Source: Synechococcus sp. AG-673-A03
GTDB lineage: Bacteria > Cyanobacteriota > Cyanobacteriia > PCC-6307 > Cyanobiaceae
Reading direction: 5' to 3'
Assembly: GCA_003211275.1 (NCBI GenBank)
Contig: QCTE01000002.1
Coordinates: forward strand, 1-64,000
DNA: 64,000 nucleotides
Each line of letters begins with the position of its first letter. Position 1 is the stretch's first letter. The notes below the pieces were generated by a model. The model had not been told where the DNA came from, did no database searches, and saw only the letters and a program-made list of their open reading frames with translations. Below are positions 1 to 64,000 of this stretch, piece after piece. A program made the position numbers and the translations under genes.

Positions 1-1
1 G

Positions 2-157
2 GTCGCCGAGGGGCTGAGCAATCGTCAAATCGCTGATCAGCTGAACATCTCCGTCAACACTGCTCGCGATCACTGCAGTGAGATCCTCACGCGCCTGGAC
101 GTCAGCAACAGAGCCAGTGCCGTCTCCGCAGCATTAAGGCTCGGGCTCATTCCCTAA
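2..157 (+). CDS. LuxR/NarL-type response regulator, C-terminal fragment
   Basis: Only the last 51 codons are in the window; the gene begins to the left. The frame reads VAEGLSNRQIADQLNISVNT and continues to a TAA stop. This is a GerE/LuxR helix-turn-helix: the GLSNRQIA turn, the NISVNTAR recognition helix and a final helix rich in small residues (RASAVSAALRLGLIP). Such domains bind promoter DNA and usually sit behind a receiver domain in two-component response regulators; the receiver is not visible here, so the sensor partner and targets are unknown. Family assignment is fairly secure; anything more specific is not possible. Confidence 0.8.
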   Translation, partial: VAEGLSNRQIADQLNISVNTARDHCSEILTRLDVSNRASAVSAALRLGLIP

Positions 158-195
158 CCCGAGCTCCAGAAAACCCCCCATTTGCAGGATTGGCG

Positions 196-217
196 TTCAT
201 ACGGCTTCAGCCGTGAA
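196..217 (+). terminator. Possible terminator hairpin after the LuxR-type gene
   Basis: An ACGGC-TTCA-GCCGT stem-loop (201-214), extended by TTC/GAA pairing across a small bulge, lies about 40 bases after the regulator stop. It has no uridine run, so termination is uncertain. Confidence 0.3.
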
Positions 218-343
218 TGGAACAACCAAGGCAGCGACCGCGTTTCCCTCAACACGAAATGATTCGGACACATCCCCACTTTCGTGAGACAGATCTGAAT
301 CACATCTCGTCGCTGCACTGGATCTGTACCTTTCATTCATGCC

Positions 344-2020
344 ATGACGCCATCTGAGTCACTGCAGGTCTCAATCGGTGGGGACATTTGGTGGGGCGGC
401 TTCACTGCCGACCTAGCCATCACCAATTCAAGTGATCAAGCTCTTGAGGACTGGAGCATCAGCTTCACCAGTCGCCATCAACTCGACCCCAATGCCTGGG
501 GAGTCGCTCTCGAAAGCGAATCCTTGGACAACGGACTGACGCACTACACCCTCACAGGAGCGGATTGGGGCAGTCGCATCCCAGCAGGAGCAACGATCAA
601 TGTTGGCTTCAACGGATCCCAGGGCAGTGACCTTGGACGCGACGGCGGCCTGACCGAACAGATGCTGGTTTCAGAGGCTGGCTTGAACACCAGCACCGAC
701 TCCAATCCAGACTCCGCCATGACCATGGCCGGGATGCCGATCAGCGAAACAGCCAGCAGCGAAACAGCCAGCAGCGAAACAGCCATGGGCCAAACAGCCA
801 TGGGCGCAATGTCGATGAACGCTGCCGGAATGGGCGACCATGCCGGCCACGATCACTCCATGCATCAGCACGCCGCCACAGCAGGGAATTACACGGATAT
901 CAACAGCTGGGGAAATTTCCATGACTCCAATCACAATTCCGAGCACAACGAACTGGTCGGAGGGCGCACAGCTATCACCACCGAAGCCTTGGAGGCTTAC
1001 AACGGCCTGCGTGCTTTCGCAGGACTTGACGCTGTGGGCATTGAAGCGGTCGGCGAATGGGCTTTTGCCAACGGCCTGACCAACAATTCTCAAGCCTGGG
1101 GGAATGACACCAAGGGGGTCGGCCTTTGGTATGCCATGCAGGGAGCCAAGGTGGGCTGGATCGCGGATCAGGCCTATGACCCTCAGATCCTGGCCGACAT
1201 CCAACGAACCGCACGACTGGGATCCCAAGACGACGTGATGGGAATGGTCCGTGAGTTTGGCCATGAGGGATTTGCCGACTACATCGAGCAATCCGGGCTG
1301 AGGGACAACTTCATCAACACCTTGAAAATGGAGCCCCATTACGGAGGCTGGATGCATGGCCGCACCCATGGATTTTTAGACATTGAAGGTGTGGCGATTG
1401 CCCATGACATCAACCACCTCACGGTTCTGGGATGGGATCAGGACCAACCCTTCATGAATGACACCTTCGACTGGCCGCAATGGCCGGCACTGGATGTTTC
1501 TGATCCCACGGTGATCAACTACTACCAGGGAATTGTTTCGCTGGGCAATCCACTCGCTCAAAATCTGGATGCGCTATCAAGTCCTGGAGTTATCAATCCA
1601 GAGCCACAACCCGTTCCTTTGCCAGGACCCATTCTCCCCGAGCCACAACCAGACAAAACTGATCTTCTAACAGGCGAACCTGTCGATGTTGAAGTGAGTG
1701 GCGATCTCTGGTGGGGTGGATTCACTGCCTCTCTCATGGTGACGAATCAGAGCGAACAGCAACTTGACAACTGGTCGGTGAGCTTCAACAGCAACCACAG
1801 GTTTTATGGCGAATCCTGGGGAGTCAACGTGGCAACTGAGCAACTTGATGGAGAGCTTTATCGCTATGAACTCTCGGGCACGGACTGGGGCTCGTCGATC
1901 GGTGCTGGCCAGTCCATGACGGTGGGATTCAATGCCCTCGCAGGCACGGATCTAGGCCGTAGCGGAGCGCTGAGCGAAGCCATGTTGCTGGCAGCAGGTA
2001 GCGAAATCACACCGCTCTGA
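344..2020 (+). CDS. Putative polysaccharide-binding protein with two CBM2-like modules around an unknown domain
   Basis: The 558-residue product starts and ends with related modules of about 105 residues (about 6-110 and 450-550). They share the pattern WWGGFTA...NWSVSF...SWGV...GTDWGSSI.AG...VGFN, which resembles family-2 carbohydrate-binding modules (cellulose/chitin binders). Between them are an Ala/Ser/Thr/Met linker with 15-bp DNA repeats, a His-rich patch (GDHAGHDHSMHQHA), and a domain of about 220 residues rich in Trp, His and Asp (for example HYGGWMHGRTHGFLDIEG) that I cannot assign. A Pro-rich linker precedes the second module. No N-terminal signal peptide is visible from the ATG chosen, so export would need another route or an upstream start. 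The role in binding polysaccharide particles or cell-surface glycan is inferred; a catalytic function of the middle domain is not shown. Confidence 0.7.
   Translation: MTPSESLQVSIGGDIWWGGFTADLAITNSSDQALEDWSISFTSRHQLDPNAWGVALESESLDNGLTHYTLTGADWGSRIPAGATINVGFNGSQGSDLGRDGGLTEQMLVSEAGLNTSTDSNPDSAMTMAGMPISETASSETASSETAMGQTAMGAMSMNAAGMGDHAGHDHSMHQHAATAGNYTDINSWGNFHDSNHNSEHNELVGGRTAITTEALEAYNGLRAFAGLDAVGIEAVGEWAFANGLTNNSQAWGNDTKGVGLWYAMQGAKVGWIADQAYDPQILADIQRTARLGSQDDVMGMVREFGHEGFADYIEQSGLRDNFINTLKMEPHYGGWMHGRTHGFLDIEGVAIAHDINHLTVLGWDQDQPFMNDTFDWPQWPALDVSDPTVINYYQGIVSLGNPLAQNLDALSSPGVINPEPQPVPLPGPILPEPQPDKTDLLTGEPVDVEVSGDLWWGGFTASLMVTNQSEQQLDNWSVSFNSNHRFYGESWGVNVATEQLDGELYRYELSGTDWGSSIGAGQSMTVGFNALAGTDLGRSGALSEAMLLAAGSEITPL
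743..787 (+). repeat. Three tandem 15-bp repeats in the linker of the CBM2-like protein
   Basis: The unit AGCGAAACAGCCAGC occurs at 743-757 and 758-772, with a diverged third copy at 773-787. It encodes SETAS repeats. In-frame units like this can change linker length by slippage without breaking the gene. Confidence 0.8.
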
Positions 2021-2050
2021 GCACGACGGTCAAGCCGCAAAGAGTCAGAT

Positions 2051-2091
2051 GCCTGAATCATCCTTGGCGGTGCCGAATGGATGACTCAGGC
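2051..2091 (+). terminator. Strong stem-loop between the CBM2-like and GluR-like genes
   Basis: Arms at 2051-2063 and 2079-2091 pair over 13 positions with one mismatch (GCCTGAATCATCC with GGATGACTCAGGC) around a 15-base loop, 30 bases after the stop codon. There is no U-tract, so it may be a 3' end or processing structure, not a classical intrinsic terminator. Confidence 0.45.
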
Positions 2092-2151
2092 CCCTGGACA
2101 AAGGCGACCACAGCAGAAAGCGCATCGTGGATTTGACTAGGAACCACTGCG

Positions 2152-3276
2152 ATGTGGCCCGTGATGTCGAGACGACTTGGAACCGCCCTGATCCTGTGCC
2201 TGGGCACCCTCTGGGCTTGTGCGATGGGCGGCCTTCATCAGCCGTCCCATGCCAACAATGAGATCAAGGATGCTCAGGATCCTGTGGACGTGATCTGGTT
2301 TCCCAATCCTCCTTATGCCGTCAACCGCAAAGGCGTGCCCGCAGGGTTTGAGATCGATCTGTGGCGCATGATCGCCGAAACACGCCAGATCCCTTATCGC
2401 ATTCGCAAGGCGGACAGCTTTGAAGACTTGCTGGAAGCCATCCAAACCAACCAAGCTGATCTGGCCATTTCCGGTGTTCTGATCAACGAAAATCGCAGCA
2501 AACAATTCCGGTTTTCCTTTCCCACTGCCAGCAGTGATCTGAAGATCTACACCCTGGACAACCAGGAAGCCGCCGCCATCAAAATGCTGCGCATTTTGCT
2601 GTCGAAGCAGGTGTTGTTGATCTTCCTTGGACTAATAATGATCGCCTGCATCTTCGCGCTGCCGGTTTGGTTCGTGGAGCGGAAAAGGCCTGATCTTGCG
2701 GATAAGCGCAAGCGGCACCAACTGATCTTCATCCTTCAAAAAACCCTGCTGCTCTCAACGGATCACACACGCCATACCCGCACCCGTTTGATCTCCATCG
2801 GCTCCCTATTCGCAAGAGTTCTGCTCACGGCCTATTTCACGTCGTTCATCCTGAAACTCGCCACCAGCGAAACGAACGCAAACACTGGAAATCAGATGGA
2901 GGACCTCAACTTCGAAATCCTGAAGAACAGCACATTTGCCGCCATCCCTGGATATATCCAAACCTCAATCCTGAAAAGCAATGGCGCAAAAATAGTGGAT
3001 TGCGACGTTGCGGAAACCTGCATTGGCCTCCTGCAGTCAGAGAAGGCCGATGCGATTCTCGACGACATGCTGACAATGCGTTCGGCCTTGAAGACCATGC
3101 CTCCAGAGCCGAAGGTGGCACCAGCATCGGAGAAACTAATGACCCTGTTCATGGCTTTTGCCATCTCCGACCAATTCGGCAAGGATCCCCGATCCCGCAT
3201 GATCAATGACGGTATTGCGCGCAGCTATTACGACGGCACTCACGCCAAGTTGAGTCGAATCTGGCTAATGGAATAG
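2152..3276 (+). CDS. Ionotropic glutamate receptor-like (GluR0-type) membrane protein
   Basis: The 374-residue protein has the GluR0 plan: a signal peptide (about 1-34), a ligand-binding half S1 with periplasmic-binding-protein features (about 44-135; WFPNPPYAVN, FEIDLWRMIA, FRFSFP), a membrane segment (about 152-173), a short segment where a pore loop should be (about 188-208), an M3-like segment (RVLLTAYFTSFILKLAT, about 222-238), and the second ligand-binding half S2 (about 250-370, with KADAILDD). GluR0 is a glutamate-gated potassium channel of cyanobacteria. Here the pore region reads QKTLLLSTDHTRHTRT and lacks a TVGYG-type filter, so ion selectivity, or conduction at all, is open. A degenerate binding-protein-like sensor is the alternative. 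Confidence 0.75.
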   Translation: MWPVMSRRLGTALILCLGTLWACAMGGLHQPSHANNEIKDAQDPVDVIWFPNPPYAVNRKGVPAGFEIDLWRMIAETRQIPYRIRKADSFEDLLEAIQTNQADLAISGVLINENRSKQFRFSFPTASSDLKIYTLDNQEAAAIKMLRILLSKQVLLIFLGLIMIACIFALPVWFVERKRPDLADKRKRHQLIFILQKTLLLSTDHTRHTRTRLISIGSLFARVLLTAYFTSFILKLATSETNANTGNQMEDLNFEILKNSTFAAIPGYIQTSILKSNGAKIVDCDVAETCIGLLQSEKADAILDDMLTMRSALKTMPPEPKVAPASEKLMTLFMAFAISDQFGKDPRSRMINDGIARSYYDGTHAKLSRIWLME

Positions 3277-3401
3277 AAGACCAAAAGCAATCAGCAATAC
3301 CACGAATAAACTCGAACTAAAATCTTATTATTAGCCCCGTTGACAATGGTCAATTGCACTAATTCAGCGTGCAAACAGTTGCTTCAACAAGCAAACTTGA
3401 A

Positions 3402-4394
3402 TCAAACGCGTCTTCTGAGCACCATCAGTAATTTCTCCATCACTGGCGGGAGTGGAGATTCAAAGAGCATCCGCTCACGGCTGATCGGGTGATCGAGGCC
3501 GAGTTGAAAGGCATGCAGGGCCTGGCCCGGCAATTCAATCGGCAATTTGCGGCAGCGGCTGTAGGTCGGATCGCCCACCACCGGGTGATTGATGTGAGCA
3601 CAATGCACCCGGATCTGATGGGTGCGTCCTGTATCAAGTTTGAAACGCAGCAGCGAATAATCGCCGAGTCGCTCTTCCAGGTTCCAGTGCGTGCAGGCAT
3701 GACGGCCATTTTCTCCACTGACAACCGCATATTTCTTGCGGTCGACCGGATGACGACCGATCGCTCCCACAATCGTGCCGCTGTCTCCTGTGGGCACACC
3801 ATGCACCACCGCCAGATACTCCCGTGAAGCGATGCGTTTCTGAATCTGAATCTGCAGTCGCACCAGAGCCTCCTGGCTCTTGGCGATCACGATGCACCCG
3901 GTGGTGTCCTTGTCGAGACGGTGAACGATTCCTGGCCGCAGCTTGCCGCTGATGCCCGGCAGATCAGGGCAGTGATGCAGCAAACCATTCACCAGCGTGC
4001 CGTCTTTGTTGCCAGGCGCAGGATGCACGGTGAGGCCAGCCGGTTTATTGATCACGATCAGGTGCTCATCCTCAAAGAGCACATCGAGATCCATCGGCTG
4101 CGGCTTCAGATAAGGGAGAGGTTCAGGAGGCGGCATCCAAAGCTGCACCTCATCACCAGACCGCAAGGGCGTCTTGGCCTTACCGGTCTTGCCGTTCACA
4201 CGCACATAACCGGCATCAATGAACTTCTGAATTCGGGCGCGGCTCTGCTCGGTGCGCTGACTCACAAGCCAACGGTCTAACCGCATCGGCAGCGGCTTTG
4301 GATAGATGAGCGACAGCAACTCCCCCTCGCCCTCACCAAACCCATCGGTGAACGTTTCTTCCGGCAGCGGAGGGCGGCTCCAGGCAGGGCTCAT
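3402..4394 (-). CDS. rluD: Large-subunit rRNA pseudouridine synthase, RluA/RluD family
   Basis: This enzyme converts specific uridines in RNA to pseudouridine. The 330-residue protein has an N-terminal S4 RNA-binding domain (about 37-100; RLDRWLVSQ, RVNGK) and a catalytic domain with the hallmark HRLDKDTTG, whose Asp is the nucleophile, followed by GRTHQIRVH. RluD modifies helix 69 of 23S rRNA in E. coli; the S4 domain and length favour RluD over RluA, but target uridines cannot be read from sequence. The start overlaps the end of the upstream rbgA by four bases, so the two are probably co-translated. Confidence 0.9.
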   Translation of the reverse strand: MSPAWSRPPLPEETFTDGFGEGEGELLSLIYPKPLPMRLDRWLVSQRTEQSRARIQKFIDAGYVRVNGKTGKAKTPLRSGDEVQLWMPPPEPLPYLKPQPMDLDVLFEDEHLIVINKPAGLTVHPAPGNKDGTLVNGLLHHCPDLPGISGKLRPGIVHRLDKDTTGCIVIAKSQEALVRLQIQIQKRIASREYLAVVHGVPTGDSGTIVGAIGRHPVDRKKYAVVSGENGRHACTHWNLEERLGDYSLLRFKLDTGRTHQIRVHCAHINHPVVGDPTYSRCRKLPIELPGQALHAFQLGLDHPISRERMLFESPLPPVMEKLLMVLRRRV

Positions 4395-5257
4395 GCCGGC
4401 AACTCCAAAGCGATGCTGCCCAACACCGACTTACGAAAGTCATCAAGCAACCTCTGAGCCATCCTCGCCGTGTCTGAGGAGGTATGGCGCTGGGCCACGG
4501 CCTGAAGCCAGAGGGCCGGGTCTTCGGTTTCACCGGACAGGGGCGTGCCATAACGCCCTTGCAACACAGCAAGCGCCACGCCGGAAGACGGCTGCTGCTG
4601 CAGACCCATCAACAACCTCAAAAACGCCTGAGCAACCAGCTCACCGTCATAGGCAGCCTGGCCGATGTCATCACAGAGGGCCAGATGCAACGCGGCCTGC
4701 TGATCATCAAGCCTGGGCGGCAACACTCCTGGCGCATCCAGCAGGTCGATGTCCTGGCCAAGGCGCACCCAGCGCAGGGTGCGGGTGACGCCAGCCCGGC
4801 GGGCACTGGCCACCACCTTCTGCTTCACCAGCCTGTTGATCAGCGCTGATTTCCCCACGTTGGGAAAACCCAGGGTGAGTGCCCGTACCGGCCTGGGTCT
4901 CATGCCCCTGTTCCGCCGCCGTTCGTTCAGCTGATCGCCGGCACGAATCGCCGCCTGCTGCACCTGCTTGACCCCGGTGCCTGCCTTGGCATCACACCAA
5001 ACCGTGCGCTGGCCCTGGCCCTTGAACCATGCCTCCCAGGCGATTCGTGCCTCAGCAGTGACCATGTCTCGACGGTTGATCACCAGCAGATGCTGCTTGC
5101 CCTTGATCCAACGGCTGAGATGGGGATGTCCTGTGGCCAGGGGGATACGTGCATCGCGCACCTCAATGACCAGATCAACCTTGTCAAGATTGCGCCGGAG
5201 CTGCTGCTCTGCCTTAGCGATGTGGCCGGGATACCACTGAATCGGTGGTGAGCTCAC
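4391..5257 (-). CDS. rbgA: Ribosome biogenesis GTPase YlqF/RbgA
   Basis: A circularly permuted GTPase: the G4 motif (NRRD) comes before G1 (GFPNVGKSALIN) and G3 (DAPG). RbgA helps late assembly of the 50S subunit in Bacillus. The N-terminus (IQWYPGHIAKAEQQL) is the signature start of the family. Length (288 residues) is normal. It overlaps the upstream universal-stress gene by four bases and the downstream rluD by four bases, forming a compact three-gene unit joining ribosome assembly with rRNA modification. Confidence 0.92.
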   Translation of the reverse strand: MSSPPIQWYPGHIAKAEQQLRRNLDKVDLVIEVRDARIPLATGHPHLSRWIKGKQHLLVINRRDMVTAEARIAWEAWFKGQGQRTVWCDAKAGTGVKQVQQAAIRAGDQLNERRRNRGMRPRPVRALTLGFPNVGKSALINRLVKQKVVASARRAGVTRTLRWVRLGQDIDLLDAPGVLPPRLDDQQAALHLALCDDIGQAAYDGELVAQAFLRLLMGLQQQPSSGVALAVLQGRYGTPLSGETEDPALWLQAVAQRHTSSDTARMAQRLLDDFRKSVLGSIALELPA

Positions 5258-5637
5258 GGCACCACCAACACAGGGCAGGGAGCCAGCTGGAGCACCTGTG
5301 CGGCCGTGCTGCCGCTATCGGATTCCAAATTCACACCCCTGGTTCCCATCACGATCACATCCACATTCAACTCATCAGCCACATCACAGATCACCGAGGC
5401 CGGCTTGCCACTGCGCTCAACCTCCTGACAGATGACGCCGGCAAGCTCACAGCGTTTGCGGGTCTGGCTAAGCACCCCTGCCAATGCTTCATGGTCATGC
5501 TTCACCTCGCTCACTGGCTGCAGAACCGACAGCAGCACCAGAAGACTGCCATCACGGCGAGCAAACTCCAGGGCCTTGACCTCAGGTTCCAGGGCCTCAC
5601 GGCTCGGATCGATCGGGAACAGAACGGTCTCGAACAT
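5254..5637 (-). CDS. Universal stress protein, UspA family
   Basis: A 127-residue single Usp domain. The N-terminal strand (FETVLFPIDPS) and the ATP-binding motif near the C-terminus (VMGTRG, then a stretch rich in small residues and PCPVLVVP) are present, which suggests an ATP-binding Usp. It is the first gene of the usp-rbgA-rluD unit, coupled to rbgA by a four-base overlap. Its cellular role cannot be deduced; Usp proteins generally accumulate under growth arrest. Confidence 0.88.
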   Translation of the reverse strand: MFETVLFPIDPSREALEPEVKALEFARRDGSLLVLLSVLQPVSEVKHDHEALAGVLSQTRKRCELAGVICQEVERSGKPASVICDVADELNVDVIVMGTRGVNLESDSGSTAAQVLQLAPCPVLVVP

Positions 5638-5735
5638 TCAGACGACCTCCGCCCCCCATTAAGCCAGTCCTAGCGCTGGGCCTGCAGAACTCGGGTTAAT
5701 CTCTCCCCGTTTTCTTACCGCACCACACAACCCCC

Positions 5736-6941
5736 ATGGCGAAGCGTTCCCTGGCCAGCCTCTCCGGCGCCGACCTCAGCGGAAAACGTGTTCTCGTGCG
5801 GGTCGATTTCAACGTACCCCTCAACGATGCCGGTGCAATCACCGATGACACCCGCATCCGTGCCGCGCTGCCCACCGTGAAGGACCTGATCGGCAAGGGC
5901 GCCAAGGTGATCCTGTCCGCCCACTTCGGACGGCCCAAGGGTCAGGTGAATGACGCCATGCGTCTCACCCCCGTTGCCGCTCGTCTGAGCGAACTGCTCG
6001 GCAAGCCTGTTTCAAAGACCGACAGCTGCATCGGACCCGACGCCGAAGCCAAGGTGAACGCCATGGCTGACGGCGATGTGGTTCTGCTGGAGAACGTGCG
6101 TTTCTTCGCGGAAGAAGAGAAGAATGAAGCCGGTTTCGCCGAAAAGCTGGCCGGACTTGCTGAGGTGTACGTGAACGATGCCTTCGGCGCCGCCCACCGT
6201 GCTCACGCTTCCACCGAAGGCGTGACCAAATTCCTCAAGCCCTCGGTGGCGGGCTTCCTGATGGAGAAGGAGCTTCAGTACTTGCAGGGTGCTGTTGACG
6301 ACCCCAAGCGCCCCCTCGCCGCCATCGTGGGTGGCTCCAAGGTGAGCTCCAAGATCGGCGTTCTCGAGGCCCTGATCGACAAGTGCGACAAGGTGCTGAT
6401 CGGCGGCGGCATGATCTTCACCTTCTACAAGGCACGCGGTCTGTCAGTGGGCAAGAGCCTGGTGGAAGAAGACAAGCTGGAACTGGCCAAGGAGCTGGAA
6501 GCCAAAGCCAAGGCCAAAGGTGTTCAGCTGCTGCTGCCCACGGATGTGCTGCTGGCCGACAACTTCGCTCCCGACGCCAACAGTCAGATCGCTGACATCA
6601 ACGCCATCCCCGACGGCTGGATGGGTCTGGACATCGGTCCTGACTCCATCAAGGTGTTCCAAGACGCACTCACCGACTGCAAGACCGTGATCTGGAATGG
6701 CCCCATGGGCGTGTTCGAGTTCGACAAGTTCGCAGCCGGTACCAACGCCATCGCCACCACGCTGGCTGAGCTCAGCGGCAAAGGCTGCTGCACGATCATC
6801 GGCGGCGGCGACTCCGTAGCTGCTGTGGAAAAGGCTGGTCTGGCCGAGAAGATGTCGCACATCTCCACCGGCGGTGGCGCCAGCCTGGAGCTGCTGGAAG
6901 GCAAGGTGCTGCCCGGCGTTTCAGCGCTGGACGCTGCCTGA
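5736..6941 (+). CDS. pgk: Phosphoglycerate kinase
   Basis: Converts 3-phosphoglycerate and ATP to 1,3-bisphosphoglycerate in the Calvin cycle, and the reverse in glycolysis. The 401-residue protein has the N-domain substrate motif ([11 protein letters not shown]), the conserved [10 protein letters not shown], the C-domain nucleotide site ([15 protein letters not shown]) and the C-terminal loop ([24 protein letters not shown]). Length is standard. It is transcribed alone, divergently from the usp operon, with a 98-base promoter region between them. Confidence 0.98.
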
Positions 6942-6956
6942 TTCACAAGCTCCAGA

Positions 6957-6989
6957 CCAAGGCAGGAGCCTCAGCCCCTCCTTCCTTGG
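6957..6989. terminator. Hairpin between convergent pgk and the 6971 gene
   Basis: CCAAGG (6957-6962) and AGGAG (6964-6968) pair with CTCCT (6978-6982) and CCTTGG (6984-6989). The structure begins 15 bases after the pgk stop and covers the 3' end of the convergent gene, so it could serve both. No U-run is present. Confidence 0.4.
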
Positions 6990-7369
6990 CCTTGCCGGGG
7001 AAACTCGCGCAAAGGCGTGAGACCCAAGCGGCGACGCTCGGCATTCACAACCTCTCGTCCCTGCTTCATCAGACGCCGGCGAGCCTGCTTCTGTTGCTTC
7101 ATGCACGCCTTGCCGGCCTCAGGTGTCTGCGCACGTTCAAGGCAGCTCTGACCAGACTTGAGCAGCGCAAGCCGTTGGTCGTAGCTACGCAGTCGCCAGT
7201 TACGGCGGGCCTGGAACAGTTGCTGCCTCTGGCTTTGCGTGAGCTGAGGCTCAGGCATCCTTCGGCCTGGAGCCGCTTCCGCGATTCCGCCGGAGTGCTG
7301 CAGAGCAGCAGCAGTGAGGGCAACGCAGGGAATCAGGAGTGCTCGTCGCCAGCGATTGGTGAACGCCAT
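6971..7369 (-). CDS. Hypothetical secreted, Arg/Gln-rich small protein
   Basis: From the ATG at 7369 the product is about 132 residues: a signal peptide (MAFTNRWRRALLIPCVALTAAA...) followed by a strongly basic, Gln/Arg-rich helical region (SQRQQLFQARRNWRLR, KACMKQQKQARRRLMKQ). Two Cys residues lie in the mature part. I do not recognise the family. In-frame ATG (7378) and GTG (7393) starts lie just upstream; none has a convincing ribosome binding site. It converges on pgk. Confidence 0.55.
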   Translation of the reverse strand: MAFTNRWRRALLIPCVALTAAALQHSGGIAEAAPGRRMPEPQLTQSQRQQLFQARRNWRLRSYDQRLALLKSGQSCLERAQTPEAGKACMKQQKQARRRLMKQGREVVNAERRRLGLTPLREFPRQGQGRRG

Positions 7370-7444
7370 GAAGACCATCAACTTTGAACGCACTCAGGTT
7401 GCTGCGAGTGCCGGGCCAGGATCTGACTCAAATGGCCTGCAACC

Positions 7445-8362
7445 ATGACCGGATGTGATCACACGCCCAAAAGCCCAGTGGCCTTCATCGGCCTGGGAGC
7501 CCTGGGATTACCGATGGCGGTGAACCTTCAGGCCGCCGGCTATTCCCTGCAGGTTCACACCCGCAGTCGGTTAGCGGAATCTGACCCCGGCCTAGCCGAA
7601 GCCTTGCCCGCAGCAAGCCCAGCTGCAGCGGCAAGTGGCTGTTCTGCACTGCTGCTCTGCGTCAGCGACGACGCTGCCGTGGAGTCAGTGCTGTGGGGCG
7701 AACAGGGTGCAGGGCCCGTTCTAGAGCAGGGCAGCCTCGTCATCGACTGCTCGACCATCAGCCCATCCACAGCCAAAGCCATGGCTGAACGTCTCGCCAA
7801 ACGAGACATTGCCTACATCGATGCTCCCGTCACCGGCGGCACGGAAGGCGCAAAGGCCGGCACACTGACCGTGCTCTGTGGTGGAGACACCGCTGCAGTG
7901 GACAAGGCGCGACCGCTGCTGGAGGTGATCGGCGCCTCAATCCACCATTTCGGCGACGTGAGCAGCGGACAACAGGTCAAAGCGATCAACCAGGTGCTGG
8001 TGGCTGGTAGTTACGCCGCAGTGGCGGAAGCCATCACCCTCGGACAGCACTTACAGCTGCCGATGCAGCAAGTGGTGAATGCACTGCGCCAGGGAGCTGC
8101 CGGCTCCTGGGCACTGGAACATCGCTCCCAGGCCATGCTCAACGACGACTATCCACTCGGCTTCAAGCTGGCACTACACCACAAGGATCTCGGCATTGCA
8201 ATCGATGCAGCGCTTCAGACGGGCCTGAAGCTGCCGATCACCAAAGCTGTGCATGACCAGGAGCAGGCCCTGATGGACGCTGGACTCGGGAATGCGGATG
8301 TGTCAGCACTGCGCCGAAGTCTTCCTGCGAACCCCTACCGAGCTCAGCAGCTCAAGGATTGA
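7445..8362 (+). CDS. NAD(P)-dependent beta-hydroxyacid dehydrogenase (3-hydroxyisobutyrate dehydrogenase / tartronate semialdehyde reductase family)
   Basis: 305 residues with a Rossmann motif at the N-terminus (AFIGLGALGLPMAVNL), the substrate-binding DAPVTGGTEGA, and the catalytic Lys region (GQQVKAINQVLVAG) followed by the KLALHHKDLGIA helix. The family reduces or oxidises C3-C4 beta-hydroxyacids; in cyanobacteria a tartronate-semialdehyde or glyoxylate/succinic-semialdehyde reductase role is plausible, linked to photorespiratory glycerate, but the substrate is not decided by sequence. The 3' end overlaps the convergent gene by 11 bases. Confidence 0.88.
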   Translation: MTGCDHTPKSPVAFIGLGALGLPMAVNLQAAGYSLQVHTRSRLAESDPGLAEALPAASPAAAASGCSALLLCVSDDAAVESVLWGEQGAGPVLEQGSLVIDCSTISPSTAKAMAERLAKRDIAYIDAPVTGGTEGAKAGTLTVLCGGDTAAVDKARPLLEVIGASIHHFGDVSSGQQVKAINQVLVAGSYAAVAEAITLGQHLQLPMQQVVNALRQGAAGSWALEHRSQAMLNDDYPLGFKLALHHKDLGIAIDAALQTGLKLPITKAVHDQEQALMDAGLGNADVSALRRSLPANPYRAQQLKD

Positions 8363-9101
8363 GCTTGCTCTTGTCGTTGACCACCTGCACGCGTTTGCTC
8401 ACCGTGATCACTCCATCAGGGTGCACCAGCAGGGCTGCCCAGGTCTGAATCCCAGGCTGAAAGGGAGCCTGCACCGACTTGAACAAGCCACCACCACCGA
8501 GCGGTTCGAGCTGAACATCGGGGCTCTCCTGCACAAGAACCTGCTGAGCGGTCACCGGGGTGAGACCTCCGGCCAGCATGGCCTTGCCCAGGGGTTGATC
8601 CACCACCACATCGACGTCGTAACGACTGCCGGTGAGCACCGTGTCGGGAATCAACAATGAGATCGGCAGCGGCTTTTTGGAGCTGGTGAGCACTGACTGA
8701 TCACTGAGCACCTCCTGAGCAGAAATCAGGCCGGCTTCTGTGGAGAAAGCCAGGCGCTGGTTGGCTTTAAAGGAATAGCTGAGCCCATCCTGCTGGCGGG
8801 TGCCGCTCACAGCAAGCTGCACCGTAGGGCGACCATCATCCAGAGCCTGACCTGGCCTCACCGCCCAGCGAGTCTCAGGAAAACGCATGCTGAAGCGACG
8901 AAAGCGCTCGATCAGGGTGGTTGCCTGATCCGGTGCCATCAAGGCGGACAGGGCCTGAACACGGTCTTCAGAATTCAGCGCCTGCTGCAGACGTGCACTG
9001 AGGGCCTTGCCCTCACCACTGGCTGCCAGTGCGGGCAGAGCACTGATCGCCGCTGCAGCGGAAAGCACAGTCACCAGAGAGGCTCGCAGGAGCGGAACCA
9101 T
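8352..9101 (-). CDS. Hypothetical exported protein
   Basis: 249 residues beginning with a clear signal peptide (MVPLLRASLVTVLSAAAAISALPALA, cut likely after ALA). The mature part is predicted soluble with repeated beta-type segments (RPTVQLAVSGTRQQDG, SYSFKANQRLAFS, VLTGSRYDVDVVVDQPLG) and no catalytic motif I recognise. It is probably periplasmic. Transcribed divergently from murG with 54 bases between the starts. Confidence 0.65.
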   Translation of the reverse strand: MVPLLRASLVTVLSAAAAISALPALAASGEGKALSARLQQALNSEDRVQALSALMAPDQATTLIERFRRFSMRFPETRWAVRPGQALDDGRPTVQLAVSGTRQQDGLSYSFKANQRLAFSTEAGLISAQEVLSDQSVLTSSKKPLPISLLIPDTVLTGSRYDVDVVVDQPLGKAMLAGGLTPVTAQQVLVQESPDVQLEPLGGGGLFKSVQAPFQPGIQTWAALLVHPDGVITVSKRVQVVNDKSKLNP

Positions 9102-9155
9102 GAATCAGCCTCAGCAGTCGAACTAAGTTAGGCCGCGTTTTCGTAGTCCGCTCCC

Positions 9156-10232
9156 ATGCCCCGGCTTCTCATCGCCGCCAGTGGCACCGGTGGCCATCTG
9201 TTTCCTGCGCTGTCGGTGGCGGAAGCACTTCCAGCCGACTGGAGTGTGCGCTGGCTGGGGGTTCCAGATCGCCTGGAAACGACTTTGGTGCCTGAGCAAT
9301 ACGGACTGGTCACCGTGAAAGCCGGAGGGCTTCAGGGCCGAGGCCTGCGCAAACTGATTCAGTTGCTGCGGCTGCTTGGGGCCAGCCGCGATGTGCGCCG
9401 GCTGATCCGCAGGGAACAGATCGATGCGGTCTTCACCACAGGTGGTTACATCGCCGCACCGGCAATCCTTGGAGCCCGCTGGTGTGGGATCCCCGTTGTG
9501 CTGCACGAATCCAATGCCATTCCAGGTCGGGTGACGAGGCTGCTGGGGCGCTTCTGCACCCGCGTTGCCGTGGGCCTTGATGCAGCAGCAAGTCGCATCC
9601 CAGGATGTGCGGCCGTGGTCACGGGCACACCGGTGAGGGATGCGTTTCTGCAACCCCAGCCACTTCCGCATTGGGTCCCGAAAGGTGACGGGCCCTTGCT
9701 TGTGGTGATGGGCGGCAGCCAGGGTGCCCTTGGCCTCAACCGCATGGTGCGCGTGCTGCTGCCGGAGCTGCTCAGCAAGGGCTGCCGGGTGGTGCACCTC
9801 ACAGGCAGCAACGACCCTGATGTGAACAGCATCGAGCACTCCGCCCTGGTGGAGCGGCCCTTCAGCGACGACATCCCCGGACTGTTGCAACACGCTGATC
9901 TAGCGATCAGCAGAGCAGGAGCAGGCAGCCTCAGCGAACTGGCCGTGAGCGGAACGCCCTCCGTGCTGGTGCCTTTTCCGCAGGCAGCCGATCAGCATCA
10001 AGACGCCAATGCGGCCTGTGCCGCTGCCCTGGGAGCCGCGGTGATCGTGCACCAGCACGACCCAAACCATCCCACCCTGCGCGACACGCTCTGGCGTCTA
10101 CTCGGCACAAGACTGGGCGGCAATGAAGCCGCCGAGAACCACCTGACGGCAATGCAACAGGCCATGCAGCAGCTGGCAGTTCGAGACGCCGATCAGCAAC
10201 TGGCAACGTTGCTGCAAACACTGGTGCCGTGA
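9156..10232 (+). CDS. murG: UDP-N-acetylglucosamine:lipid I N-acetylglucosaminyltransferase MurG
   Basis: Adds GlcNAc to lipid I to form lipid II on the inner face of the plasma membrane, the last cytoplasmic step of peptidoglycan precursor synthesis. The N-terminal G-loop ([19 protein letters not shown]), the second G-loop ([12 protein letters not shown]) and the donor-sugar site ([33 protein letters not shown]) are intact. 358 residues is normal. It converges on the CobD-like gene with a 9-base gap. Confidence 0.96.
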
Positions 10233-10241
10233 TGGAAGGCG

Positions 10242-11354
10242 TTAGCGCAGTTCATGCTTCAGAGCTTTGAAGATGCGCCTGTTGCCGCGGCGATCCTGAA
10301 GACCAATGCGCAGCCAGTTCTCGCCCAAACCTTCAAACGAGCGGCAGTCGCGCAGGAGCACCCCGCGGCGTGCCACACGCTCGCGCAGCTCCAGCAGTGA
10401 GTCGTTGCCTCGAAGCAGCAGATAGTTGGCACTGGATGGCATGGGAGTCAAACCGGGCAGATGGGTCAACTGGCGATGAAACCAGTTCCCCTCTTGGGAT
10501 ACCCAGGCCTGCACTCGCTGCAACCAGCGATCCATTTCGGCACGATCACTCATCACGGCCCGACCGGCAGCCAGCGCAAGTCCATTGACAGGCCAGGGGT
10601 CACGCCATTGCTGCCAGCGTTTCAACCGTTCTGGGGAAGCCACGACATAGCCCAAACGCAGCCCAGCAATCGCGAACAGCTTGGTGAGACTGCGGATGAC
10701 CACAAGATTGGGATGACTCTCCACCAGAGGGATCAACGACTGCGCTTCACCGGAGGGGACGAGGGGCAAAAAGGCTTCATCACAGATCACCAATGCGTGG
10801 TGCTGCAGCAGCGGCTCAAGCGACGCGCGACTCCAGAGCTGACCCGTGGGGTTGTGGGGATTGGTGATCCAGAGAACCTGACAAAGCTGATCCGGCCCTG
10901 CAGGCAAAGGCAATGGCTGCGGCCAGGTTCGCGTCCAGCTCAGGCTGAGAGGCAGGCTGCGCACAGCACCATCCCAGCAAGCCAGCGCGCGGCGATAGTC
11001 CGCAAAGCCAGGTTCAGGCAGGCCACTGAGACCGCACCCGACCGCATCCCGTGCCGCCCAGGTGAACAGTTCCGCCGCACCATTGCCGGGCAGCACTGCC
11101 TCGGGCTCGAGACCATGCCAACTGGCAATCACCTGGCGAAGTTCTTGCTGCTCACGGTCGGGATAGTTGCGCAGAGCGCTGCCACTGATCCCTTGCTTCA
11201 GAGCACGCCGCAGAACCCTTGGTGGACGGAAGGGCACCAGCGAAGCACTGGCATCAAGGATCTGTGACGACTTCAAGCCGAGGCGGAGAGCTTCCTGAAA
11301 GAGATTGCCTCCATGCGGTGGAAGGCCGCAGCTCAAGATCAACGCAGGCAACAC
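10242..11354 (-). CDS. Class I/II PLP aminotransferase, CobD (threonine-phosphate decarboxylase)-like
   Basis: 370-residue fold-type I PLP enzyme: HGGN near the N-terminus, NPHNPTG for cofactor contact, ICDEAF, and the Schiff-base Lys in RSLTKLFAIAGLRLGY. The HGGN start and the LRDCRSFEGLGENWLRIGL ending fit CobD/CobC-type enzymes, which make aminopropanol phosphate for the cobalamin lower-ligand arm, as well as histidinol-phosphate aminotransferase. Marine picocyanobacteria make pseudocobalamin, so a CobD role is sensible, but HisC-like activity cannot be excluded. Confidence 0.78.
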   Translation of the reverse strand: MLPALILSCGLPPHGGNLFQEALRLGLKSSQILDASASLVPFRPPRVLRRALKQGISGSALRNYPDREQQELRQVIASWHGLEPEAVLPGNGAAELFTWAARDAVGCGLSGLPEPGFADYRRALACWDGAVRSLPLSLSWTRTWPQPLPLPAGPDQLCQVLWITNPHNPTGQLWSRASLEPLLQHHALVICDEAFLPLVPSGEAQSLIPLVESHPNLVVIRSLTKLFAIAGLRLGYVVASPERLKRWQQWRDPWPVNGLALAAGRAVMSDRAEMDRWLQRVQAWVSQEGNWFHRQLTHLPGLTPMPSSANYLLLRGNDSLLELRERVARRGVLLRDCRSFEGLGENWLRIGLQDRRGNRRIFKALKHELR

Positions 11355-11431
11355 ACAACATCATCCTGCCCAGTCGCTCTCGACGCAGGCAGCAGAGCCC
11401 GATACAACCAGTTGGGGGAGAGCCGCCATCA

Positions 11432-12268
11432 ATGAACGACTCGGAATGCAGCCTGACCAGGATCCAACAGCTCTCCGGAGTAGTGATGCTGAGCGCTCTG
11501 CTGTGCATGGCCAGCACGCAGGCCAAAGCCAGTGATGCGCTAATTCAGTTGCTGCAGGAGCGCAACTGCAGCGGCTGCCGACTGGCGGATGTCGATTTAG
11601 TTCACGCCGACCTTCGCGATGCTGACCTGAGCGACGCCAAGTTGATGAGAGCCAATTTGGGGCAGGCTCAGCTGGATGGTGCCGACCTCAGCGGTGCCAA
11701 TCTCAGCTTCACCAGCCTGCGAGGTGCCTCACTGCGAGGAGCAAACCTCACTGGGACCCTGCTGTATGGAACGGATCTACGCGATGCAGACCTCACTGGT
11801 GCCCAGTTAAACGTCAATGCACTCGATGAAGCTCACTGGCAAGGCGCAAGTGGGGTCACTGAGGGCATCCGCAGTCATGCAGCTCTGCACAACGCAGGAG
11901 TGGAGGCTTTCCGGGCGGGCCGGTGGTCAGCAGCCGAGCAGCTGTTCAGTGAAGCAATTCGCAGCCACCCGGAAGCACCTTTGAGCTGGGTTGCACGGGG
12001 CATCAGCCGTAGCGAGCAAGCCAAAGATGAGATTGCTGCAGCTGATTTCCGCTATGCCGCAGTGATTTATGAGGAAAAGGGTCAAACCACCTGGGCATTG
12101 CAGCTTCGCAAAGCAGCCGAATCCATCCAAGGCCGGCGCTTGAAGGAGCAATCACCTGGAGAAGGCAAAGGTCTTGGAATTCAGCTGCTGAGCAACACGA
12201 TTGCAGGCTTACGAATGCTCGCGCCAATCGCAGCAAAGGCGCTCATTCCAATGGGACTAGGGTTTTAG
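11432..12268 (+). CDS. Exported pentapeptide-repeat protein with a TPR-like C-terminus
   Basis: From the ATG at 11432, preceded by GGGGGAG, the protein has 278 residues: a signal peptide (about 12-34, ending STQAKA), a Cys pair (NCSGC), then about 14 pentapeptide repeats of the A(D/N)LXX type forming a right-handed quadrilateral helix (about 43-130), then a TPR-like pair (about 150-230; HNAGVEAFRAGRWSAAEQLFSEAI). The N-terminal LLQERNCSGCRL motif is common in cyanobacterial exported pentapeptide proteins. It is likely periplasmic or thylakoid-lumenal, acting as a scaffold; function unknown. A longer in-frame reading upstream overlaps the divergent aminotransferase gene and was rejected. Confidence 0.75.
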   Translation: MNDSECSLTRIQQLSGVVMLSALLCMASTQAKASDALIQLLQERNCSGCRLADVDLVHADLRDADLSDAKLMRANLGQAQLDGADLSGANLSFTSLRGASLRGANLTGTLLYGTDLRDADLTGAQLNVNALDEAHWQGASGVTEGIRSHAALHNAGVEAFRAGRWSAAEQLFSEAIRSHPEAPLSWVARGISRSEQAKDEIAAADFRYAAVIYEEKGQTTWALQLRKAAESIQGRRLKEQSPGEGKGLGIQLLSNTIAGLRMLAPIAAKALIPMGLGF

Positions 12269-12317
12269 ATTCAAAACCTATTAAATCTCATAAGTCAAAA
12301 CAAAATACCTGCTGAAA

Positions 12318-14534
12318 TTAATTCATCATTCGTCGAGCCGCCGGAAGATCAGGCCGATATCCGTAGCCATAATTACCACCTTGCTCATCATCAACAATCC
12401 GAGGGGTTACAAGAATTACCAACTCTCGCTTGGCCCTATCCCCGGTGGTTTGCCTGAAAAACTGGCCGATCAAAGGAATATCACCAAGAATGGGCCATTT
12501 GCGCACAACTGTGGAGTCAGCATCTGAAATAACACCCGTCAAAATCAAAGTTTGTCCATCCCTCACCCTCAGCGATCCAGTATCCAACCTTCGGACACTG
12601 AGAATACTGACAGGACCACAGTTTTCAATTTCCGTAATGCGTGTAACCGCAGACAACGAAGGAGAAAGAGTAAAGCTCACAAAACCATTGTCATCAATTT
12701 TCGACACTCTTGCCCCGAAGGTCAGTCCTGCTGTTTGAAATTCTGGCTGACATGTATTAGCAGCACCATTTTGGCCAGCTTGTACTTTGTAATCCACAAT
12801 TTCTTGCGTTCCGACAGTCACAAACGACTCGTTGGCCCGCTCGCGGCCAATCGTGCCGCTAGACAATGCCGATTCAGGATCAGAGACACTGGCAGATGAA
12901 CCTCCCTGCAACTCCTCTGGAGATTCAGAAAGAAGCAGAGTGGGCGAAGCAAGTGTTTTTGCACTATTGGACTCAATCTTGGCCCTCAGGAAGTCTAAAA
13001 ATCCATCGGTGAATTTGGCTTGATCTGAATCCGGAAAAGACAAGCCAGGGTTTACTCGTGCTGGCGCGAGAGGCTCCACCACCGTTTGCTCTTCATCAGA
13101 ATATTGCGGCTTTGCACTTTCAGCTTCGCCCGCAATGATGTTGAGGTTTTCTGAATTCGGCGGAAGCTTTGAACCAAATGCTCCGAGCAACTCTCCGCGA
13201 TCACTGACAATGAAATTATACCCATTTCTGAACGCAAAACTATTAGAAATGGAGCTCTCATTGTCGAGATTAATATCCAAAATCTTCACTGACAGAGCCA
13301 CCTGCCTCTGGCGAAGATCAATTTGCTTCAGATAATTTTCAGCTACTTGGATCAGGCCTGAATCGCCCACAAGCGTCAAGGTCTGCAACCTTGAATCGGT
13401 TGTGACCACAAGCCCGCGCAAAGGCCCAACAGAAGCACCAAACGACTCAGTAGCCTTCAATTCAGACTTCTCTTGAGAGGTTGTATTGCTGATTTCAGAC
13501 GTGCCTTGCGAAGCAGGCTCTCCAGTCGTCACCTTAATCGTGTTCGTGAAATTGACTGTTGCCCCAAGGTTCCCCAGATATTCAGCTCCTGCATTCGCTC
13601 TGACCTGATTCAGCCGAATCACTTTTGACACTTGAGGGCCAAATGTCTTCGATGAAACTGATGTTCCCACAAGCAACATACGTCCATCGAGCTTGCCTTG
13701 AAGGCCCGAAGCAAGCAGGATCCCATTTAGCGCACGTGAATAGGATTCATTCACAAAGGCCATCGAAACCGGAAGGCCACTGGAGTTCGCTGAATCAGCT
13801 CCGGAGTTGTCGCTCTCTTGATTGACACCAGCATCATCTCCAACGAAGACAAAGCCATAGCCCCCTATGCGAGCCAGTGCCATCAGCGCATCCTTGGCCG
13901 GCGCATTGTTCAGCGTAAGAGTCACCGGAGGACCACTGACATTCACGTAGCTGCGGTTCTGCAAGACCATGGTTCCAACAGCCATGTCCCCGAGCGGTGG
14001 TGCCACGGCTCGAGAGCGCAAGGGAGGTGCATAGCGAGCTTGGGGTACCGAACCTGGCGTGTTGAGATCCAGGAGACCTGTCTGGAGAGGCGGGGCGGCC
14101 ATCAACCCTGGAAACTCGAGAATCAGGTTGCGACCATCAGCGCTGACAACCGGCTCCTGCAGGGTCTGTCCTGGCTCGGGTACCACCTCCAAGCGGTAGG
14201 CACCGCCAGATCCACTGATGGCAACCCGCTTTAGACCTGCGACGGAATCGGAAAGCTGTTGACGTCCATTGAGAATTCGAGGGGTCCCCTTTGTCTGCAA
14301 ACTGCCCTGCCAAACCCGACCGTTGAGCCGTTGCTGAAGCATCGGCTGCGGTCCCACACCTTGGATCAGCACCTCCACGCGTCCCTCTCCGCTCCGGATA
14401 CGCAAAGACATGGACCCTTGAGCCAGCACCGGGCGGGACATGAATCCCGTCGTTGGTTCCAAAAGGCCCAGATCGACAAGGCTGAGGCCAGCGACCAGCA
14501 AGACTGCGCTCAGGCGAGAAGGGGTGAAAGTCAT
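12318..14534 (-). CDS. pilQ: Type IV pilus secretin PilQ
   Basis: Outer-membrane channel through which the pilus fibre passes. The 738-residue product has a signal peptide, an AMIN-like beta domain near the N-terminus (about 40-140), an STN/N0-type domain (about 205-290; VTLTLNNAPAKDALMALARIGGYGFVF), N1-type repeats, and the C-terminal secretin domain ending with RDGQTLILTGVISD and LVILVTPRIVDDEQ. It is the last gene of pilM-N-O-Q. In cyanobacteria these pili serve motility, attachment or DNA uptake. Confidence 0.93.
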   Translation of the reverse strand: MTFTPSRLSAVLLVAGLSLVDLGLLEPTTGFMSRPVLAQGSMSLRIRSGEGRVEVLIQGVGPQPMLQQRLNGRVWQGSLQTKGTPRILNGRQQLSDSVAGLKRVAISGSGGAYRLEVVPEPGQTLQEPVVSADGRNLILEFPGLMAAPPLQTGLLDLNTPGSVPQARYAPPLRSRAVAPPLGDMAVGTMVLQNRSYVNVSGPPVTLTLNNAPAKDALMALARIGGYGFVFVGDDAGVNQESDNSGADSANSSGLPVSMAFVNESYSRALNGILLASGLQGKLDGRMLLVGTSVSSKTFGPQVSKVIRLNQVRANAGAEYLGNLGATVNFTNTIKVTTGEPASQGTSEISNTTSQEKSELKATESFGASVGPLRGLVVTTDSRLQTLTLVGDSGLIQVAENYLKQIDLRQRQVALSVKILDINLDNESSISNSFAFRNGYNFIVSDRGELLGAFGSKLPPNSENLNIIAGEAESAKPQYSDEEQTVVEPLAPARVNPGLSFPDSDQAKFTDGFLDFLRAKIESNSAKTLASPTLLLSESPEELQGGSSASVSDPESALSSGTIGRERANESFVTVGTQEIVDYKVQAGQNGAANTCQPEFQTAGLTFGARVSKIDDNGFVSFTLSPSLSAVTRITEIENCGPVSILSVRRLDTGSLRVRDGQTLILTGVISDADSTVVRKWPILGDIPLIGQFFRQTTGDRAKRELVILVTPRIVDDEQGGNYGYGYRPDLPAARRMMN

Positions 14535-14622
14535 ACCCTGGCCTGGACGCCATAAACATGGACGGATGGTATCGATCGGAACCAGGCGGGACCAGCCCTG
14601 ATCTCAAAATGGCTGCCTCTAT

Positions 14623-15399
14623 TCAAGAAGGCGCGTTGGAAAGAGGCGGGGGATTACCTGCAGAATTGCCAGATTCTTCTCTGGAGCCATTAGCACCGTT
14701 GATACTCCTTGGCGGTTGATCAAAGAAGGTCAACCTCAACTTCAATCGAGTGCGATGTGAACCGGTGATCACTGGCTGATCCTCAGCTTTGTCTGGAGCT
14801 TCGATTGCCGTGAGCTCGAGATCACTGGGTTGCACCAACAGCTCAAGTTGCTCCATGCGCCTGAGGAACTGCAGCAATCCCTGGTAAGCCCCCTCCACCT
14901 GCAGCAACACGGAGCTTTTCTCGTATCCAAGAGCCTGAAGCGGATCCTGGCTGGCTGCCGCACTGTCTGAACCCTGGCCCTGCTGATCCCTTGCGGCCCT
15001 TGGATTCGAGACTTCAGATCCACTCGCCGGCACCGGTTCATACAGGTTGATCACCACCCCGCTGGAGGCGGAAATGCGGCTGAGCTGAGCCAGAAACGTC
15101 TGGATCTGGCCGCGACCTGCTACCAGATCGACCAGCAGATCCTGCTGCTGCGTCGCTTCACTCAGGGCTTTGTCGCTCTGCTTGAGCTGAGCCTCAAGCA
15201 GCGGGAGACTCTCACGCTTGCTTTTGAGCTCTGCAATACGCTGCCGCTGCTGATCGAGTCGATCCAATGCCGGCCAGCCCACTGCAGCGAACACACCACC
15301 AGCCATCACCAGACCCAGCAGGGCGGGAGCAGCGACCAACACACGCTCCCTGGTGATTCGATGCCGCCAGGCTGGACGATCGGGACTGAGATTGGTCAA
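14623..15399 (-). CDS. pilO: Type IV pilus inner-membrane protein PilO
   Basis: 258 residues: one N-terminal membrane segment (about 20-42; VLVAAPALLGLVMAGGVFAAVGWPAL), a coiled-coil stretch (about 45-95; QQRQRIAELKSKRESLPLLEAQLKQ) and a periplasmic ferredoxin-like domain. This is the PilO plan: it pairs with PilN in the alignment subcomplex between the inner-membrane platform and the secretin. It overlaps pilN by four bases. The identification leans on gene order because PilO sequences diverge strongly. Confidence 0.85.
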   Translation of the reverse strand: MTNLSPDRPAWRHRITRERVLVAAPALLGLVMAGGVFAAVGWPALDRLDQQRQRIAELKSKRESLPLLEAQLKQSDKALSEATQQQDLLVDLVAGRGQIQTFLAQLSRISASSGVVINLYEPVPASGSEVSNPRAARDQQGQGSDSAAASQDPLQALGYEKSSVLLQVEGAYQGLLQFLRRMEQLELLVQPSDLELTAIEAPDKAEDQPVITGSHRTRLKLRLTFFDQPPRSINGANGSREESGNSAGNPPPLSNAPS

Positions 15400-16097
15400 G
15401 GAGCAACCCCCTGCTGCTCCAGCAAGCGGTACCGCTGCACGAGGCCCGTCGCACCAAGCTGCTGAAGCTGCTCAATGGAAGGTTTGGCCATGGGATCGAG
15501 CCACCAGTCGAGGCTGAAGCGCACTGAGGGCACTTCACTGTCATCGCTAGTGACCTTCAACACCTTGACGCCGCTGGGGCGGGAGATCGGCAGTTCCTGC
15601 AAGGTGAGCACCAGAGCATTGATCCGCTCCAGAGGTCCTGGAGTGCCTCCGAGACCCAACTTCCCAGACACTTTGATCTGGTCGCTCTGCACCGCAACAT
15701 CCTCCAGCTGAACACCTGCAGGCGTCACACGACTCAGCTGCTCCAACAGGGGCGAGCCCACCGGTACGGCCACCAACTGCTCAGCAATTTTCCGATTGTC
15801 CTTTTCAATCGTGGACACGCGTTGCCTGGACATGCGCAGGCGGCCTTCTGCCAATTGCAACCGCTGTTCGAATGGTGACAGCATCTGCAGCTGGGCCTGC
15901 TGCTGGCTCTCGATCCGACCCATCACAACAATCGAACCCACGCAAACAAGCAACGCTGAGCCACCGATCAGAGCCCCGCGTAACAACAGCGGTCGCAGGG
16001 GTTGCCAGGCCCCAGCAGGCTCCGGAAAACCAAGCTCAAGCCGACGCTCCCTAAGGAGATCGGGCAGGCTCGGTTGTCGAGAACGCTCAGGCATCAT
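15396..16097 (-). CDS. pilN: Type IV pilus inner-membrane protein PilN
   Basis: 233 residues: a cytoplasmic N-terminal tail including LPDLLRERRLELG, the segment that in PilN docks onto PilM; a membrane helix (about 38-60); a coiled coil; then a periplasmic domain with ferredoxin-like strands (QLEDVAVQSDQIKVSGKLG, VKVLKVTSDDSEVPSVRFSLDWW). It overlaps pilM by 11 bases and pilO by four, supporting tight co-translation. Confidence 0.87.
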   Translation of the reverse strand: MMPERSRQPSLPDLLRERRLELGFPEPAGAWQPLRPLLLRGALIGGSALLVCVGSIVVMGRIESQQQAQLQMLSPFEQRLQLAEGRLRMSRQRVSTIEKDNRKIAEQLVAVPVGSPLLEQLSRVTPAGVQLEDVAVQSDQIKVSGKLGLGGTPGPLERINALVLTLQELPISRPSGVKVLKVTSDDSEVPSVRFSLDWWLDPMAKPSIEQLQQLGATGLVQRYRLLEQQGVAP

Positions 16098-16974
16098 GAT
16101 CCCTCAGAAACGCTGTCAGAGCCAGCTCGAACAACGACATTTCGGCATCGGAATGCAACGGTCCATGCCGGGAGTCATGCTCTGCAGACCAGCAGCCCTG
16201 CCACTCAGGTGCGGCGGTGATCCACCACCCCGGCATGCCGACTGGATCCCAGGCTTCAACGAGCTCCAGCACCTCATGCCTGAGCGCCGGGTGCTCCAAG
16301 GCCTGCAGGTTGAAATCAAACTCGGGACAACCCTTGCGTAACAACAACAACCGCCAGCGCCCCGCCTGCTCCACCAACCACACCAGTCGCTCATCAGTGC
16401 CAGCGCGGGAATCACGAAGCCCTCGCCAGGCGGCCGACAACACCCATTCAGCACGCCGCAACGGTAGATCCGCCGCCTCCAGGGTGCTTACCCAGGCCTG
16501 CAACAGCAGTCGATCCGTCCCCACGACCAGGGCAGCATCGGCTCGCGACTGAGGAAGCACATCGAGGTAACTGTCCTGCAAAGCCAGCGACCAGCCCAGC
16601 TCGGGCTGCAGTTCCCGCAGCTCAGCGCCGCAGCTCAGCGGAGCCGATGCTGCCCCATCAAGCAGACGCCATTGACAACTTGCAAGAGGCAACAGCAGCT
16701 CAACTTCAACCTGGGGAAGACTCAGCCCCTGCTCCAGCAGCAGGTCAGCAATGGTCTCCCCCAGCGCCTCATGGTTCAGGGGCTGACCGAGGCGGCATAA
16801 ATCAGGCGGGAGAACAAGATTCGACAAGGCCCAGTCATCCTGCGACCAGCAGGCCAGATTGAGCGCTTCATCCTCCGGTGCCAGCAGCACTCGGCGTGGA
16901 TCGAGCAGACCCTGCACCTGCATCACCCAGCTGTCCAGAGCCGGGTAGCGATCACGCAGTTCTGCAAGCACCAC
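16087..16974 (-). CDS. pilM: Divergent PilM-like protein of the pilus operon
   Basis: First gene of pilM-N-O-Q, 295 residues. The position, an actin-like C-terminal half (ADAALVVGTDRLLLQAWVSTLEAADLPL, then an acidic/Trp-rich end) and co-translation with pilN point to PilM, the cytoplasmic ATP-binding ring protein that holds PilN. It is shorter than typical PilM (about 350), and the classical PilM N-terminus (FGLDIG-type phosphate loop) is not evident, so ATP binding is doubtful. Confidence 0.65.
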   Translation of the reverse strand: MVLAELRDRYPALDSWVMQVQGLLDPRRVLLAPEDEALNLACWSQDDWALSNLVLPPDLCRLGQPLNHEALGETIADLLLEQGLSLPQVEVELLLPLASCQWRLLDGAASAPLSCGAELRELQPELGWSLALQDSYLDVLPQSRADAALVVGTDRLLLQAWVSTLEAADLPLRRAEWVLSAAWRGLRDSRAGTDERLVWLVEQAGRWRLLLLRKGCPEFDFNLQALEHPALRHEVLELVEAWDPVGMPGWWITAAPEWQGCWSAEHDSRHGPLHSDAEMSLFELALTAFLRDHDA

Positions 16975-17024
16975 GATGCAACTCCAAGCCGGTGGGTGCT
17001 GCGACCCTGATGGAAGGGTATCGG

Positions 17025-18203
17025 CTAGTGCCAGGGGGCGCCGCTACCCACCGCTTCACTGATGTGACGGATGCCGTGACGATCCAGCTGCTCGATCAGC
17101 CCCTCCAGCACTCGGGGCACCAGGTCTGGACCTTCAAAAATCCAACCGGTGTACAGCTGAACCAAAGACGCTCCGGCAGCGATGCGCTCCCAGGCGGCCT
17201 CGGGCGTGCTGATCCCGCCGACCCCCACCAGCGGCAGTGCCGGGCCAGCGGTGGCACGCAACCGACGCAGCACCTCCAAAGCCCGCTGGCGCAACGGATC
17301 ACCGCTGAGGCCCCCCGCCTCCTGGGCAAGGCTGCGGCCGGTTTGACTGAGCACCCGCTGACCCAACCCAAGCCGATCGAGACTCGTGTTGACGGCGATC
17401 ACACCGGCGAGCCCCTCTTCATAGGCCAGGCGGGCGATGCCATCGATGGCGTCATCTTCGAGATCCGGTGCGATCTTCACCAGCAATGGCGGACAGCCCG
17501 GCAGCCTGCGCAAACGTTCCACCAGTCGTCGCAGCTGAGTTGCGTCCTGCAGGTCGCGAAGACCAGGGGTGTTCGGCGAACTGACATTGATCACCGCATA
17601 GTCGGCCAGTGGTGCCAGCATTTCCAGCGAAGAGGCATAGTCATCAGCTGCAAGCTCCAGCGGCGTCACCTTCGATTTACCGAGATTGATCCCCAGCACG
17701 GCAGGTCGCTGGCCGCGAGGCGGGAGAGCCTGTCGCTCGAGGGTGCGACGCAGCTCCTCTGCACCTTTGTTGTTGAAACCCATGCGGTTCAGTGCCGCGC
17801 GCTCCTGGGCCAGACGAAACAGCCGCGGCCGGGGATTGCCAGGCTGGCCATGCCAGGTGACGGTGCCGACTTCGGCAAACCCGAAACCAAAACGATCCCA
17901 GACCCCAGCGGCAACACCGTTTTTATCAAAACCAGCCGCAAGCCCCACAGGGTTGCTGAAACGGCATCCAAATAACACCTGCTCCAAGCGCAGGTCACGG
18001 CGTGTCAGTTCAGCCGCCACACCATCAAGGACACCGGACAAACCCGGCCACTGACGGCGAAGACTGCACTGACCCAGCGCCTGAAGGGCAGCACGGCTGA
18101 GCTGTTCAGCATCCACGCCTTCGTCTTTGGCCAGCACAGGTCCCAACCAGCGCCGATAGAAACCTGCGGTGGACATCACCCCGGACGATGACGGCTGGGT
18201 CAT
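17025..18203 (-). CDS. pyrD: Dihydroorotate dehydrogenase (quinone), class 2
   Basis: Oxidises dihydroorotate to orotate in pyrimidine synthesis and passes electrons to quinone at the membrane. 392 residues from the ATG at 18203, chosen because GAGGA lies about 8 bases before it and it clears the rnhA end (gap 14). Seen: [25 protein letters not shown], the catalytic Ser loop [14 protein letters not shown], and the FMN phosphate site ([28 protein letters not shown]). The N-terminal amphipathic helix (YRRWLGPVL) marks the membrane-associated class. It is probably co-transcribed with rnhA. Confidence 0.94.
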
Positions 18204-18217
18204 CTGGGTTCCTCGAT

Positions 18218-18985
18218 CTATCTCGATCCTGCCTCGGCGCGGCGCAGCCGCCAGCAATCACCCTCGGCCGGTTCCACCAGCCAATCACGCCAGCTCCAGG
18301 TCTGTTGTCGTTCAGCCAGGCGCGTCAGCGGTTGCTCTACCAGCTGGGCTAGTTCCACCAGGGATAGGGCATATCCACCAGCAGCCAAACGATCAGCCAG
18401 TTCCAGCCTGGTAAGCAGCTGTTGCAGGGATTCCGGGGCTAAGTCATCTGCCCGCATTTGTGGTCCATCCGCTGTTCCGCCCAGTTGCGAGGGGGCAGTT
18501 TGAGACGGTCGACCAAGCCGCGGCGATGTCCCCTTGGAGAAAGCCACCGCGATCTGATCGACCCGATCGTTATCCGGGTCACCGCTGTGACCTTTCACGT
18601 AGCTCAGCGGCACATCCGAAAGGCGGGCAGCGTCGAGGGATTGCCAGAGGTCCTGATTGAGCACGGGTTTGCCCGCTGCGGTTTTCCAGCCCTTGCGTTT
18701 CCAACCCGCCATCCATGAGCCCAGGCCATCGATCAGGTACTTGCTGTCGGTCCGCAGGGTGAGATCGGGATGACGAGGCAGCTCCGCCAGCCTTTCCAAC
18801 ATGGCCAGCGCTGCCTGCAGCTCCATGCGGTTGTTGGTGGTGGCAGGGTCGGCACCGCCGAACTCCTCCACACTGCCGTCCTCAAAGCGGATCAAGGCCC
18901 CCCAGCCTCCAGGGCCAGGGTTACCGCTGCAGGCACCGTCGGTGGCAGCGGCCACAACGCGACCTCTCTGTTCAGCCTCAGCCAT
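18218..18985 (-). CDS. rnhA: Ribonuclease HI with a C-terminal extension
   Basis: Degrades RNA in RNA:DNA hybrids. The catalytic domain (about 8-160) carries the acidic set: [32 protein letters not shown] and [12 protein letters not shown]. The protein is 255 residues against about 155 for the usual enzyme. The extra 95 residues (about 165-255) are predicted helical with Leu/Gln/Arg-rich repeats ([31 protein letters not shown], split here across helices) ending [20 protein letters not shown]. They may bind a partner or nucleic acid; function unknown. Confidence 0.93.
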
Positions 18986-19045
18986 TGGTCACCCCACGCC
19001 TTCTTCGGTACAACACGGTTCTTGAACACCCAGGAGGATTGGGCC

Positions 19046-19726
19046 ATGGGCCGAACCTACTTCCGCAAAGCTGCGCTGAGTGCTGCTGCCGTGGGACTGG
19101 CGGCAATGGCCGGGAGCCTGCCTGGATGGGCCCGGGCCCTGTTCGACAGCAGTCCGCTACAAGAAGAACGTTTCGCAATCCTGGCCCAGGCGGTAGGACG
19201 AGATCGCTGGAAGCTTCTGGTGCTGGAACAGATCAAAGCCAGGCCACTCTGCTGGGAAGAACGTCAAGACGGACTGATGAACCCTGCTCTGAACAACTTC
19301 GATTTCACAGGAATCTGCAGTCGCTACCTGGACAGCAACGGCTACTCCCTGCGCACGTCCGGCAAGGATGTCGACAAGCGCTATCGCCTGCGTCTGAAGC
19401 AAAGCAGAAACGGTCTGGCATTGCAGGCGATGGACTCTGTGCACGGTGGCGGCACAACGGTGGCAAGAGCCAGCAAAGTCCGCAGGGATAAAAACGCCTT
19501 TGTCAAACTCACGCTAGAGCCGGGCTGGTCGCTCGAACGCCGCAGCTACAAAGGACGCACCCTGAGCCACGTGTATTTCTCCAATACGAAGCCGATGAAC
19601 ACGCTGATCGCTGCCAACAAGGCGAAACCGTTTGATCGAAGCCTGACCTTCACCGCCAGCCTGCCCAAACCGCCTTCACAGCCAGGTGGACCGGTCCGCC
19701 TGACGGTGATTCCCTTCCGACCCTGA
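19046..19726 (+). CDS. DUF3747-type exported protein
   Basis: The ATG at 19046 follows AGGAGG (19032-19037), which decides the start and gives 226 residues. A signal peptide (about 1-31, SAAAVGLAAMAGSLPGWA) precedes a domain opening LFDSSPLQEERFAILA and containing RWKLLVLEQI and CWEER, features I associate with the cyanobacterial DUF3747 family, whose function is unknown. The protein is probably periplasmic or surface-bound. It is divergent from rnhA, with about 60 bases between. Confidence 0.75.
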   Translation: MGRTYFRKAALSAAAVGLAAMAGSLPGWARALFDSSPLQEERFAILAQAVGRDRWKLLVLEQIKARPLCWEERQDGLMNPALNNFDFTGICSRYLDSNGYSLRTSGKDVDKRYRLRLKQSRNGLALQAMDSVHGGGTTVARASKVRRDKNAFVKLTLEPGWSLERRSYKGRTLSHVYFSNTKPMNTLIAANKAKPFDRSLTFTASLPKPPSQPGGPVRLTVIPFRP

Positions 19727-19804
19727 ACCGACACCTAACCGAAGGACAGTTGACAGAGCGCCCCAGCACAACGCGCAATGTCCAAAGCAATTTTTTACTT
19801 TGTC

Positions 19805-19905
19805 GAAGTGTGAGGAGTGGAAAACGCTTCTTCCGGGTCGAAACAAGGACAGACTCCGGTAACGCGTTTCACTTCAGAGCTCTGCCTACGGCAGAGCTTT
19901 TTTTT
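19805..19905 (+). ncRNA. Candidate structured small RNA, possibly Yfr2/Cyano-1 family, with a Yfr1-complementary segment
   Basis: The + strand folds into nested helices: 19805-19810 with 19870-19875 (GAAGTG/CACTTC), 19822-19827 with 19864-19869 (AAACGC/GCGTTT), and 19833-19839 with 19852-19859 (CCGGGTC/GACTCCGG, one bulged T). The apical loop is GAAACAAGGACA. A perfect terminator follows at 19878-19905. The 11 bases GTGTGAGGAGT (19808-19818) are the exact complement of ACTCCTCACAC, the invariant core of the cyanobacterial sRNA Yfr1; most of them (19811-19818) lie in an internal bulge. The GAAACA loop recalls, but does not exactly match, the GGAAACA loop of Yfr2. No protein reading frame fits. 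The promoter is not clear (TACTTT at 19796-19801 is a possible -10). Confidence 0.5.
19878..19905 (+). terminator. Intrinsic terminator of the candidate sRNA
   Basis: AGCTCTGCC-TAC-GGCAGAGCT is a perfect 9-bp stem followed by a run of T residues. It would end the sRNA and any read-through from the DUF3747 gene. Confidence 0.85.
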
Positions 19906-19943
19906 GTACAACCAGACCCGGCTGGTTGCAATCATCCAGACAA

Positions 19944-19967
19944 GAAAAAACCGACCCGAAGGTCGGT
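19944..19967 (-). terminator. Intrinsic terminator of the rplJ-rplL transcript
   Basis: On the minus strand ACCGACC-TTCG-GGTCGGT forms a 7-bp stem with a UUCG tetraloop and then TTTTTTC, 50 bases after the rplL stop. Confidence 0.9.
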
Positions 19968-20017
19968 ATGGATTGAAGGGAAGGAATCGGCAAGCGCAGG
20001 CCGCCGATCCAACAACA

Positions 20018-20410
20018 TCACTTGAGAGTGACCTTGCCGCCAACCTCTTCAATGGCCTTCTTGAGGGCTTCGGCGTCGTCCTTGGAGACACCTTCTTTGA
20101 TGGTCTTCGGAGCAGCCTCGACCATGGCCTTGGCATCGCCCAGGCCAAGGCCTGTGGCTTCGCGTACAGCCTTGAGGACCTTGATCTTGGCGGAAGCATC
20201 GAAGCTATCCAGCACAACATCAAATTCGGTCTTTTCTTCAGCGGCCTCGCCACCACCACCAGCGGCAGCGCCGGGGGCAGCCATCACCACACCCGCGGAT
20301 GCGGCAGCGGAGACGCCGAAGGCCTCTTCGATCTGCTTGACAAGCTCGGAAGCTTCAAGCAGCGAAAGGGACTTCAACGATTCGAGGATTTCGTCGGTTT
20401 TTGCAGACAT
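20018..20410 (-). CDS. rplL: 50S ribosomal protein L7/L12
   Basis: The 130-residue stalk protein recruits translation GTPases. It has the N-terminal dimerisation helices ([26 protein letters not shown]), an Ala/Gly-rich hinge, and the C-terminal factor-binding domain ([27 protein letters not shown]). It is the last gene of the ribosomal cluster, 47 bases after rplJ and followed by an intrinsic terminator. Confidence 0.98.
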
Positions 20411-20457
20411 GGTTGGGATTCAGCAACAGATCAAAAAAACAGTCGGGTCGAAGACGT

Positions 20458-20985
20458 TCAGCTTTCGCCGGAATCGGCGTGCTGCTTGAGCGCCCGAGCA
20501 AGACCGGAGGGAACCTCGTTGATGCCCACAGCCACCTTGGTGGCAACGGCATTGATGGAACCAGCGATCTGAGCCATGAGCACTTCCTTGGTGGGAAGGT
20601 CACCGATGGCCTTGATCTCGTCCTGAGACAGGAGCTTGCCTTCGAAAAGGCCACCCTTGGTTTCGGACTTCTTGGTGTCCTTCTGAAAAGCCTGAAGGGC
20701 TTTCACTGCACCGCCGATATCGCCCTTAACAAGGACGAAAGCGTTGGTACCGCTCAGAAGGGGATCGAGGTTGGACCAAGCACTATCACCATCAATGGCA
20801 AGACGCATCAAGGTGTTTTTGGTCACCTTGCAAACGCCGTTGCTGGCCCGAAGACGAGTCCTCAGATCAGACATTTCCTTGATGGAGAGACCCTGATAAT
20901 CCAGGACCAATGCCATTTCGGCCTCACCGAGGAGCTGCTTGAGCTCTTCGACGATCTGTTGCTTGCTCTCCAGAGTGCGGCCCAT
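20458..20985 (-). CDS. rplJ: 50S ribosomal protein L10
   Basis: 175 residues from the ATG at 20985 ([19 protein letters not shown]), the standard start of the family; in-frame sequence upstream belongs to the leader. The protein anchors L7/L12 dimers to the ribosome through its C-terminal helix and, in many bacteria, represses its own mRNA by binding the leader. The matching leader structure is visible upstream (21095-21170). Confidence 0.97.
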
Positions 20986-21094
20986 AGGATTTGGATCGGA
21001 TCGGGGGAACAAGCTGGACACACGGCCGTTCAGTGCTCTCGAAGGAGACGAGGCCGCGTATCGATCCAATCCCATGAGGGAGCAAAATCGTCGC

Positions 21095-21170
21095 GTCTGC
21101 CTCGGCAGGACTTATGCATCTGGAACGGTTGATAACAACCGCTTGAAGCAACCTGCTGTCTTTGGCCGGG
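21095..21170 (-). promoter_or_regulatory. Ribosomal protein L10 leader (autoregulatory RNA element)
   Basis: On the minus strand GCCAAAGACAGCAGG and AAGTCCTGCCGAGGC flank an internal hairpin (CGGTTG...CAACCG). The paired CAGG/CCTG with the purine-rich AAAGA and CGAGG parts gives the asymmetric helix and kink typical of L10 leaders, where the L10-(L12)n complex binds to control rplJ-rplL. It lies about 110 bases before the rplJ start, as expected. Confidence 0.75.
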
Positions 21171-21209
21171 CGCGTGCCCGTTGTCTAGCTTTCGCCAGCA
21201 TTCAAACTT

Positions 21210-21236
21210 ACAACAAAGCCCCCACCGCAGTGGAGG
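21210..21236 (-). terminator. Terminator/attenuator between rplA and rplJ
   Basis: On the minus strand CCTCCAC-TGCG-GTGGGGG (21219-21236; one G-U pair) is followed by CTTTGTTGT, 30 bases after the rplA stop and just before the L10 leader. It probably reduces read-through from rplK-rplA into rplJ-rplL. Confidence 0.65.
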
Positions 21237-21266
21237 CTGGCTGGCATCAGGCTGGGATTGGCTGGA

Positions 21267-21974
21267 TCAACCCTCTTTGTTGATGTCCTGAAGGGCTGAG
21301 ATATCCACTTCCACCGAAGGACCCATCGTGGAGGTCACATAGAGGCTCTTCCAATAACGACCCTTTGCACCGCTGGGCTTGTTGCGGTCAATGGTCTCCT
21401 GAAGCATTTTCAGGTTGTCGAGCAGGTTGGCAGCATCAAAGCTGGCCTTACCGAAACGCACGTGCACAATGCCGGTGCGGTCAGCACGGAATTCCAGCTT
21501 GCCAGCCTTAAAATCCTTGATGGCGGCTGCCAAATCGGTAGTCACGGTACCGGCTTTGGGGTTGGGCATCAGACCACGGGGGCCGAGCACACGACCCAGC
21601 TTGGCCACTTTGGGCATCATGTCTGGGGTGGCGATCAGCAGGTCGAAGTTCATCTCCCCCTTGCTGATGGTGTTGACCAGATCCTCATCGCCTGCGAGCT
21701 CAGCGCCGGCTGCTTTGGCGGCTGCAACCTTCTCACCACTGGTGACAACGGCGATTCGCACGGTCTGACCGGTGCCGTGAGGCAGTGCCACGGTGGTGCG
21801 CAGCTGCTGATCGGTGTATTTGGGGTCGATCCCGAGACGCACATGCGCCTCCATGGTCTCGTCGAACTTGGCGTTGGCGTTGTCCTTGACCAGCTGAATG
21901 GCTTCAAGCGGCTCATATGCGCGCTCTTCAACCTTGGTGACGAGGCTGGCCAGGCGTTTTGAAAGTTTTGGCAT
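21267..21974 (-). CDS. rplA: 50S ribosomal protein L1
   Basis: 235 residues. Binds 23S rRNA at the mobile L1 stalk and in many bacteria represses the rplK-rplA mRNA. Seen: [24 protein letters not shown], the conserved [18 protein letters not shown], and [16 protein letters not shown]. It follows rplK with 77 bases between. Confidence 0.98.
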
Positions 21975-22051
21975 GGCTTAGATGGGGTTCAGACGACCGC
22001 AAGGTCTCCCCCTGAAGAAATTGGAAGTGAGCAATGACTGGCGCTCGTGCG

Positions 22052-22477
22052 TCAGTCGCTGATGGCGACGCCCATGTTGCGAGCAGTGCCTTCGATGATG
22101 CGCATGGCCGACTCAACGCTGGTGCAGTTAAGGTCGGGCAGCTTGGTCTTGGCGATCTCCTCAAGCTGGGATCGCTTGATGGAGCCAACGCTTCCCTTGG
22201 CGGACTCTCCGGAACCTTTATCGATTCCAGCAGCCTTGGTGATCAGCACAGACGCTGGGGGCGTCTTGGTGATGAAGGTGAAACTGCGGTCTTCAAAGAC
22301 CGAGATCTCCACCGGAATCACGAACCCGGCTTTTTCCTGGGTACGGGCGTTGTACTCCTTGCAGAACGCCATGATGTTGACCCCGTGCTGACCGAGGGCA
22401 GGACCCACGGGCGGTGCAGGGTTGGCTTTGCCGGCCTGAAGGGCCAGCTTGATCACAGCTACGACTTTCTTGGCCAT
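22052..22477 (-). CDS. rplK: 50S ribosomal protein L11
   Basis: 141 residues. The N-terminal domain ([20 protein letters not shown]) contacts elongation factors and stringent-response enzymes; the C-terminal domain ([11 protein letters not shown]) binds 23S rRNA at the GTPase centre. Length and both domains are standard. It follows nusG after a hairpin-rich spacer. Confidence 0.98.
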
Positions 22478-22505
22478 CGGCGGACGGAGTTGAACATCTG
22501 CGGAT

Positions 22506-22577
22506 CACCTGGCCCTCGGGGCAGGTGCGGCGGGGTGAAGAACCACCCCTCAGGCCGCCCTCCGCAGGGAGACGGCC
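22506..22577 (-). promoter_or_regulatory. Three consecutive hairpins in the nusG-rplK spacer
   Basis: In the 110-base spacer three stem-loops can form: 22553-22577 (GGCCG/CGGCC arms plus CTCC/GGAG), 22532-22549 (GGGGTG/CACCCC) and 22506-22527 (CACCT/AGGTG plus CCC/GGG). They precede the rplK start, where L1 or L11 feedback control or transcript processing would act. No U-run is present. The function is inferred from position only. Confidence 0.4.
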
Positions 22578-22587
22578 GCCGCTCATA

Positions 22588-23256
22588 TCAGTTCTGCTTG
22601 CTCACCTGGGAAAACTCGAGTTCGACCGGTGTCTCACGGCCAAAAATGGAGAGGAGTGCCTTGAGCTTGCTGCGCTCACCCGACACCTCGATGACCTCAC
22701 CCTGGAAATCCTTGAACGGACCGGCAGTGACCAAAATCTGATCACCCTCTGTTAGATCGACTTTGACAACCGTCTTCTTCTCAGCAGCACGTTTGAAGAT
22801 GCGGTCGACTTCCTGGCGACTCAACGGCCGTGGCTTGATGTGACCACGGGCTTTACCGGTGGCACGACGATCTTCCGCACCAACAAAGTTGATGACGTTT
22901 GGGGTGCTGCGCACGGCCATCATCGTGTCTTCATCCAGCACCATGCGCACAAGCACATAGCCGGGGAACACTTTCTCCTCAGTGGACTGGCGGCTGCCGT
23001 CTTTCTTGATTTTGACCGCAGGCGTTTCGGGAATCTCGATCTCAAGGATGCGATTGCTCACACCGAGCGTCACAGCCCGCTGCTCCAGCGTGGCCTTCAC
23101 CTTTTTCTCGCAACTTGATGCCACCTGAACCGCATACCAGCGGGCTACACCCGTGCGGATTGTGGGGGTTTCGAGGGAGCCCTCTTCTCCGTCATTGGGC
23201 GCCGGAAGATCAAGCACCTCAGTGGAGTCCGACTGGCTTTGATCGAGATCAGACAC
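22588..23256 (-). CDS. nusG: Transcription termination/antitermination factor NusG
   Basis: 222 residues. The N-terminal NGN domain binds RNA polymerase (RWYAVQVASSCEKKVKATLEQ; FPGYVLVRM) and the C-terminal KOW domain (EGDQILVTAGPFKDFQGEVIEV) contacts Rho or ribosomal protein S10. An acidic N-terminal tail of about 38 residues precedes NGN. It lies between secE and rplK in the standard order. Confidence 0.97.
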   Translation of the reverse strand: MSDLDQSQSDSTEVLDLPAPNDGEEGSLETPTIRTGVARWYAVQVASSCEKKVKATLEQRAVTLGVSNRILEIEIPETPAVKIKKDGSRQSTEEKVFPGYVLVRMVLDEDTMMAVRSTPNVINFVGAEDRRATGKARGHIKPRPLSRQEVDRIFKRAAEKKTVVKVDLTEGDQILVTAGPFKDFQGEVIEVSGERSKLKALLSIFGRETPVELEFSQVSKQN

Positions 23257-23317
23257 GAGGCAGGGCAGGAGCGAAGGATGAACTGGGGAAATGCACCGGA
23301 TCGGACCGGAGTAGGAG

Positions 23318-23566
23318 TCAGCGGAACACCTGGGATGCAGCCCAGCCGTAGAAGCGACTCAGAGCGGCAATCGCCGCAGCGGAGAGGCTCACCATCAGGA
23401 TCACGGCAATGGATTCGCTGAACAGCTGTTGTCGGCTGGGCCAGACCACAAGCTTCAACTCTTCGAAGGTGGCTTGCAGAAAACCGCCCTTTTTCTCAGG
23501 CTGTTCAGGGCCTGATGAGGGGGGCGTCGTCGCTGCTGTGGTGTCCTCGGAAGTGGGGCTGGTCAC
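23318..23566 (-). CDS. secE: Preprotein translocase subunit SecE
   Basis: 82 residues from a GTG at 23566. Longer in-frame readings run back into clpB and were rejected. The conserved amphipathic helix (FEELKLVVWPSRQQLFSES) and a single C-terminal membrane helix (IAVILMVSLSAAAIAALSRFYGW) are present, as in the short SecE of cyanobacteria. It clamps SecY in the translocation channel of plasma and thylakoid membranes. The N-terminal 35 residues are Ser/Thr/Pro-rich and probably disordered. No strong ribosome binding site is visible, so the exact start is moderately sure. Confidence 0.9.
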   Translation of the reverse strand: MTSPTSEDTTAATTPPSSGPEQPEKKGGFLQATFEELKLVVWPSRQQLFSESIAVILMVSLSAAAIAALSRFYGWAASQVFR

Positions 23567-23663
23567 GGATGACGGATCAAAAAGTCGTCTGGGCCGGTGC
23601 TGACGGCGGCTTTGAAGGCACGTGACAGCAATTAAACATCCTACCGGACGCCTCAATAAGACG

Positions 23664-26429
23664 TTATTCAGGTGCGAAGAGGAAAGGGTCGCTGGCAGTC
23701 GCCCCAGCCCGCACGCGAACCGCCTGAGCACCGCTAAAACGCTCCTCCAGCAACTCAGTCGCCAGGGGATTCTCCAGTCGACGACGCAGCACCCTTCGCA
23801 AAGGCCTCGCTCCATACTCCGGCTCATAACCGAGGCTCACGATCGCTTCAATCACACTTTCCTCAACGCGCAGCTCCAGCCCTTGCTCTCTCAGCAGCGT
23901 GGCCAAATCAGCCAACTGCAGGCGCACAATCTTGTTGAGATCATCGAGTCCAAGAGGTTGAAACCGGATCACTTCGTCGATGCGGTTCAGGAATTCAGGC
24001 CGAAAATGTCGCCCCAGGGCTTCATCCACAGCCCCATCCAGAGCGGATGGATCAATCGGTGCTCCCGCTTCTCTGTCCTGGCGGGCTGATTCGAGAATGG
24101 CCCGACTGGCCAGATTGCTGGTCATCACGATCACGGTGTGGCGAAAATCGACCGTGCGCCCCTGCGAATCGCTGAGACGTCCATCATCCAGCACCTGCAA
24201 CAGCACGTTGAACACATCAGGGTGAGCCTTCTCCACCTCATCCAGAAGCAGCAGAGCGTAAGGACGACGGCGCACCGCTTCGGTCAGCTGCCCTCCTTCC
24301 TCGTAACCGACATAACCGGGGGGGGCACCGAGTAAGCGCGCGACCGCGTTGCGCTCCATGAATTCGCTCATGTCGAGGCGCACCATCGACTCCTCCTCAT
24401 CGAACAGTTGGCCAGCGAGAGCCTTGGCCAGTTCGGTCTTGCCCACACCTGTCGGCCCCAGAAACAGAAATGAACCCACGGGGCGCCGGGGATCCTTCAT
24501 GCCAGCTCTGGCCCTGCGAATCGCCGCGGCCACAGCCCCTACGGCATCGGACTGGCCGATGACACGCTCCCCAAGGCGCTGATCAAGCTCCAGCAGCTTC
24601 TGACGTTCGCCTGCCAGCAGACGCTGGATGGGAATCCCTGTCCAACGTGCCACCACATCGGCAATATCCTCGGCTTCCACCTGCTCCCTGAGCAGAGCCG
24701 TGCCGTCTTGCTGCGCTTTCTTGAGCGCCTCCTCTAGGTCATTGCGACGCTGCTGAAGACGATGCAGCTGGTCGTACTGAAGGCGCGCAGCTTCTTCTAG
24801 ATCGCCCTGTCGCTCTGCTTCAGCAACGGCATGGCGGAGATCCTCATCCTCCTGCAGCAGTTGACGAAGTTCCTGAAGCTGTTCCCGCTCTGCCTGCCAG
24901 CGCTCGCGCAGCTGAGTGAGCTGAGACGAGGCCTCAAGTCGCTGGCGCTGAAGCTGCACACGCTCCGATTCAGGAGCCTGCTCTGCCGCGAGTACGGCCA
25001 GCTCCACTCGACGCAGATCCATCTCGGCGTCCTCCACCACCTGGGGCTTGGACGTCACATCCATCTTGAGTTGTGCCGCCGCTTCGTCAATCAGATCGAT
25101 GGCCTTGTCTGGCAAGCAACGGTCACTGATGTAGCGATCGGCAAGGCGTGCGGCAGCTGTCACCGCGGCGTCGGTGATCGTCACGCCGTGATGCAGCTCA
25201 TAGCGCTCCTTCACGCCCCTCAGAATCTCGACGCTGTGGTCGATGGAAGGCTCGGAGATCTGCACCTGCTGAAAGCGACGGTTCAGAGCTGGATCCTTCT
25301 CCACTGTGCGGCGGTAATCCTCTGGCGTGGTTGCAGCAATACAACGCAGATCGCCTCTGGCCAGAGCAGGCTTGAGCAGGCTGCCTGCGTCGGCGCTAGA
25401 GCGGTCGCTGTTGACCACGGTGTGCAATTCATCGATGAACAACACCACTCCAGCCTCAGGATCACTCACCTCCTGCAGCACCTCTCGCAGGCGCTCCTCG
25501 AACTGCCCCCGAAATTTGGCGCCAGCGATCAGAGCACCCACATCCAAAGCCACAAGCCGCAATCCCTGAAGCGATTCCGGAACTTCACCGGCAACGATGC
25601 GTTGGGCCAGCAGCTCGGCGATGGCCGTCTTGCCCACCCCGGGCGCTCCGATCAGAACCGGATTGTTCTTGCCCCGACGCGAGAGCACCTTGATCAAGCT
25701 GCGGATCTCGCTATCACGGCCGACCACAGGATCCAGAAGGCCCTGCGCCGCGGCGGCAGTGAGGTCACGGGCGTAACGATCCAGCGCCATGGGCTCCTGA
25801 GCATTGGCCAGGTCAAGCGCCGAATCATCAACGGGATCCAACGTGCCGAGCCCGGTCTGCACAGGGTCGGGCAATGACTGAACGGGTGGAACGGCAGGAG
25901 TGGGCACTGCTGAACGGATGACGGGAACAGGAGGACTGATCGCTGGAGAGGCAGCGGATGGGGTGGGTCTGCGCAGTTCGGCCTCAAGGCGATCGGCCGG
26001 CAAGCCGAAACGAGACAGCAGATCAGCGCCGATCCGGGGGTCACGGCCGATGGCGATCAACACATGCGACACATCGATTAGCCTTGAACCCCAGAGGCCA
26101 CGCACCCTGTCGGCCGCCTCGAGCAAGGTCTCAAGGTCTTCGCCGACAAACAGCTCATCACCTCGCGCCATGGGCTGGTCTTCCAGAAAGCCCTCGAGCT
26201 GATCGAGCAACTGGTCTTGAGGCAGAGGCAATGCGGCCACGTCCGCCTCAAAGCGTGGATCACTGAACAGAGCCTGGAGCAAATGCTCCACATCCAGATC
26301 ACCGTGTCGCCAGCGACGGGCTGAATCCTGGGCGGAGAGCAACAGCTCCCAGGCGTCGTCGCTGAAACGGTCTGGCTCCACCGTGAGACTGGCTGGAGGT
26401 TGAGGGGTCACGCCGAAATCGGATGTCAT
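23664..26429 (-). CDS. clpB: ClpB-type AAA+ disaggregase with a divergent N-terminal domain
   Basis: Two AAA+ modules: NBD1 with Walker A GAPGVGKT and Walker [10 protein letters not shown], and NBD2 with GPTGVGKT and [11 protein letters not shown]. The long coiled-coil M-domain between them (about 420-540, many Gln/Arg/Leu heptads) marks a ClpB disaggregase rather than ClpC. The Clp N-domain is present but divergent, and a Pro/Ala-rich linker of about 60 residues ([16 protein letters not shown]...) follows it, which suggests a second ClpB paralogue of cyanobacteria. The ATG at 26429 has GGAG about ten bases upstream and was preferred over the GTG at 26444. It works with DnaK to rescue aggregated proteins. 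Confidence 0.93.
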
Positions 26430-26444
26430 CGCGGGCGACTCCAC

Positions 26445-26846
26445 TCAAGCGGCCGTCGATCGGGACGCAAGCTCAATCAGCTCCACCTTGTAGCCATCGG
26501 GGTCCTCCAGAAAAGCGATCACCGTGCTGCCGTGCTTCATCGGGCCCGGTGCGCGCACGAGCCTTCCACCGCGCTCAGCGATCCCAGAACAGGTGGCACG
26601 GATGTCCTGAACCCCGAGAGCGATGTGGCCATATCCATCACCCAGGTTGTAGTGCTCGGTGTCCCAGTTGTGCGTGAGCTCCAGCACGGTGTGATCCTTT
26701 TCGTCGCCATAGCCCAGAAAGGCCAGTGTGAAACGACCGGAGGCATAGTCCTTGCGACGAAGCAACTGCATGCCCAGGACATCGGTATAAAAAGCGAGCG
26801 ATCGCTCGAGATCACCAACCCGAAGCATGGTGTGCAACATGCGCAT
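26445..26846 (-). CDS. gloA: Lactoylglutathione lyase (glyoxalase I)
   Basis: 133 residues. Isomerises the methylglyoxal-glutathione hemithioacetal to lactoylglutathione, the main detoxification route for methylglyoxal. Metal ligands sit where expected: His in MRMLHTML, Glu in HTVLELTHNW, His in GYGHIAL and Glu in GYKVELIE. The ATG at 26846 matches the family start; a TTG at 26858 in the same frame is less likely. It is followed directly by clpB. It matters for this window because a methylglyoxal synthase fusion lies at 57955. Confidence 0.95.
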   Translation of the reverse strand: MRMLHTMLRVGDLERSLAFYTDVLGMQLLRRKDYASGRFTLAFLGYGDEKDHTVLELTHNWDTEHYNLGDGYGHIALGVQDIRATCSGIAERGGRLVRAPGPMKHGSTVIAFLEDPDGYKVELIELASRSTAA

Positions 26847-26964
26847 GATCGGGGTCAATCGCTGTCACCAGCATGGTGCATCCCCAAGATCAGCGGTAGT
26901 GCAGCAGCAAGCTTCGTGGCCCGCTAGCGGGGATGCGGAATCAGCGTTTCAGGGGGACCCATAG

Positions 26965-28284
<1,320 letters not shown>

Positions 28285-28310
28285 ATCAGTTCATCAGAAG
28301 GCAATGAAGC

Positions 28311-28349
28311 TGCCATTCACTCTTTCATTCGGAGGGTGAATGGCATTTT
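28311..28349 (+). terminator. Intrinsic terminator of eno
   Basis: TGCCATTCAC (28311-28320) pairs perfectly with GTGAATGGCA (28336-28345) around a 15-base loop, followed by TTTTG; 26 bases after the eno stop. Confidence 0.85.
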
Positions 28350-28596
28350 GATGATGTTTGAAGCAAAGATTCCAAATCAATCAGACAAGAGCAAGAGGAC
28401 ATTTGAAGCCATCAGCAAGACCATTGCATCAACAAATCACGACTACCGTGGACAGGTCAAACAAACACTTAGACCTGTTCGCCAAAAACAATCAAAATCA
28501 AAACTACTGTTTTTCGCACCAAATACCATCAAATAATTAAGCAAATCGCTTGAATTGTTCAGTTCAAAATAATCAGAACTTGGCAATCAACTCGAT
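28350..28596. other. AT-rich spacer between eno and the UbiB-family gene
   Basis: About 250 bases, clearly poorer in GC than the flanking genes. A 66-codon frame here begins inside the eno terminator and has no ribosome binding site or recognisable domain, so I do not call it a gene. A weak AAGC/GCTT hairpin near 28540-28555 could end the minus-strand transcript. Nothing else seen. Confidence 0.6.
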
Positions 28597-30279
28597 TTAA
28601 CCTTGTGAAGACGACAAGGATTCCATGCGGGCATCCTTGCGAAGTTTGACCTGAAGCTTGAGCCAGCCCATCCCGACCGGGACAGCCGCACCCAGTGGCA
28701 GCAGAGCCCAGAGCGGACGAACGCTGGCACCTATTATTGCCGCCGCCAGAGCCAGGCCTCCGAGCAGCACCGACTGACCAATGGAATGCTGAGCGGTGAC
28801 CATGCGGCGGAACTGACGATCCGATTCACCCATGCGGATCTGGAGCTGCAGATCACCCTGTTCGAGTCGCTCGAGACTTTCATCCAAGCGACGGGGAATC
28901 CCTACGGCCCGAGAACTCAGGGCACCCACCTGACGGCCAAGTTCATTGAAGAGATCATTGGAACCGGATCCACTGGAAGTCATAAGAGGCAGCAGATAAG
29001 GCTTAGCAATCCCCACCAGGCTAAAGCCGGGATCGAGGCTGCGTCCCACGCCCTCAAAAGTCGACAGCGCTCGCATCACAAAGATCAGCTCCACCGGCAG
29101 ACGAAACGGTTGGCCATAAACCAGCTCGTAGAGATCTCCCGACAATTTGTCGATCACTGAAGCGCTGAAGGGAGGAGTGAGTGCATCCCGCAGCATCAGA
29201 CGAACCAGACGCCGCACAGGCCCGAGATCCACATCTGCGGCGATCACACCAGCCACCTGCATCTCCTCCACCAGAGCCGATGCATCGCGGGACGCAGCTG
29301 CCCGAACCATGGAACCCAGCCGTCGTCTCAACCGCTCGGACAGCTGCCCCATCATTCCGAAGTCGTAGTAGATCAGGGCACCATCACTGGCAACCGCCAG
29401 GTTTCCGGGATGGGGATCGGCGTGAAAAAAACCGAAACGCACCAACTGCTGCAGGTAGCTGGCGGCACCGATCTCAGCGACCTCACTGGGATCAATACCC
29501 GCCGCCAGTAGTTCAGGACGGTTGTTGATCTTGATGCCCGGCAGGTAATCGAGGCAAAGGACCTGACGGGTGCTCAGTTCCCAGATCACGCCGGGAACAC
29601 GAATGCGGGGATCATCCAGAAACTGTTGACGAAAGCGGGCGGCATGCTGGGCTTCCAGACGAAAATCCAACTCACGCAACAACACGCGCCGGCATTCCTG
29701 GGCGATTGCCACCCAGTCACGACCTCGGCCCCATTGCGGATGACGCTGCAGCACAGATGCCACCTGTTGCATCACCTCCAGGTCAAGTCGGAACAGCGAC
29801 TCCAGACCGGGGCGTTGAATCTTGAGCACCACCTGACGACCACTGCGCAGGCTGGCTCGATGCACCTGAGCCAACGATGCAGCTGCAAGAGGGTTCTCAT
29901 CGAGATCAATGATCTCCGCACAGCGCGCACCCAGCTCGGATTCCAACAGAGCCTGGGCCTGATCAAACGGAAAAGCCGGAACCTTGTCCTGCAGATCAGC
30001 CAGTTCAGCGACCCAGCCTGAAGGCAGCACATCAGGACGTGCCGAAAGCAATTGACCAAGCTTGATGAACGCCGAACCGAGATCGAGCAATTCCCTGGTC
30101 AGCCAGCGGGCGCGCTGCTGCTGACGGGTCTGACGACGCTCCGCAGATACCCCGCCTGGGTATGTCCAGCCACAGCTGTCCCACCAAAGCAGGAACAGCA
30201 GCACCAACACCGTGCGCCAAATGCGCAGTGCTCTCAACCCCCTGCGCCAAGGGAGAGGGCGCGCCCGCCAACGACTCAA
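28597..30279 (-). CDS. UbiB/ABC1 (AarF) atypical kinase
   Basis: 560 residues. The signature KxGQ segment (FIKLGQLLSARPDVLP), the Ala-rich nucleotide loop (AAASLAQVHRA), the ATP Lys (VLKIQRPG), and the catalytic HADPHPGN and YDFGMMG motifs are all intact. Two hydrophobic stretches at the C-terminus (about 490-545) would anchor it in the membrane, and a hydrophobic N-terminal stretch lies at 20-35. The family supports ubiquinone synthesis in proteobacteria and prenyl-lipid (plastoquinone/tocopherol) metabolism in plastids; the substrate here is unknown. The start overlaps the upstream small gene by four bases. Confidence 0.9.
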   Translation of the reverse strand: MSRWRARPLPWRRGLRALRIWRTVLVLLFLLWWDSCGWTYPGGVSAERRQTRQQQRARWLTRELLDLGSAFIKLGQLLSARPDVLPSGWVAELADLQDKVPAFPFDQAQALLESELGARCAEIIDLDENPLAAASLAQVHRASLRSGRQVVLKIQRPGLESLFRLDLEVMQQVASVLQRHPQWGRGRDWVAIAQECRRVLLRELDFRLEAQHAARFRQQFLDDPRIRVPGVIWELSTRQVLCLDYLPGIKINNRPELLAAGIDPSEVAEIGAASYLQQLVRFGFFHADPHPGNLAVASDGALIYYDFGMMGQLSERLRRRLGSMVRAAASRDASALVEEMQVAGVIAADVDLGPVRRLVRLMLRDALTPPFSASVIDKLSGDLYELVYGQPFRLPVELIFVMRALSTFEGVGRSLDPGFSLVGIAKPYLLPLMTSSGSGSNDLFNELGRQVGALSSRAVGIPRRLDESLERLEQGDLQLQIRMGESDRQFRRMVTAQHSIGQSVLLGGLALAAAIIGASVRPLWALLPLGAAVPVGMGWLKLQVKLRKDARMESLSSSQG

Positions 30280-30587
30280 GACCGTTCCTCCAAGCGCGTG
30301 CTCAAGTCAGCAACCTGGGCACGCAGCCGATCGATGCGCTGCTGCAGCGACTCAGGCTCCGTGCCAGAGCGATCAGCTGCGGATGCCGAACGGGGCTGGT
30401 CCTCGTGTTGCAAACGTTCGGCTTCTGCCTTCACCTCTTCCTGGAACAGATCCCATTCCTGCCGAATGCGCTCAGGCGCATCCTGAACAGCGACAGCAAC
30501 ACCCGCAGCTGCATCAGCCACACCCTCACCCACCCGGGCGATCAGACGATTCATCGCCGCTCTCAACAGGGCGTCCGGAGGAGTCAT
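30276..30587 (-). CDS. Hypothetical small helical protein co-translated with the UbiB-family kinase
   Basis: 103 residues, predicted helical with a short coiled coil at the C-terminus (SLQQRIDRLRAQVADLSTRLEE). It contains VGEGVADAAAGVAVAVQDAPERIRQEW, with no signal peptide. The ATGA overlap with the kinase gene argues it is real and functionally linked. Family not recognised. Confidence 0.7.
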   Translation of the reverse strand: MTPPDALLRAAMNRLIARVGEGVADAAAGVAVAVQDAPERIRQEWDLFQEEVKAEAERLQHEDQPRSASAADRSGTEPESLQQRIDRLRAQVADLSTRLEERS

Positions 30588-30644
30588 GACCTGACTAGCG
30601 ATGTAGAAACTGTGGCAGATCCGCCGACAGGGTTGTGACCAAGC

Positions 30645-31295
30645 TCAGGGTGTCGCTGGTGGAGTGGCCGGTGGTGCTTTGAAGATGAGCGACTCATCAA
30701 TGGCTGGTTGCGCTGGAGTGACCGCAGGCTCAGGAGTGGCTACAGCGGCAGGTTCCGGCGCAACTTGAACAGAAGGCTCAATGGCAGGGTCTGTGGCAGC
30801 CGCCGGTTCAGGCGCAACCGGATCAGCGTTGGGAGTCAAGACCGCAGCGGGCTGAGCCCCATCGGAACTCTCCGGCTGGTCAACATCCAGAGCAGGTGCC
30901 GCCAATGGTGCAGCCGTGGACACTGGCTGCTCTCGATCCGTCCCAGGCTCTGGCACAACTGCCTGCTGCGCTTGCTCACGCTGCTTCGCCTGCTTGGCGA
31001 TGGCCTCGGCCTGTTCATTGGCCTTGCGCTGCTCAGCATCCAGAGCCTCCTGCGCAGCAACGTCCCCCATCAAGGGTTGATCAGCGCCATACCGACGTCT
31101 CAACCCATCCAAGCTTTCTCCAGGAAAGCTGTTCTGGCGAAACGTGGCCTGCTGAGGCTTGTCCAAGGCCTGCCGCATCAGCACCACCCGCTGGGTGATG
31201 CCATAACCGAGAGCAAAACAAGCGCCCGCCAACAGAGGACCAACCCAATAACGAGGCCTCCTGGACCGCTTCTGATCAGAGGTGGTCGTGGTCAT
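30645..31295 (-). CDS. Hypothetical membrane-anchored Ala/Pro/Gln-rich protein
   Basis: From the ATG at 31295, 216 residues: a basic N-terminus (KRSRRPRYW), one membrane helix (about 18-35; GPLLAGACFALGYGIT), a conserved-looking NSFPGESLDGLRRRYG, a charged helix rich in Ala/Glu/Lys (about 75-105), and a long disordered tail of Pro/Ala/Glu repeats (VAPEPAA). Probably anchored at the membrane with an extended tail. No family recognised. The start could be 45 bases further upstream (31340). Confidence 0.65.
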   Translation of the reverse strand: MTTTTSDQKRSRRPRYWVGPLLAGACFALGYGITQRVVLMRQALDKPQQATFRQNSFPGESLDGLRRRYGADQPLMGDVAAQEALDAEQRKANEQAEAIAKQAKQREQAQQAVVPEPGTDREQPVSTAAPLAAPALDVDQPESSDGAQPAAVLTPNADPVAPEPAAATDPAIEPSVQVAPEPAAVATPEPAVTPAQPAIDESLIFKAPPATPPATP

Positions 31296-31383
31296 CGCTC
31301 TGGCAAGTACGAACAACACCGAAAAGTCGGCGCAGCCCATCTTCGCCTCTGATCACCGGTTCTCCATCACCTCGCTTGTTTGA

Positions 31384-32634
31384 TCAAGTTGTGTAATCGG
31401 CGTTGATGCGCACGTATTGATCAGACAGATCACACCCCCAGGCACGACCTTGGCCAGAACCGGAGCCGATCAGCAGGCGGATCACCACAGCGTCATCGTC
31501 CAAGTAGCGGCCGGAAGCCCGCTCTTGCAGGTAGGACGACGCCGCAGCCCGATCAAAGCCAAGCGGCTGACCGTTCTCCATCAAATGATGCTGGCCGATC
31601 CAGAGAGAAACCGCCTGCGCATCAAAGGCCACTCCCGAGCGCCCAGCCGCCGCCACGATGCGGCCCCAGTTGGGATCACGCCCGTGCACAGCCGTTTTCA
31701 CCAGCGATGATCCACACACGGTGCGAGCCATCTGCAAAGCGTCTGCTTCTGATGCGGCTCCCTCCACCCGCACTTCGATCAGGCAGGTTGCACCCTCTCC
31801 ATCTCGAGCGATCGAACGCGCCAGGTGTTGAGCGACCAGGGTTACTCCCTGTTCCAGCCAACCGAGCTGATGGGCCAGCAGAGGTTCACCTGCAGCAAAG
31901 GCCAGAAAAGTGTCGTTGGTGCTGGTGTCGCCATCCACGGTGATGGCATTGAACGATCGCTGAACGGCTCTGCGAACCATGGCCCGCCAGGCCTCAACTG
32001 GCACTCCGACATCACAGGTGAGATAGCCGAGCATCGTGGCCATATTCGGGTGAATCATTCCCGAACCTTTGGCCATCCCGCCAATGCGCACTCTGCGGCC
32101 TTCAATCTCGGCCTCAACAGCGATCTGCTTCTCCACCAAATCCGTGGTGAGAATCGCCGTCGCAGCCGCCGAACCGCCATCGACTGCCAGAGCCTCCACA
32201 AGCGGATCCAGACCAGCCAGCAACAACTGCATGGGGATTGGAACGCCGATGACACCCGTCGAACAGATCAGAACCTGGTCAGTCGACAGGCCCAGCCGGT
32301 CTGCCAGAACCTGAGTGGCGCGCTGGCTATCGATCAGACCACGGTCTCCGGTGCAGGCATTGGCCTGACCGGAATTGATCAGCACAGCCCTGCAACATCC
32401 CTCGCTGGCTTGCAAGCGCTCAGCACAGAGATCCACGCAGGCCGCCCGCACCATTGAGGTGGTGAAAGTACCGGCACAGACGGCACCCTGCGGCGCCATC
32501 ACCAGAGCCAGATCCGGCTTTCCAGAGTCCTTGAGACCAGCTGTCATGCCGGACGCTTGAAAGCCAGTGGGGGCGGTGATGCCCCCATCCACTGGAGTCC
32601 AATCTGAGGACAACCAGCTAGCAGCGGCAACCAC
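31384..32634 (-). CDS. argJ: Bifunctional glutamate N-acetyltransferase / amino-acid acetyltransferase ArgJ
   Basis: Makes N-acetylglutamate and recycles the acetyl group from N-acetylornithine in cyclic arginine synthesis. Family features: PVDGGITAPTGFQASG at the start, KPDLALVMAP, the autocleavage and catalytic Thr in KGSGMIHPNMATMLGYL, and DGDTSTNDT. About 416 residues from the GTG at 32634, chosen because homologues start only a few residues before WTPVDGG; an ATG at 32676 in the same frame overlaps the divergent coaE start. It supplies the arginine pathway that speA (42684) later draws on. Confidence 0.94.
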   Translation of the reverse strand: MVAAASWLSSDWTPVDGGITAPTGFQASGMTAGLKDSGKPDLALVMAPQGAVCAGTFTTSMVRAACVDLCAERLQASEGCCRAVLINSGQANACTGDRGLIDSQRATQVLADRLGLSTDQVLICSTGVIGVPIPMQLLLAGLDPLVEALAVDGGSAAATAILTTDLVEKQIAVEAEIEGRRVRIGGMAKGSGMIHPNMATMLGYLTCDVGVPVEAWRAMVRRAVQRSFNAITVDGDTSTNDTFLAFAAGEPLLAHQLGWLEQGVTLVAQHLARSIARDGEGATCLIEVRVEGAASEADALQMARTVCGSSLVKTAVHGRDPNWGRIVAAAGRSGVAFDAQAVSLWIGQHHLMENGQPLGFDRAAASSYLQERASGRYLDDDAVVIRLLIGSGSGQGRAWGCDLSDQYVRINADYTT

Positions 32635-32674
32635 GGATCGACGCGAGAGACTGAATGCATCCTGCCGCCGCGCC

Positions 32675-33280
32675 ATGCCTTGCCAACGCCGGATCGGCCT
32701 CACCGGTGGCATCGCCTCTGGCAAGAGCAGCGTTGGCCAATGGCTAAAGGGTCAAGGGATCCCCGTTCTGGATGCCGACCTCTATGCCCGTCAAGCCCTT
32801 GCGCCCGGCCAAGCCGCCAGCCATGCAGTGATGGCCCGTTACGGGAATGACGTCATCAGCGCTGGATCAGAACCAGAGTCTGCTGAGCTCGACCGCGCGG
32901 CCTTAGGCGCCATCGTCTTCTCGGATCCAACTCAGCGGCAATGGCTGGAAGAGCTCGTGCACCCTCTGGTGCGAAAGGAATTCGAAAGCAACCTGAATCG
33001 CCTGGTATCGGAACCCATCGTGGTCCTGATGATTCCCCTTCTGTTCGAAGCCGGTCTCGACAACCTATGCACCGAGGTGTGGGTCGTGCATTGCTCGCCT
33101 GAACAACAGCGCCAACGGCTGATTGATCGCAATGGACTGACTGTCGAAGATGCGGATCAACGGATCCAATCGCAGTGGCCCCTGGCGAAGAAAGTCAGAT
33201 TGGCGGATCAAGTGATCGATAACAGCGGTGAGACTGAAAGCTGGATTAGCCAGGCTTTTCGGCTTCTGGCAGCAGGCTGA
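32675..33280 (+). CDS. coaE: Dephospho-CoA kinase
   Basis: Last step of coenzyme A synthesis. 201 residues from the ATG at 32675. The P-loop GLTGGIASGKSS, the DADLYAR substrate segment, PLLFEAGL and the LID-region QRLIDRNGL are all in place. Longer upstream readings lie antisense to argJ and were rejected. Divergent from argJ; converges on gatB. Confidence 0.95.
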   Translation: MPCQRRIGLTGGIASGKSSVGQWLKGQGIPVLDADLYARQALAPGQAASHAVMARYGNDVISAGSEPESAELDRAALGAIVFSDPTQRQWLEELVHPLVRKEFESNLNRLVSEPIVVLMIPLLFEAGLDNLCTEVWVVHCSPEQQRQRLIDRNGLTVEDADQRIQSQWPLAKKVRLADQVIDNSGETESWISQAFRLLAAG

Positions 33281-33299
33281 ATGCGTCCCCAGCCAGTGA

Positions 33300-34772
33300 T
33301 CACCCCTTGAGTTTTTGGCTGAGGATCTGGTTGGCAAGCTTGGGATCTGCCTTGCCACCAGTCTTTTTCATCAGCTGGCCCACAAAAAAGCCCTGAAGCT
33401 TGGTCTTACCGCCACGGAACGCCTCAACCTCATCGGGATGAGCCGCGAGCAGCTCTTCAACGATGGCGGTGATTGCTCCAGGGTCGCTGATCATTCCCAA
33501 CCCACGCTCATCCACGATCGCCTTGGGTGAACCGCCCTTTTCGAGCAGTTCAGGGAGGATTTCCTTGGCAATCTTGCCGCTGATCTTGCCGCCGTCGATC
33601 AGCTTCACCATCTCCGCCAGCTGATCAGGACGGAAAGGCAGTTCGGCGTAACTCAGCCGGTTGCTGTTCACATAAGCAGCAATGTCGCCTGTGATCCAGT
33701 TGGCTGAGAGCTTGGCGTCAGCACCGCCACTCACCACGGCCTCGAAGTAATCGGCCATCGGACGCTCATCGGTGAGCACGCGAGCGTCGTACTGAGACAG
33801 ACCCAGATCATCGGCATAGCGATGCCGCTTTGCGGCTGGCAACTCAGGCAGTTCCGCCCTCCACGCCTCACGCTGTTCAACGCTCACTTCGATGGGCCCC
33901 AGATCAGGATCGGGGAAATAGCGGTAATCGCTGGCCCCTTCCTTGCTGCGCATGCTCTTGGTGAGCTGCTTGCCCTCATCCCAGAGACGGGTCTCCTGAA
34001 CAATCGGCTCGCCGCTCTCATAGGCCTTGATCTGGCGCTGGATCTCGTATTCGCAGGCCTTCTGAATCGCGGAGAAGGAGTTCATGTTCTTGATCTCCAC
34101 CTTGGTGCCGAAGGGGGCATCCGGCCCGCGGCGCACGGAGATGTTCACGTCGCAGCGCAGCGATCCCTCCTGCATGTTGCCGTCGCTCACTCCGATGTAA
34201 CGCACAATCCGACGGACTTCCGACGCGTATTCAGCTGCTTCACGACCCGTGCGTAAATCCGGCTTACTGACGATTTCAGCGAGCGCCACTCCAGCACGGT
34301 TGTAATCCACCAACGAATGGGTGGATCCCGCCAGACGATCACTGCCAGCGTGCACGAGCTTGCCCGCATCTTCCTCCATATGCAGGCGCTCGATGCCAAT
34401 TTTTTTGAGGTAGGTGTCCTTACCTTTTTCAGCCACCTCCACCTCGATCCAACCCTCTTCGGCGATCGGCTCGTCGTATTGAGTGATTTGGTAATTCTTC
34501 GGGAGATCGGGATAGAAATATTGCTTGCGATCGAACTTGCAGTGCTCCGCAACGTTCAGATTCAGGCCCATCGAAGCCTTGACCGCATACTCGAGCACCT
34601 TCTTGTTCAACACCGGCAGCGTTCCCGGCAGTCCACAGACCACCGGATCAATATGGGTGTTGGGATCATCTCCAAAGGTGGTGGAAGCTGCCGTGAAAAT
34701 CTTGCTGTCGGTGCCCAGCTGCACATGGGTTTCAAGACCGATCACGGCTTCCCAAGCACCCTCAGCAGCCAT
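33300..34772 (-). CDS. gatB: Aspartyl/glutamyl-tRNA(Asn/Gln) amidotransferase subunit B
   Basis: With GatA and GatC it converts Glu-tRNA(Gln) to Gln-tRNA(Gln), the normal route in cyanobacteria. 490 residues with the GatB cradle (WEAVIGLETHVQLGTDSKIF, KFDRKQYFYPDLPKNYQI, RAGVALAEIVSKPD, EIKNMNSF) and the C-terminal helical YqeY-like tail (VDERGLGMISDP, GFFVGQLMKKTGGKADP). gatA and gatC are not in the window. Confidence 0.97.
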   Translation of the reverse strand: MAAEGAWEAVIGLETHVQLGTDSKIFTAASTTFGDDPNTHIDPVVCGLPGTLPVLNKKVLEYAVKASMGLNLNVAEHCKFDRKQYFYPDLPKNYQITQYDEPIAEEGWIEVEVAEKGKDTYLKKIGIERLHMEEDAGKLVHAGSDRLAGSTHSLVDYNRAGVALAEIVSKPDLRTGREAAEYASEVRRIVRYIGVSDGNMQEGSLRCDVNISVRRGPDAPFGTKVEIKNMNSFSAIQKACEYEIQRQIKAYESGEPIVQETRLWDEGKQLTKSMRSKEGASDYRYFPDPDLGPIEVSVEQREAWRAELPELPAAKRHRYADDLGLSQYDARVLTDERPMADYFEAVVSGGADAKLSANWITGDIAAYVNSNRLSYAELPFRPDQLAEMVKLIDGGKISGKIAKEILPELLEKGGSPKAIVDERGLGMISDPGAITAIVEELLAAHPDEVEAFRGGKTKLQGFFVGQLMKKTGGKADPKLANQILSQKLKG

Positions 34773-34840
34773 CTGTGAACTCCATCCCTGCGCTGATCCT
34801 ATGGAAGCGACTCACAATGCAGATGTATTGACCAGCAGTC

Positions 34841-36571
34841 ATGGGCAGTCATCGCTGGCATCAACGGCTCTGGGCCGTCCTGGCGATCCTGCTGGTCTCC
34901 CTGCTGACGATTGGGCTTCCATCACTCTCAATGCAACGGCAGCAGGTGCCCCTGCGCGTGCAGTTGCGCTGGCTTCCTCAGGCCCAGTTCGCAGGCTTCT
35001 ATGTGGCCAAGGACCATGAATTCTTCCGGCGCGAAGGCCTCAGCGTCTCTCTGGAACCGGGAGGTCCCTCGGTGAATGGCTTGCAGCGGCTTCGCGATGG
35101 TGAGGTTGATGTCACCATTGCCTGGACGTCGGATGCGCTGGACATGCGCCGTCAGGGAGCGCAGCTGGTGAATGTGGCGCAGCTGCTGCAGCGTCCGGGA
35201 ACGATGCTGGTGTGTAGCGCAGCATCAGGTGTCAAGGAGGCTGCCGATCTGAAGGGGAAGCGCGTTGGCACCTGGTTTCTCGGGGATGAATTCGATGTCG
35301 GGTACTGGTTGCAGCGCTATGGGCTCGGGTTGGATGCCGTGAGGCTGGTTGAGCAAAAACCGGCAGCCGCGGACCTGCTCAATGGTCAGGTCGATTGCGC
35401 CACTGCCATGAGCTACAACGAGTTTCAGACAATTCTCCAAGCAGGGGCTCTTCAGTCGGATCTGTTCACTGTTCGTTTCGCCGAGGAGAACAGCGGGGTT
35501 CTCGAGGATGGTCTCTATGTGCGTGCGAGTGACCTGCAGGATCCAGTCAAACGCGATCGTCTGGCGAGATTCCTGAGAAGTCTTGCTGCCGGGTGGCGTT
35601 ACACCGCAAGACATCCCGATGAGGCGGTCGCGATCACGCAGCGCTTCATGGACAGCAGCAACACCACGCATCAGAAGGCCATGTTGCGGGAGATCCTGCA
35701 GCTGATGGACCTGAACAAGGGCTACGGCCTGCTGGATCCCGCCACCTTCAGGCGCAGTGTGGAGATCGTGGGTCGCGGCAGTGGCGATCCCGAGGGAATC
35801 GCCACTGCCGCTCGCGGAGCTTGGAGCCTGAAAGCCTGGCGTGACTCCGAACTGGATGGACCCCAGCGCGGTCCCCTCGGGCCTGCAGGACGTGAAGCCT
35901 TCGCAACCCTGGTGACCAGCTCCTGGTTCTACGTACTGGATCTGATCGGGACGACAGCTTTTGGTCTCTCCGGCTTCATCCGGGCTCTCCAGCGTCGCTA
36001 CGACCTCTGGGGATGCTTCATTCTGACCCTGCTGCCTGCCGTAGGAGGTGGCATCCTCCGCGACCTGCTGATTGGTGGAATGCGATCTCCACCCTTCGTC
36101 TTTCAAGACGGCACCTATCTGCTGGTGGTCCTGATCGTGCTTGCTGCAGGATCCATCCTGGCGAGCCTGCTGAACGAGGGAGCCGCCGACAGCGCGAATT
36201 TCCAGCGGCTGCTGGGACTCTGCGACAGCATCGGTCTTGCCACGTTCACCATCATTGGCGCCCAGGTTGCACTCGAAGCGGATCTGAACTGGTGGTGGAT
36301 GGTCATCTGTGCCGCCCTCACGTGTGCAGGCGGCGGCATGGTGCTGGATGTGGTGACCGGACGCGAACCACGCACCTTTCAGGGTGAGCCCTATGAAGAG
36401 ATCGCGGTGATTGGAGCCGTTGTGCTCATAGGCGGTTTCATGATCGCCGATCGGTTCGAAACCCTGCAATGGCCAGTTCTTGCCGCCATGGTCGTGAGCT
36501 GGGTGACCGTCTTCATCAGTCGGCAGCTGGTGATCCGCCACAATCTGCGCTCATGGCGGCCAGGCCTATGA
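34841..36571 (+). CDS. Fusion of an NMT1/THI5-like substrate-binding protein and a glycine-transporter-like (UPF0126/TRIC) membrane domain
   Basis: 576 residues. Residues about 11-31 are a signal or anchor helix; about 35-345 form a periplasmic binding domain of the NMT1/THI5 type (LRVQLRWLPQAQFAGFYVAKDHEFFRREG... is the family's opening pattern, with LKGKRVGTW and DGLYVRASDL). Residues about 365-570 hold two copies of the UPF0126 unit, each three helices, with motif GGGILRDLLIGG in the first and CAGGGMVLDVV in the second. THI5-like proteins bind thiamine-pyrimidine precursors, and the E. coli UPF0126 protein YicG is described as a glycine transporter. The stop overlaps the thiO start (ATGA). 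A ligand-controlled uptake system feeding thiamine synthesis is inferred; separate ancestral functions cannot be excluded. Confidence 0.82.
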   Translation: MGSHRWHQRLWAVLAILLVSLLTIGLPSLSMQRQQVPLRVQLRWLPQAQFAGFYVAKDHEFFRREGLSVSLEPGGPSVNGLQRLRDGEVDVTIAWTSDALDMRRQGAQLVNVAQLLQRPGTMLVCSAASGVKEAADLKGKRVGTWFLGDEFDVGYWLQRYGLGLDAVRLVEQKPAAADLLNGQVDCATAMSYNEFQTILQAGALQSDLFTVRFAEENSGVLEDGLYVRASDLQDPVKRDRLARFLRSLAAGWRYTARHPDEAVAITQRFMDSSNTTHQKAMLREILQLMDLNKGYGLLDPATFRRSVEIVGRGSGDPEGIATAARGAWSLKAWRDSELDGPQRGPLGPAGREAFATLVTSSWFYVLDLIGTTAFGLSGFIRALQRRYDLWGCFILTLLPAVGGGILRDLLIGGMRSPPFVFQDGTYLLVVLIVLAAGSILASLLNEGAADSANFQRLLGLCDSIGLATFTIIGAQVALEADLNWWWMVICAALTCAGGGMVLDVVTGREPRTFQGEPYEEIAVIGAVVLIGGFMIADRFETLQWPVLAAMVVSWVTVFISRQLVIRHNLRSWRPGL

Positions 36572-37704
36572 CGCGGTCGCAGCTTGGCGTTGCAAACATC
36601 GCGTCCTCCGAACGAATCCTGATCCTGGGAGGTGGCTTGATGGGTCTCTCCATCGCCCACCAACTGGCGCGGAGGGAACAGCACGTGACGGTGCTGAGCA
36701 GGCGCCGCAGTGAAGCTGCCGGTTTCGTCGCAGCGGGAATGCTGGCTCCCCATGCCGAGGGTCTCAGTGGAGCTCTGCTGCAGCTCGGTCAACTCAGCCT
36801 GAGCCGCATACCTAGCTGGGTCGCTCAGATTGAGGCCGACAGTGGTCTTCCATGTGGGCTTCGTTCCACGGGCATCGTGGTGCCCTTCCACAGCGCCAAC
36901 GAACGGGACGCTTACCCCACAGCTGCATTCGGCGAGCACCTGGACCACGAACAGCTGGCGCAGGAACTACCAGGCATCAACTCGGCCTGGAAGGCTGGAC
37001 TGTTGTTCGCCCAGGACGGCCAGATCGATAACAGACGTCAGCTCATGCGAGCTCTGGAGAGCGCCTGCGTGGATCGCGGTGTGCAGTTCCAGGAGGGAGT
37101 GGAGGTGTTGGAACTGTTCACGGCCAATGACCACCTGAGCGGAGTGCGCACAAGGGATTCAGAGGGAAAGGAAGCAACACTGACCTGCGAACGCGCCGTG
37201 CTTTGCAGTGGCGCATGGAGCGGACAGCTGTTGCCTCAGCTGCCGGTGTTCCCAGTGAAAGGTCAGATGCTGTCGCTGCAGAGTCCGCGTGGTGCCCTCC
37301 GGCGCGTGATTTTCGGCCCAGGGATTTATCTCGTGCCCCGCGAAGATGGGCTGGTGGTGGTCGGCGCCACCAGCGAACGCAATGCCAGCTTCAGTGAAGG
37401 GCTCACTCCACAAGGACAAACCACTCTCAAACAAGGAATTGCCGCTCTCCTACCCGAAGCCGAGAGCTGGCCTCCCATGGAGCGTTGGTGGGGGTTCCGT
37501 CCCTGCACACCTGATGAAAGCCCGCTGTTGGGCAACAGCCCGATTCCAGGGCTTCTGCTGGCCTGCGGCCACCATCGCAACGGCGTTCTCATGGCTGGTG
37601 CAACCTCTGAACTGATTGCCGATCTCGTCTGCACCACGGCACCGAAGCAGGATCTTGCAGCACTGCTTCCCAGCTTTCGCTGGGATCGCTTTCAATCCAA
37701 TTGA
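36568..37704 (+). CDS. thiO: Glycine oxidase ThiO-like FAD-dependent oxidoreductase
   Basis: 378 residues from the ATG at 36568, whose ATGA overlaps the stop of the transporter fusion. The FAD site RILILGGGLMGLSIAHQLARR and the DAO-family features (GSWSG-like CSGAWSGQLLP, GHHRNGVLMAG) are present. ThiO oxidises glycine to iminoacetate (dehydroglycine), the source of the C2-N part of the thiazole ring in aerobic thiamine synthesis. thiG and thiS are not in the window. Other D-amino-acid oxidase substrates are possible; the coupling to a glycine-transporter domain supports glycine. It overlaps the convergent methyltransferase gene by 13 bases. Confidence 0.86.
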   Translation: MTRSQLGVANIASSERILILGGGLMGLSIAHQLARREQHVTVLSRRRSEAAGFVAAGMLAPHAEGLSGALLQLGQLSLSRIPSWVAQIEADSGLPCGLRSTGIVVPFHSANERDAYPTAAFGEHLDHEQLAQELPGINSAWKAGLLFAQDGQIDNRRQLMRALESACVDRGVQFQEGVEVLELFTANDHLSGVRTRDSEGKEATLTCERAVLCSGAWSGQLLPQLPVFPVKGQMLSLQSPRGALRRVIFGPGIYLVPREDGLVVVGATSERNASFSEGLTPQGQTTLKQGIAALLPEAESWPPMERWWGFRPCTPDESPLLGNSPIPGLLLACGHHRNGVLMAGATSELIADLVCTTAPKQDLAALLPSFRWDRFQSN

Positions 37705-39134
37705 CGGGTCGCAATCGAAAACAAATTGACGCCAGTTTCCTCGAACCTGCACTGAGTGAGACCGACTGGGAAGCCGGCCGACTCCGCCAGCTTCACCATG
37801 GCTGGCTGATCGCGATGAATCAGACGCCAGTCAAGGAGGTGATCCATGAGGCCACGAGTGGGATTATCAATGTGAAAGTTTCCCAGAATCGAACGTCCGC
37901 CAGGCTCCAGACAAGAGTGAATCCATGCCTGCAGACGGGTGACAATCCGATCATCGAAATAATCAATCAAGCCGATGGAATAAATCAGGTGCTGAGGCTG
38001 AAGATCAAGCTTTTGTCGACCAATACAGAGGTGCAAAAGATTGCGGCGTTCAAGCCGCACCACATGTTCAAGGCCCTCACGAACCAGACGCTCGCGCACA
38101 TAATCGAGAGCCTGCTGATCAACATCCACCAACGTGAACTGCACCTGATCAGCGAGATCGGAATCTTGCAGAAGAATGTCAAAGATCTCGGCAGCTGGAC
38201 CACACGCCAGACTTGTGACTCGTATCGGCCGCTGATCGGTGAGTGTCAGAGCACGTTGAAGCTCCTCCCGCAACAGTCCACGGCGATTGCGTACAGCCCT
38301 GGCCGCAGGTTGATTCAGGAAACAGCGATCAAGCAATGTGCCTAAATCCCCAGCACCTCCAGGTTCATCGGCATACATCCAGGCGATCGTGAGGAAATCG
38401 CCTGCATAACCACGGGGCTTTCGATACATCCTCTCCGCCGAACGAGTGAGCAACAGATAGGGGAGCAATTCGATGCGCAGAGCCTGAAGAGCTGAGGTAT
38501 CAGGTGCCGGGGTATCTCCCGAAAGCGCTGGGAAAAGACTGCCAGTAAGACGCACCAGGGTGTCAAACGCTGCTGCCAGATCCCTGTGCAGCAGAGCATC
38601 GGGGGCACTACGGCGAAAATCGGCTTCCACCGAAGCGGCACACTGCTTGAAGCGGAGCACTGCAGCGGCCAACTCCGGCGGCATCAGAGAAGGAGCTCCA
38701 CGTCCTGCCACCCCGTCAAGGCCATGGGGGTGGGTCTGCGTGAGCAAACGCTGGGCATTGATGGCTGCCAAGGCCTTGAAGACACGCAGCCCCTGCGCAG
38801 GATTCGACTGCATCAGCGCATGGAGAGAAAGCTGCGAAAGGCGCAGAGCCTCAACCGGCTCACGTGCAGTCACACTGGCCCGGGCTACACCACCCAACAG
38901 AAAGGAGATATCTCCGAGCACGCTTCCAGGGCCGAGCATTGGGCCCTCCTGCGCCGACAATCCCTCCCAACTGGCCTGGACCACACCTGATGAGATCAGA
39001 AGCAGGCCGTCCGGAGCCTCACCCTCTTCTATCAGGCTGACCCCTGGAGCAAAAGTGCAAGGCTGCACATCAGCAAACGCCTGATCAACAACCCCTTCAA
39101 GAGCCTGGAGTAGCAGCAACGATTCAGCGTTCAT
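37692..39134 (-). CDS. CNMP-domain / SAM-dependent methyltransferase fusion
   Basis: 480 residues: an N-terminal cyclic-nucleotide-binding-like domain (about 15-125; GVSLIEEGEAPDGLLLISSG, then VLGDISFLLGGVARASVTA), a helical middle (about 150-300), and a class I methyltransferase domain (about 300-470) with a Gly-containing motif (VTSLACGPAAEIFDIL), an acidic motif (FTLVDVDQQALDYV) and RSILGNFHIDNPT. The phosphate cassette has Asp where Glu is usual, and its Arg is shifted by one position, so cAMP binding is uncertain. The methyl acceptor is unknown. Located directly between thiO and the repeat protein, convergent with thiO. Confidence 0.75.
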   Translation of the reverse strand: MNAESLLLLQALEGVVDQAFADVQPCTFAPGVSLIEEGEAPDGLLLISSGVVQASWEGLSAQEGPMLGPGSVLGDISFLLGGVARASVTAREPVEALRLSQLSLHALMQSNPAQGLRVFKALAAINAQRLLTQTHPHGLDGVAGRGAPSLMPPELAAAVLRFKQCAASVEADFRRSAPDALLHRDLAAAFDTLVRLTGSLFPALSGDTPAPDTSALQALRIELLPYLLLTRSAERMYRKPRGYAGDFLTIAWMYADEPGGAGDLGTLLDRCFLNQPAARAVRNRRGLLREELQRALTLTDQRPIRVTSLACGPAAEIFDILLQDSDLADQVQFTLVDVDQQALDYVRERLVREGLEHVVRLERRNLLHLCIGRQKLDLQPQHLIYSIGLIDYFDDRIVTRLQAWIHSCLEPGGRSILGNFHIDNPTRGLMDHLLDWRLIHRDQPAMVKLAESAGFPVGLTQCRFEETGVNLFSIATRQLD

Positions 39135-39414
39135 AAAACCCCAGGGAGAGTGTCCCGAGGGTATGCAGATTCAAATCAATCGACAGGCCATGAGCCCTCA
39201 ACCCGCCTCGCCTGATGGGAAGAGCCATTGCTTGGAGAGAGCTCAATAACTGGAGCATGGCTGGCCTGGGAACACCAAAGCAATGGGGTTCGACTAGCCG
39301 CCATCAGCACAGACCATTGATCCCGGACAATCCTGGACACAACACAATCCAAGCCGAACGAGGAACTGCCATGGGACTAGTGCTGGAGGCACTTTCAGAC
39401 CCAGACACTCCAAC
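39135..39414. other. Spacer upstream of the repeat protein
   Basis: 280 bases without a convincing gene. Short frames here lack ribosome binding sites or recognisable motifs. It leads into the CRP palindrome at 39415. Confidence 0.55.
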
Positions 39415-39430
39415 CGTGATCTAGATCACA
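39415..39430 (+). promoter_or_regulatory. Perfect CRP-type (cAMP receptor) palindrome
   Basis: GTGATCTAGATCAC at 39416-39429 is a perfect 14-bp palindrome and matches the classic CRP consensus core (TGTGA-N6-TCACA minus the outermost T, which is C here). It lies 75-90 bases before the repeat-protein start. A second inverted repeat GAATCA-AGCC-TGATTC is at 39451-39466. A CRP homologue with the matching recognition helix is encoded at 54637-55317. Confidence 0.75.
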
Positions 39431-39503
39431 AGATTGATTGAGCAAGTCGTGAATCAAGCCTGATTCGTGTCACAGGATCCGGAGAAGTTTGCGCTGAAGG
39501 TGA

Positions 39504-41894
39504 GTGAGTTCGAGAGCAAATGCTCCACTCAAATTGTTAGCAATGAACTTCACCGCTCGGGCCTTCCAACGCAACCGCGGCCCCCAGCCTTCTGTTTCCG
39601 TCACCACTGTGGATGGACGAACGATGAACACTGGAAATAATAATGATCGCATTGATATTCGTGCTGGTGCCTTCAACCGAGGGGGTTACGCCGAAGCCAC
39701 CGGACTCAACAATTCCTCCATTGCAACCGCAGCAGGCAATGACTCCGTTCGCATTCATGCCCACGCCCGTGGCATGAGCACCAATGCCTGGGCCATGCGC
39801 AACAGCTCACTGGATGTGGGTCCTGGCCACGACAATATTGATCTCCGTGCAGTGACCCGTGCAGGCGCCTTTGATCCTGCCTATGGCATGGACACCAGCT
39901 CCATCATTACTGGCCTGGGCAACGACAAGCTGCGCATCAATGCCATCGCTCGCGGCAACACCACAGGCACCATCGCCGCCCATGGCGCTCTGAACTCTCA
40001 GATCAACACCGGCGCCGATGACGACAAGGTCCACATCAAAGCTTCCGCCACCAATCGCAGTGGTTACGCCGAAGCAACCGGACTCGACCATTCAGTGCTT
40101 GAAACCGAAAGCGGCAATGACTGCGTGCGCATTCACGCCCACGCCCGTGGCATGAGCACCAATGCCTGGGCCATGCGTCACAGCACACTCGATGTGGGTG
40201 CAGGCCACGACAAAATTGACCTGCGTGCTGTCACCCGTGCTGGTGCCTTTGATCCTGCCTATGGCATGGACACCAGTTCCATCATTACCGGCCTGGGCAA
40301 CGACAAGCTGCGCATCAATGCCATCGCTCGCGGCAACACCACAAGCACTATCGCCGCCTATGGCGCTCTCAACTCTCAGATCAACACCGGCGCCGATGAC
40401 GACAAGGTCCGCATCAGAGCTGCTGCAAGCAACCGCAACGGTTATGCCGAAGCGACCGGACTCGACCATTCAGTGCTTAAAACCGAAGCCGGTAATGACC
40501 ACGTGCGCATTGATGCCCGCGCCTGCGGCAGCAGCACCAATGCCTGGGCCATGCGTCACAGCACACTCGATGTAGGTGCAGGCCATGACACGGTTGATCT
40601 GCGTGCTGTCACCCGGGCAAGCGCCTTTGATCCTGCCTATGGCATGGACACCAGCTCCATCATCACTGGCCTGGGCAACGACAAGCTGCGCATCAATGCC
40701 ATTGCTCGCGGCAGCACAACAGACACCATGGCCACCTATGGCGCTCTGAACTCTCAGATCAACACCGGAGCTGACGACGACAAGGTCGAAATCAGAGCCT
40801 CCGCCAGGAATCGCCAGGGCTACGCCGAAGCCGTCGGTCTCGACCATTCAGTTCTTGAAACCGAGGCCGGTGATGATCTCGTTCGTCTTGATGCGCAGGC
40901 CCACGGCAGCAGCAGCAACGCCTGGGCCATGCGCAACAGCACAGTGGATGTGGGTCCTGGAGACGACACGGTCGAGATCAGGGGCAATGCACTCAACAGC
41001 ACGGTACGCACTGGTGAAGGCTTCGACAGCGTCAAAGTCACTGGCCTCGAGACCAAACAATTGCTTGTCGACACTGGTGCTGACGCTGATGTCTTGACCG
41101 TCGATGGCGGCACTGGAATCACTTACATCTCCGGTACTGGCTCCGACCAGCTGCGATTAACACGCAACTATTTCACGGGCCTGCTCCAAGCGAAAGACTC
41201 TCAAGAGCAGGTGAGTCAGTTCGAGGATTCAATCATTCAGGACCTCACCCCTGCGCAGGCCGCGAAAGCGCAAACCAATCAGTTGATCTCAACTTCTGTC
41301 GTGGAATCATCCAACACTGAACACAATCAACAGGCCACCAGCTTTACCCCACCTGATTCACAAAAAGCAGGGGACAAACTCCGCAATCCACTGCAATTCG
41401 TCGATTTCGTGACCGGCGAAAATGGCGACACCGTCAACTGCGACGACATCCTGATCGGCCACGGGATTGGCCTCAATCGCCAGTCAATTTTTCAAGATGG
41501 TTATTTAAGCTTTGCACAGGAAGGCAGCGACAGCCTCCTGTACTTTGATTCCGATGGTTCTGACCAACAGGAGAACGATAAAGTTGCCTTGGTGATCTTC
41601 AAGGACGTCCAGGCAGGCGACTTCAGTCAGTACAATCTTAGTTCCAGAATCATCAATCAAAATGATTTCTTACTGAACCAAGAGAATCATCAAAATATTG
41701 ATCTAACAATTGATTCAGAGGACGTAGCTCCTGGACAACAACTGGAATCTGCAGGCAGCACAACGATGCTGAATGCCAGCCTCCAACCCGCCAATGAAAG
41801 CCAAAGTCTGTTCGGAACAAACCCAACGACTCACGCAATGGACCCGAACCAACTCATGAACAACGATGTTCAGGCTTCGCTTGGAATCGTCTGA
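39504..41894 (+). CDS. Large repetitive secreted protein with a type I secretion-like C-terminus
   Basis: 796 residues. About 3.5 tandem copies of a 126-residue unit (residues about 61-500) have Asp/Asn/Gly-rich strands such as NTGADDDKV, GLGNDKLRI and DVGPGDDTVEI, which recall calcium-binding beta-roll repeats but in a looser form. A linker follows, and the C-terminus (about 620-700; LQFVDFVTGENGDTVNCDDILIG ... SLLYFDSDGS ... VALVIFKDV) matches the target region of type I-secreted repeat proteins. No signal peptide. Start is uncertain: GTG 39504 or ATG 39543. Likely a cell-surface or released protein; the CRP site upstream suggests cAMP control. A strong terminator follows. Confidence 0.75.
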   Translation: MSSRANAPLKLLAMNFTARAFQRNRGPQPSVSVTTVDGRTMNTGNNNDRIDIRAGAFNRGGYAEATGLNNSSIATAAGNDSVRIHAHARGMSTNAWAMRNSSLDVGPGHDNIDLRAVTRAGAFDPAYGMDTSSIITGLGNDKLRINAIARGNTTGTIAAHGALNSQINTGADDDKVHIKASATNRSGYAEATGLDHSVLETESGNDCVRIHAHARGMSTNAWAMRHSTLDVGAGHDKIDLRAVTRAGAFDPAYGMDTSSIITGLGNDKLRINAIARGNTTSTIAAYGALNSQINTGADDDKVRIRAAASNRNGYAEATGLDHSVLKTEAGNDHVRIDARACGSSTNAWAMRHSTLDVGAGHDTVDLRAVTRASAFDPAYGMDTSSIITGLGNDKLRINAIARGSTTDTMATYGALNSQINTGADDDKVEIRASARNRQGYAEAVGLDHSVLETEAGDDLVRLDAQAHGSSSNAWAMRNSTVDVGPGDDTVEIRGNALNSTVRTGEGFDSVKVTGLETKQLLVDTGADADVLTVDGGTGITYISGTGSDQLRLTRNYFTGLLQAKDSQEQVSQFEDSIIQDLTPAQAAKAQTNQLISTSVVESSNTEHNQQATSFTPPDSQKAGDKLRNPLQFVDFVTGENGDTVNCDDILIGHGIGLNRQSIFQDGYLSFAQEGSDSLLYFDSDGSDQQENDKVALVIFKDVQAGDFSQYNLSSRIINQNDFLLNQENHQNIDLTIDSEDVAPGQQLESAGSTTMLNASLQPANESQSLFGTNPTTHAMDPNQLMNNDVQASLGIV
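39684..41000 (+). repeat. 378-bp tandem repeats in the surface protein gene
   Basis: Units start at 39684, 40062, 40440 and 40818, exactly 378 bases apart, each opening with codons for GYAEA. The first three are complete and nearly identical over long runs (for example the stretch coding AFDPAYGMDTSSIITGLGND); the fourth is diverged and incomplete. High DNA identity points to recent duplication or ongoing homogenisation. Confidence 0.92.
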
Positions 41895-41925
41895 TAACGA
41901 TCCCAGACTCCTTTCAGAAATCGAC

Positions 41926-41955
41926 CGCTCTGCACATGCAGAGCGATTTTTGTTT
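41926..41955 (+). terminator. Intrinsic terminator of the repeat-protein gene
   Basis: CGCTCTGCA (41926-41934) pairs with TGCAGAGCG (41937-41945), followed by ATTTTTGTTT; 32 bases after the stop. Confidence 0.85.
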
Positions 41956-42025
41956 ACAGGTTCAACGATCTTCGGCAGCCAACAAGAGCACAAGGATCAG
42001 GGCCGCAAATCCCAAAGAAATCAGA

Positions 42026-42060
42026 TTTAAACAAGCCCCAGAACGTGCATCCAGGGCTTG
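42026..42060 (-). terminator. Intrinsic terminator of ndk
   Basis: On the minus strand CAAGCCC (42060-42054) pairs with GGGCTTG (42038-42032) and is followed by TTTAAAT, 27 bases after the ndk stop. Confidence 0.65.
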
Positions 42061-42086
42061 AGATTAATCACTCAATCGCCACACAA

Positions 42087-42545
42087 TCAAGCCTCAACAC
42101 GCCAAGCCTGATCAGACGGAGACCAGTCATTGAGTTCAGAAGCCTGGAACCAAAGACCGATCTCAAACTGAGCGGTTTCGGAGGCATCAGAACCGTGAAT
42201 CACATTGCGGCCGATATTCACAGCCAAATCACCACGGATGGTGCCGGGCTCAGCCTCGAGGGGCTTGGTGGCACCGATGAGCTTGCGAGCGCTAGCGATC
42301 ACACCATCGCCTTCCCAGACCATGGCCACCACAGGACCTGACGTGATGAAATCGACCAGGCCGGCAAAGAAGGGGCGCTCCTTGTGGACGCCGTAGTGCT
42401 GTTCAGCTAGTTCTCGGCTGGGAGTGATCTGCTTCAGGCCAACCAACTTGAAACCCTTGCTCTCGAAGCGACCGAGGATTTCACCCACCAGTCCGCGTTG
42501 GACACCATCGGGCTTGATGGCGATAAACGTGCGTTCGGTGGCCAT
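42087..42545 (-). CDS. ndk: Nucleoside diphosphate kinase
   Basis: 152 residues. Transfers the terminal phosphate between nucleoside triphosphates through a phospho-His intermediate. The catalytic His is in [32 protein letters not shown] and the MVWEGDGVI segment are standard. Divergent from speA with 138 bases between. Confidence 0.98.
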
Positions 42546-42683
42546 GAAAACTCAAAAGCAAGAGGCTTGCCATCTTCTGTGCTCAGCTGCCCCCTTGGCA
42601 AGCAAGACAGGCACCTACAGGTTTCTGCTGCTCTGAAGCAAGCTCCTTAGATTTGGCCTATTCATCACTGGGCCTTCTCACGC

Positions 42684-44663
42684 ATGGTGCTCGCCGACGC
42701 CAACCAACCAGGACGTGAGCAGAGCGACGGAACATCAGCGCCGACCACTGCCTGGACTATTCAGGACAGCTCCGAGCTTTATGGACTCGAACGTTGGGGG
42801 GATCCTTACTTCTCCATCAATCTTCGCGGCCATGTGAGCGTGCAACCCCGTGGAGAGCGTGGCGGAAGCCTGGATCTGGTGGAACTCGTGAAAGGCCTGC
42901 AGGGCAGGAACCTCAACCTGCCACTGCTGATCCGTTTCGACGACATCCTCGAAGACCGGCTCGAGAGCCTTCATGCCGCCTTCGAGCGAGCGATCACCCG
43001 TTACGACTACAGCGGTCGCTACCAGGGAGTCTTCCCTGTGAAATGCAATCAGCAATGCCACGTTGTGGAGGAGCTGGTGAGCTGCGGCAAGCGCTGGCAC
43101 TTCGGGCTTGAAGCCGGCAGCAAGGCAGAACTGCTCATTGCCCTCTCGCTCATTGACGATCCCGAAGCATTGCTGATCTGCAATGGCTACAAAGATCAGC
43201 GCTATATCGAAACGGCGATCCTTGCCCGGCGCCTTGGCAGACGGCCCGTTGTCGTGATCGAGCAAGCCGATGAAGTGCAACGGATTATTGATGCCAGCAG
43301 GGAACTCGGCGCTGCACCTCTGATCGGGATCCGCGCTCGGCTGTCGAGCCGAAGCACCGGCCGCTGGGGCAACTCGGTCGGTGACAAGGCCAAATTTGGG
43401 CTGCCGGTGCCCGAAATCCTGGCGACTGTCGAAGCTCTACGTGAGGCAGGTCTGCTCGAAGAGCTGCGCTTACTTCACTTCCATGTCGGCAGCCAGATCA
43501 ACGACATCGGTGTGGTGAAGGACGCCCTGCAGGAGGCGTCCCGCATCTATGTGGAGCTGCACAAACTCGGAGCCCCGATGGGTTATCTGGATGTGGGAGG
43601 AGGACTGGGTATTGATTACGACGGCAGTCGCACAGCCACGGCTGCCTCGACGAACTACTCGCTTCAGAACTACGCCAACGATGTGGTCGCCACGGTCAAG
43701 GAAGGCTGTGAACCCCACGACGTGGCAGTCCCGACTCTGGTGAGCGAAAGCGGCCGTGCCATCGCCAGCCATTTCTCTGTGCTGGTGTTCAACGTTCTTG
43801 GCACCGGCGGACTGCCGCACTCCACACCCACTCGCTCCGAAGCAGAATCTCTGATCGTGCGCAACCTGCACGACACTCTGGAGGGGATCAAGACGCTTCC
43901 TGATGACGGAAGCGCGGATGTCTCCCGACTGCAGGAAGCCTGGAACGATGCTCTCAAATTCAAAGACGATGCGTTAGCTGCATTCAGGCTCGGCTACCTG
44001 AGCCTCACCGAACGCAGCCAGGCGGAGCAACTCACCTGGGCCTGTGCACGGGCTCTGGTGGAAAGGCTCCCTGAGAACGCCGTACTCCCCGAAGAACTTC
44101 AAGCCTTACCGGCTGTTCTGGCGCTGACCTATTACGCGAACCTCTCGATCTTCCGCTCTGCGCCCGACACCTGGGCCATTGAGCAGCTCTTCCCTCTGAT
44201 GCCAATCCACCGGCTGGGAGAGAAACCGACTGAGCTCGGCCATTTCGCTGATCTCACCTGCGATTCCGATGGTCGCCTCAACCGCTTCATTGCCGATGGG
44301 CGTAGTAAGCAACTTCTGGAGCTGCATGCCCTGCGTTCAGAAGAGCCCTATCTGATCGGGATGTTTCTGGGAGGGGCCTATCAAGAAGTGATGGGCAACC
44401 TGCACAACTTGTTCGGCACCACCGATGCAGTGCACATTCGTCTGGCACCCGGAGGGGACTACCAAGTGGATCACGTCGTGCGTGGCGACACCAACGCTGA
44501 GGTGCTGATGGCGATGGAACATAACCCGGAATCTCTGCTGGAACGTTTGCGTGTCGCCAGTGAGCGCTCCATCCGAACGAACCAGCTCAAGATCGCCGAA
44601 GCGCGACGACTCATGGACCATCTTGAGATCAGTCTGCGCCAGAGCACCTACCTGCAGAACTGA
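42684..44663 (+). CDS. speA: Biosynthetic arginine decarboxylase
   Basis: PLP enzyme making agmatine from arginine, the start of polyamine synthesis. 659 residues, normal for SpeA. The PLP Lys is in GVFPVKCNQQ, with HFGLEAGSKAEL, FHVGSQI, LDVGGGLGIDYDG and the active-site Cys region upstream of DAVHIRLAPGG. Only 5 bases separate its stop from the next start, so it probably heads an operon with the gated channel and the cyclase. Confidence 0.97.
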   Translation: MVLADANQPGREQSDGTSAPTTAWTIQDSSELYGLERWGDPYFSINLRGHVSVQPRGERGGSLDLVELVKGLQGRNLNLPLLIRFDDILEDRLESLHAAFERAITRYDYSGRYQGVFPVKCNQQCHVVEELVSCGKRWHFGLEAGSKAELLIALSLIDDPEALLICNGYKDQRYIETAILARRLGRRPVVVIEQADEVQRIIDASRELGAAPLIGIRARLSSRSTGRWGNSVGDKAKFGLPVPEILATVEALREAGLLEELRLLHFHVGSQINDIGVVKDALQEASRIYVELHKLGAPMGYLDVGGGLGIDYDGSRTATAASTNYSLQNYANDVVATVKEGCEPHDVAVPTLVSESGRAIASHFSVLVFNVLGTGGLPHSTPTRSEAESLIVRNLHDTLEGIKTLPDDGSADVSRLQEAWNDALKFKDDALAAFRLGYLSLTERSQAEQLTWACARALVERLPENAVLPEELQALPAVLALTYYANLSIFRSAPDTWAIEQLFPLMPIHRLGEKPTELGHFADLTCDSDGRLNRFIADGRSKQLLELHALRSEEPYLIGMFLGGAYQEVMGNLHNLFGTTDAVHIRLAPGGDYQVDHVVRGDTNAEVLMAMEHNPESLLERLRVASERSIRTNQLKIAEARRLMDHLEISLRQSTYLQN

Positions 44664-44668
44664 GCGCC

Positions 44669-46150
44669 ATGACTCTGACTCTGAGCCTTCTAGTCATTGT
44701 GGCACTCCTGACGATCCATCGGGTTTGCAAACGTCAGAAGCTCAGCCCGCCGCCTTTGCGACTGCCTTTGATTGCAGCGATCGGCATCCCGCTGCTGAAC
44801 AAACTGGCTGAAATCGTCAGCTACGGCGGTCTGCCGGTTTTGCAGAACTCACTGGCAGCAGTCATCACGCTGCTCTGGGCTCTGAGTCTGATCCGCATCC
44901 TGAACTGGGGCATCCTGCAGATTCCCGCAGAGCTGGGCTGGTGGAAACCCACCGCCAAGATCCTGCGAGACCTGCTCACCCTTGCGATCATCACAGCCGT
45001 GGTGATGATCGTGATTCACCGCGATTTCCGCGTCAATCTGGTCGGCTTGGCAGCCACCTCAGCCGTGGTTACCGCAGTGATCGGTCTTGCCGCTCAGGAG
45101 ACCCTGAAAAATCTATTTGCGGGGATCTCGCTGCAAGTTGACTCACCCTTTGAAGAGGGTGACTGGATTGATCTGGGCACAACAACAGGAGTCGTGACAT
45201 CGCTCCGTTTAATGACAACCCGAGTGCGTGGAATGGACGGGTCAATCACCGTGGTGCCGAACAGCCGCATCGCCGTGGAAGGCCTGCGCCGCTTCAAGCC
45301 TGAAGAACCTGTCGGTCAGATCATCGATCTGGGCTTGGATTACAGCCTGCCTCCACGCCAGGCAATCCAGCTGCTGCAACACACTCTTCAAGACAACCGC
45401 AAGGTGCTGCGTCACCCCACACCGAAGGTATGGGTGTCGTCCTTCGCCGACAGCTCGATCACCTACAGCCTGCTGACCTGGCAGACCACTGCACTGGAAT
45501 TACGCCAGCTGCGAAGCACTGTGCTGGAGCAGATCTGGTACGCACTCCATCGCATTGATCAATCGATCCCTTACCCAATCCGAGACGTTCGCACCAAGCC
45601 AAGCCCAGCCAAGTTGCCATCCAGCGACATCACGATGCAGCAGAAGCAAAAGCTGCTGGCCTCAACAGAAATCTTCGGCCACCTGAATGAGCATCAGCTT
45701 GAAATGCTGGCCGATCTCGCAAGCTGCGAGACCTTTGCACCCGGTGAATCGGTCGTCAGGCAGGGAGAACGTGGTGACAGCCTCTATCTCGTGGTCCGCG
45801 GAACACTGGAAGTGTTTCAGTTGAATGCCAACAGCGCTGCAAGGCATCCAGGTCGGCACGTCGCCGATCTTGAGACCAGTGACGCCTTTGGTGAAATGGC
45901 ACTCTGCACCGGTGAAGCACGTTCAGCGAGCGTGATCTGCAAGAGCGAATGCGTTTTGATCGAGATCGAGCGAAAACACTTACTACCACTGCTCGAGGAA
46001 CAGCCTGAAATTCTCGAAACCATGGGCTCGATCATGGCTGCAAGGCAGCAGCAACTCAAAGCGAACCAACAGCAACGAGCTGAGCCCCTGCGCCTCGCGT
46101 TGATTGCACGGATGCAGAGATTGTTCAGTCTCTCCAGTCAGGAGCAATGA
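44669..46150 (+). CDS. Cyclic-nucleotide-gated MscS-family channel (bCNG type)
   Basis: 493 residues: several N-terminal membrane helices (about 2-20, 33-50, 58-80, 100-117), the pore helix and MscS beta domain (about 120-310; AAQETLKNLFAGISLQVDSPFEEGDWI, VPNSR), then a cytoplasmic CNMP domain (about 325-460). The phosphate cassette is intact: Glu409 (FGEMAL) and Arg418 (EARSASV), so cAMP or cGMP binding is likely. Proteins of this build are known as bacterial cyclic-nucleotide-gated channels. The stop overlaps the adenylate-cyclase start (ATGA), which suggests a local ligand source. Confidence 0.88.
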   Translation: MTLTLSLLVIVALLTIHRVCKRQKLSPPPLRLPLIAAIGIPLLNKLAEIVSYGGLPVLQNSLAAVITLLWALSLIRILNWGILQIPAELGWWKPTAKILRDLLTLAIITAVVMIVIHRDFRVNLVGLAATSAVVTAVIGLAAQETLKNLFAGISLQVDSPFEEGDWIDLGTTTGVVTSLRLMTTRVRGMDGSITVVPNSRIAVEGLRRFKPEEPVGQIIDLGLDYSLPPRQAIQLLQHTLQDNRKVLRHPTPKVWVSSFADSSITYSLLTWQTTALELRQLRSTVLEQIWYALHRIDQSIPYPIRDVRTKPSPAKLPSSDITMQQKQKLLASTEIFGHLNEHQLEMLADLASCETFAPGESVVRQGERGDSLYLVVRGTLEVFQLNANSAARHPGRHVADLETSDAFGEMALCTGEARSASVICKSECVLIEIERKHLLPLLEEQPEILETMGSIMAARQQQLKANQQQRAEPLRLALIARMQRLFSLSSQEQ

Positions 46151-47997
46151 ACAGGCAGCACCTGATTCGCCAGGCCATCCCCTATGCGGCAGCGACAGCA
46201 CTGCTGGTAGGCCTACAGCAGTCACCCTTGGTAGAAACCGCCAACCTGCTCGTCTACGACCTGGCGATCAACCTGCGCAACCGAAGCAATGATGACGAAG
46301 CCAAAAACCTCAAATGGCCGATCACGGTGGTTGGGATCAACGAAGCCGACATCAAGCGGTATGGCTGGCCCCTCAACGACACCCTGCTCTGCCGGGCTCT
46401 AAAACAACTCGATACCCTCGGCGCCAGTGCCATCGGCCTTGACCTGATCCGCGACCAGGCCAAACCCTGCCTTCAAGGCGAGATTCAGCGCAATCCACGT
46501 CTGATCTCGATTAGCAATCAACTCGATGGCATCTCAGCGATCCCTGGAGCACCTGCCCGGCAACAGGCCTTCAATGACCTGGTCGTGGATGCCGACCGTG
46601 TCGTGAGGCGTGATCTCATTCACGTGGGTGGGCAGGAGGAGACTCTGCGATCGCTGCCGCTGCGACTGCTGGAAACAGCAAGTCAAACCAGAGACCTGGA
46701 CAGCCAGCTTGAGCAGCTGAAGGACCATCACTGGCTGAGGGAGCAATCAGGCGGTTACCAAAGCCTGGATGCCGCCGGCTACCAGGCCATGCTTCCGGTC
46801 TATCCCCCAGGGCGTTATCCAGTTCTGGACCTGAGCGATCTGCTCGAAGGCGAGGTTCTTGAGGAGATGATCCGCGGCCGTGTGGTCCTGATCGGCAACG
46901 TGGCTCCCTCCCTGCGTGATCTGTTCGAAATCCCCCACAGCCGCTTTATCAGCGGCTCCCAATTCTTTGAAGTGTCAGGGGTGGAACTGCATGCTCAACG
47001 CCTGGAAGCCCTACAGCGACTGCTGCAGAGCCGTGCTCCGGAAATCGTCACCGCTCAGGGTTGGCAACGCACGCTGCTGTTACTGGTCATGATGCTCGTC
47101 GGCGGAGTCATCGCCGAACGCCCTGCAAGAATCCGCCGCAGTTTGGTACTGCTCTCAGCAGCGACCATTCTCCTCGTTGGCACATTGTTCGGGTTGACGC
47201 TTGGCGGAATCTGGATCGGACTCACCATGCCTCTCTCTGGCCTGGTCGTGATCAGCGGGAGCGGCATCCTGAGGCGTGGGATCCAAAGCCAACGTCACCA
47301 GCAAGAGATGCGGCGCCTATTGGGTCAGACCAGCTCTCCAGCTGTTGCACAGCAACTCTGGGATCAACGGGAAGATCTGATCAAAGACGGGCGTTTCACC
47401 GGTCGGGAACAACAGGTCACTGTGCTGTTCAGCGACACCTGCAGCTTCACAAGTGTGAGCGAACAACTGAACCCCTCAGAGTTGATGCAATGGCTGAATC
47501 GTGGCATGAGCATCGGCGTCGATGCAGTCACGAGTCGCGGTGGAATCGTCAACAAATTCACCGGTGACGGCATGCTGGCCGTCTTCGGAGCTCCTGTCTC
47601 CAAAACTCCAGCCGTGGATGCGTGCCAGGCCGTGGCAGCTGCCCTGACAATTCAGGACAAAATCTCAACGCTGAATGAAGCTCTCTCCAGGGAAGGTCAG
47701 CCACCGTTGCGGATGCGGATTGGGATCCATTCCGGACCTGTACTCACTGGATCTCTTGGAAGCAGCAGGCGGTTGGAATACGCCGTGATCGGCGACACCG
47801 TGAACTGCGCGTCTCGACTGGAAGGCCTGGAGAAGGATCGCCATGAGGGCATGGTGAGGATCTTGCTGTCGGGTGAAACGCAGTGCCTACTCGAGACATT
47901 GCCTCCTCATATAACCGGCGAATCATGGGGAAAGGTCCGGATCAAAGGACGTTTAGAACCATTGGAAGTGATCGAACTCAAAAGCACTGCACCGTGA
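46147..47997 (+). CDS. CHASE2-domain adenylate cyclase
   Basis: 616 residues: an N-terminal membrane helix, an extracytoplasmic CHASE2 sensor (about 35-295; PITVVGINEADIKRYGWPL), three membrane helices (about 310-380), and a class III cyclase domain (about 410-600). Metal Asp430 (LFSDTCSFT) and Asp474 (TGDGMLAVFG), the purine-selecting Lys470 (VNKF) and the transition-state Arg in NCASRLE are present; the second purine position is Ala546 (LEYAVIG), where Thr or Asp is usual. cAMP production is likely. Translationally coupled to the gated channel. The 3' end overlaps the DUF928 gene by 20 bases. Confidence 0.88.
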   Translation: MNRQHLIRQAIPYAAATALLVGLQQSPLVETANLLVYDLAINLRNRSNDDEAKNLKWPITVVGINEADIKRYGWPLNDTLLCRALKQLDTLGASAIGLDLIRDQAKPCLQGEIQRNPRLISISNQLDGISAIPGAPARQQAFNDLVVDADRVVRRDLIHVGGQEETLRSLPLRLLETASQTRDLDSQLEQLKDHHWLREQSGGYQSLDAAGYQAMLPVYPPGRYPVLDLSDLLEGEVLEEMIRGRVVLIGNVAPSLRDLFEIPHSRFISGSQFFEVSGVELHAQRLEALQRLLQSRAPEIVTAQGWQRTLLLLVMMLVGGVIAERPARIRRSLVLLSAATILLVGTLFGLTLGGIWIGLTMPLSGLVVISGSGILRRGIQSQRHQQEMRRLLGQTSSPAVAQQLWDQREDLIKDGRFTGREQQVTVLFSDTCSFTSVSEQLNPSELMQWLNRGMSIGVDAVTSRGGIVNKFTGDGMLAVFGAPVSKTPAVDACQAVAAALTIQDKISTLNEALSREGQPPLRMRIGIHSGPVLTGSLGSSRRLEYAVIGDTVNCASRLEGLEKDRHEGMVRILLSGETQCLLETLPPHITGESWGKVRIKGRLEPLEVIELKSTAP

Positions 47998-48631
47998 CCT
48001 GCTCCGGCCAGGAGTCATCGATGACGACATCATCCAATTGGAACCTCGCCTTCAAAGGCCCTAGAGGCGTCGTAGTGCTGCAAGCAGCTTTGAGAGCAGC
48101 CAACTCCGACTGCTGAGACCTGTTCTGCGCCTCGGGACTGCCATCGGGCAACAACAGACTGCGTGCTGGTGGCGCCGACGTTGTGATGAAGCCGAATTCA
48201 TCGCCCCCATCATCGCCACCACATCGGTATGACGACTCCCAGAGCATGGGCTCAGTCGCAGCCGGAATGCTCAACAGCACCAAGCGATTCACAGCCGCAG
48301 GAACCTGCTTATGCATCAACGGTGCGGCATCAGGTTCAACGATTCCTTTCACCGAGGCAGAACGCAGCGTGACGTCCAGTGGCTGAGGGTCCGGCGACGG
48401 CCCTTCCAGCACAGCAATCAGTCTGGCTACGCCTGGACTGAACACATTGGAAGCGGGCACAAGATGCACAAACGGTCGTGCCGCACACTCACCCCTTGTA
48501 CCCCCGCCAACTCTGCGGCCAGGAAAAGCATTGCGTGGAGCCGCCTCCAAGACAGAACTGGAGAACACACTCACGAGCAGTGCACTCAACAGAGAAGAGA
48601 TGACGGCGGTGACGAACGGAAAGCGGAACAT
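47978..48631 (-). CDS. DUF928 family exported protein
   Basis: From the ATG at 48631, 217 residues with a signal peptide (FRFPFVTAVISSLLSALLVSVFSSS...EAA). PGRRVGGGTRGEC near the mature N-terminus and LVLLSIPAATEPMLWE are features I associate with DUF928, which in cyanobacteria often accompanies two-partner secretion (haemagglutination-type) genes. It lies directly downstream of the tpsA gene on the same strand. Longer readings back to 48730 lack a signal-peptide arrangement and were rejected. Confidence 0.72.
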   Translation of the reverse strand: MFRFPFVTAVISSLLSALLVSVFSSSVLEAAPRNAFPGRRVGGGTRGECAARPFVHLVPASNVFSPGVARLIAVLEGPSPDPQPLDVTLRSASVKGIVEPDAAPLMHKQVPAAVNRLVLLSIPAATEPMLWESSYRCGGDDGGDEFGFITTSAPPARSLLLPDGSPEAQNRSQQSELAALKAACSTTTPLGPLKARFQLDDVVIDDSWPEQVTVQCF

Positions 48632-48719
48632 TGAACGGCGTGCAGCGGCAAGAGGGTGCTGACGGGTCCAGCTTGACGCCTGCCGACTGTCAGGGGGGGT
48701 GAGCGCGGTCACAGATTGC

Positions 48720-48735
48720 TGTGATCTCACTCACG
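48720..48735 (-). promoter_or_regulatory. CRP-like half-conserved box upstream of the DUF928 gene
   Basis: TGTGA-TCTCAC-TCACG (read on the + strand) matches the CRP pattern at 9 of 10 half-site bases, about 90 bases before the DUF928 start. An adjacent TCACA in the opposite arrangement (TCACA-GATTGC-TGTGA, 48709-48724) shares the TGTGA. Weak evidence. Confidence 0.35.
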
Positions 48736-48756
48736 GTGATGCCTCGAAATCCGTGA

Positions 48757-51700
48757 TTACCAGGGTGAACCGATCAGCTCAATGCCGGCCCAGAAAAAGG
48801 GGTTCTGCACCCCAGCGGAGATCCGGCGACGTTGACCAGACGTGAGATCGTTGAGCAGAGGCTGCTCATCTGGACCGATCACCTGATCACCCTCAAGGCG
48901 AATCAGACCTGAACCAAACAGTTGCCGGGTGCGTTGCAGCGCTTCCGCCTTCGGCAGGCCCTGATCAAGCAAGCGATAGAACTGCACAAAGAATGCCGAG
49001 GTCACCACGTCATCGACGTACCAGAGCGTGCCCACAGCACTACGGGCCCCAGCCTGCAATGCCAACCCGGCAAAGCCAAGTTCACTCTCTTGATCACCGA
49101 GAAGTGTGCGGCAGGCACTGAGTACAACCAGATCCAAGGGTGTCTCACTGCGCGTGCGGCGCAACTGGGCAAATTGAGCCATCGACATCGGCCCCGTGCC
49201 GGTGTGCAACACCGATTGATCAGGCCCACCAGGTCGGAAGTCGGCATGGGTGGCCACATGCACACGGGAATAGCGTTGGTCAGCAGCCCTGGTCAGCAGC
49301 GACTGAGGAGAAAACTCCTGGTTGAGATAACGGTCGGCACCGGTTGAGGCATCAAGCTGCTCCAACTCCTGGGGCACGAGCGGCAGCGGCGCCAACCCAT
49401 CAAATTCGGAAGCACCCAGAGCGAGCTGGCCTGTGGCCATCGACTGAGCTGGTGCTAGCGGCGTGAGCGCCAGAGACGGCGTAAGACCGAAGGCATAATC
49501 CAAACCGAAGAAGCTGGATCCATCGCTCAGCGCCGCGAAGGGCACGGCCTGGAGGCCCTGATCAGCAGCAATCAGAAGCGTCTGAATGCCCTGGCCCTGG
49601 AGCGCATCCTGGATCGGTGCCACCAGCAGTGCATGCAGCTGACGGGTCGGCGACGCGGGGTCGTCAACCACCAACGACTCCTGACGTGACAGCTGGCGGT
49701 ACAGGGCCTTGAGCAAGCCAGCAAAACGCTTGCGATCCACCGTTAAACGCCGAGCCTGCACTGGAGCTTTCGAACTGATCAGGGTCAGATCAAGGAAAGC
49801 GTCTTGCGAGCTGTCAGACGTGGTCGAGGTGAAACGCACCTGAAGCACCGCAGGACTGATGCCAAGGCCTTGACGCTCGACCTGATCCAGCACACCCTGC
49901 AAATCCTCAACAGTGGGTGTGGAGGGGAGGGCGCTCTGTAGGGTCTGATCCAACCCCAGTAGAGCCGCTGTGCGGTTGGTGGCAGCTTGATCGGACTGTT
50001 GCAACTGTGCGACGGCCTGTTCGGGAGCGATGGATTGGGTGCTCTCAGCCATCACCGTTGTTTGTGGGGTGACTGCTGTTGCATCCGTCGATGCATCACT
50101 GCCACCGCCGAGATCAACCTGAAGACCGTTTTCAGGACTTTGCCGCTGCGCCGCGAGCGGAGTCACCGATACGGCGGAGGAAGTCTCCGAATCAGATGCC
50201 GTAGCAGTTGTCTGGTTCGTCAGTTGAAGAATAGGAACATCCTCCACAGCGTTCAGCAGCTCGACCGAGACGACGTCCTCCTCGGACTCAGGCTGCTCTT
50301 GGATCACCACTGGTTCTGGTTTGGTCTCCGGTACAGGATCCAATCCGTTGTCTCCACTATCGTCATCGCGGCCCTTACCGTCGCTGCCACCACTGCCGTC
50401 ACCGCTGCCTCCGCCGTTACCAGAACAAAGACTCGATGAACCCGTTCCAGTGCATGTGGCAGTGGTCGGCGACGTTGAGATCACCTCAAGGGAGCCGTCC
50501 TTCACAAGGGTGGCTCCGGTGTAGCTGATGGCCGCCGAAGCAGGGAATTTGAGCGTTCCAGGTCCAGACTTCGTGAAGGCACCAGAGCCGCTGATGGGGG
50601 AATCCCAGGTGAGCGTGAAACCAGACCCAACGCTGAGCTCACCACCTCCAGCACCCAGCTCGAGGCTGGTGCCGGTCACGGTTTCCGTGCTGTCACGACG
50701 CAAGGTCGAGCCATTATCAAGAAAGAGTGCTCCACCCGAAGGCGTGACCACGGCCGTTCCAGCTGGCTGATCCATCCAGACCGTTCCACCGCTGGTGGCC
50801 TCAACCCGCTCCACCATCAAGTCGTTTTTGAAGCGAGCGACCCCTGTTCCAGTCTGGCGGAAGTCACCGTAGGAGGCGGTGGTCTGACCGTCCTTGAGAT
50901 TCAGCACACCCTCCACAACCAATTCACCGGCACCCACCAATGTGAGATCGGAGTTGTAGGCAGACGTCGCGAAACGATCAACAGAGGCAGCATTGCCAGA
51001 ACTGGGGTCGAGCGTGAGGCTGTCCTGTCGCGCATCAACAAAAGCGCTGCTTTTCAGCAGCAGGGGACTGGTGACTGTGTTGTCCCCAGACCAGTTCGTC
51101 AGCGTGCCTCCCCAGAGCTCGATGTTCTCCGCGAGGCTGATTCCCCCAGCAAGTTCAAGGGTGGCCCCGGACTGGATCTTGGTGGGTGCGGCGGTACCCA
51201 ATGCATTGGCACCACTCACCCGCAGAGTGCCGCCTTGCACATCAGTACTGCCCGACCAGCTGCCGCTGTTACCCGAAAGAATCAATTGACCATTACCGGT
51301 TTTCGTGAGATCACCGGAGCCGGTGAGCGTTGCGGCCAGCTCGAAAAGTGCGGTGGTATCACCGGTTGAAACATTGAACGGTCCTCCGAGGGCGAGAGTG
51401 ATCCCAGGCGCAGCCTCAACGAATCCCGCACCAGCCTGAAGGGCAAGTCCACCGGAACCCGTGGTGATGTCGGAATTGAGCCTGATGTAGCCACTGGCAT
51501 CGAGGGTGAGCGTGCCCGACGATCCTGAGTAATTGATTGGTGCTCCAGCCTCCCAGGTGATGTTTCCTCCACCTGACCCACCGGGGCCAGTGGCGACTCT
51601 CACATTTGTGCCGCCGTTAACTGCAATTTGAGTCTCAATGTCGGTGGCATTCACACGCGAATTTGTCGCGCTGGATTCGAACAGTGTCGGACTGCTACCC

Positions 51701-52809
51701 GTGACAGGGGTGATGTCACCAGTACCAGAACCCGCAGCAATGGTGATGTCGTAGGGATCCAACAACCATTCCCCACTCAGACCCTTATCAGCCGACACAT
51801 CTAGACGCTCCGGCTGAGCCAGCAGATAGAAACCTGATGTCTCAATGCGCCCGCCATTCCCACTGGCCCGTCCACCGCGTGCCAGCAAGGAGCCCTCAGC
51901 AATTGTTCCTCCGGAGGGATTCCTGAGATCACTCCAGATCGCAACTGTGCCGCCATCCCCAACACCAGTGGAGGAAGCATCCACAACGGAGCCACGCTGC
52001 ATCCATGTCTGGGTTGCCTGGCGCACAGCTGGATCCGTGTTCTGCCAACTGCCGCCGACCTGCACAACACCACCATCTCCGGAACCAGTCGCCAGCAATT
52101 CAGCTCCATTGCCAACACGGACGAAATCTGCAGCGAGCGTGAGCGTGCCTCCCTCTCCTGCTGAATTACTGACCGAAAGCCGGCTGTTTTCCACATCGAT
52201 GCGCCCGCCAGGAGCATCCACGAGCAGCGCCTCGTCGACATCGATGGAGATTCCCTCCATGCGGATCCATGGTCGTTTCCCTGCCAATTCCCCAGGCAAT
52301 AAGCCCAGCGCACCGGGCAATGGGTCACCAGCAAAAGTTGGAATTGCATGCTGCGGGGTGTTGAACACATCGAACACCCCACTGGCAAAGCGCAGTTGCG
52401 CTGCTGTGCTCAGCGTCAGCTGAGGGATCTGCTGAAAAGAGGCACCAGGCATCAATTGAATTCCACCCGGAGAGAGCAGAAACAGATGCGATGGAGATGT
52501 CAGTGAAACGCTTTTGTTGATGAAGCTGCCGTTTGGAGCAGTCACTCCCAGAACCAGATTGCGAACACCATCACTGTTGATCGAGACACCCTGAATCGCA
52601 CCGCGGGTGTCGAATTCACTGAGTCGATGAAAGCGGTTAGTGCCGCTGTCACTTCCACCATCGATCCGGCAAAGACCGCTGCTGCAGCGACCGTTCGCTG
52701 AACCATTGACCAGAGTTCCCAGTCCATCCGCAGCACGACCAGCGATATCAGCCTGCGCTGGCGAAACACCGAGAAGGGCAACAAGTGGAAACAGCACCAG
52801 TCGTCGCAT
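48757..52809 (-). CDS. Two-partner-secretion exoprotein (TpsA) with a C-terminal CHAT protease domain
   Basis: 1350 residues. Signal peptide (1-20, ending AQA); TPS/haemagglutination-activity domain (about 21-250; VNGSANGRCSSGLC, GTNRFHRLSEFDTRGAIQGVSINS, FLLSPGGIQLMPGASF); beta-helix region with autotransporter-type repeats (about 330-780; GSGDLTKTGNGQLILSGN); an acidic low-complexity linker (about 780-930, including DGSGGSDGKGRDDDSGDNG); and a CHAT domain (about 1010-1350) with His1188 (VATHADF) and Cys1233 (LSACRT), the caspase-like dyad. It would be exported through the TpsB encoded divergently at 52922. Proteolytic activity is inferred from the intact dyad. Confidence 0.87.
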   Translation of the reverse strand: MRRLVLFPLVALLGVSPAQADIAGRAADGLGTLVNGSANGRCSSGLCRIDGGSDSGTNRFHRLSEFDTRGAIQGVSINSDGVRNLVLGVTAPNGSFINKSVSLTSPSHLFLLSPGGIQLMPGASFQQIPQLTLSTAAQLRFASGVFDVFNTPQHAIPTFAGDPLPGALGLLPGELAGKRPWIRMEGISIDVDEALLVDAPGGRIDVENSRLSVSNSAGEGGTLTLAADFVRVGNGAELLATGSGDGGVVQVGGSWQNTDPAVRQATQTWMQRGSVVDASSTGVGDGGTVAIWSDLRNPSGGTIAEGSLLARGGRASGNGGRIETSGFYLLAQPERLDVSADKGLSGEWLLDPYDITIAAGSGTGDITPVTGSSPTLFESSATNSRVNATDIETQIAVNGGTNVRVATGPGGSGGGNITWEAGAPINYSGSSGTLTLDASGYIRLNSDITTGSGGLALQAGAGFVEAAPGITLALGGPFNVSTGDTTALFELAATLTGSGDLTKTGNGQLILSGNSGSWSGSTDVQGGTLRVSGANALGTAAPTKIQSGATLELAGGISLAENIELWGGTLTNWSGDNTVTSPLLLKSSAFVDARQDSLTLDPSSGNAASVDRFATSAYNSDLTLVGAGELVVEGVLNLKDGQTTASYGDFRQTGTGVARFKNDLMVERVEATSGGTVWMDQPAGTAVVTPSGGALFLDNGSTLRRDSTETVTGTSLELGAGGGELSVGSGFTLTWDSPISGSGAFTKSGPGTLKFPASAAISYTGATLVKDGSLEVISTSPTTATCTGTGSSSLCSGNGGGSGDGSGGSDGKGRDDDSGDNGLDPVPETKPEPVVIQEQPESEEDVVSVELLNAVEDVPILQLTNQTTATASDSETSSAVSVTPLAAQRQSPENGLQVDLGGGSDASTDATAVTPQTTVMAESTQSIAPEQAVAQLQQSDQAATNRTAALLGLDQTLQSALPSTPTVEDLQGVLDQVERQGLGISPAVLQVRFTSTTSDSSQDAFLDLTLISSKAPVQARRLTVDRKRFAGLLKALYRQLSRQESLVVDDPASPTRQLHALLVAPIQDALQGQGIQTLLIAADQGLQAVPFAALSDGSSFFGLDYAFGLTPSLALTPLAPAQSMATGQLALGASEFDGLAPLPLVPQELEQLDASTGADRYLNQEFSPQSLLTRAADQRYSRVHVATHADFRPGGPDQSVLHTGTGPMSMAQFAQLRRTRSETPLDLVVLSACRTLLGDQESELGFAGLALQAGARSAVGTLWYVDDVVTSAFFVQFYRLLDQGLPKAEALQRTRQLFGSGLIRLEGDQVIGPDEQPLLNDLTSGQRRRISAGVQNPFFWAGIELIGSPW

Positions 52810-52834
52810 TGCGTGCTGCCTCCGTGGAGTCCCT

Positions 52835-52850
52835 GCAACGAATTTGTTGC
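52835..52850. promoter_or_regulatory. Inverted repeat in the tpsA-tpsB divergent promoter region
   Basis: GCAAC-GAATTT-GTTGC forms a perfect 5-bp inverted repeat with a 6-base spacer, 26-41 bases upstream of the tpsA start in a 112-base shared intergenic region. It may be an operator for both genes; the binding protein is unknown. Confidence 0.4.
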
Positions 52851-52921
52851 TTGAAGATGACGTTAAGCCAATTTTGTTTTTTCAACTTTAAAGTTCGCGA
52901 TAATTCTCAGTTGCCAGATCA

Positions 52922-54619
52922 ATGCTGCTTCTGCTGGCGCAACTGGTGTCCCCCCCCTTGCAACCAGGCCCAGCTCGCCTGCCCGAACCAGCACCGGTTC
53001 AGCAACTTGTGCCGGAATCTCCCAACATCCAACCAAACGTCGACGACCGACAGCTTGCCCCGAACGACGATTCATTTTCAGGGCCGGGAGGTTCGCCCTC
53101 CAAACCAGCTTCAGAAGACAACGTTGCTTCCCCCATTGAGATCAAGGGCACATCGCCATACAGCCAGGCGGAACTCCGGCAACTACTGAGCCGTTGCAAA
53201 GAAGGCGGCAATGCACAGACACATCTGAAACGCTGCGCTGAGGCCCTCAGCGGAAAACTGCAGCAGGACGGCTATGTGAATTCGCGGGTGTTCATCGAAG
53301 ACGAACCCGCGCCTGGCCACCTCACTGTCGTGATGGGCCGTCTGGTCGAGCTGCACATCAACAGCGAGGATCAGCGTCTCCAGCGAAAGGTGCGCCAGCG
53401 ACTCGCCAACCTGTTAGGCCGGGTCCTGCACCTGCCCGATCTTCAGCAACAGCTGCAGCAACTGAAGCAGCAGTCTGTGGTCGGTAGCGTTTCAGGAAGC
53501 CTCGGGAAACTGGGAAGTGACCCCACGCAAGCAGTTCTGACTCTCACGGTGACCGCTGCAAGTCATCCCTGGAGAGGTAATCTTAGTGTTCGCAACGACG
53601 GCAACGCAGGCAGCGGTGAATGGCGAGCCGTCACTGTGCTGCAAAAACCGAAAGTTCTGATCGATGACGACCTGCTTCAGATCTACGGCGAACTCAACGC
53701 TGACCGCGATCCAGAATTGGGCGCCTCACTCGGCTCGATCAGCTACACCCTGCCCTTAGGGGAATCGGTGGACATCACTGGATCCTTTGGTGCCAGTCGC
53801 CGCAATCTGGTTGAAGCCGAAGGACCTGCCCACGGCCTCAGTTTTCGTCAATACCAAGGACTGGCTCAGCTGCAATGGACCCTCAAAGATTCGGATAACC
53901 AGCTTTGGTACGCCCAGGCCGGCCTGAGCGCCAACCGCAGCGACAGCTACCTGGATGGCCGCTCGTTTGGCCTCATCATCGGAGGCCCGGACGGTGACCT
54001 GAGCACCGGCTATCTGCGAGTCGGCCTCGGCCATGCGGGCAGGAACAACAACTTGGCCTGGTCAGGTCAGGCGTACTGGCTTCAAGGAATCGCCGGCTTT
54101 AGCAGCGAAGAGCAACTGAAGGATCTTGCCTTCTACGGCATCCATCCCGATCAATCCCGAGCCCTGGGCGGCATTACCTCCCTCGGCTGGCGGATGGCGT
54201 CCAACCTGCAACTCAATCTGCGGGCAGCAGGTCAAGTGGCATTCAACGAGCTCACCAACGACATGGGCTTTTCGCTGGGAAGCGATGTGGGGCTCAAGGG
54301 GCTGCCAGGAACCCTGATCAGCGGTGACACCGGCTGGTTGAGCAGCGCTGAACTGAACTGGTCATTCTGGCAACAACACAACAACACTTTCCAACTCGTT
54401 CCTTTCTTCGGCATTGGCGGAATTCAAACCACACGCGACACAGTGAGCTTCAACGACACGATTGGCTCGGGCGGCATCCTGCTGCGCTGGTTGCATGGAC
54501 GCCATTGGTCACTCGCATTGGGCTGGACTGAGCAGTTCAACGATGGCGACAACATCGGCATCTGGAACGACTGGCTGCTCGGAAGCGGTGCCTACGGAAA
54601 ATTGCGATATCAGTTTTAG
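52922..54619 (+). CDS. Two-partner-secretion outer-membrane transporter (TpsB/ShlB/FhaC family)
   Basis: 565 residues: a short hydrophobic start serving as signal peptide, a Pro-rich linker (about 15-70), POTRA domains (about 75-215; SQAELRQLLSRC..., GYVNSRVFIEDEPAPGHLTVVMGRLVELHI) and a beta-barrel (about 220-565) ending in Phe (YGKLRYQF), as in Omp85-type barrels. It exports the divergently encoded TpsA. The first POTRA contains two Cys that could bond. No strong ribosome binding site precedes the ATG. Confidence 0.9.
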   Translation: MLLLLAQLVSPPLQPGPARLPEPAPVQQLVPESPNIQPNVDDRQLAPNDDSFSGPGGSPSKPASEDNVASPIEIKGTSPYSQAELRQLLSRCKEGGNAQTHLKRCAEALSGKLQQDGYVNSRVFIEDEPAPGHLTVVMGRLVELHINSEDQRLQRKVRQRLANLLGRVLHLPDLQQQLQQLKQQSVVGSVSGSLGKLGSDPTQAVLTLTVTAASHPWRGNLSVRNDGNAGSGEWRAVTVLQKPKVLIDDDLLQIYGELNADRDPELGASLGSISYTLPLGESVDITGSFGASRRNLVEAEGPAHGLSFRQYQGLAQLQWTLKDSDNQLWYAQAGLSANRSDSYLDGRSFGLIIGGPDGDLSTGYLRVGLGHAGRNNNLAWSGQAYWLQGIAGFSSEEQLKDLAFYGIHPDQSRALGGITSLGWRMASNLQLNLRAAGQVAFNELTNDMGFSLGSDVGLKGLPGTLISGDTGWLSSAELNWSFWQQHNNTFQLVPFFGIGGIQTTRDTVSFNDTIGSGGILLRWLHGRHWSLALGWTEQFNDGDNIGIWNDWLLGSGAYGKLRYQF

Positions 54620-54636
54620 GGATTCGGCGCCGCTAA

Positions 54637-55317
54637 CTAATCAATCAAGCCGCGCTTCTCCAACGGCTTGAGATCAGCCAGATGCAAGCGCCCATCCTGC
54701 TCAATCACCGTGCCGCGTTGTCGCAGCTTGCTCAGGGTGCGCGAGGCAGTTTCCCTTGCAAGGCCTGCAATCAGGGCGATTTCCTGCTGCGCGAGAGGGG
54801 GTATCTGGGCCTGAAGATCATCGTCGACCGAGCTCTTGCGAGCCAGATAACTGAGAGCACCAAGCAACCTCGTCGTGGCATCTGCTGTCTGAAGTGCAAA
54901 ACGACGGTTGAGGTCTCGCAACCGGTTCGCCTCCAGCTTGGCGAGCGCGAAAGCAAAGTCGGCTTTCTGACTGAGCAGTGCAGCAACGGGTGGAATCCGC
55001 AGTTTCACCAAACGCAGCTTGGTCAGAGCAACCACATCGGCAGATCGCGAGTCCCCATCGAACACCGCCATCTCGCCAAAGACATCACCAGTCCCTAGCA
55101 GCGACATCACGACCTCATCACCATCGGTCGTGTACGTGCGCACTTTGGCCAGACCATCGCAAAGCAAAAACAGAGACTCGCCCCAGTCCTGCTCCATCAC
55201 AATCACCTGATCGGCTTCATGAACAAGTTCACGCTGCCGGTCAAGAATCTTGTCGAGCAATTCGTCATCAAGACTCTCGAAAAGAGCGATAGCTCGCAGA
55301 TCGTCGCGACTGATCAT
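54637..55317 (-). CDS. CRP-family transcription regulator, cAMP receptor-like
   Basis: 226 residues. The CNMP domain (about 10-125) has the intact phosphate cassette Glu82 (GEMAVF) and Arg91 (SRSADV). The C-terminal winged helix (about 145-220) has the recognition sequence ARETASRTL, keeping Arg188, Glu189 and Arg193, which correspond to the base-contacting residues of E. coli CRP. It should therefore read TGTGA-N6-TCACA boxes; candidates lie at 39415 and 57865 in this window. Related to SyCRP1 of Synechocystis rather than NtcA. Convergent with tpsB; divergent from the Coq4-like gene. Confidence 0.88.
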   Translation of the reverse strand: MISRDDLRAIALFESLDDELLDKILDRQRELVHEADQVIVMEQDWGESLFLLCDGLAKVRTYTTDGDEVVMSLLGTGDVFGEMAVFDGDSRSADVVALTKLRLVKLRIPPVAALLSQKADFAFALAKLEANRLRDLNRRFALQTADATTRLLGALSYLARKSSVDDDLQAQIPPLAQQEIALIAGLARETASRTLSKLRQRGTVIEQDGRLHLADLKPLEKRGLID

Positions 55318-55473
55318 CGGCAGCGAGGGGAAATTGAACTTGAGTCTCTCTTCAAAGCAACGTCGTCGCTATGGGAAAGACTCTGAATCCATAGCACGTC
55401 AAATCTCTGGCTTCATGCGCTGGTGGATATCCACCCAATCTTCAAACCATGACTGAACGCTGGAAACAACGCA

Positions 55474-55493
55474 AACTGAACTGAACTGAACTG
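55474..55493 (+). repeat. Four tandem AACTG repeats upstream of the Coq4-like gene
   Basis: AACTG is repeated four times just before the Coq4-like start (15 bases away), in the 191-base region between it and the divergent crp-like gene. Short repeats here could vary spacing of the promoter or ribosome binding site. Confidence 0.8.
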
Positions 55494-55508
55494 ATCTGTT
55501 GAGCATCC

Positions 55509-56171
55509 ATGCAAATTAAACTCGGAGAACGATTACAGAGCCTGAAGCTGCTAGCCAGCCTGGCGGCCTTTCTGAAAAACCCTGGCTCTCTCGACAGCGT
55601 CCTCGCCGTGGGCGCCAGCTTGAAAGACAGCCCACTTTCCGAACAGATGATCCGCCATCTGCTGGACAATCCCACCTTTGCCCAACTGGTGAACGATGGT
55701 TGGCGTCCACAACCAATTGATTTGTCGGCACTCCAAACACTCCCCGCGGGCACGCTTGGACGCTGCTACGCGGATCAGCTGATCAGCCAGGGAATCACTC
55801 CCGACACACTGATCGACCCTTCACCCATCAACGATGAGCGTGAATACATCGTGCACCGTCTGAAGGAAACCCATGACATCACGCATGTACTGACCGGATT
55901 TGGAATCGATGGCGTCAGTGAACTGGGCCTGCAGGGATTCAACCTTGCCCAGAACCGATCACCACTGGCAGTGATGCTGATCTTCGGAGGCATGCTCACG
56001 GCGCTGCAAAACGATGAACCTCTGGCTCCAATGCTGCGCGCACTGGCGAAGGGCTTCCAGATGGGACTCGATGCTGAGCTTGTGATCGCACGCAAACTGG
56101 AAGAGGGCTGGGATCGCCCCCTCAACGAGTGGCGTCGTGAGCTGAGGCTTCCTGAAGCAATCCCTAGCTGA
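55509..56171 (+). CDS. Coq4-like protein
   Basis: 220 residues with the Coq4 metal motif HDxxH-x11-E: His, Asp and His in THDITHVLTG, then Glu in VSELGLQGF. YIVHRLKETHDITH and the C-terminal helices (MLRALAKGFQMGLDAE) fit the family. Coq4 supports ubiquinone synthesis in eukaryotes, recently tied to ring decarboxylation-hydroxylation; cyanobacteria make plastoquinone instead, so the role here is open. First gene of the + strand run leading to the CNMP genes; no membrane segment. Confidence 0.8.
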   Translation: MQIKLGERLQSLKLLASLAAFLKNPGSLDSVLAVGASLKDSPLSEQMIRHLLDNPTFAQLVNDGWRPQPIDLSALQTLPAGTLGRCYADQLISQGITPDTLIDPSPINDEREYIVHRLKETHDITHVLTGFGIDGVSELGLQGFNLAQNRSPLAVMLIFGGMLTALQNDEPLAPMLRALAKGFQMGLDAELVIARKLEEGWDRPLNEWRRELRLPEAIPS

Positions 56172-56236
56172 TCCTTAAGTGCGCGCGAGCGTTATTGCCC
56201 GAATGGAGGTATCACTGACAGAGCAGCCGAGAAGCC

Positions 56237-56803
56237 ATGTGGGGAGACGAACCTCAGCTGCAGGCCTTCCGAGAACGACTGAAACTCCTGCTAATCGCAC
56301 ACCAGCAGGAGCTCAATCCTGAGCAGCTCGTCGCAGCCGAAGGAGACATTCTGTTTCACCAGGGCGACTCGGTGGAGACTTTGATGTTGCTGACCCAGGG
56401 GCGTGTCGCCGTTGATATTCATTACGGCGATGAGATCCACACTCTGGCCGAAGTGGAAGCTGTTGAATTACTCGGCGAAGTTGGTTTCTTCGCCAATGGC
56501 AAGCATTACGCCGACTTCCGCGTTGTGGGCGGACAGGCAGAGCTTCTGGCCATTCCAGGCCAGGCACTGCTTCAGGCCATGTTGTTTGACGTTGATCTCG
56601 TAGTGGAGATGCTTTCACTGGTCAGTGAGCGCTGCCGGCGCGGCAATCAGGTCATCGCCATGCTGCTGAGCGGCATTGAAGCCGTGCATGACGATTCCCA
56701 GGAGAAAATCGAACAAGCAACGACAGAGCTTGGGGGCATCCACTTCTGCATCGCCAAAGCCAGCAAACAACTGCAGAAGCTGCAGAAGCAGTGCCGAAAC
56801 TGA
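56237..56803 (+). CDS. Small CNMP-domain protein (paralogue 1)
   Basis: 188 residues with one CNMP-like domain (about 30-130; LFHQGDSVETLMLLTQGRVAV, LLGEVGFFANGKHYADFRV) and a C-terminal helix of about 55 residues containing two Cys (IHFCIAKAS, KQCRN). In the phosphate cassette the Glu is kept, but His replaces the phosphate-binding Arg. No DNA-binding or enzyme domain. It is similar to the product at 57000, so the two are probably a duplication. A sequestering or adaptor role is possible; function unknown. Confidence 0.78.
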   Translation: MWGDEPQLQAFRERLKLLLIAHQQELNPEQLVAAEGDILFHQGDSVETLMLLTQGRVAVDIHYGDEIHTLAEVEAVELLGEVGFFANGKHYADFRVVGGQAELLAIPGQALLQAMLFDVDLVVEMLSLVSERCRRGNQVIAMLLSGIEAVHDDSQEKIEQATTELGGIHFCIAKASKQLQKLQKQCRN

Positions 56804-56999
56804 ACGACTCAACTCAGCACTTTGCTGCGCTGCGCCCAACCAGCTCCCAAACACCATCCAGAGCGGGCAGCACCAGCAGGATCAGAGCCTCCACAGAGGG
56901 CATGGCCATTGAGCAATATCGGATCGTGACGCTAAGGAAGATAGAGATGCCTGATCTTGCCGGAGCAGCCAGCATGCCTGCAGCGGCTCCCGGCCCGGC

Positions 57000-57575
57000 A
57001 TGAAGAGCGAGAACCAACAGCTCACCCAGATTCGTAATCGTCTGCGGATGTTGCTGAGCACCCATCTCTCCACAATCAGCCATCAAACGCTCACAGCAGC
57101 TGTGGGTGACGTGCTGATCGAACAGGACACACCAGCCGTCAGGGTGCTGATTGTGCAAACAGGGGAATTGAAAGTTGAACGCTGTGAACCAGGTGGCACG
57201 CCTCAAGTGATCGCGCAAATCAGACCGGATGAACTGGTCGGAGAAATGGCGTTGATCGGTGATCAACACCACAGCGCAAGCGTCACGGTGAGTCGCGGAC
57301 CGGCCGAGATCCTGGTGGTTAAGGCGGATGATCTACTTAAGGCTTCCATCTACGACAGCGACCTGGTGATGGAACTGCTGGCTCTAAGCAGCAACCGCTG
57401 CCGCCAAACCAACCGCCATCTGACTTTGATCCTTGAAGCCCTTGGGGCTTTGGATCAAGAGCATTCCTCCACACTGGACCGGTGCTGCAACGAACTGGAG
57501 AACTGCTCTGATCCAGCACTTTCCAACGCAGCCCGCCGGTTGAGGCGATTGGCAGAAGCACCGGAAAAACCTTGA
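57000..57575 (+). CDS. Small CNMP-domain protein (paralogue 2)
   Basis: 191 residues with the same build as the 56237 product: a CNMP domain (about 30-130; DVLIEQDTPAVRVLIVQTGELKV, LVGEMALIGDQHHSASVTV), a linking helix (LVMELLALSSNRCRQTNRHL) and a C-terminal helical tail with Cys (RCCNELENC). Again Glu is kept and His stands where Arg normally binds the cyclic phosphate. The ATG at 57000 lacks a good ribosome binding site; 196 bases separate it from the first paralogue. Confidence 0.75.
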   Translation: MKSENQQLTQIRNRLRMLLSTHLSTISHQTLTAAVGDVLIEQDTPAVRVLIVQTGELKVERCEPGGTPQVIAQIRPDELVGEMALIGDQHHSASVTVSRGPAEILVVKADDLLKASIYDSDLVMELLALSSNRCRQTNRHLTLILEALGALDQEHSSTLDRCCNELENCSDPALSNAARRLRRLAEAPEKP

Positions 57576-57864
57576 GAGAGCGACCCCATCTCCGCTGAGT
57601 TCCGCCTCATGGCGCGAACTCCTTCTCAAGAGTTCACAGCCATCGCAGAAATCAGCCGGGATCGATTGAGCCATGGACGTCCATCAAGGCCATAGAGAAA
57701 GTGAGGTTCTTCGCCAATCGTGTTCTGTACGTCGAATTATGCGTAGTGGATGGATCCGTCGGACTGCTTACCATCACTTATTGGAAGCTATTACAGACCT
57801 GGCGATTCAACACGATCTGGCAGTCGAAGCACTCAGAGGAAGGGATTCATGGTGATCAACATCC
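57576..57864. other. Spacer upstream of the CNMP-methylglyoxal synthase gene
   Basis: About 290 bases with no supported gene; short frames show no ribosome binding site or domain. The downstream part holds the CRP-like box and a possible -10. Confidence 0.55.
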
Positions 57865-57894
57865 TGTGAAAGGAAACACAGGGCAAACTTATAG
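57865..57894 (+). promoter_or_regulatory. CRP-like box and possible -10 before the CNMP-methylglyoxal synthase gene
   Basis: TGTGA-AAGGAA-ACACA (57865-57880) matches the CRP box at 9 of 10 half-site bases and sits in a larger imperfect palindrome CCTGTG...CACAGG. TTATAG at 57889-57894 could be a -10 hexamer. The box lies about 75-90 bases before the start codon and close to the presumed -35, so either repression or activation is possible. Confidence 0.55.
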
Positions 57895-57954
57895 AGCAAC
57901 CACACAGCCCATCGAGGCCAACACCCTTAAGGTCAGACAAAGAGAAGAACCCTT

Positions 57955-58848
57955 ATGGATCGCAACGTCCTGATCAAAACCCTGCAAAACGAAGGGAATC
58001 TGAAGCATTCGTTTAGCGCCGAAGATATTGAACTCATCGCTCAACAGATGTCGATCAAAACATTCGAGAAGGACACCATCTTGATGTGCAAAGGAGAGCC
58101 TGCCGACTACATGGCATTCCTTGTGAATGGCCGGGTTCAGATTCTTGAAGACGAGAGACAGATTGCACTGCTTACAAAAGGCGATTTTCTAGGCGAAAGC
58201 CTGTTCTCTGAAGAAGCAACACGCGTAGCAGATGTTCAAGCCATGGAGCACACAACAGTGGGGCTATTCACAATTCATGATTTCCATAATTTTTTAAAGA
58301 CTAAACAAAGACTTGCGCTTCAGTTCAGGGAACTTTTCAAGGCCGTAGAACGCGCCCGAGCCGAGCAACACACAGCAGAAACATATATCGATAAACGCAA
58401 ATACTTGGCACTAATAGCTCACAACAACATGAAAGAAAGCCTGATGGAATTTTGCAGCATTCACACTGATAAGTTAGAAAAATTTCCCCTCATTGCAACA
58501 GGAACAACCGGCAGTATGTTATACAAAAAAACTGGCATGTGCCTCAGCCGCAAAGTCGCCTCAGGCCCCCTGGGCGGAGACCAAGCAGTGGGAACATTGA
58601 TATCCACACAAAACATCAGCGGCGTAATTTTTTTCAGAGATCCACTCTCTTCCCACCCACACCACGCCGATATCGAAGCTCTTGGACGCCTCTGTGATGT
58701 CTATCAGATCCCTTTTGCAACGAACCCTCAAAGCGGCGAAGCCATTCTCGACTACCTTCTTTCCGCCAAGGCAAATCGCGAACTCCTTCCCAATCGTGTT
58801 TTGGAGGCCTACGTTAAAGGACAAAAGAAAGTCATCGAAGCAGGCTGA
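57955..58848 (+). CDS. Cyclic-nucleotide-binding domain fused to methylglyoxal synthase
   Basis: 297 residues. Residues about 18-125 are a CNMP domain with an intact cassette: Glu81 (LGESLF) and Arg90 (ATRVADV). A helical linker (about 115-147) leads to a complete methylglyoxal synthase domain (about 150-292): LALIAHNNMKE, LIATGTTGSMLYKKTG, GPLGGDQAVGTLIS, IFFRDPLSSHPHHADIEAL, PFATNPQSGE. Aligned to E. coli MgsA, His156, Asp209, Asp229, His236 and Asp239 are kept; the Asp after the first His is Asn157. The enzyme turns dihydroxyacetone phosphate into methylglyoxal and phosphate. cAMP control of the activity is inferred from the fusion. The gene is poorer in GC than its neighbours. Confidence 0.9.
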   Translation: MDRNVLIKTLQNEGNLKHSFSAEDIELIAQQMSIKTFEKDTILMCKGEPADYMAFLVNGRVQILEDERQIALLTKGDFLGESLFSEEATRVADVQAMEHTTVGLFTIHDFHNFLKTKQRLALQFRELFKAVERARAEQHTAETYIDKRKYLALIAHNNMKESLMEFCSIHTDKLEKFPLIATGTTGSMLYKKTGMCLSRKVASGPLGGDQAVGTLISTQNISGVIFFRDPLSSHPHHADIEALGRLCDVYQIPFATNPQSGEAILDYLLSAKANRELLPNRVLEAYVKGQKKVIEAG

Positions 58849-58859
58849 AACCAACCAAA

Positions 58860-60635
58860 TCAATCGACCCGATCATGAGAAGACCGAAGAGATACCAGGC
58901 CAAAAACTTGGATCGGTTCCGGCCAACCCTTAACAAGATGTGCTCCCAAATCTTCAACGACCACATCGTCGAAGATTTGATCTCGAACATCACCACTGAT
59001 TAAAATCGGGTAATCCGGAAACTGACGTGTAAGGGATTCCAGTCGACTGGCCAAGTTCACTGTCGCCCCAATCACGGTGTATTCCAGCCGATTACTCGAG
59101 CCAAGATTACCGGCAATCACATCACCGCAGTGAATGCCAATACCTTGACGCAATGGTCCAAGCCCCTCACTCACGAGCTCTCTGTTCAACTCCTCCAGGT
59201 TCGCCTGCATAGCGAGAGCAGTCCGCACTGCAGCCAGCGCCTCGACCCGATCGCCACGGTGAACGGGCACACCAAATTCCGCCATGACGGCATCCCCAAT
59301 AAATTTGTCCAACAGCCCCTGTTCGAGCAGCACAGGTGCTGCAATCGCCTCAAAGTATCGATTCAACAAACCAAACAGACTCTCTGCATCCATCACATTG
59401 CTGCGGGCAGTGAATCCGACCAAATCAGTAAAAAGCACCACGCATCGCTCCCGTCTGCCGCCCAGTCGCATCCAACTCTCCTGACCCGAACGCAACATGT
59501 CGCGCATGAGGTTGGGCGAGACCCTTCTGGACAACACGGAGTGCAGAAATCGGCGCTGTGCGCTCTCCTGCTGAAACAAATCCCCCGTACGAAGACCTCC
59601 AGCAACGAAAGGCATCAACGCCAAGGAAGCGGCAGGCAACCAAATGCCGTAAAACCAAACGAAGATCGTCAGTCCGATCGCCAACGCCCCAAGAGCAGTG
59701 GAGACGATCGCAGTACCAAGCGCCGTCGATGGCACAGCAATCCGCCAGTTGCACAACAGCAACCAGATGAGGACAATCGCAGCTAGCGGAATAACTTCCG
59801 GACTACGGAAGCCTCGTCCGCTGCGCAATCCGGAGACAGCTGAAAGCAACACCTCAGAACCGCTCTGCTGTCCAAATGGTGTCTCGAGCTGATCACCAAG
59901 AGATCGAGCCGTAGAACCAATGATGACGATCTTGTTCCGCCAGGTGTCCTCCGGAAGCGTGCTCACAGCCCAGGCGGGGATCACCGGGATCGATCCGCTC
60001 GGCCCCAGGAAATCAATCCCGTCATCGCCTGATGATGGGGTCACTTCTGCTGCCAGATGTGCCAGAGGTAAGGGATGTGGCCTGGGGAACGGTTCCAGCA
60101 TGGACTGGAGTCGCCCTAGGCCAGGAACAGATTGCACAACACCAAAGTCATCCATGGAAAAAACAGACAGACCCGCCTGGTAGTTGATATCCCAGGGACG
60201 ACGCAATTGAATCTGTTCGAAATCGTCAATTTGCTGTCGAACAAGAGATGAACTGAGCAGGACTTTGTCTTGCCATGGCTTCAGAACATCCTGAAAAGCA
60301 ATGTCATCTTCAGGGCCATGACGGCTTGGGCCGGCATGAACGATGTTGAACACAACACGACGGGCACCCTGCCGCAAAACCTGTCGTGCCAATGCAGCCT
60401 GCTTCTCTCGCGGCCAGGGCCAAGGACCGAAGTCGGTCCACTGGGGATCCAGGGACGCCTCATCAATCCCCAATAACACGACGTCATCGGAGACGGGGAT
60501 TGCGCCACGCCACTGAAAGAGCAGCTGCCGACTTGCAGTATCCAAACGCGCCAGCCATGGCACAAGCACCAAAGGCAACAGCAAGGATGTGCGCCAAAGG
60601 ATAGGAATCAGGCGCTGACGCATCGATCCTGTCAA
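58860..60635 (-). CDS. CHASE2-domain adenylate cyclase (second copy)
   Basis: 591 residues: a signal/anchor helix, CHASE2 sensor (about 40-275; VVLLGIDEASLDPQW), three membrane helices (about 280-350) and a class III cyclase domain (about 390-575). Both metal Asp (LFTDLVGFT; IGDAVMAEFG), the purine-selecting Lys (LDKF) and Thr (LEYTVIG), and the catalytic Asn/Arg (NLASRLE) are present, a set like that of cyanobacterial adenylate cyclases. It is co-translated with the upstream FecR-domain gene (four-base overlap) and converges on the CNMP-methylglyoxal synthase gene with an 11-base gap. Confidence 0.9.
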   Translation of the reverse strand: MTGSMRQRLIPILWRTSLLLPLVLVPWLARLDTASRQLLFQWRGAIPVSDDVVLLGIDEASLDPQWTDFGPWPWPREKQAALARQVLRQGARRVVFNIVHAGPSRHGPEDDIAFQDVLKPWQDKVLLSSSLVRQQIDDFEQIQLRRPWDINYQAGLSVFSMDDFGVVQSVPGLGRLQSMLEPFPRPHPLPLAHLAAEVTPSSGDDGIDFLGPSGSIPVIPAWAVSTLPEDTWRNKIVIIGSTARSLGDQLETPFGQQSGSEVLLSAVSGLRSGRGFRSPEVIPLAAIVLIWLLLCNWRIAVPSTALGTAIVSTALGALAIGLTIFVWFYGIWLPAASLALMPFVAGGLRTGDLFQQESAQRRFLHSVLSRRVSPNLMRDMLRSGQESWMRLGGRRERCVVLFTDLVGFTARSNVMDAESLFGLLNRYFEAIAAPVLLEQGLLDKFIGDAVMAEFGVPVHRGDRVEALAAVRTALAMQANLEELNRELVSEGLGPLRQGIGIHCGDVIAGNLGSSNRLEYTVIGATVNLASRLESLTRQFPDYPILISGDVRDQIFDDVVVEDLGAHLVKGWPEPIQVFGLVSLRSSHDRVD

Positions 60636-61351
60636 GGGGATGGAGCCATAACCCCCAGTTCTCGCTGGATTTCAGGGAGCGTGTCTAGAGGTGTTGAAAA
60701 CCCGTTAATCAAACGGCTCTTCTGGAGTCGACGTTCAACCTCCTGTTCCGCAATTACCACCGGTGGCGCCCACGAGACAGCAAGCGGATCATCTTGTTGA
60801 ACACTGCCATCAGGTTGGAGGCGTTTCAGATCTAACAACAGCTGTTGACCACTGTTCAAGGTGAAGCTCTGACCACTCCTGGTTGTCACCAAGACCTTGC
60901 CTTCCCAGCTGAAAATCTTGCACTGACTGTCGGTGAACTCAATGAACACCGTGGTGCCTTGGATGGAGGCCGTAGCCAGACGAGTCTTGATGGTGAACGG
61001 ACGAAGGGTCTGGGTGCCTGGATTGATCCAACCGATGATCGACCCCTTCAATAATTCGACACTGGATGAACCAAGACGCAGCTGCGCATCACCTCCCATC
61101 CTGAACTGGCGGCCGGTACCAAGCATCACCTGCATGCGCCCTGGCTTTGTAGTGCGCAGTAACGCATCGGTGCGCAACAACTGACCCGAGCGTGCATCAA
61201 CCTCTGCCTTGCCGGAAAATTTGACAAAGGCAGGGCCATTGGGAACCTCAACGATGCGTGGCTGAGCAGCCTGTGAGGGCAAGCCAAAGAAGGCTGTGCC
61301 CATCAAGAAACATGCGGCAGCCTGCACACGAACCGATTGCCTCAACACATA
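60632..61351 (-). CDS. Exported FecR-domain protein
   Basis: About 239 residues from the GTG at 61351, chosen because it gives a good signal peptide (VRVQAAACFLMGTAFFGLPSQA). The FecR-type beta domain (about 45-160) shows GKAEVDARSGQLLRTDALLRT, QFRMGGDAQLRLGSSSVELLKGSIIGWINPG and TRLATASIQGTTVFIEF. Such proteins sit in the periplasm and, in cyanobacteria, are often next to CHASE2 proteins; it may present a signal to the CHASE2 sensor. Its stop overlaps the cyclase start. Other possible starts are TTG 61405 and ATG 61303. Confidence 0.8.
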   Translation of the reverse strand, partial: YVLRQSVRVQAAACFLMGTAFFGLPSQAAQPRIVEVPNGPAFVKFSGKAEVDARSGQLLRTDALLRTTKPGRMQVMLGTGRQFRMGGDAQLRLGSSSVELLKGSIIGWINPGTQTLRPFTIKTRLATASIQGTTVFIEFTDSQCKIFSWEGKVLVTTRSGQSFTLNSGQQLLLDLKRLQPDGSVQQDDPLAVSWAPPVVIAEQEVERRLQKSRLINGFSTPLDTLPEIQRELGVMAPSP

Positions 61352-61487
61352 CAACCCACATTCATCCAAGGCTGACAGAAAAGCGCTGATGGCGCCACTA
61401 ATCAATCAGAAGGCAAAAATGATCCGTTACGAGTTGCTGAGTCGAGTAGCAATTGCCAGATTAGGGACAAGCAGCATTTGAAAACTC

Positions 61488-62801
61488 ATGGCATACGAAA
61501 ACGTTCTTAATAACCCGACTACATTCGATTTTCGTATCGAAGAGCTGGGTGAAAGCCAATACTCCAATCCTAGCAACAATGCAGTTTTTGTTGACAATAT
61601 GGAGCGCATTATCTTTTCGAGCCAACTCAAAAATCTGAAGCATCAACTGGAAACATGTGCAGAATTACCCTCTTTTGAAAAAGCAGGCGCCCGTCGAAAA
61701 ATTTTTCACAATCCAGAATCAACCCAGGCCGCCATCATCACATGCGGGGGCCTCTGCCCAGGGCTGAATAATGTCATCAAAGGGTTGGTCAATGTTCTCG
61801 AGCAGGATTACGGAGTCAAAAGTATTCTTGGCATCCGCTATGGATATAAAGGACTGACGCAGGCATCAACTCATCCACCAATCCAACTCAATTCTCTGAT
61901 CGTCGATCAGATTCATAAACAGGGCGGAACCATACTTGGATCTTCTAGAGGTAGTCAGGATCCAGAGGAGATGGTGGACATGCTCCAGGCAAGAGGAATC
62001 AACCTTCTCTTTTGCATTGGCGGCGATGGAACCTTAAAGGGTGCTCAGGCGATCGCGGAAGCCGCAATCGGTCGCAAAGCAAACATCAGCATTGTCGGTG
62101 TCCCTAAGACCATTGACAATGATCTCGGCTTTGTCGAGAAAACCTTCGGCTTTGAAACCTCAGTACAAACAGCCTCGGAAATTATCACATCAGCCCAACA
62201 CGAAGCAGAAGGGGCTGAAAACGGCATCGGCATCGTTAAGTTAATGGGACGAGACTCTGGCTTCATCACTGCCACGGCATCTCTCGCAAACTCTGTGGTT
62301 GATTTCTGCCTAATCCCAGAAACCCCTTTTCAAATCGGCGGGCCGAACGGAATCTGTACTGCTCTTCAACGAAGGATTGAACAAAAAAACCATGCTGTGA
62401 TTGTCGTAGCAGAAGGAGCAGGACAGGAACTCTTTGCTAGCAACGAGAGAAAGATTGATGCTTCCGGGAACATCCTGAAAGAGGACATCGGAGAATTACT
62501 CAAAGAAAAGCTGACAGCTCACTTCAAGCAAAACAACATGACGATCAACATCAAGTATCTTGACCCGAGCTACCACATCCGAAGCGTTGCAGCCAATGCT
62601 TCAGATGCTGTTTTTTGCCAGCTACTGGCCGAATATGCCGTCCATGCAGGAATGAGCGGGAAAACGAATCTTGTCATTGGTTACTGGAACAATTTCTTCA
62701 CCCACGTCCCTATTCATCTGGCCACAAATGAAAGGCGAATGGTTGATCTTGATAGCGCGCTATGGCGCGGCGTCATGAGCGCAACTCATCAAGATAAATA
62801 A
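61488..62801 (+). CDS. Phosphofructokinase, plant-type (group III-like)
   Basis: 437 residues. TCGGLCPGLNNVI (85-97) binds nucleotide, GGDGT (178-182) is the motif of ATP users, PKTIDND (206-212) carries the catalytic Asp, and MGRDSGFIT (253-261) binds the sugar phosphate. GGDGT with PKTIDND and the long N-terminal extension resembles plant and trypanosome ATP-dependent enzymes; PPi users normally have GGDD. It phosphorylates fructose 6-phosphate to the 1,6-bisphosphate; sedoheptulose 7-phosphate is a possible second substrate. GC is lower than in the neighbours (about 42-47% in sampled lines). Divergent from the fecR-cyclase pair. Confidence 0.9.
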   Translation: MAYENVLNNPTTFDFRIEELGESQYSNPSNNAVFVDNMERIIFSSQLKNLKHQLETCAELPSFEKAGARRKIFHNPESTQAAIITCGGLCPGLNNVIKGLVNVLEQDYGVKSILGIRYGYKGLTQASTHPPIQLNSLIVDQIHKQGGTILGSSRGSQDPEEMVDMLQARGINLLFCIGGDGTLKGAQAIAEAAIGRKANISIVGVPKTIDNDLGFVEKTFGFETSVQTASEIITSAQHEAEGAENGIGIVKLMGRDSGFITATASLANSVVDFCLIPETPFQIGGPNGICTALQRRIEQKNHAVIVVAEGAGQELFASNERKIDASGNILKEDIGELLKEKLTAHFKQNNMTINIKYLDPSYHIRSVAANASDAVFCQLLAEYAVHAGMSGKTNLVIGYWNNFFTHVPIHLATNERRMVDLDSALWRGVMSATHQDK

Positions 62802-62884
62802 CCCAAGTAAAATCACCAACTGGTCATGATGTCGCAAGACAGAGAAAGAGCTGTTTGAGGCTTTGCTGCTCTAAGCCAGCAATC

Positions 62885-64000
62885 TCAGCCCCGAGCGTCT
62901 GAGTGAAGTGTTGCCCCCAACTCCTGCCTTGCCGCGTCCAAAGCGCCATCGAGAGCCGCACCATCCCGACCTCCGGCCTGAGCCAGATTCGGGCGGCCAC
63001 CACCACCGCCACCGCAGCGCTTGGCGATCCCACCGATGAACTTGCCCGCTTGCTGTCCGTTGGCGATCACAGCTTTGCCGAAGGCTGCCACCAGAATCAC
63101 CTTGCCCTGATCAGCAGGGTCCGGCAGGCCACCAATCACAACTGCTGCCCCCTCACCCAGTTGATCGCTCAGGCTCTGGGCAGCACCTTGCAGACCACTG
63201 CCATCCACACCATCAAGACGCTCAACCAGCAGCTGAAAGTCACCAACAGCAACCGCCTTGGAAGCCAGGGCAGCTGATTTAGCAACCGCCAACTCCGCCA
63301 GCACAGCCTGTAGAGCCTTGCTCGTGGCCTTCAATTCGTCTTGAAGAGCGCTCACCCTGTCCACGATCTCGCCGGGCTGGGCTTTGAATCGCTCTCCCAG
63401 CTGCCTCACCACAACATCGCGTTCATTGAGATAGGCGAGCACGGCTGGCCCCGCCACAGCTTCGATACGACGGATGCCCGCTGCCACTCCACTTTCACTG
63501 ACAATCTTGAATAGACCGATCTCAGCGGTGTTGGCCACGTGGGTGCCACCGCAGAGTTCCATCGACACACCAGGCACGTCGACAACCCTCACCACATCGG
63601 CGTATTTCTCACCGAACATGGCTACTGCGCCAGCGGCCTTGGCCTTCTCGATCGCCATCTCCTGCACCTGGAGCTCATGGGCATCGGCGATCCAGCTGTT
63701 GATCAGAACCTCAATACGCTCCAGCTCCTTGGAGCTCACAGACCGCGGGCAATGGAAGTCGAAACGCAAACGATCGAAGTTCACCAGCGATCCGGCCTGA
63801 CCAATGCCTGGATCCACAACCTGTTTCAAGGCCGATTGCAACAGATGCGTCGCGGTGTGATTCGCCTGGGCACGGCGACGGCAAGTGCGGTCGACACGAC
63901 CCTGCACCACATCGCCGACCGCCAGTGTTCCGCGCTCAACCCGACCGCTGTGCACGAACACGCTGCGGTTCCGGCTCACGGATTCCACGCTGACAATCAG
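62885..64000 (-). CDS. alaS: Alanyl-tRNA synthetase, C-terminal part (gene continues beyond the window)
   Basis: The visible 371 codons cover the end of the tRNA-binding/beta-barrel region (LIVSVESVSRNRSVFVHSGRVERG...), the editing domain with its Zn ligands (HTATHLLQSAL and ELCGGTHVANT), a coiled-coil (QDELKATSKALQAVLAELAVAK) and the C-Ala domain (GGGGGGRPNLAQAGG). The open frame runs off the right edge, so the catalytic N-terminus lies outside. It charges tRNA(Ala) and hydrolyses mischarged Ser and Gly. Confidence 0.96.
   Translation of the reverse strand: MIVSVESVSRNRSVFVHSGRVERGTLAVGDVVQGRVDRTCRRRAQANHTATHLLQSALKQVVDPGIGQAGSLVNFDRLRFDFHCPRSVSSKELERIEVLINSWIADAHELQVQEMAIEKAKAAGAVAMFGEKYADVVRVVDVPGVSMELCGGTHVANTAEIGLFKIVSESGVAAGIRRIEAVAGPAVLAYLNERDVVVRQLGERFKAQPGEIVDRVSALQDELKATSKALQAVLAELAVAKSAALASKAVAVGDFQLLVERLDGVDGSGLQGAAQSLSDQLGEGAAVVIGGLPDPADQGKVILVAAFGKAVIANGQQAGKFIGGIAKRCGGGGGGRPNLAQAGGRDGAALDGALDAARQELGATLHSDARG

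Follow-up and report, generated by a model that had tools for sequence, protein, structure and literature searches.

The window, by which we mean the whole stretch of 64,000 nucleotides that was analysed, is rich in cyclic-nucleotide genes (Table 1). One of these genes (57955–58848) joins a cyclic-nucleotide-binding (cNMP) domain to a complete methylglyoxal synthase (MGS, MgsA) domain in a single open frame of 297 codons without interruption, as the initial annotation had proposed. The residues singled out in that annotation, namely Glu81 and Arg90 of an intact phosphate cassette and His156, Asn157, Asp209, Asp229, His236 and Asp239 of the synthase, are all present at the numbers it gave. The fusion gene and a gene for a CHASE2 class III nucleotide cyclase are convergent, with 11 bases between their stop codons. 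Elsewhere in the window, the gene for an MscS-type channel with a cNMP domain overlaps that of a second CHASE2 cyclase by four bases (44669–47997, + strand), and the two are likely to form a unit of cyclase and cyclic-nucleotide-gated channel.

Table 1. The fusion gene, its parts, and other genes of the window.
Feature	Position	Strand	Evidence
cNMP-binding domain / methylglyoxal synthase fusion gene	57955..58848	+	ATG start, 297 aa
N-terminal cyclic-nucleotide-binding domain and C-helix, residues 1-142	57955..58380	+	PF00027 61.1 bits; fold superposition
Phosphate-binding cassette, residues 80-92 GESLFSEEATRVA, with Glu81 and Arg90	58192..58230	+	
C-helix (118-142) and short linker (143-148)	58306..58398	+	Model: H118-142, E150-155
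Methylglyoxal synthase domain, residues 149-272	58399..58770	+	NF003559 145.5 bits; Z 17.8-20.7; residue table
C-terminal tail, helix 281-296, like the C-terminal part of E. coli MgsA	58771..58845	+	1egh alignment
CHASE2 sensor and class III nucleotide cyclase	58860..60635	-	PF05226 96.5 bits, PF00211 62.3 bits
FecR-domain protein	60632..61405	-	PF04773 33.5 bits; overlaps cyclase gene, same unit
6-phosphofructokinase (PRK06830 type)	61488..62801	+	NF005301 609.9 bits; third gene downstream of fusion
Stand-alone cNMP-binding protein, directly upstream of fusion	57000..57575	+	PF00027 53.2 bits
Second stand-alone cNMP-binding protein	56237..56803	+	PF00027 47.6 bits
CRP/FNR-type regulator, cNMP and HTH	54637..55317	-	PF00027 65.3 bits, PF13545 44.4 bits
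MscS-type channel, C-terminal cNMP domain	44669..46150	+	PF00924 57.9 bits, PF00027 62.3 bits
Second CHASE2 class III cyclase	46147..47997	+	PF05226 145.4 bits, PF00211 78.4 bits
Glyoxalase I (methylglyoxal removal)	26469..26843	-	TIGR00068 162.5 bits, above cut-off

Profile searches, which had been suggested as a check on the proposed architecture, bore out both domains. Pfam places cNMP_binding (PF00027) at residues 35–116, above its cut-off of 27.5 bits, and MGS at residues 171–256 (44 bits, cut-off 24.1). The NCBIfam methylglyoxal synthase model NF003559 covers residues 146–278 and its cut-off of 84 bits is passed, while the score against TIGR00160 (142.6 bits) lies slightly under that model's own cut-off of 146.9. 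No helix-turn-helix (HTH) family was found in the fusion by Pfam or NCBIfam profiles, the MGS domain standing in the HTH place; domain profiles likewise gave no TIR or membrane effector family, and Pfam gave no DAGK/NAD-kinase-like C-terminal domain within 57955–58848.

The same division is seen at the level of structure. A search of solved structures by sequence led from the C-terminal half to methylglyoxal synthases and from the N-terminal half to PKG/PKA-type domains. The model predicted from 29 homologues (mean pLDDT 83, pTM 0.49) superposes on the MgsA proteins of Thermus, Borrelia, Bacillus and E. coli at Z 17.8–20.7, with E. coli MgsA (1egh) aligning to residues 147–292, and on 3gyd, HCN2, GlxR, PKA-R and stand-alone cNMP domains at Z 16–18. 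The N-terminal half combines the PF00027 profile score with the beta-roll fold and C-helix of that family. In the model a short linker connects the C-helix (118–142) to strand 150–155, which ends at His156-Asn157. We regard both domains as sure and the predicted packing of the two domains as unsure.

An assembly chimera or frame error was considered and ruled out, because the same full-length frame recurs at 73–95% identity in further genomes, several of which are single-contig and about 99% complete. Among the closest orthologues, for which dS is unsaturated, dN/dS is about 0.11–0.16 for the cNMP domain and 0.005–0.04 for the MGS domain, indicating purifying selection on both. Compared with two homologues (L052 and L028), the cNMP domain is 55–59% identical and the MGS domain 92–93%; of the two, the cNMP domain is the faster to diverge, yet it is still constrained. 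In the DNA upstream, a palindromic CTTAAGGT-like box lies at 57924–57933, about 20–30 bases 5' of the start codon, and alignment shows it to be kept in seven orthologues whose remaining upstream DNA is poorly conserved. It is a possible promoter or regulator site. Sites resembling the CRP-type operator TGTGA-N6-TCACA number 31 in the window against 31.7 expected, which is the level of chance, and a near-match at 57865–57880 upstream of the fusion, partly kept in the orthologue L024 (95% identity) and absent in the others, was rejected.

The initial annotation had taken the fusion to be an apparently new architecture. It is not unique to this genome: full-length homologues occur in marine Synechococcus, Trichodesmium, Verrucomicrobiota, Myxococcota, Pseudomonadota and other metagenome-assembled genomes (MAGs), as well as in related complete genomes. 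The carriers are scattered and are mostly marine bacteria. The spread is patchy, with the fusion in 9 of 161 Cyanobiaceae (two of the nine being of a divergent type); among 241 genomes sampled from the phylum around L015, the query genome is the one carrier. The labels of single-MAG contigs are not all reliable for the taxonomy of carriers; one labelled Crocinitomicaceae (L007) has many neighbour genes in common with the Synechococcus loci and appears to be misbinned. No relative turned up in a scan of viral contigs. In a tree of the MGS domain, built on few columns and with a long-branch warning, the 32 fusion rows form one group (support 95/95) apart from both stand-alone MgsA and the cyanobacterial MGS-kinase fusions, and the divergent cNMP-MGS proteins L038 and L057 are nearest to it (joint split 97/88). 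The architecture is real and old, and distant lineages have retained it as a single gene. A second, divergent cNMP-MGS group, about 27–33% identical, comprises L038 (genome G032), L057/L091 (G313), L069 and L070, and some of its members have damaged MGS active sites. A gene adjacent to one fusion homologue (L019:2188–5043, − strand) encodes two cNMP domains together with a class V aminotransferase domain and is apparently another cNMP-enzyme fusion.

The phosphate-binding cassette of the window copy follows the pattern G-E...R-x-A through G80, E81, R90 and A92. Eight residues separate Glu81 from Arg90 in GESLFSEEATRVA, a spacing that we take to resemble that of PKA-type domains, and Arg90 is followed by Val, not Thr, presumably a mild argument against a preference for cGMP. 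Glu81 is kept in 26 of the 29 aligned family members and Arg90 in 23, and every aligned member from outside the picocyanobacteria keeps both. The pocket is therefore not kept throughout the family. All six losses of Arg90 are picocyanobacterial (Gln in L027; His in L003, L004, L030 and L054; Ser in L053), L003 having Asp at position 81 as well, and the members concerned have probably lost or changed the switch. In three copies (L006, L012 and L056 of G300) a frameshift, different in each, falls within the cNMP domain or shortly beyond it, two of the three being close to the cassette, and the MGS frame is still open; erosion of the cNMP half, sequencing error or recoding could each account for them. 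Since Arg90 is lost in 6 of 29 members, gating is not to be assumed for every one, and these losses together with the three frameshifted copies indicate that some lineages do without the switch.

The state of the cassette is associated with the cyclase next door. The motifs of the cyclase at 58860–60635 are intact (the metal aspartates, the KFIGD lysine, the YTVIG threonine and VNLASR), and we take these residues to be those expected of an ATP cyclase. A convergent CHASE2 cyclase adjoins the fusion in six genomes, all picocyanobacterial (G000, G010, G021, G034, G250 and G313), and the FecR gene travels with the cyclase gene in relatives. In G313 the homologue beside the CHASE2-cyclase and FecR genes is only about 33% identical to the fusion of the window, and its cassette is intact. 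All six cyclase-linked copies have an intact cassette, compared with 3 of 12 unlinked picocyanobacterial copies (G001, G006 and L005; Fisher p 0.009, kinship ignored). The cassette is lost in the other unlinked copies (G003, L003, L004, L006, L012, G012, G332, G363 and G300), three of these nine being also frameshifted. A class III cyclase is encoded in 34 of 35 carrier genomes, and the exception is G012, a single-contig genome, about 99% complete, whose fusion copy has His for Arg90. Within the Cyanobiaceae sample a cyclase is found in 8 of 9 carriers versus 58 of 152 non-carriers (p 0.004, uncorrected). A strict match between loss of the cassette and absence of a cyclase fails, as the genomes of L053 (G332), L054 (G363) and L003 have cyclases and no Arg90. 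Conserved linkage to the cyclase is seen only in picocyanobacteria, and the neighbours of the fusion differ in other lineages. The neighbouring CHASE2 cyclase is the likely source of the signal for the fusion.

The fusion and the phosphofructokinase gene are linked in G001, G010, G021, G034, G250, L007 and L014 as well. In L014, a Gemmatimonadetes MAG, it is next to the fusion; the L007 case is not counted as independent because that contig looks misbinned. Outside the picocyanobacteria we found no general conserved neighbours, the phosphofructokinase of L014 alone recurring. This linkage fits a role of the fusion at the triose-phosphate node. Glyoxalase I is present in 13 of 13 carriers tested. 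In G012, the gene adjoining the fusion (L049:8329–9486, − strand) holds an aldo/keto reductase domain; methylglyoxal reductases are among the members of this family.

Gating by a cyclic nucleotide would be the most economical function for such a protein, and we consider it probable, with considerable room for doubt, that the fusion is a methylglyoxal synthase into which a second-messenger switch, responding to cAMP or another cyclic nucleotide, is built. This reading is strengthened by a neighbourhood on which the initial annotation did not draw, the class III cyclase that adjoins the fusion, even beside a distant homologue. A rather unlikely alternative is that the synthase is active and its cNMP domain serves assembly or partner binding, or senses a small ligand other than a cyclic nucleotide. 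Many CRP-family domains have shifted to other ligands, and the six losses of Arg90, the much faster evolution of the cNMP domain and the three copies frameshifted there would all be consistent with such a change. Against this, the window copy and every aligned member that is not picocyanobacterial have both Glu81 and Arg90, and intact cassettes accompany a neighbouring cyclase.

Whether the second domain can act as a synthase is addressed by its active site. The window copy carries His156, Asn157, Lys160, Asp209, Asp229, His236 and Asp239, and the motifs TGTTG (182–186), SGP (203–205) and GGDQ (207–210, with Asp209) are intact. In E. coli numbering, Asp209 corresponds to Asp71, His156 to His19, His236 to His98, Asp239 to Asp101 and Lys160 to Lys23. 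Asp71 is the catalytic base of the E. coli enzyme, the equivalents of His19 and His98 stabilise oxyanions, and TGTTG together with Lys and Ser grips the substrate phosphate (PMC7843640). Asp209, His156, His236, Asp239 and Lys160 are each kept in at least 28 of the 29 aligned family members. Asn157 occupies the position of E. coli Asp20, and the initial annotation had remarked on it as a replacement of a conserved Asp. The substitution is real and is not a local oddity: since Asn is found in 28 of the 29 members, it is a signature of the fusion family. In the exception, L021, the MGS half has lost the catalytic base along with further catalytic residues. Of the stand-alone and kinase-fused MGS examined, almost all have Asp here, and L065 alone has Asn. 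The change could lower synthase activity. Asn157 alone does not exclude membership of the MGS family because Asp20 is not known as essential; on sequence grounds, the protein would be assigned to methylglyoxal synthase (EC 4.2.3.3) by its family score and catalytic residues, with the conserved Asp20 lacking.

Asn157 is also what would favour the idea that the MGS domain does not function as a synthase and instead, coupled to the cNMP domain, senses triose phosphate or phosphate. We find this improbable, given the near-complete retention of the five catalytic residues above, the intact TGTTG and SGP of the window copy, the very strong selection on the domain and an NF003559 score beyond the cut-off.

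Comparison with known systems helps to place the fusion. Stand-alone MgsA (E. coli 1b93/1egh, Thermus 2xw6/1wo8, B. subtilis 6f2c) has the same fold, nearly all of the active-site residues and 41–48% identity over about 125–140 residues, but it is without a regulatory domain, has Asp20 where the fusion has Asn, and falls in a separate group of the MGS tree. E. coli MgsA, which the initial annotation had used for contrast, does lack a regulatory domain; it is not the sole comparison, as cyanobacterial MGS-kinase fusions exist. Synechocystis Sll0036 likewise joins MGS to a second domain (PMC11897720), but in this type the extra domain is C-terminal and NAD- or lipid-kinase-like, there is no cNMP domain, and the tree group is a separate one (99/88). 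In many other cyanobacteria the frame that contains the MGS domain is about 420–510 aa long (L031–L042, L058–L072), and the two examples scanned (L031 and L042) combine MGS with a DAGK_cat/YegS_C lipid-kinase-like domain; the DAGK/YegS-type part of the cyanobacterial MGS fusion has been termed an NADK motif (PMC11897720). CRP/FNR regulators and MscS-cNMP channels share a cNMP domain with the same cassette, but their outputs are DNA binding and ion flux, respectively, and the fusion has neither an HTH nor a channel domain. A parallel in layout is mycobacterial Pat (Rv0998, MSMEG_5458), in which an N-terminal cAMP domain likewise precedes the catalytic domain and cAMP acts directly on the enzyme, a protein acetyltransferase (PMC8556138). 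The catalytic domain of Pat is a protein-modifying GNAT, whereas that of the fusion belongs to a glycolytic-bypass enzyme.

Pycsar systems likewise set a pyrimidine cyclase gene (PycC) beside a gene for a cNMP-TIR or cNMP-membrane effector, and it is very improbable that the present pair is such a defence module, in which the cyclase would answer phage infection and the fusion would flood the cell with toxic methylglyoxal: the layout, the patchy spread over phyla and the PADLOC Pycsar profiles (PycC 91 bits for the cyclase; weakly, 28–35 bits, for the cNMP domain) are in its favour, but these matches follow from common cyclase and cNMP domains, the cyclase is of the CHASE2 membrane type with ATP-type residues, the fusion is without a TIR or membrane effector domain, and the scanned neighbours are metabolic or cAMP-related with no other defence gene among them.

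The claim of novelty holds for the literature that we searched. In the open-access library searched, no paper contains both 'methylglyoxal synthase' and 'cyclic nucleotide-binding domain', and the one paper to combine 'cyclic nucleotide' with methylglyoxal synthase is a Leptospira transcriptome study on an unrelated matter. To judge by this open-access literature, the architecture is undescribed. As a kind, cAMP-gated enzymes are already known, mycobacterial Pat being an example; to our knowledge, few bacterial enzymes outside signalling are directly gated by cAMP.

For the switch-bearing synthase that we favour, the following mechanism can be proposed. The CHASE2 class III cyclase next door would make cAMP, which would bind the cNMP domain and shift its C-helix. 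Through the linker, this shift would alter either the active site itself or the way in which an MgsA-like hexamer packs. Movement of the C-helix on ligand binding is the usual output of cNMP domains, and in the predicted model it would therefore have a short path to the active site, with only the linker and strand 150–155 between. Methylglyoxal synthase is held in check by phosphate. The synthase would draw off dihydroxyacetone phosphate, yielding methylglyoxal and free phosphate, and the methylglyoxal would be cleared by glyoxalase I. We lean modestly towards activation by the ligand over inhibition, because the product is toxic and because in mycobacterial Pat, which has the same layout, the cAMP domain in front of the enzyme is an activating switch (PMC8556138). 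Our confidence falls from the ligand being cAMP, through the ligand altering activity, to the ligand activating. The question of gating is directly testable, since only one protein, probably a soluble one, is involved, its assay is standard, and variants without Arg90 occur in nature.

More tentatively, and as something we would suggest rather than expect, the CHASE2 cyclase and the cNMP-gated synthase may form a two-gene circuit that works without transcription, in which an outside signal drains triose phosphate and releases phosphate. Other bacteria are known to use methylglyoxal formation as a route for overflow and under stress (PMC12096831), and loss of MGS promotes mixotrophic growth in Synechocystis (PMC11897720). 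If true, such a circuit would concern marine picocyanobacteria, Trichodesmium and other, mostly marine, bacteria. The interest of the fusion lies in a direct, testable link from cAMP to central carbon metabolism: if the synthase is gated, cAMP signalling would act directly on a metabolic target in marine cyanobacteria of ecological importance, and what becomes of triose phosphate and its phosphate could be tied to a membrane sensor.
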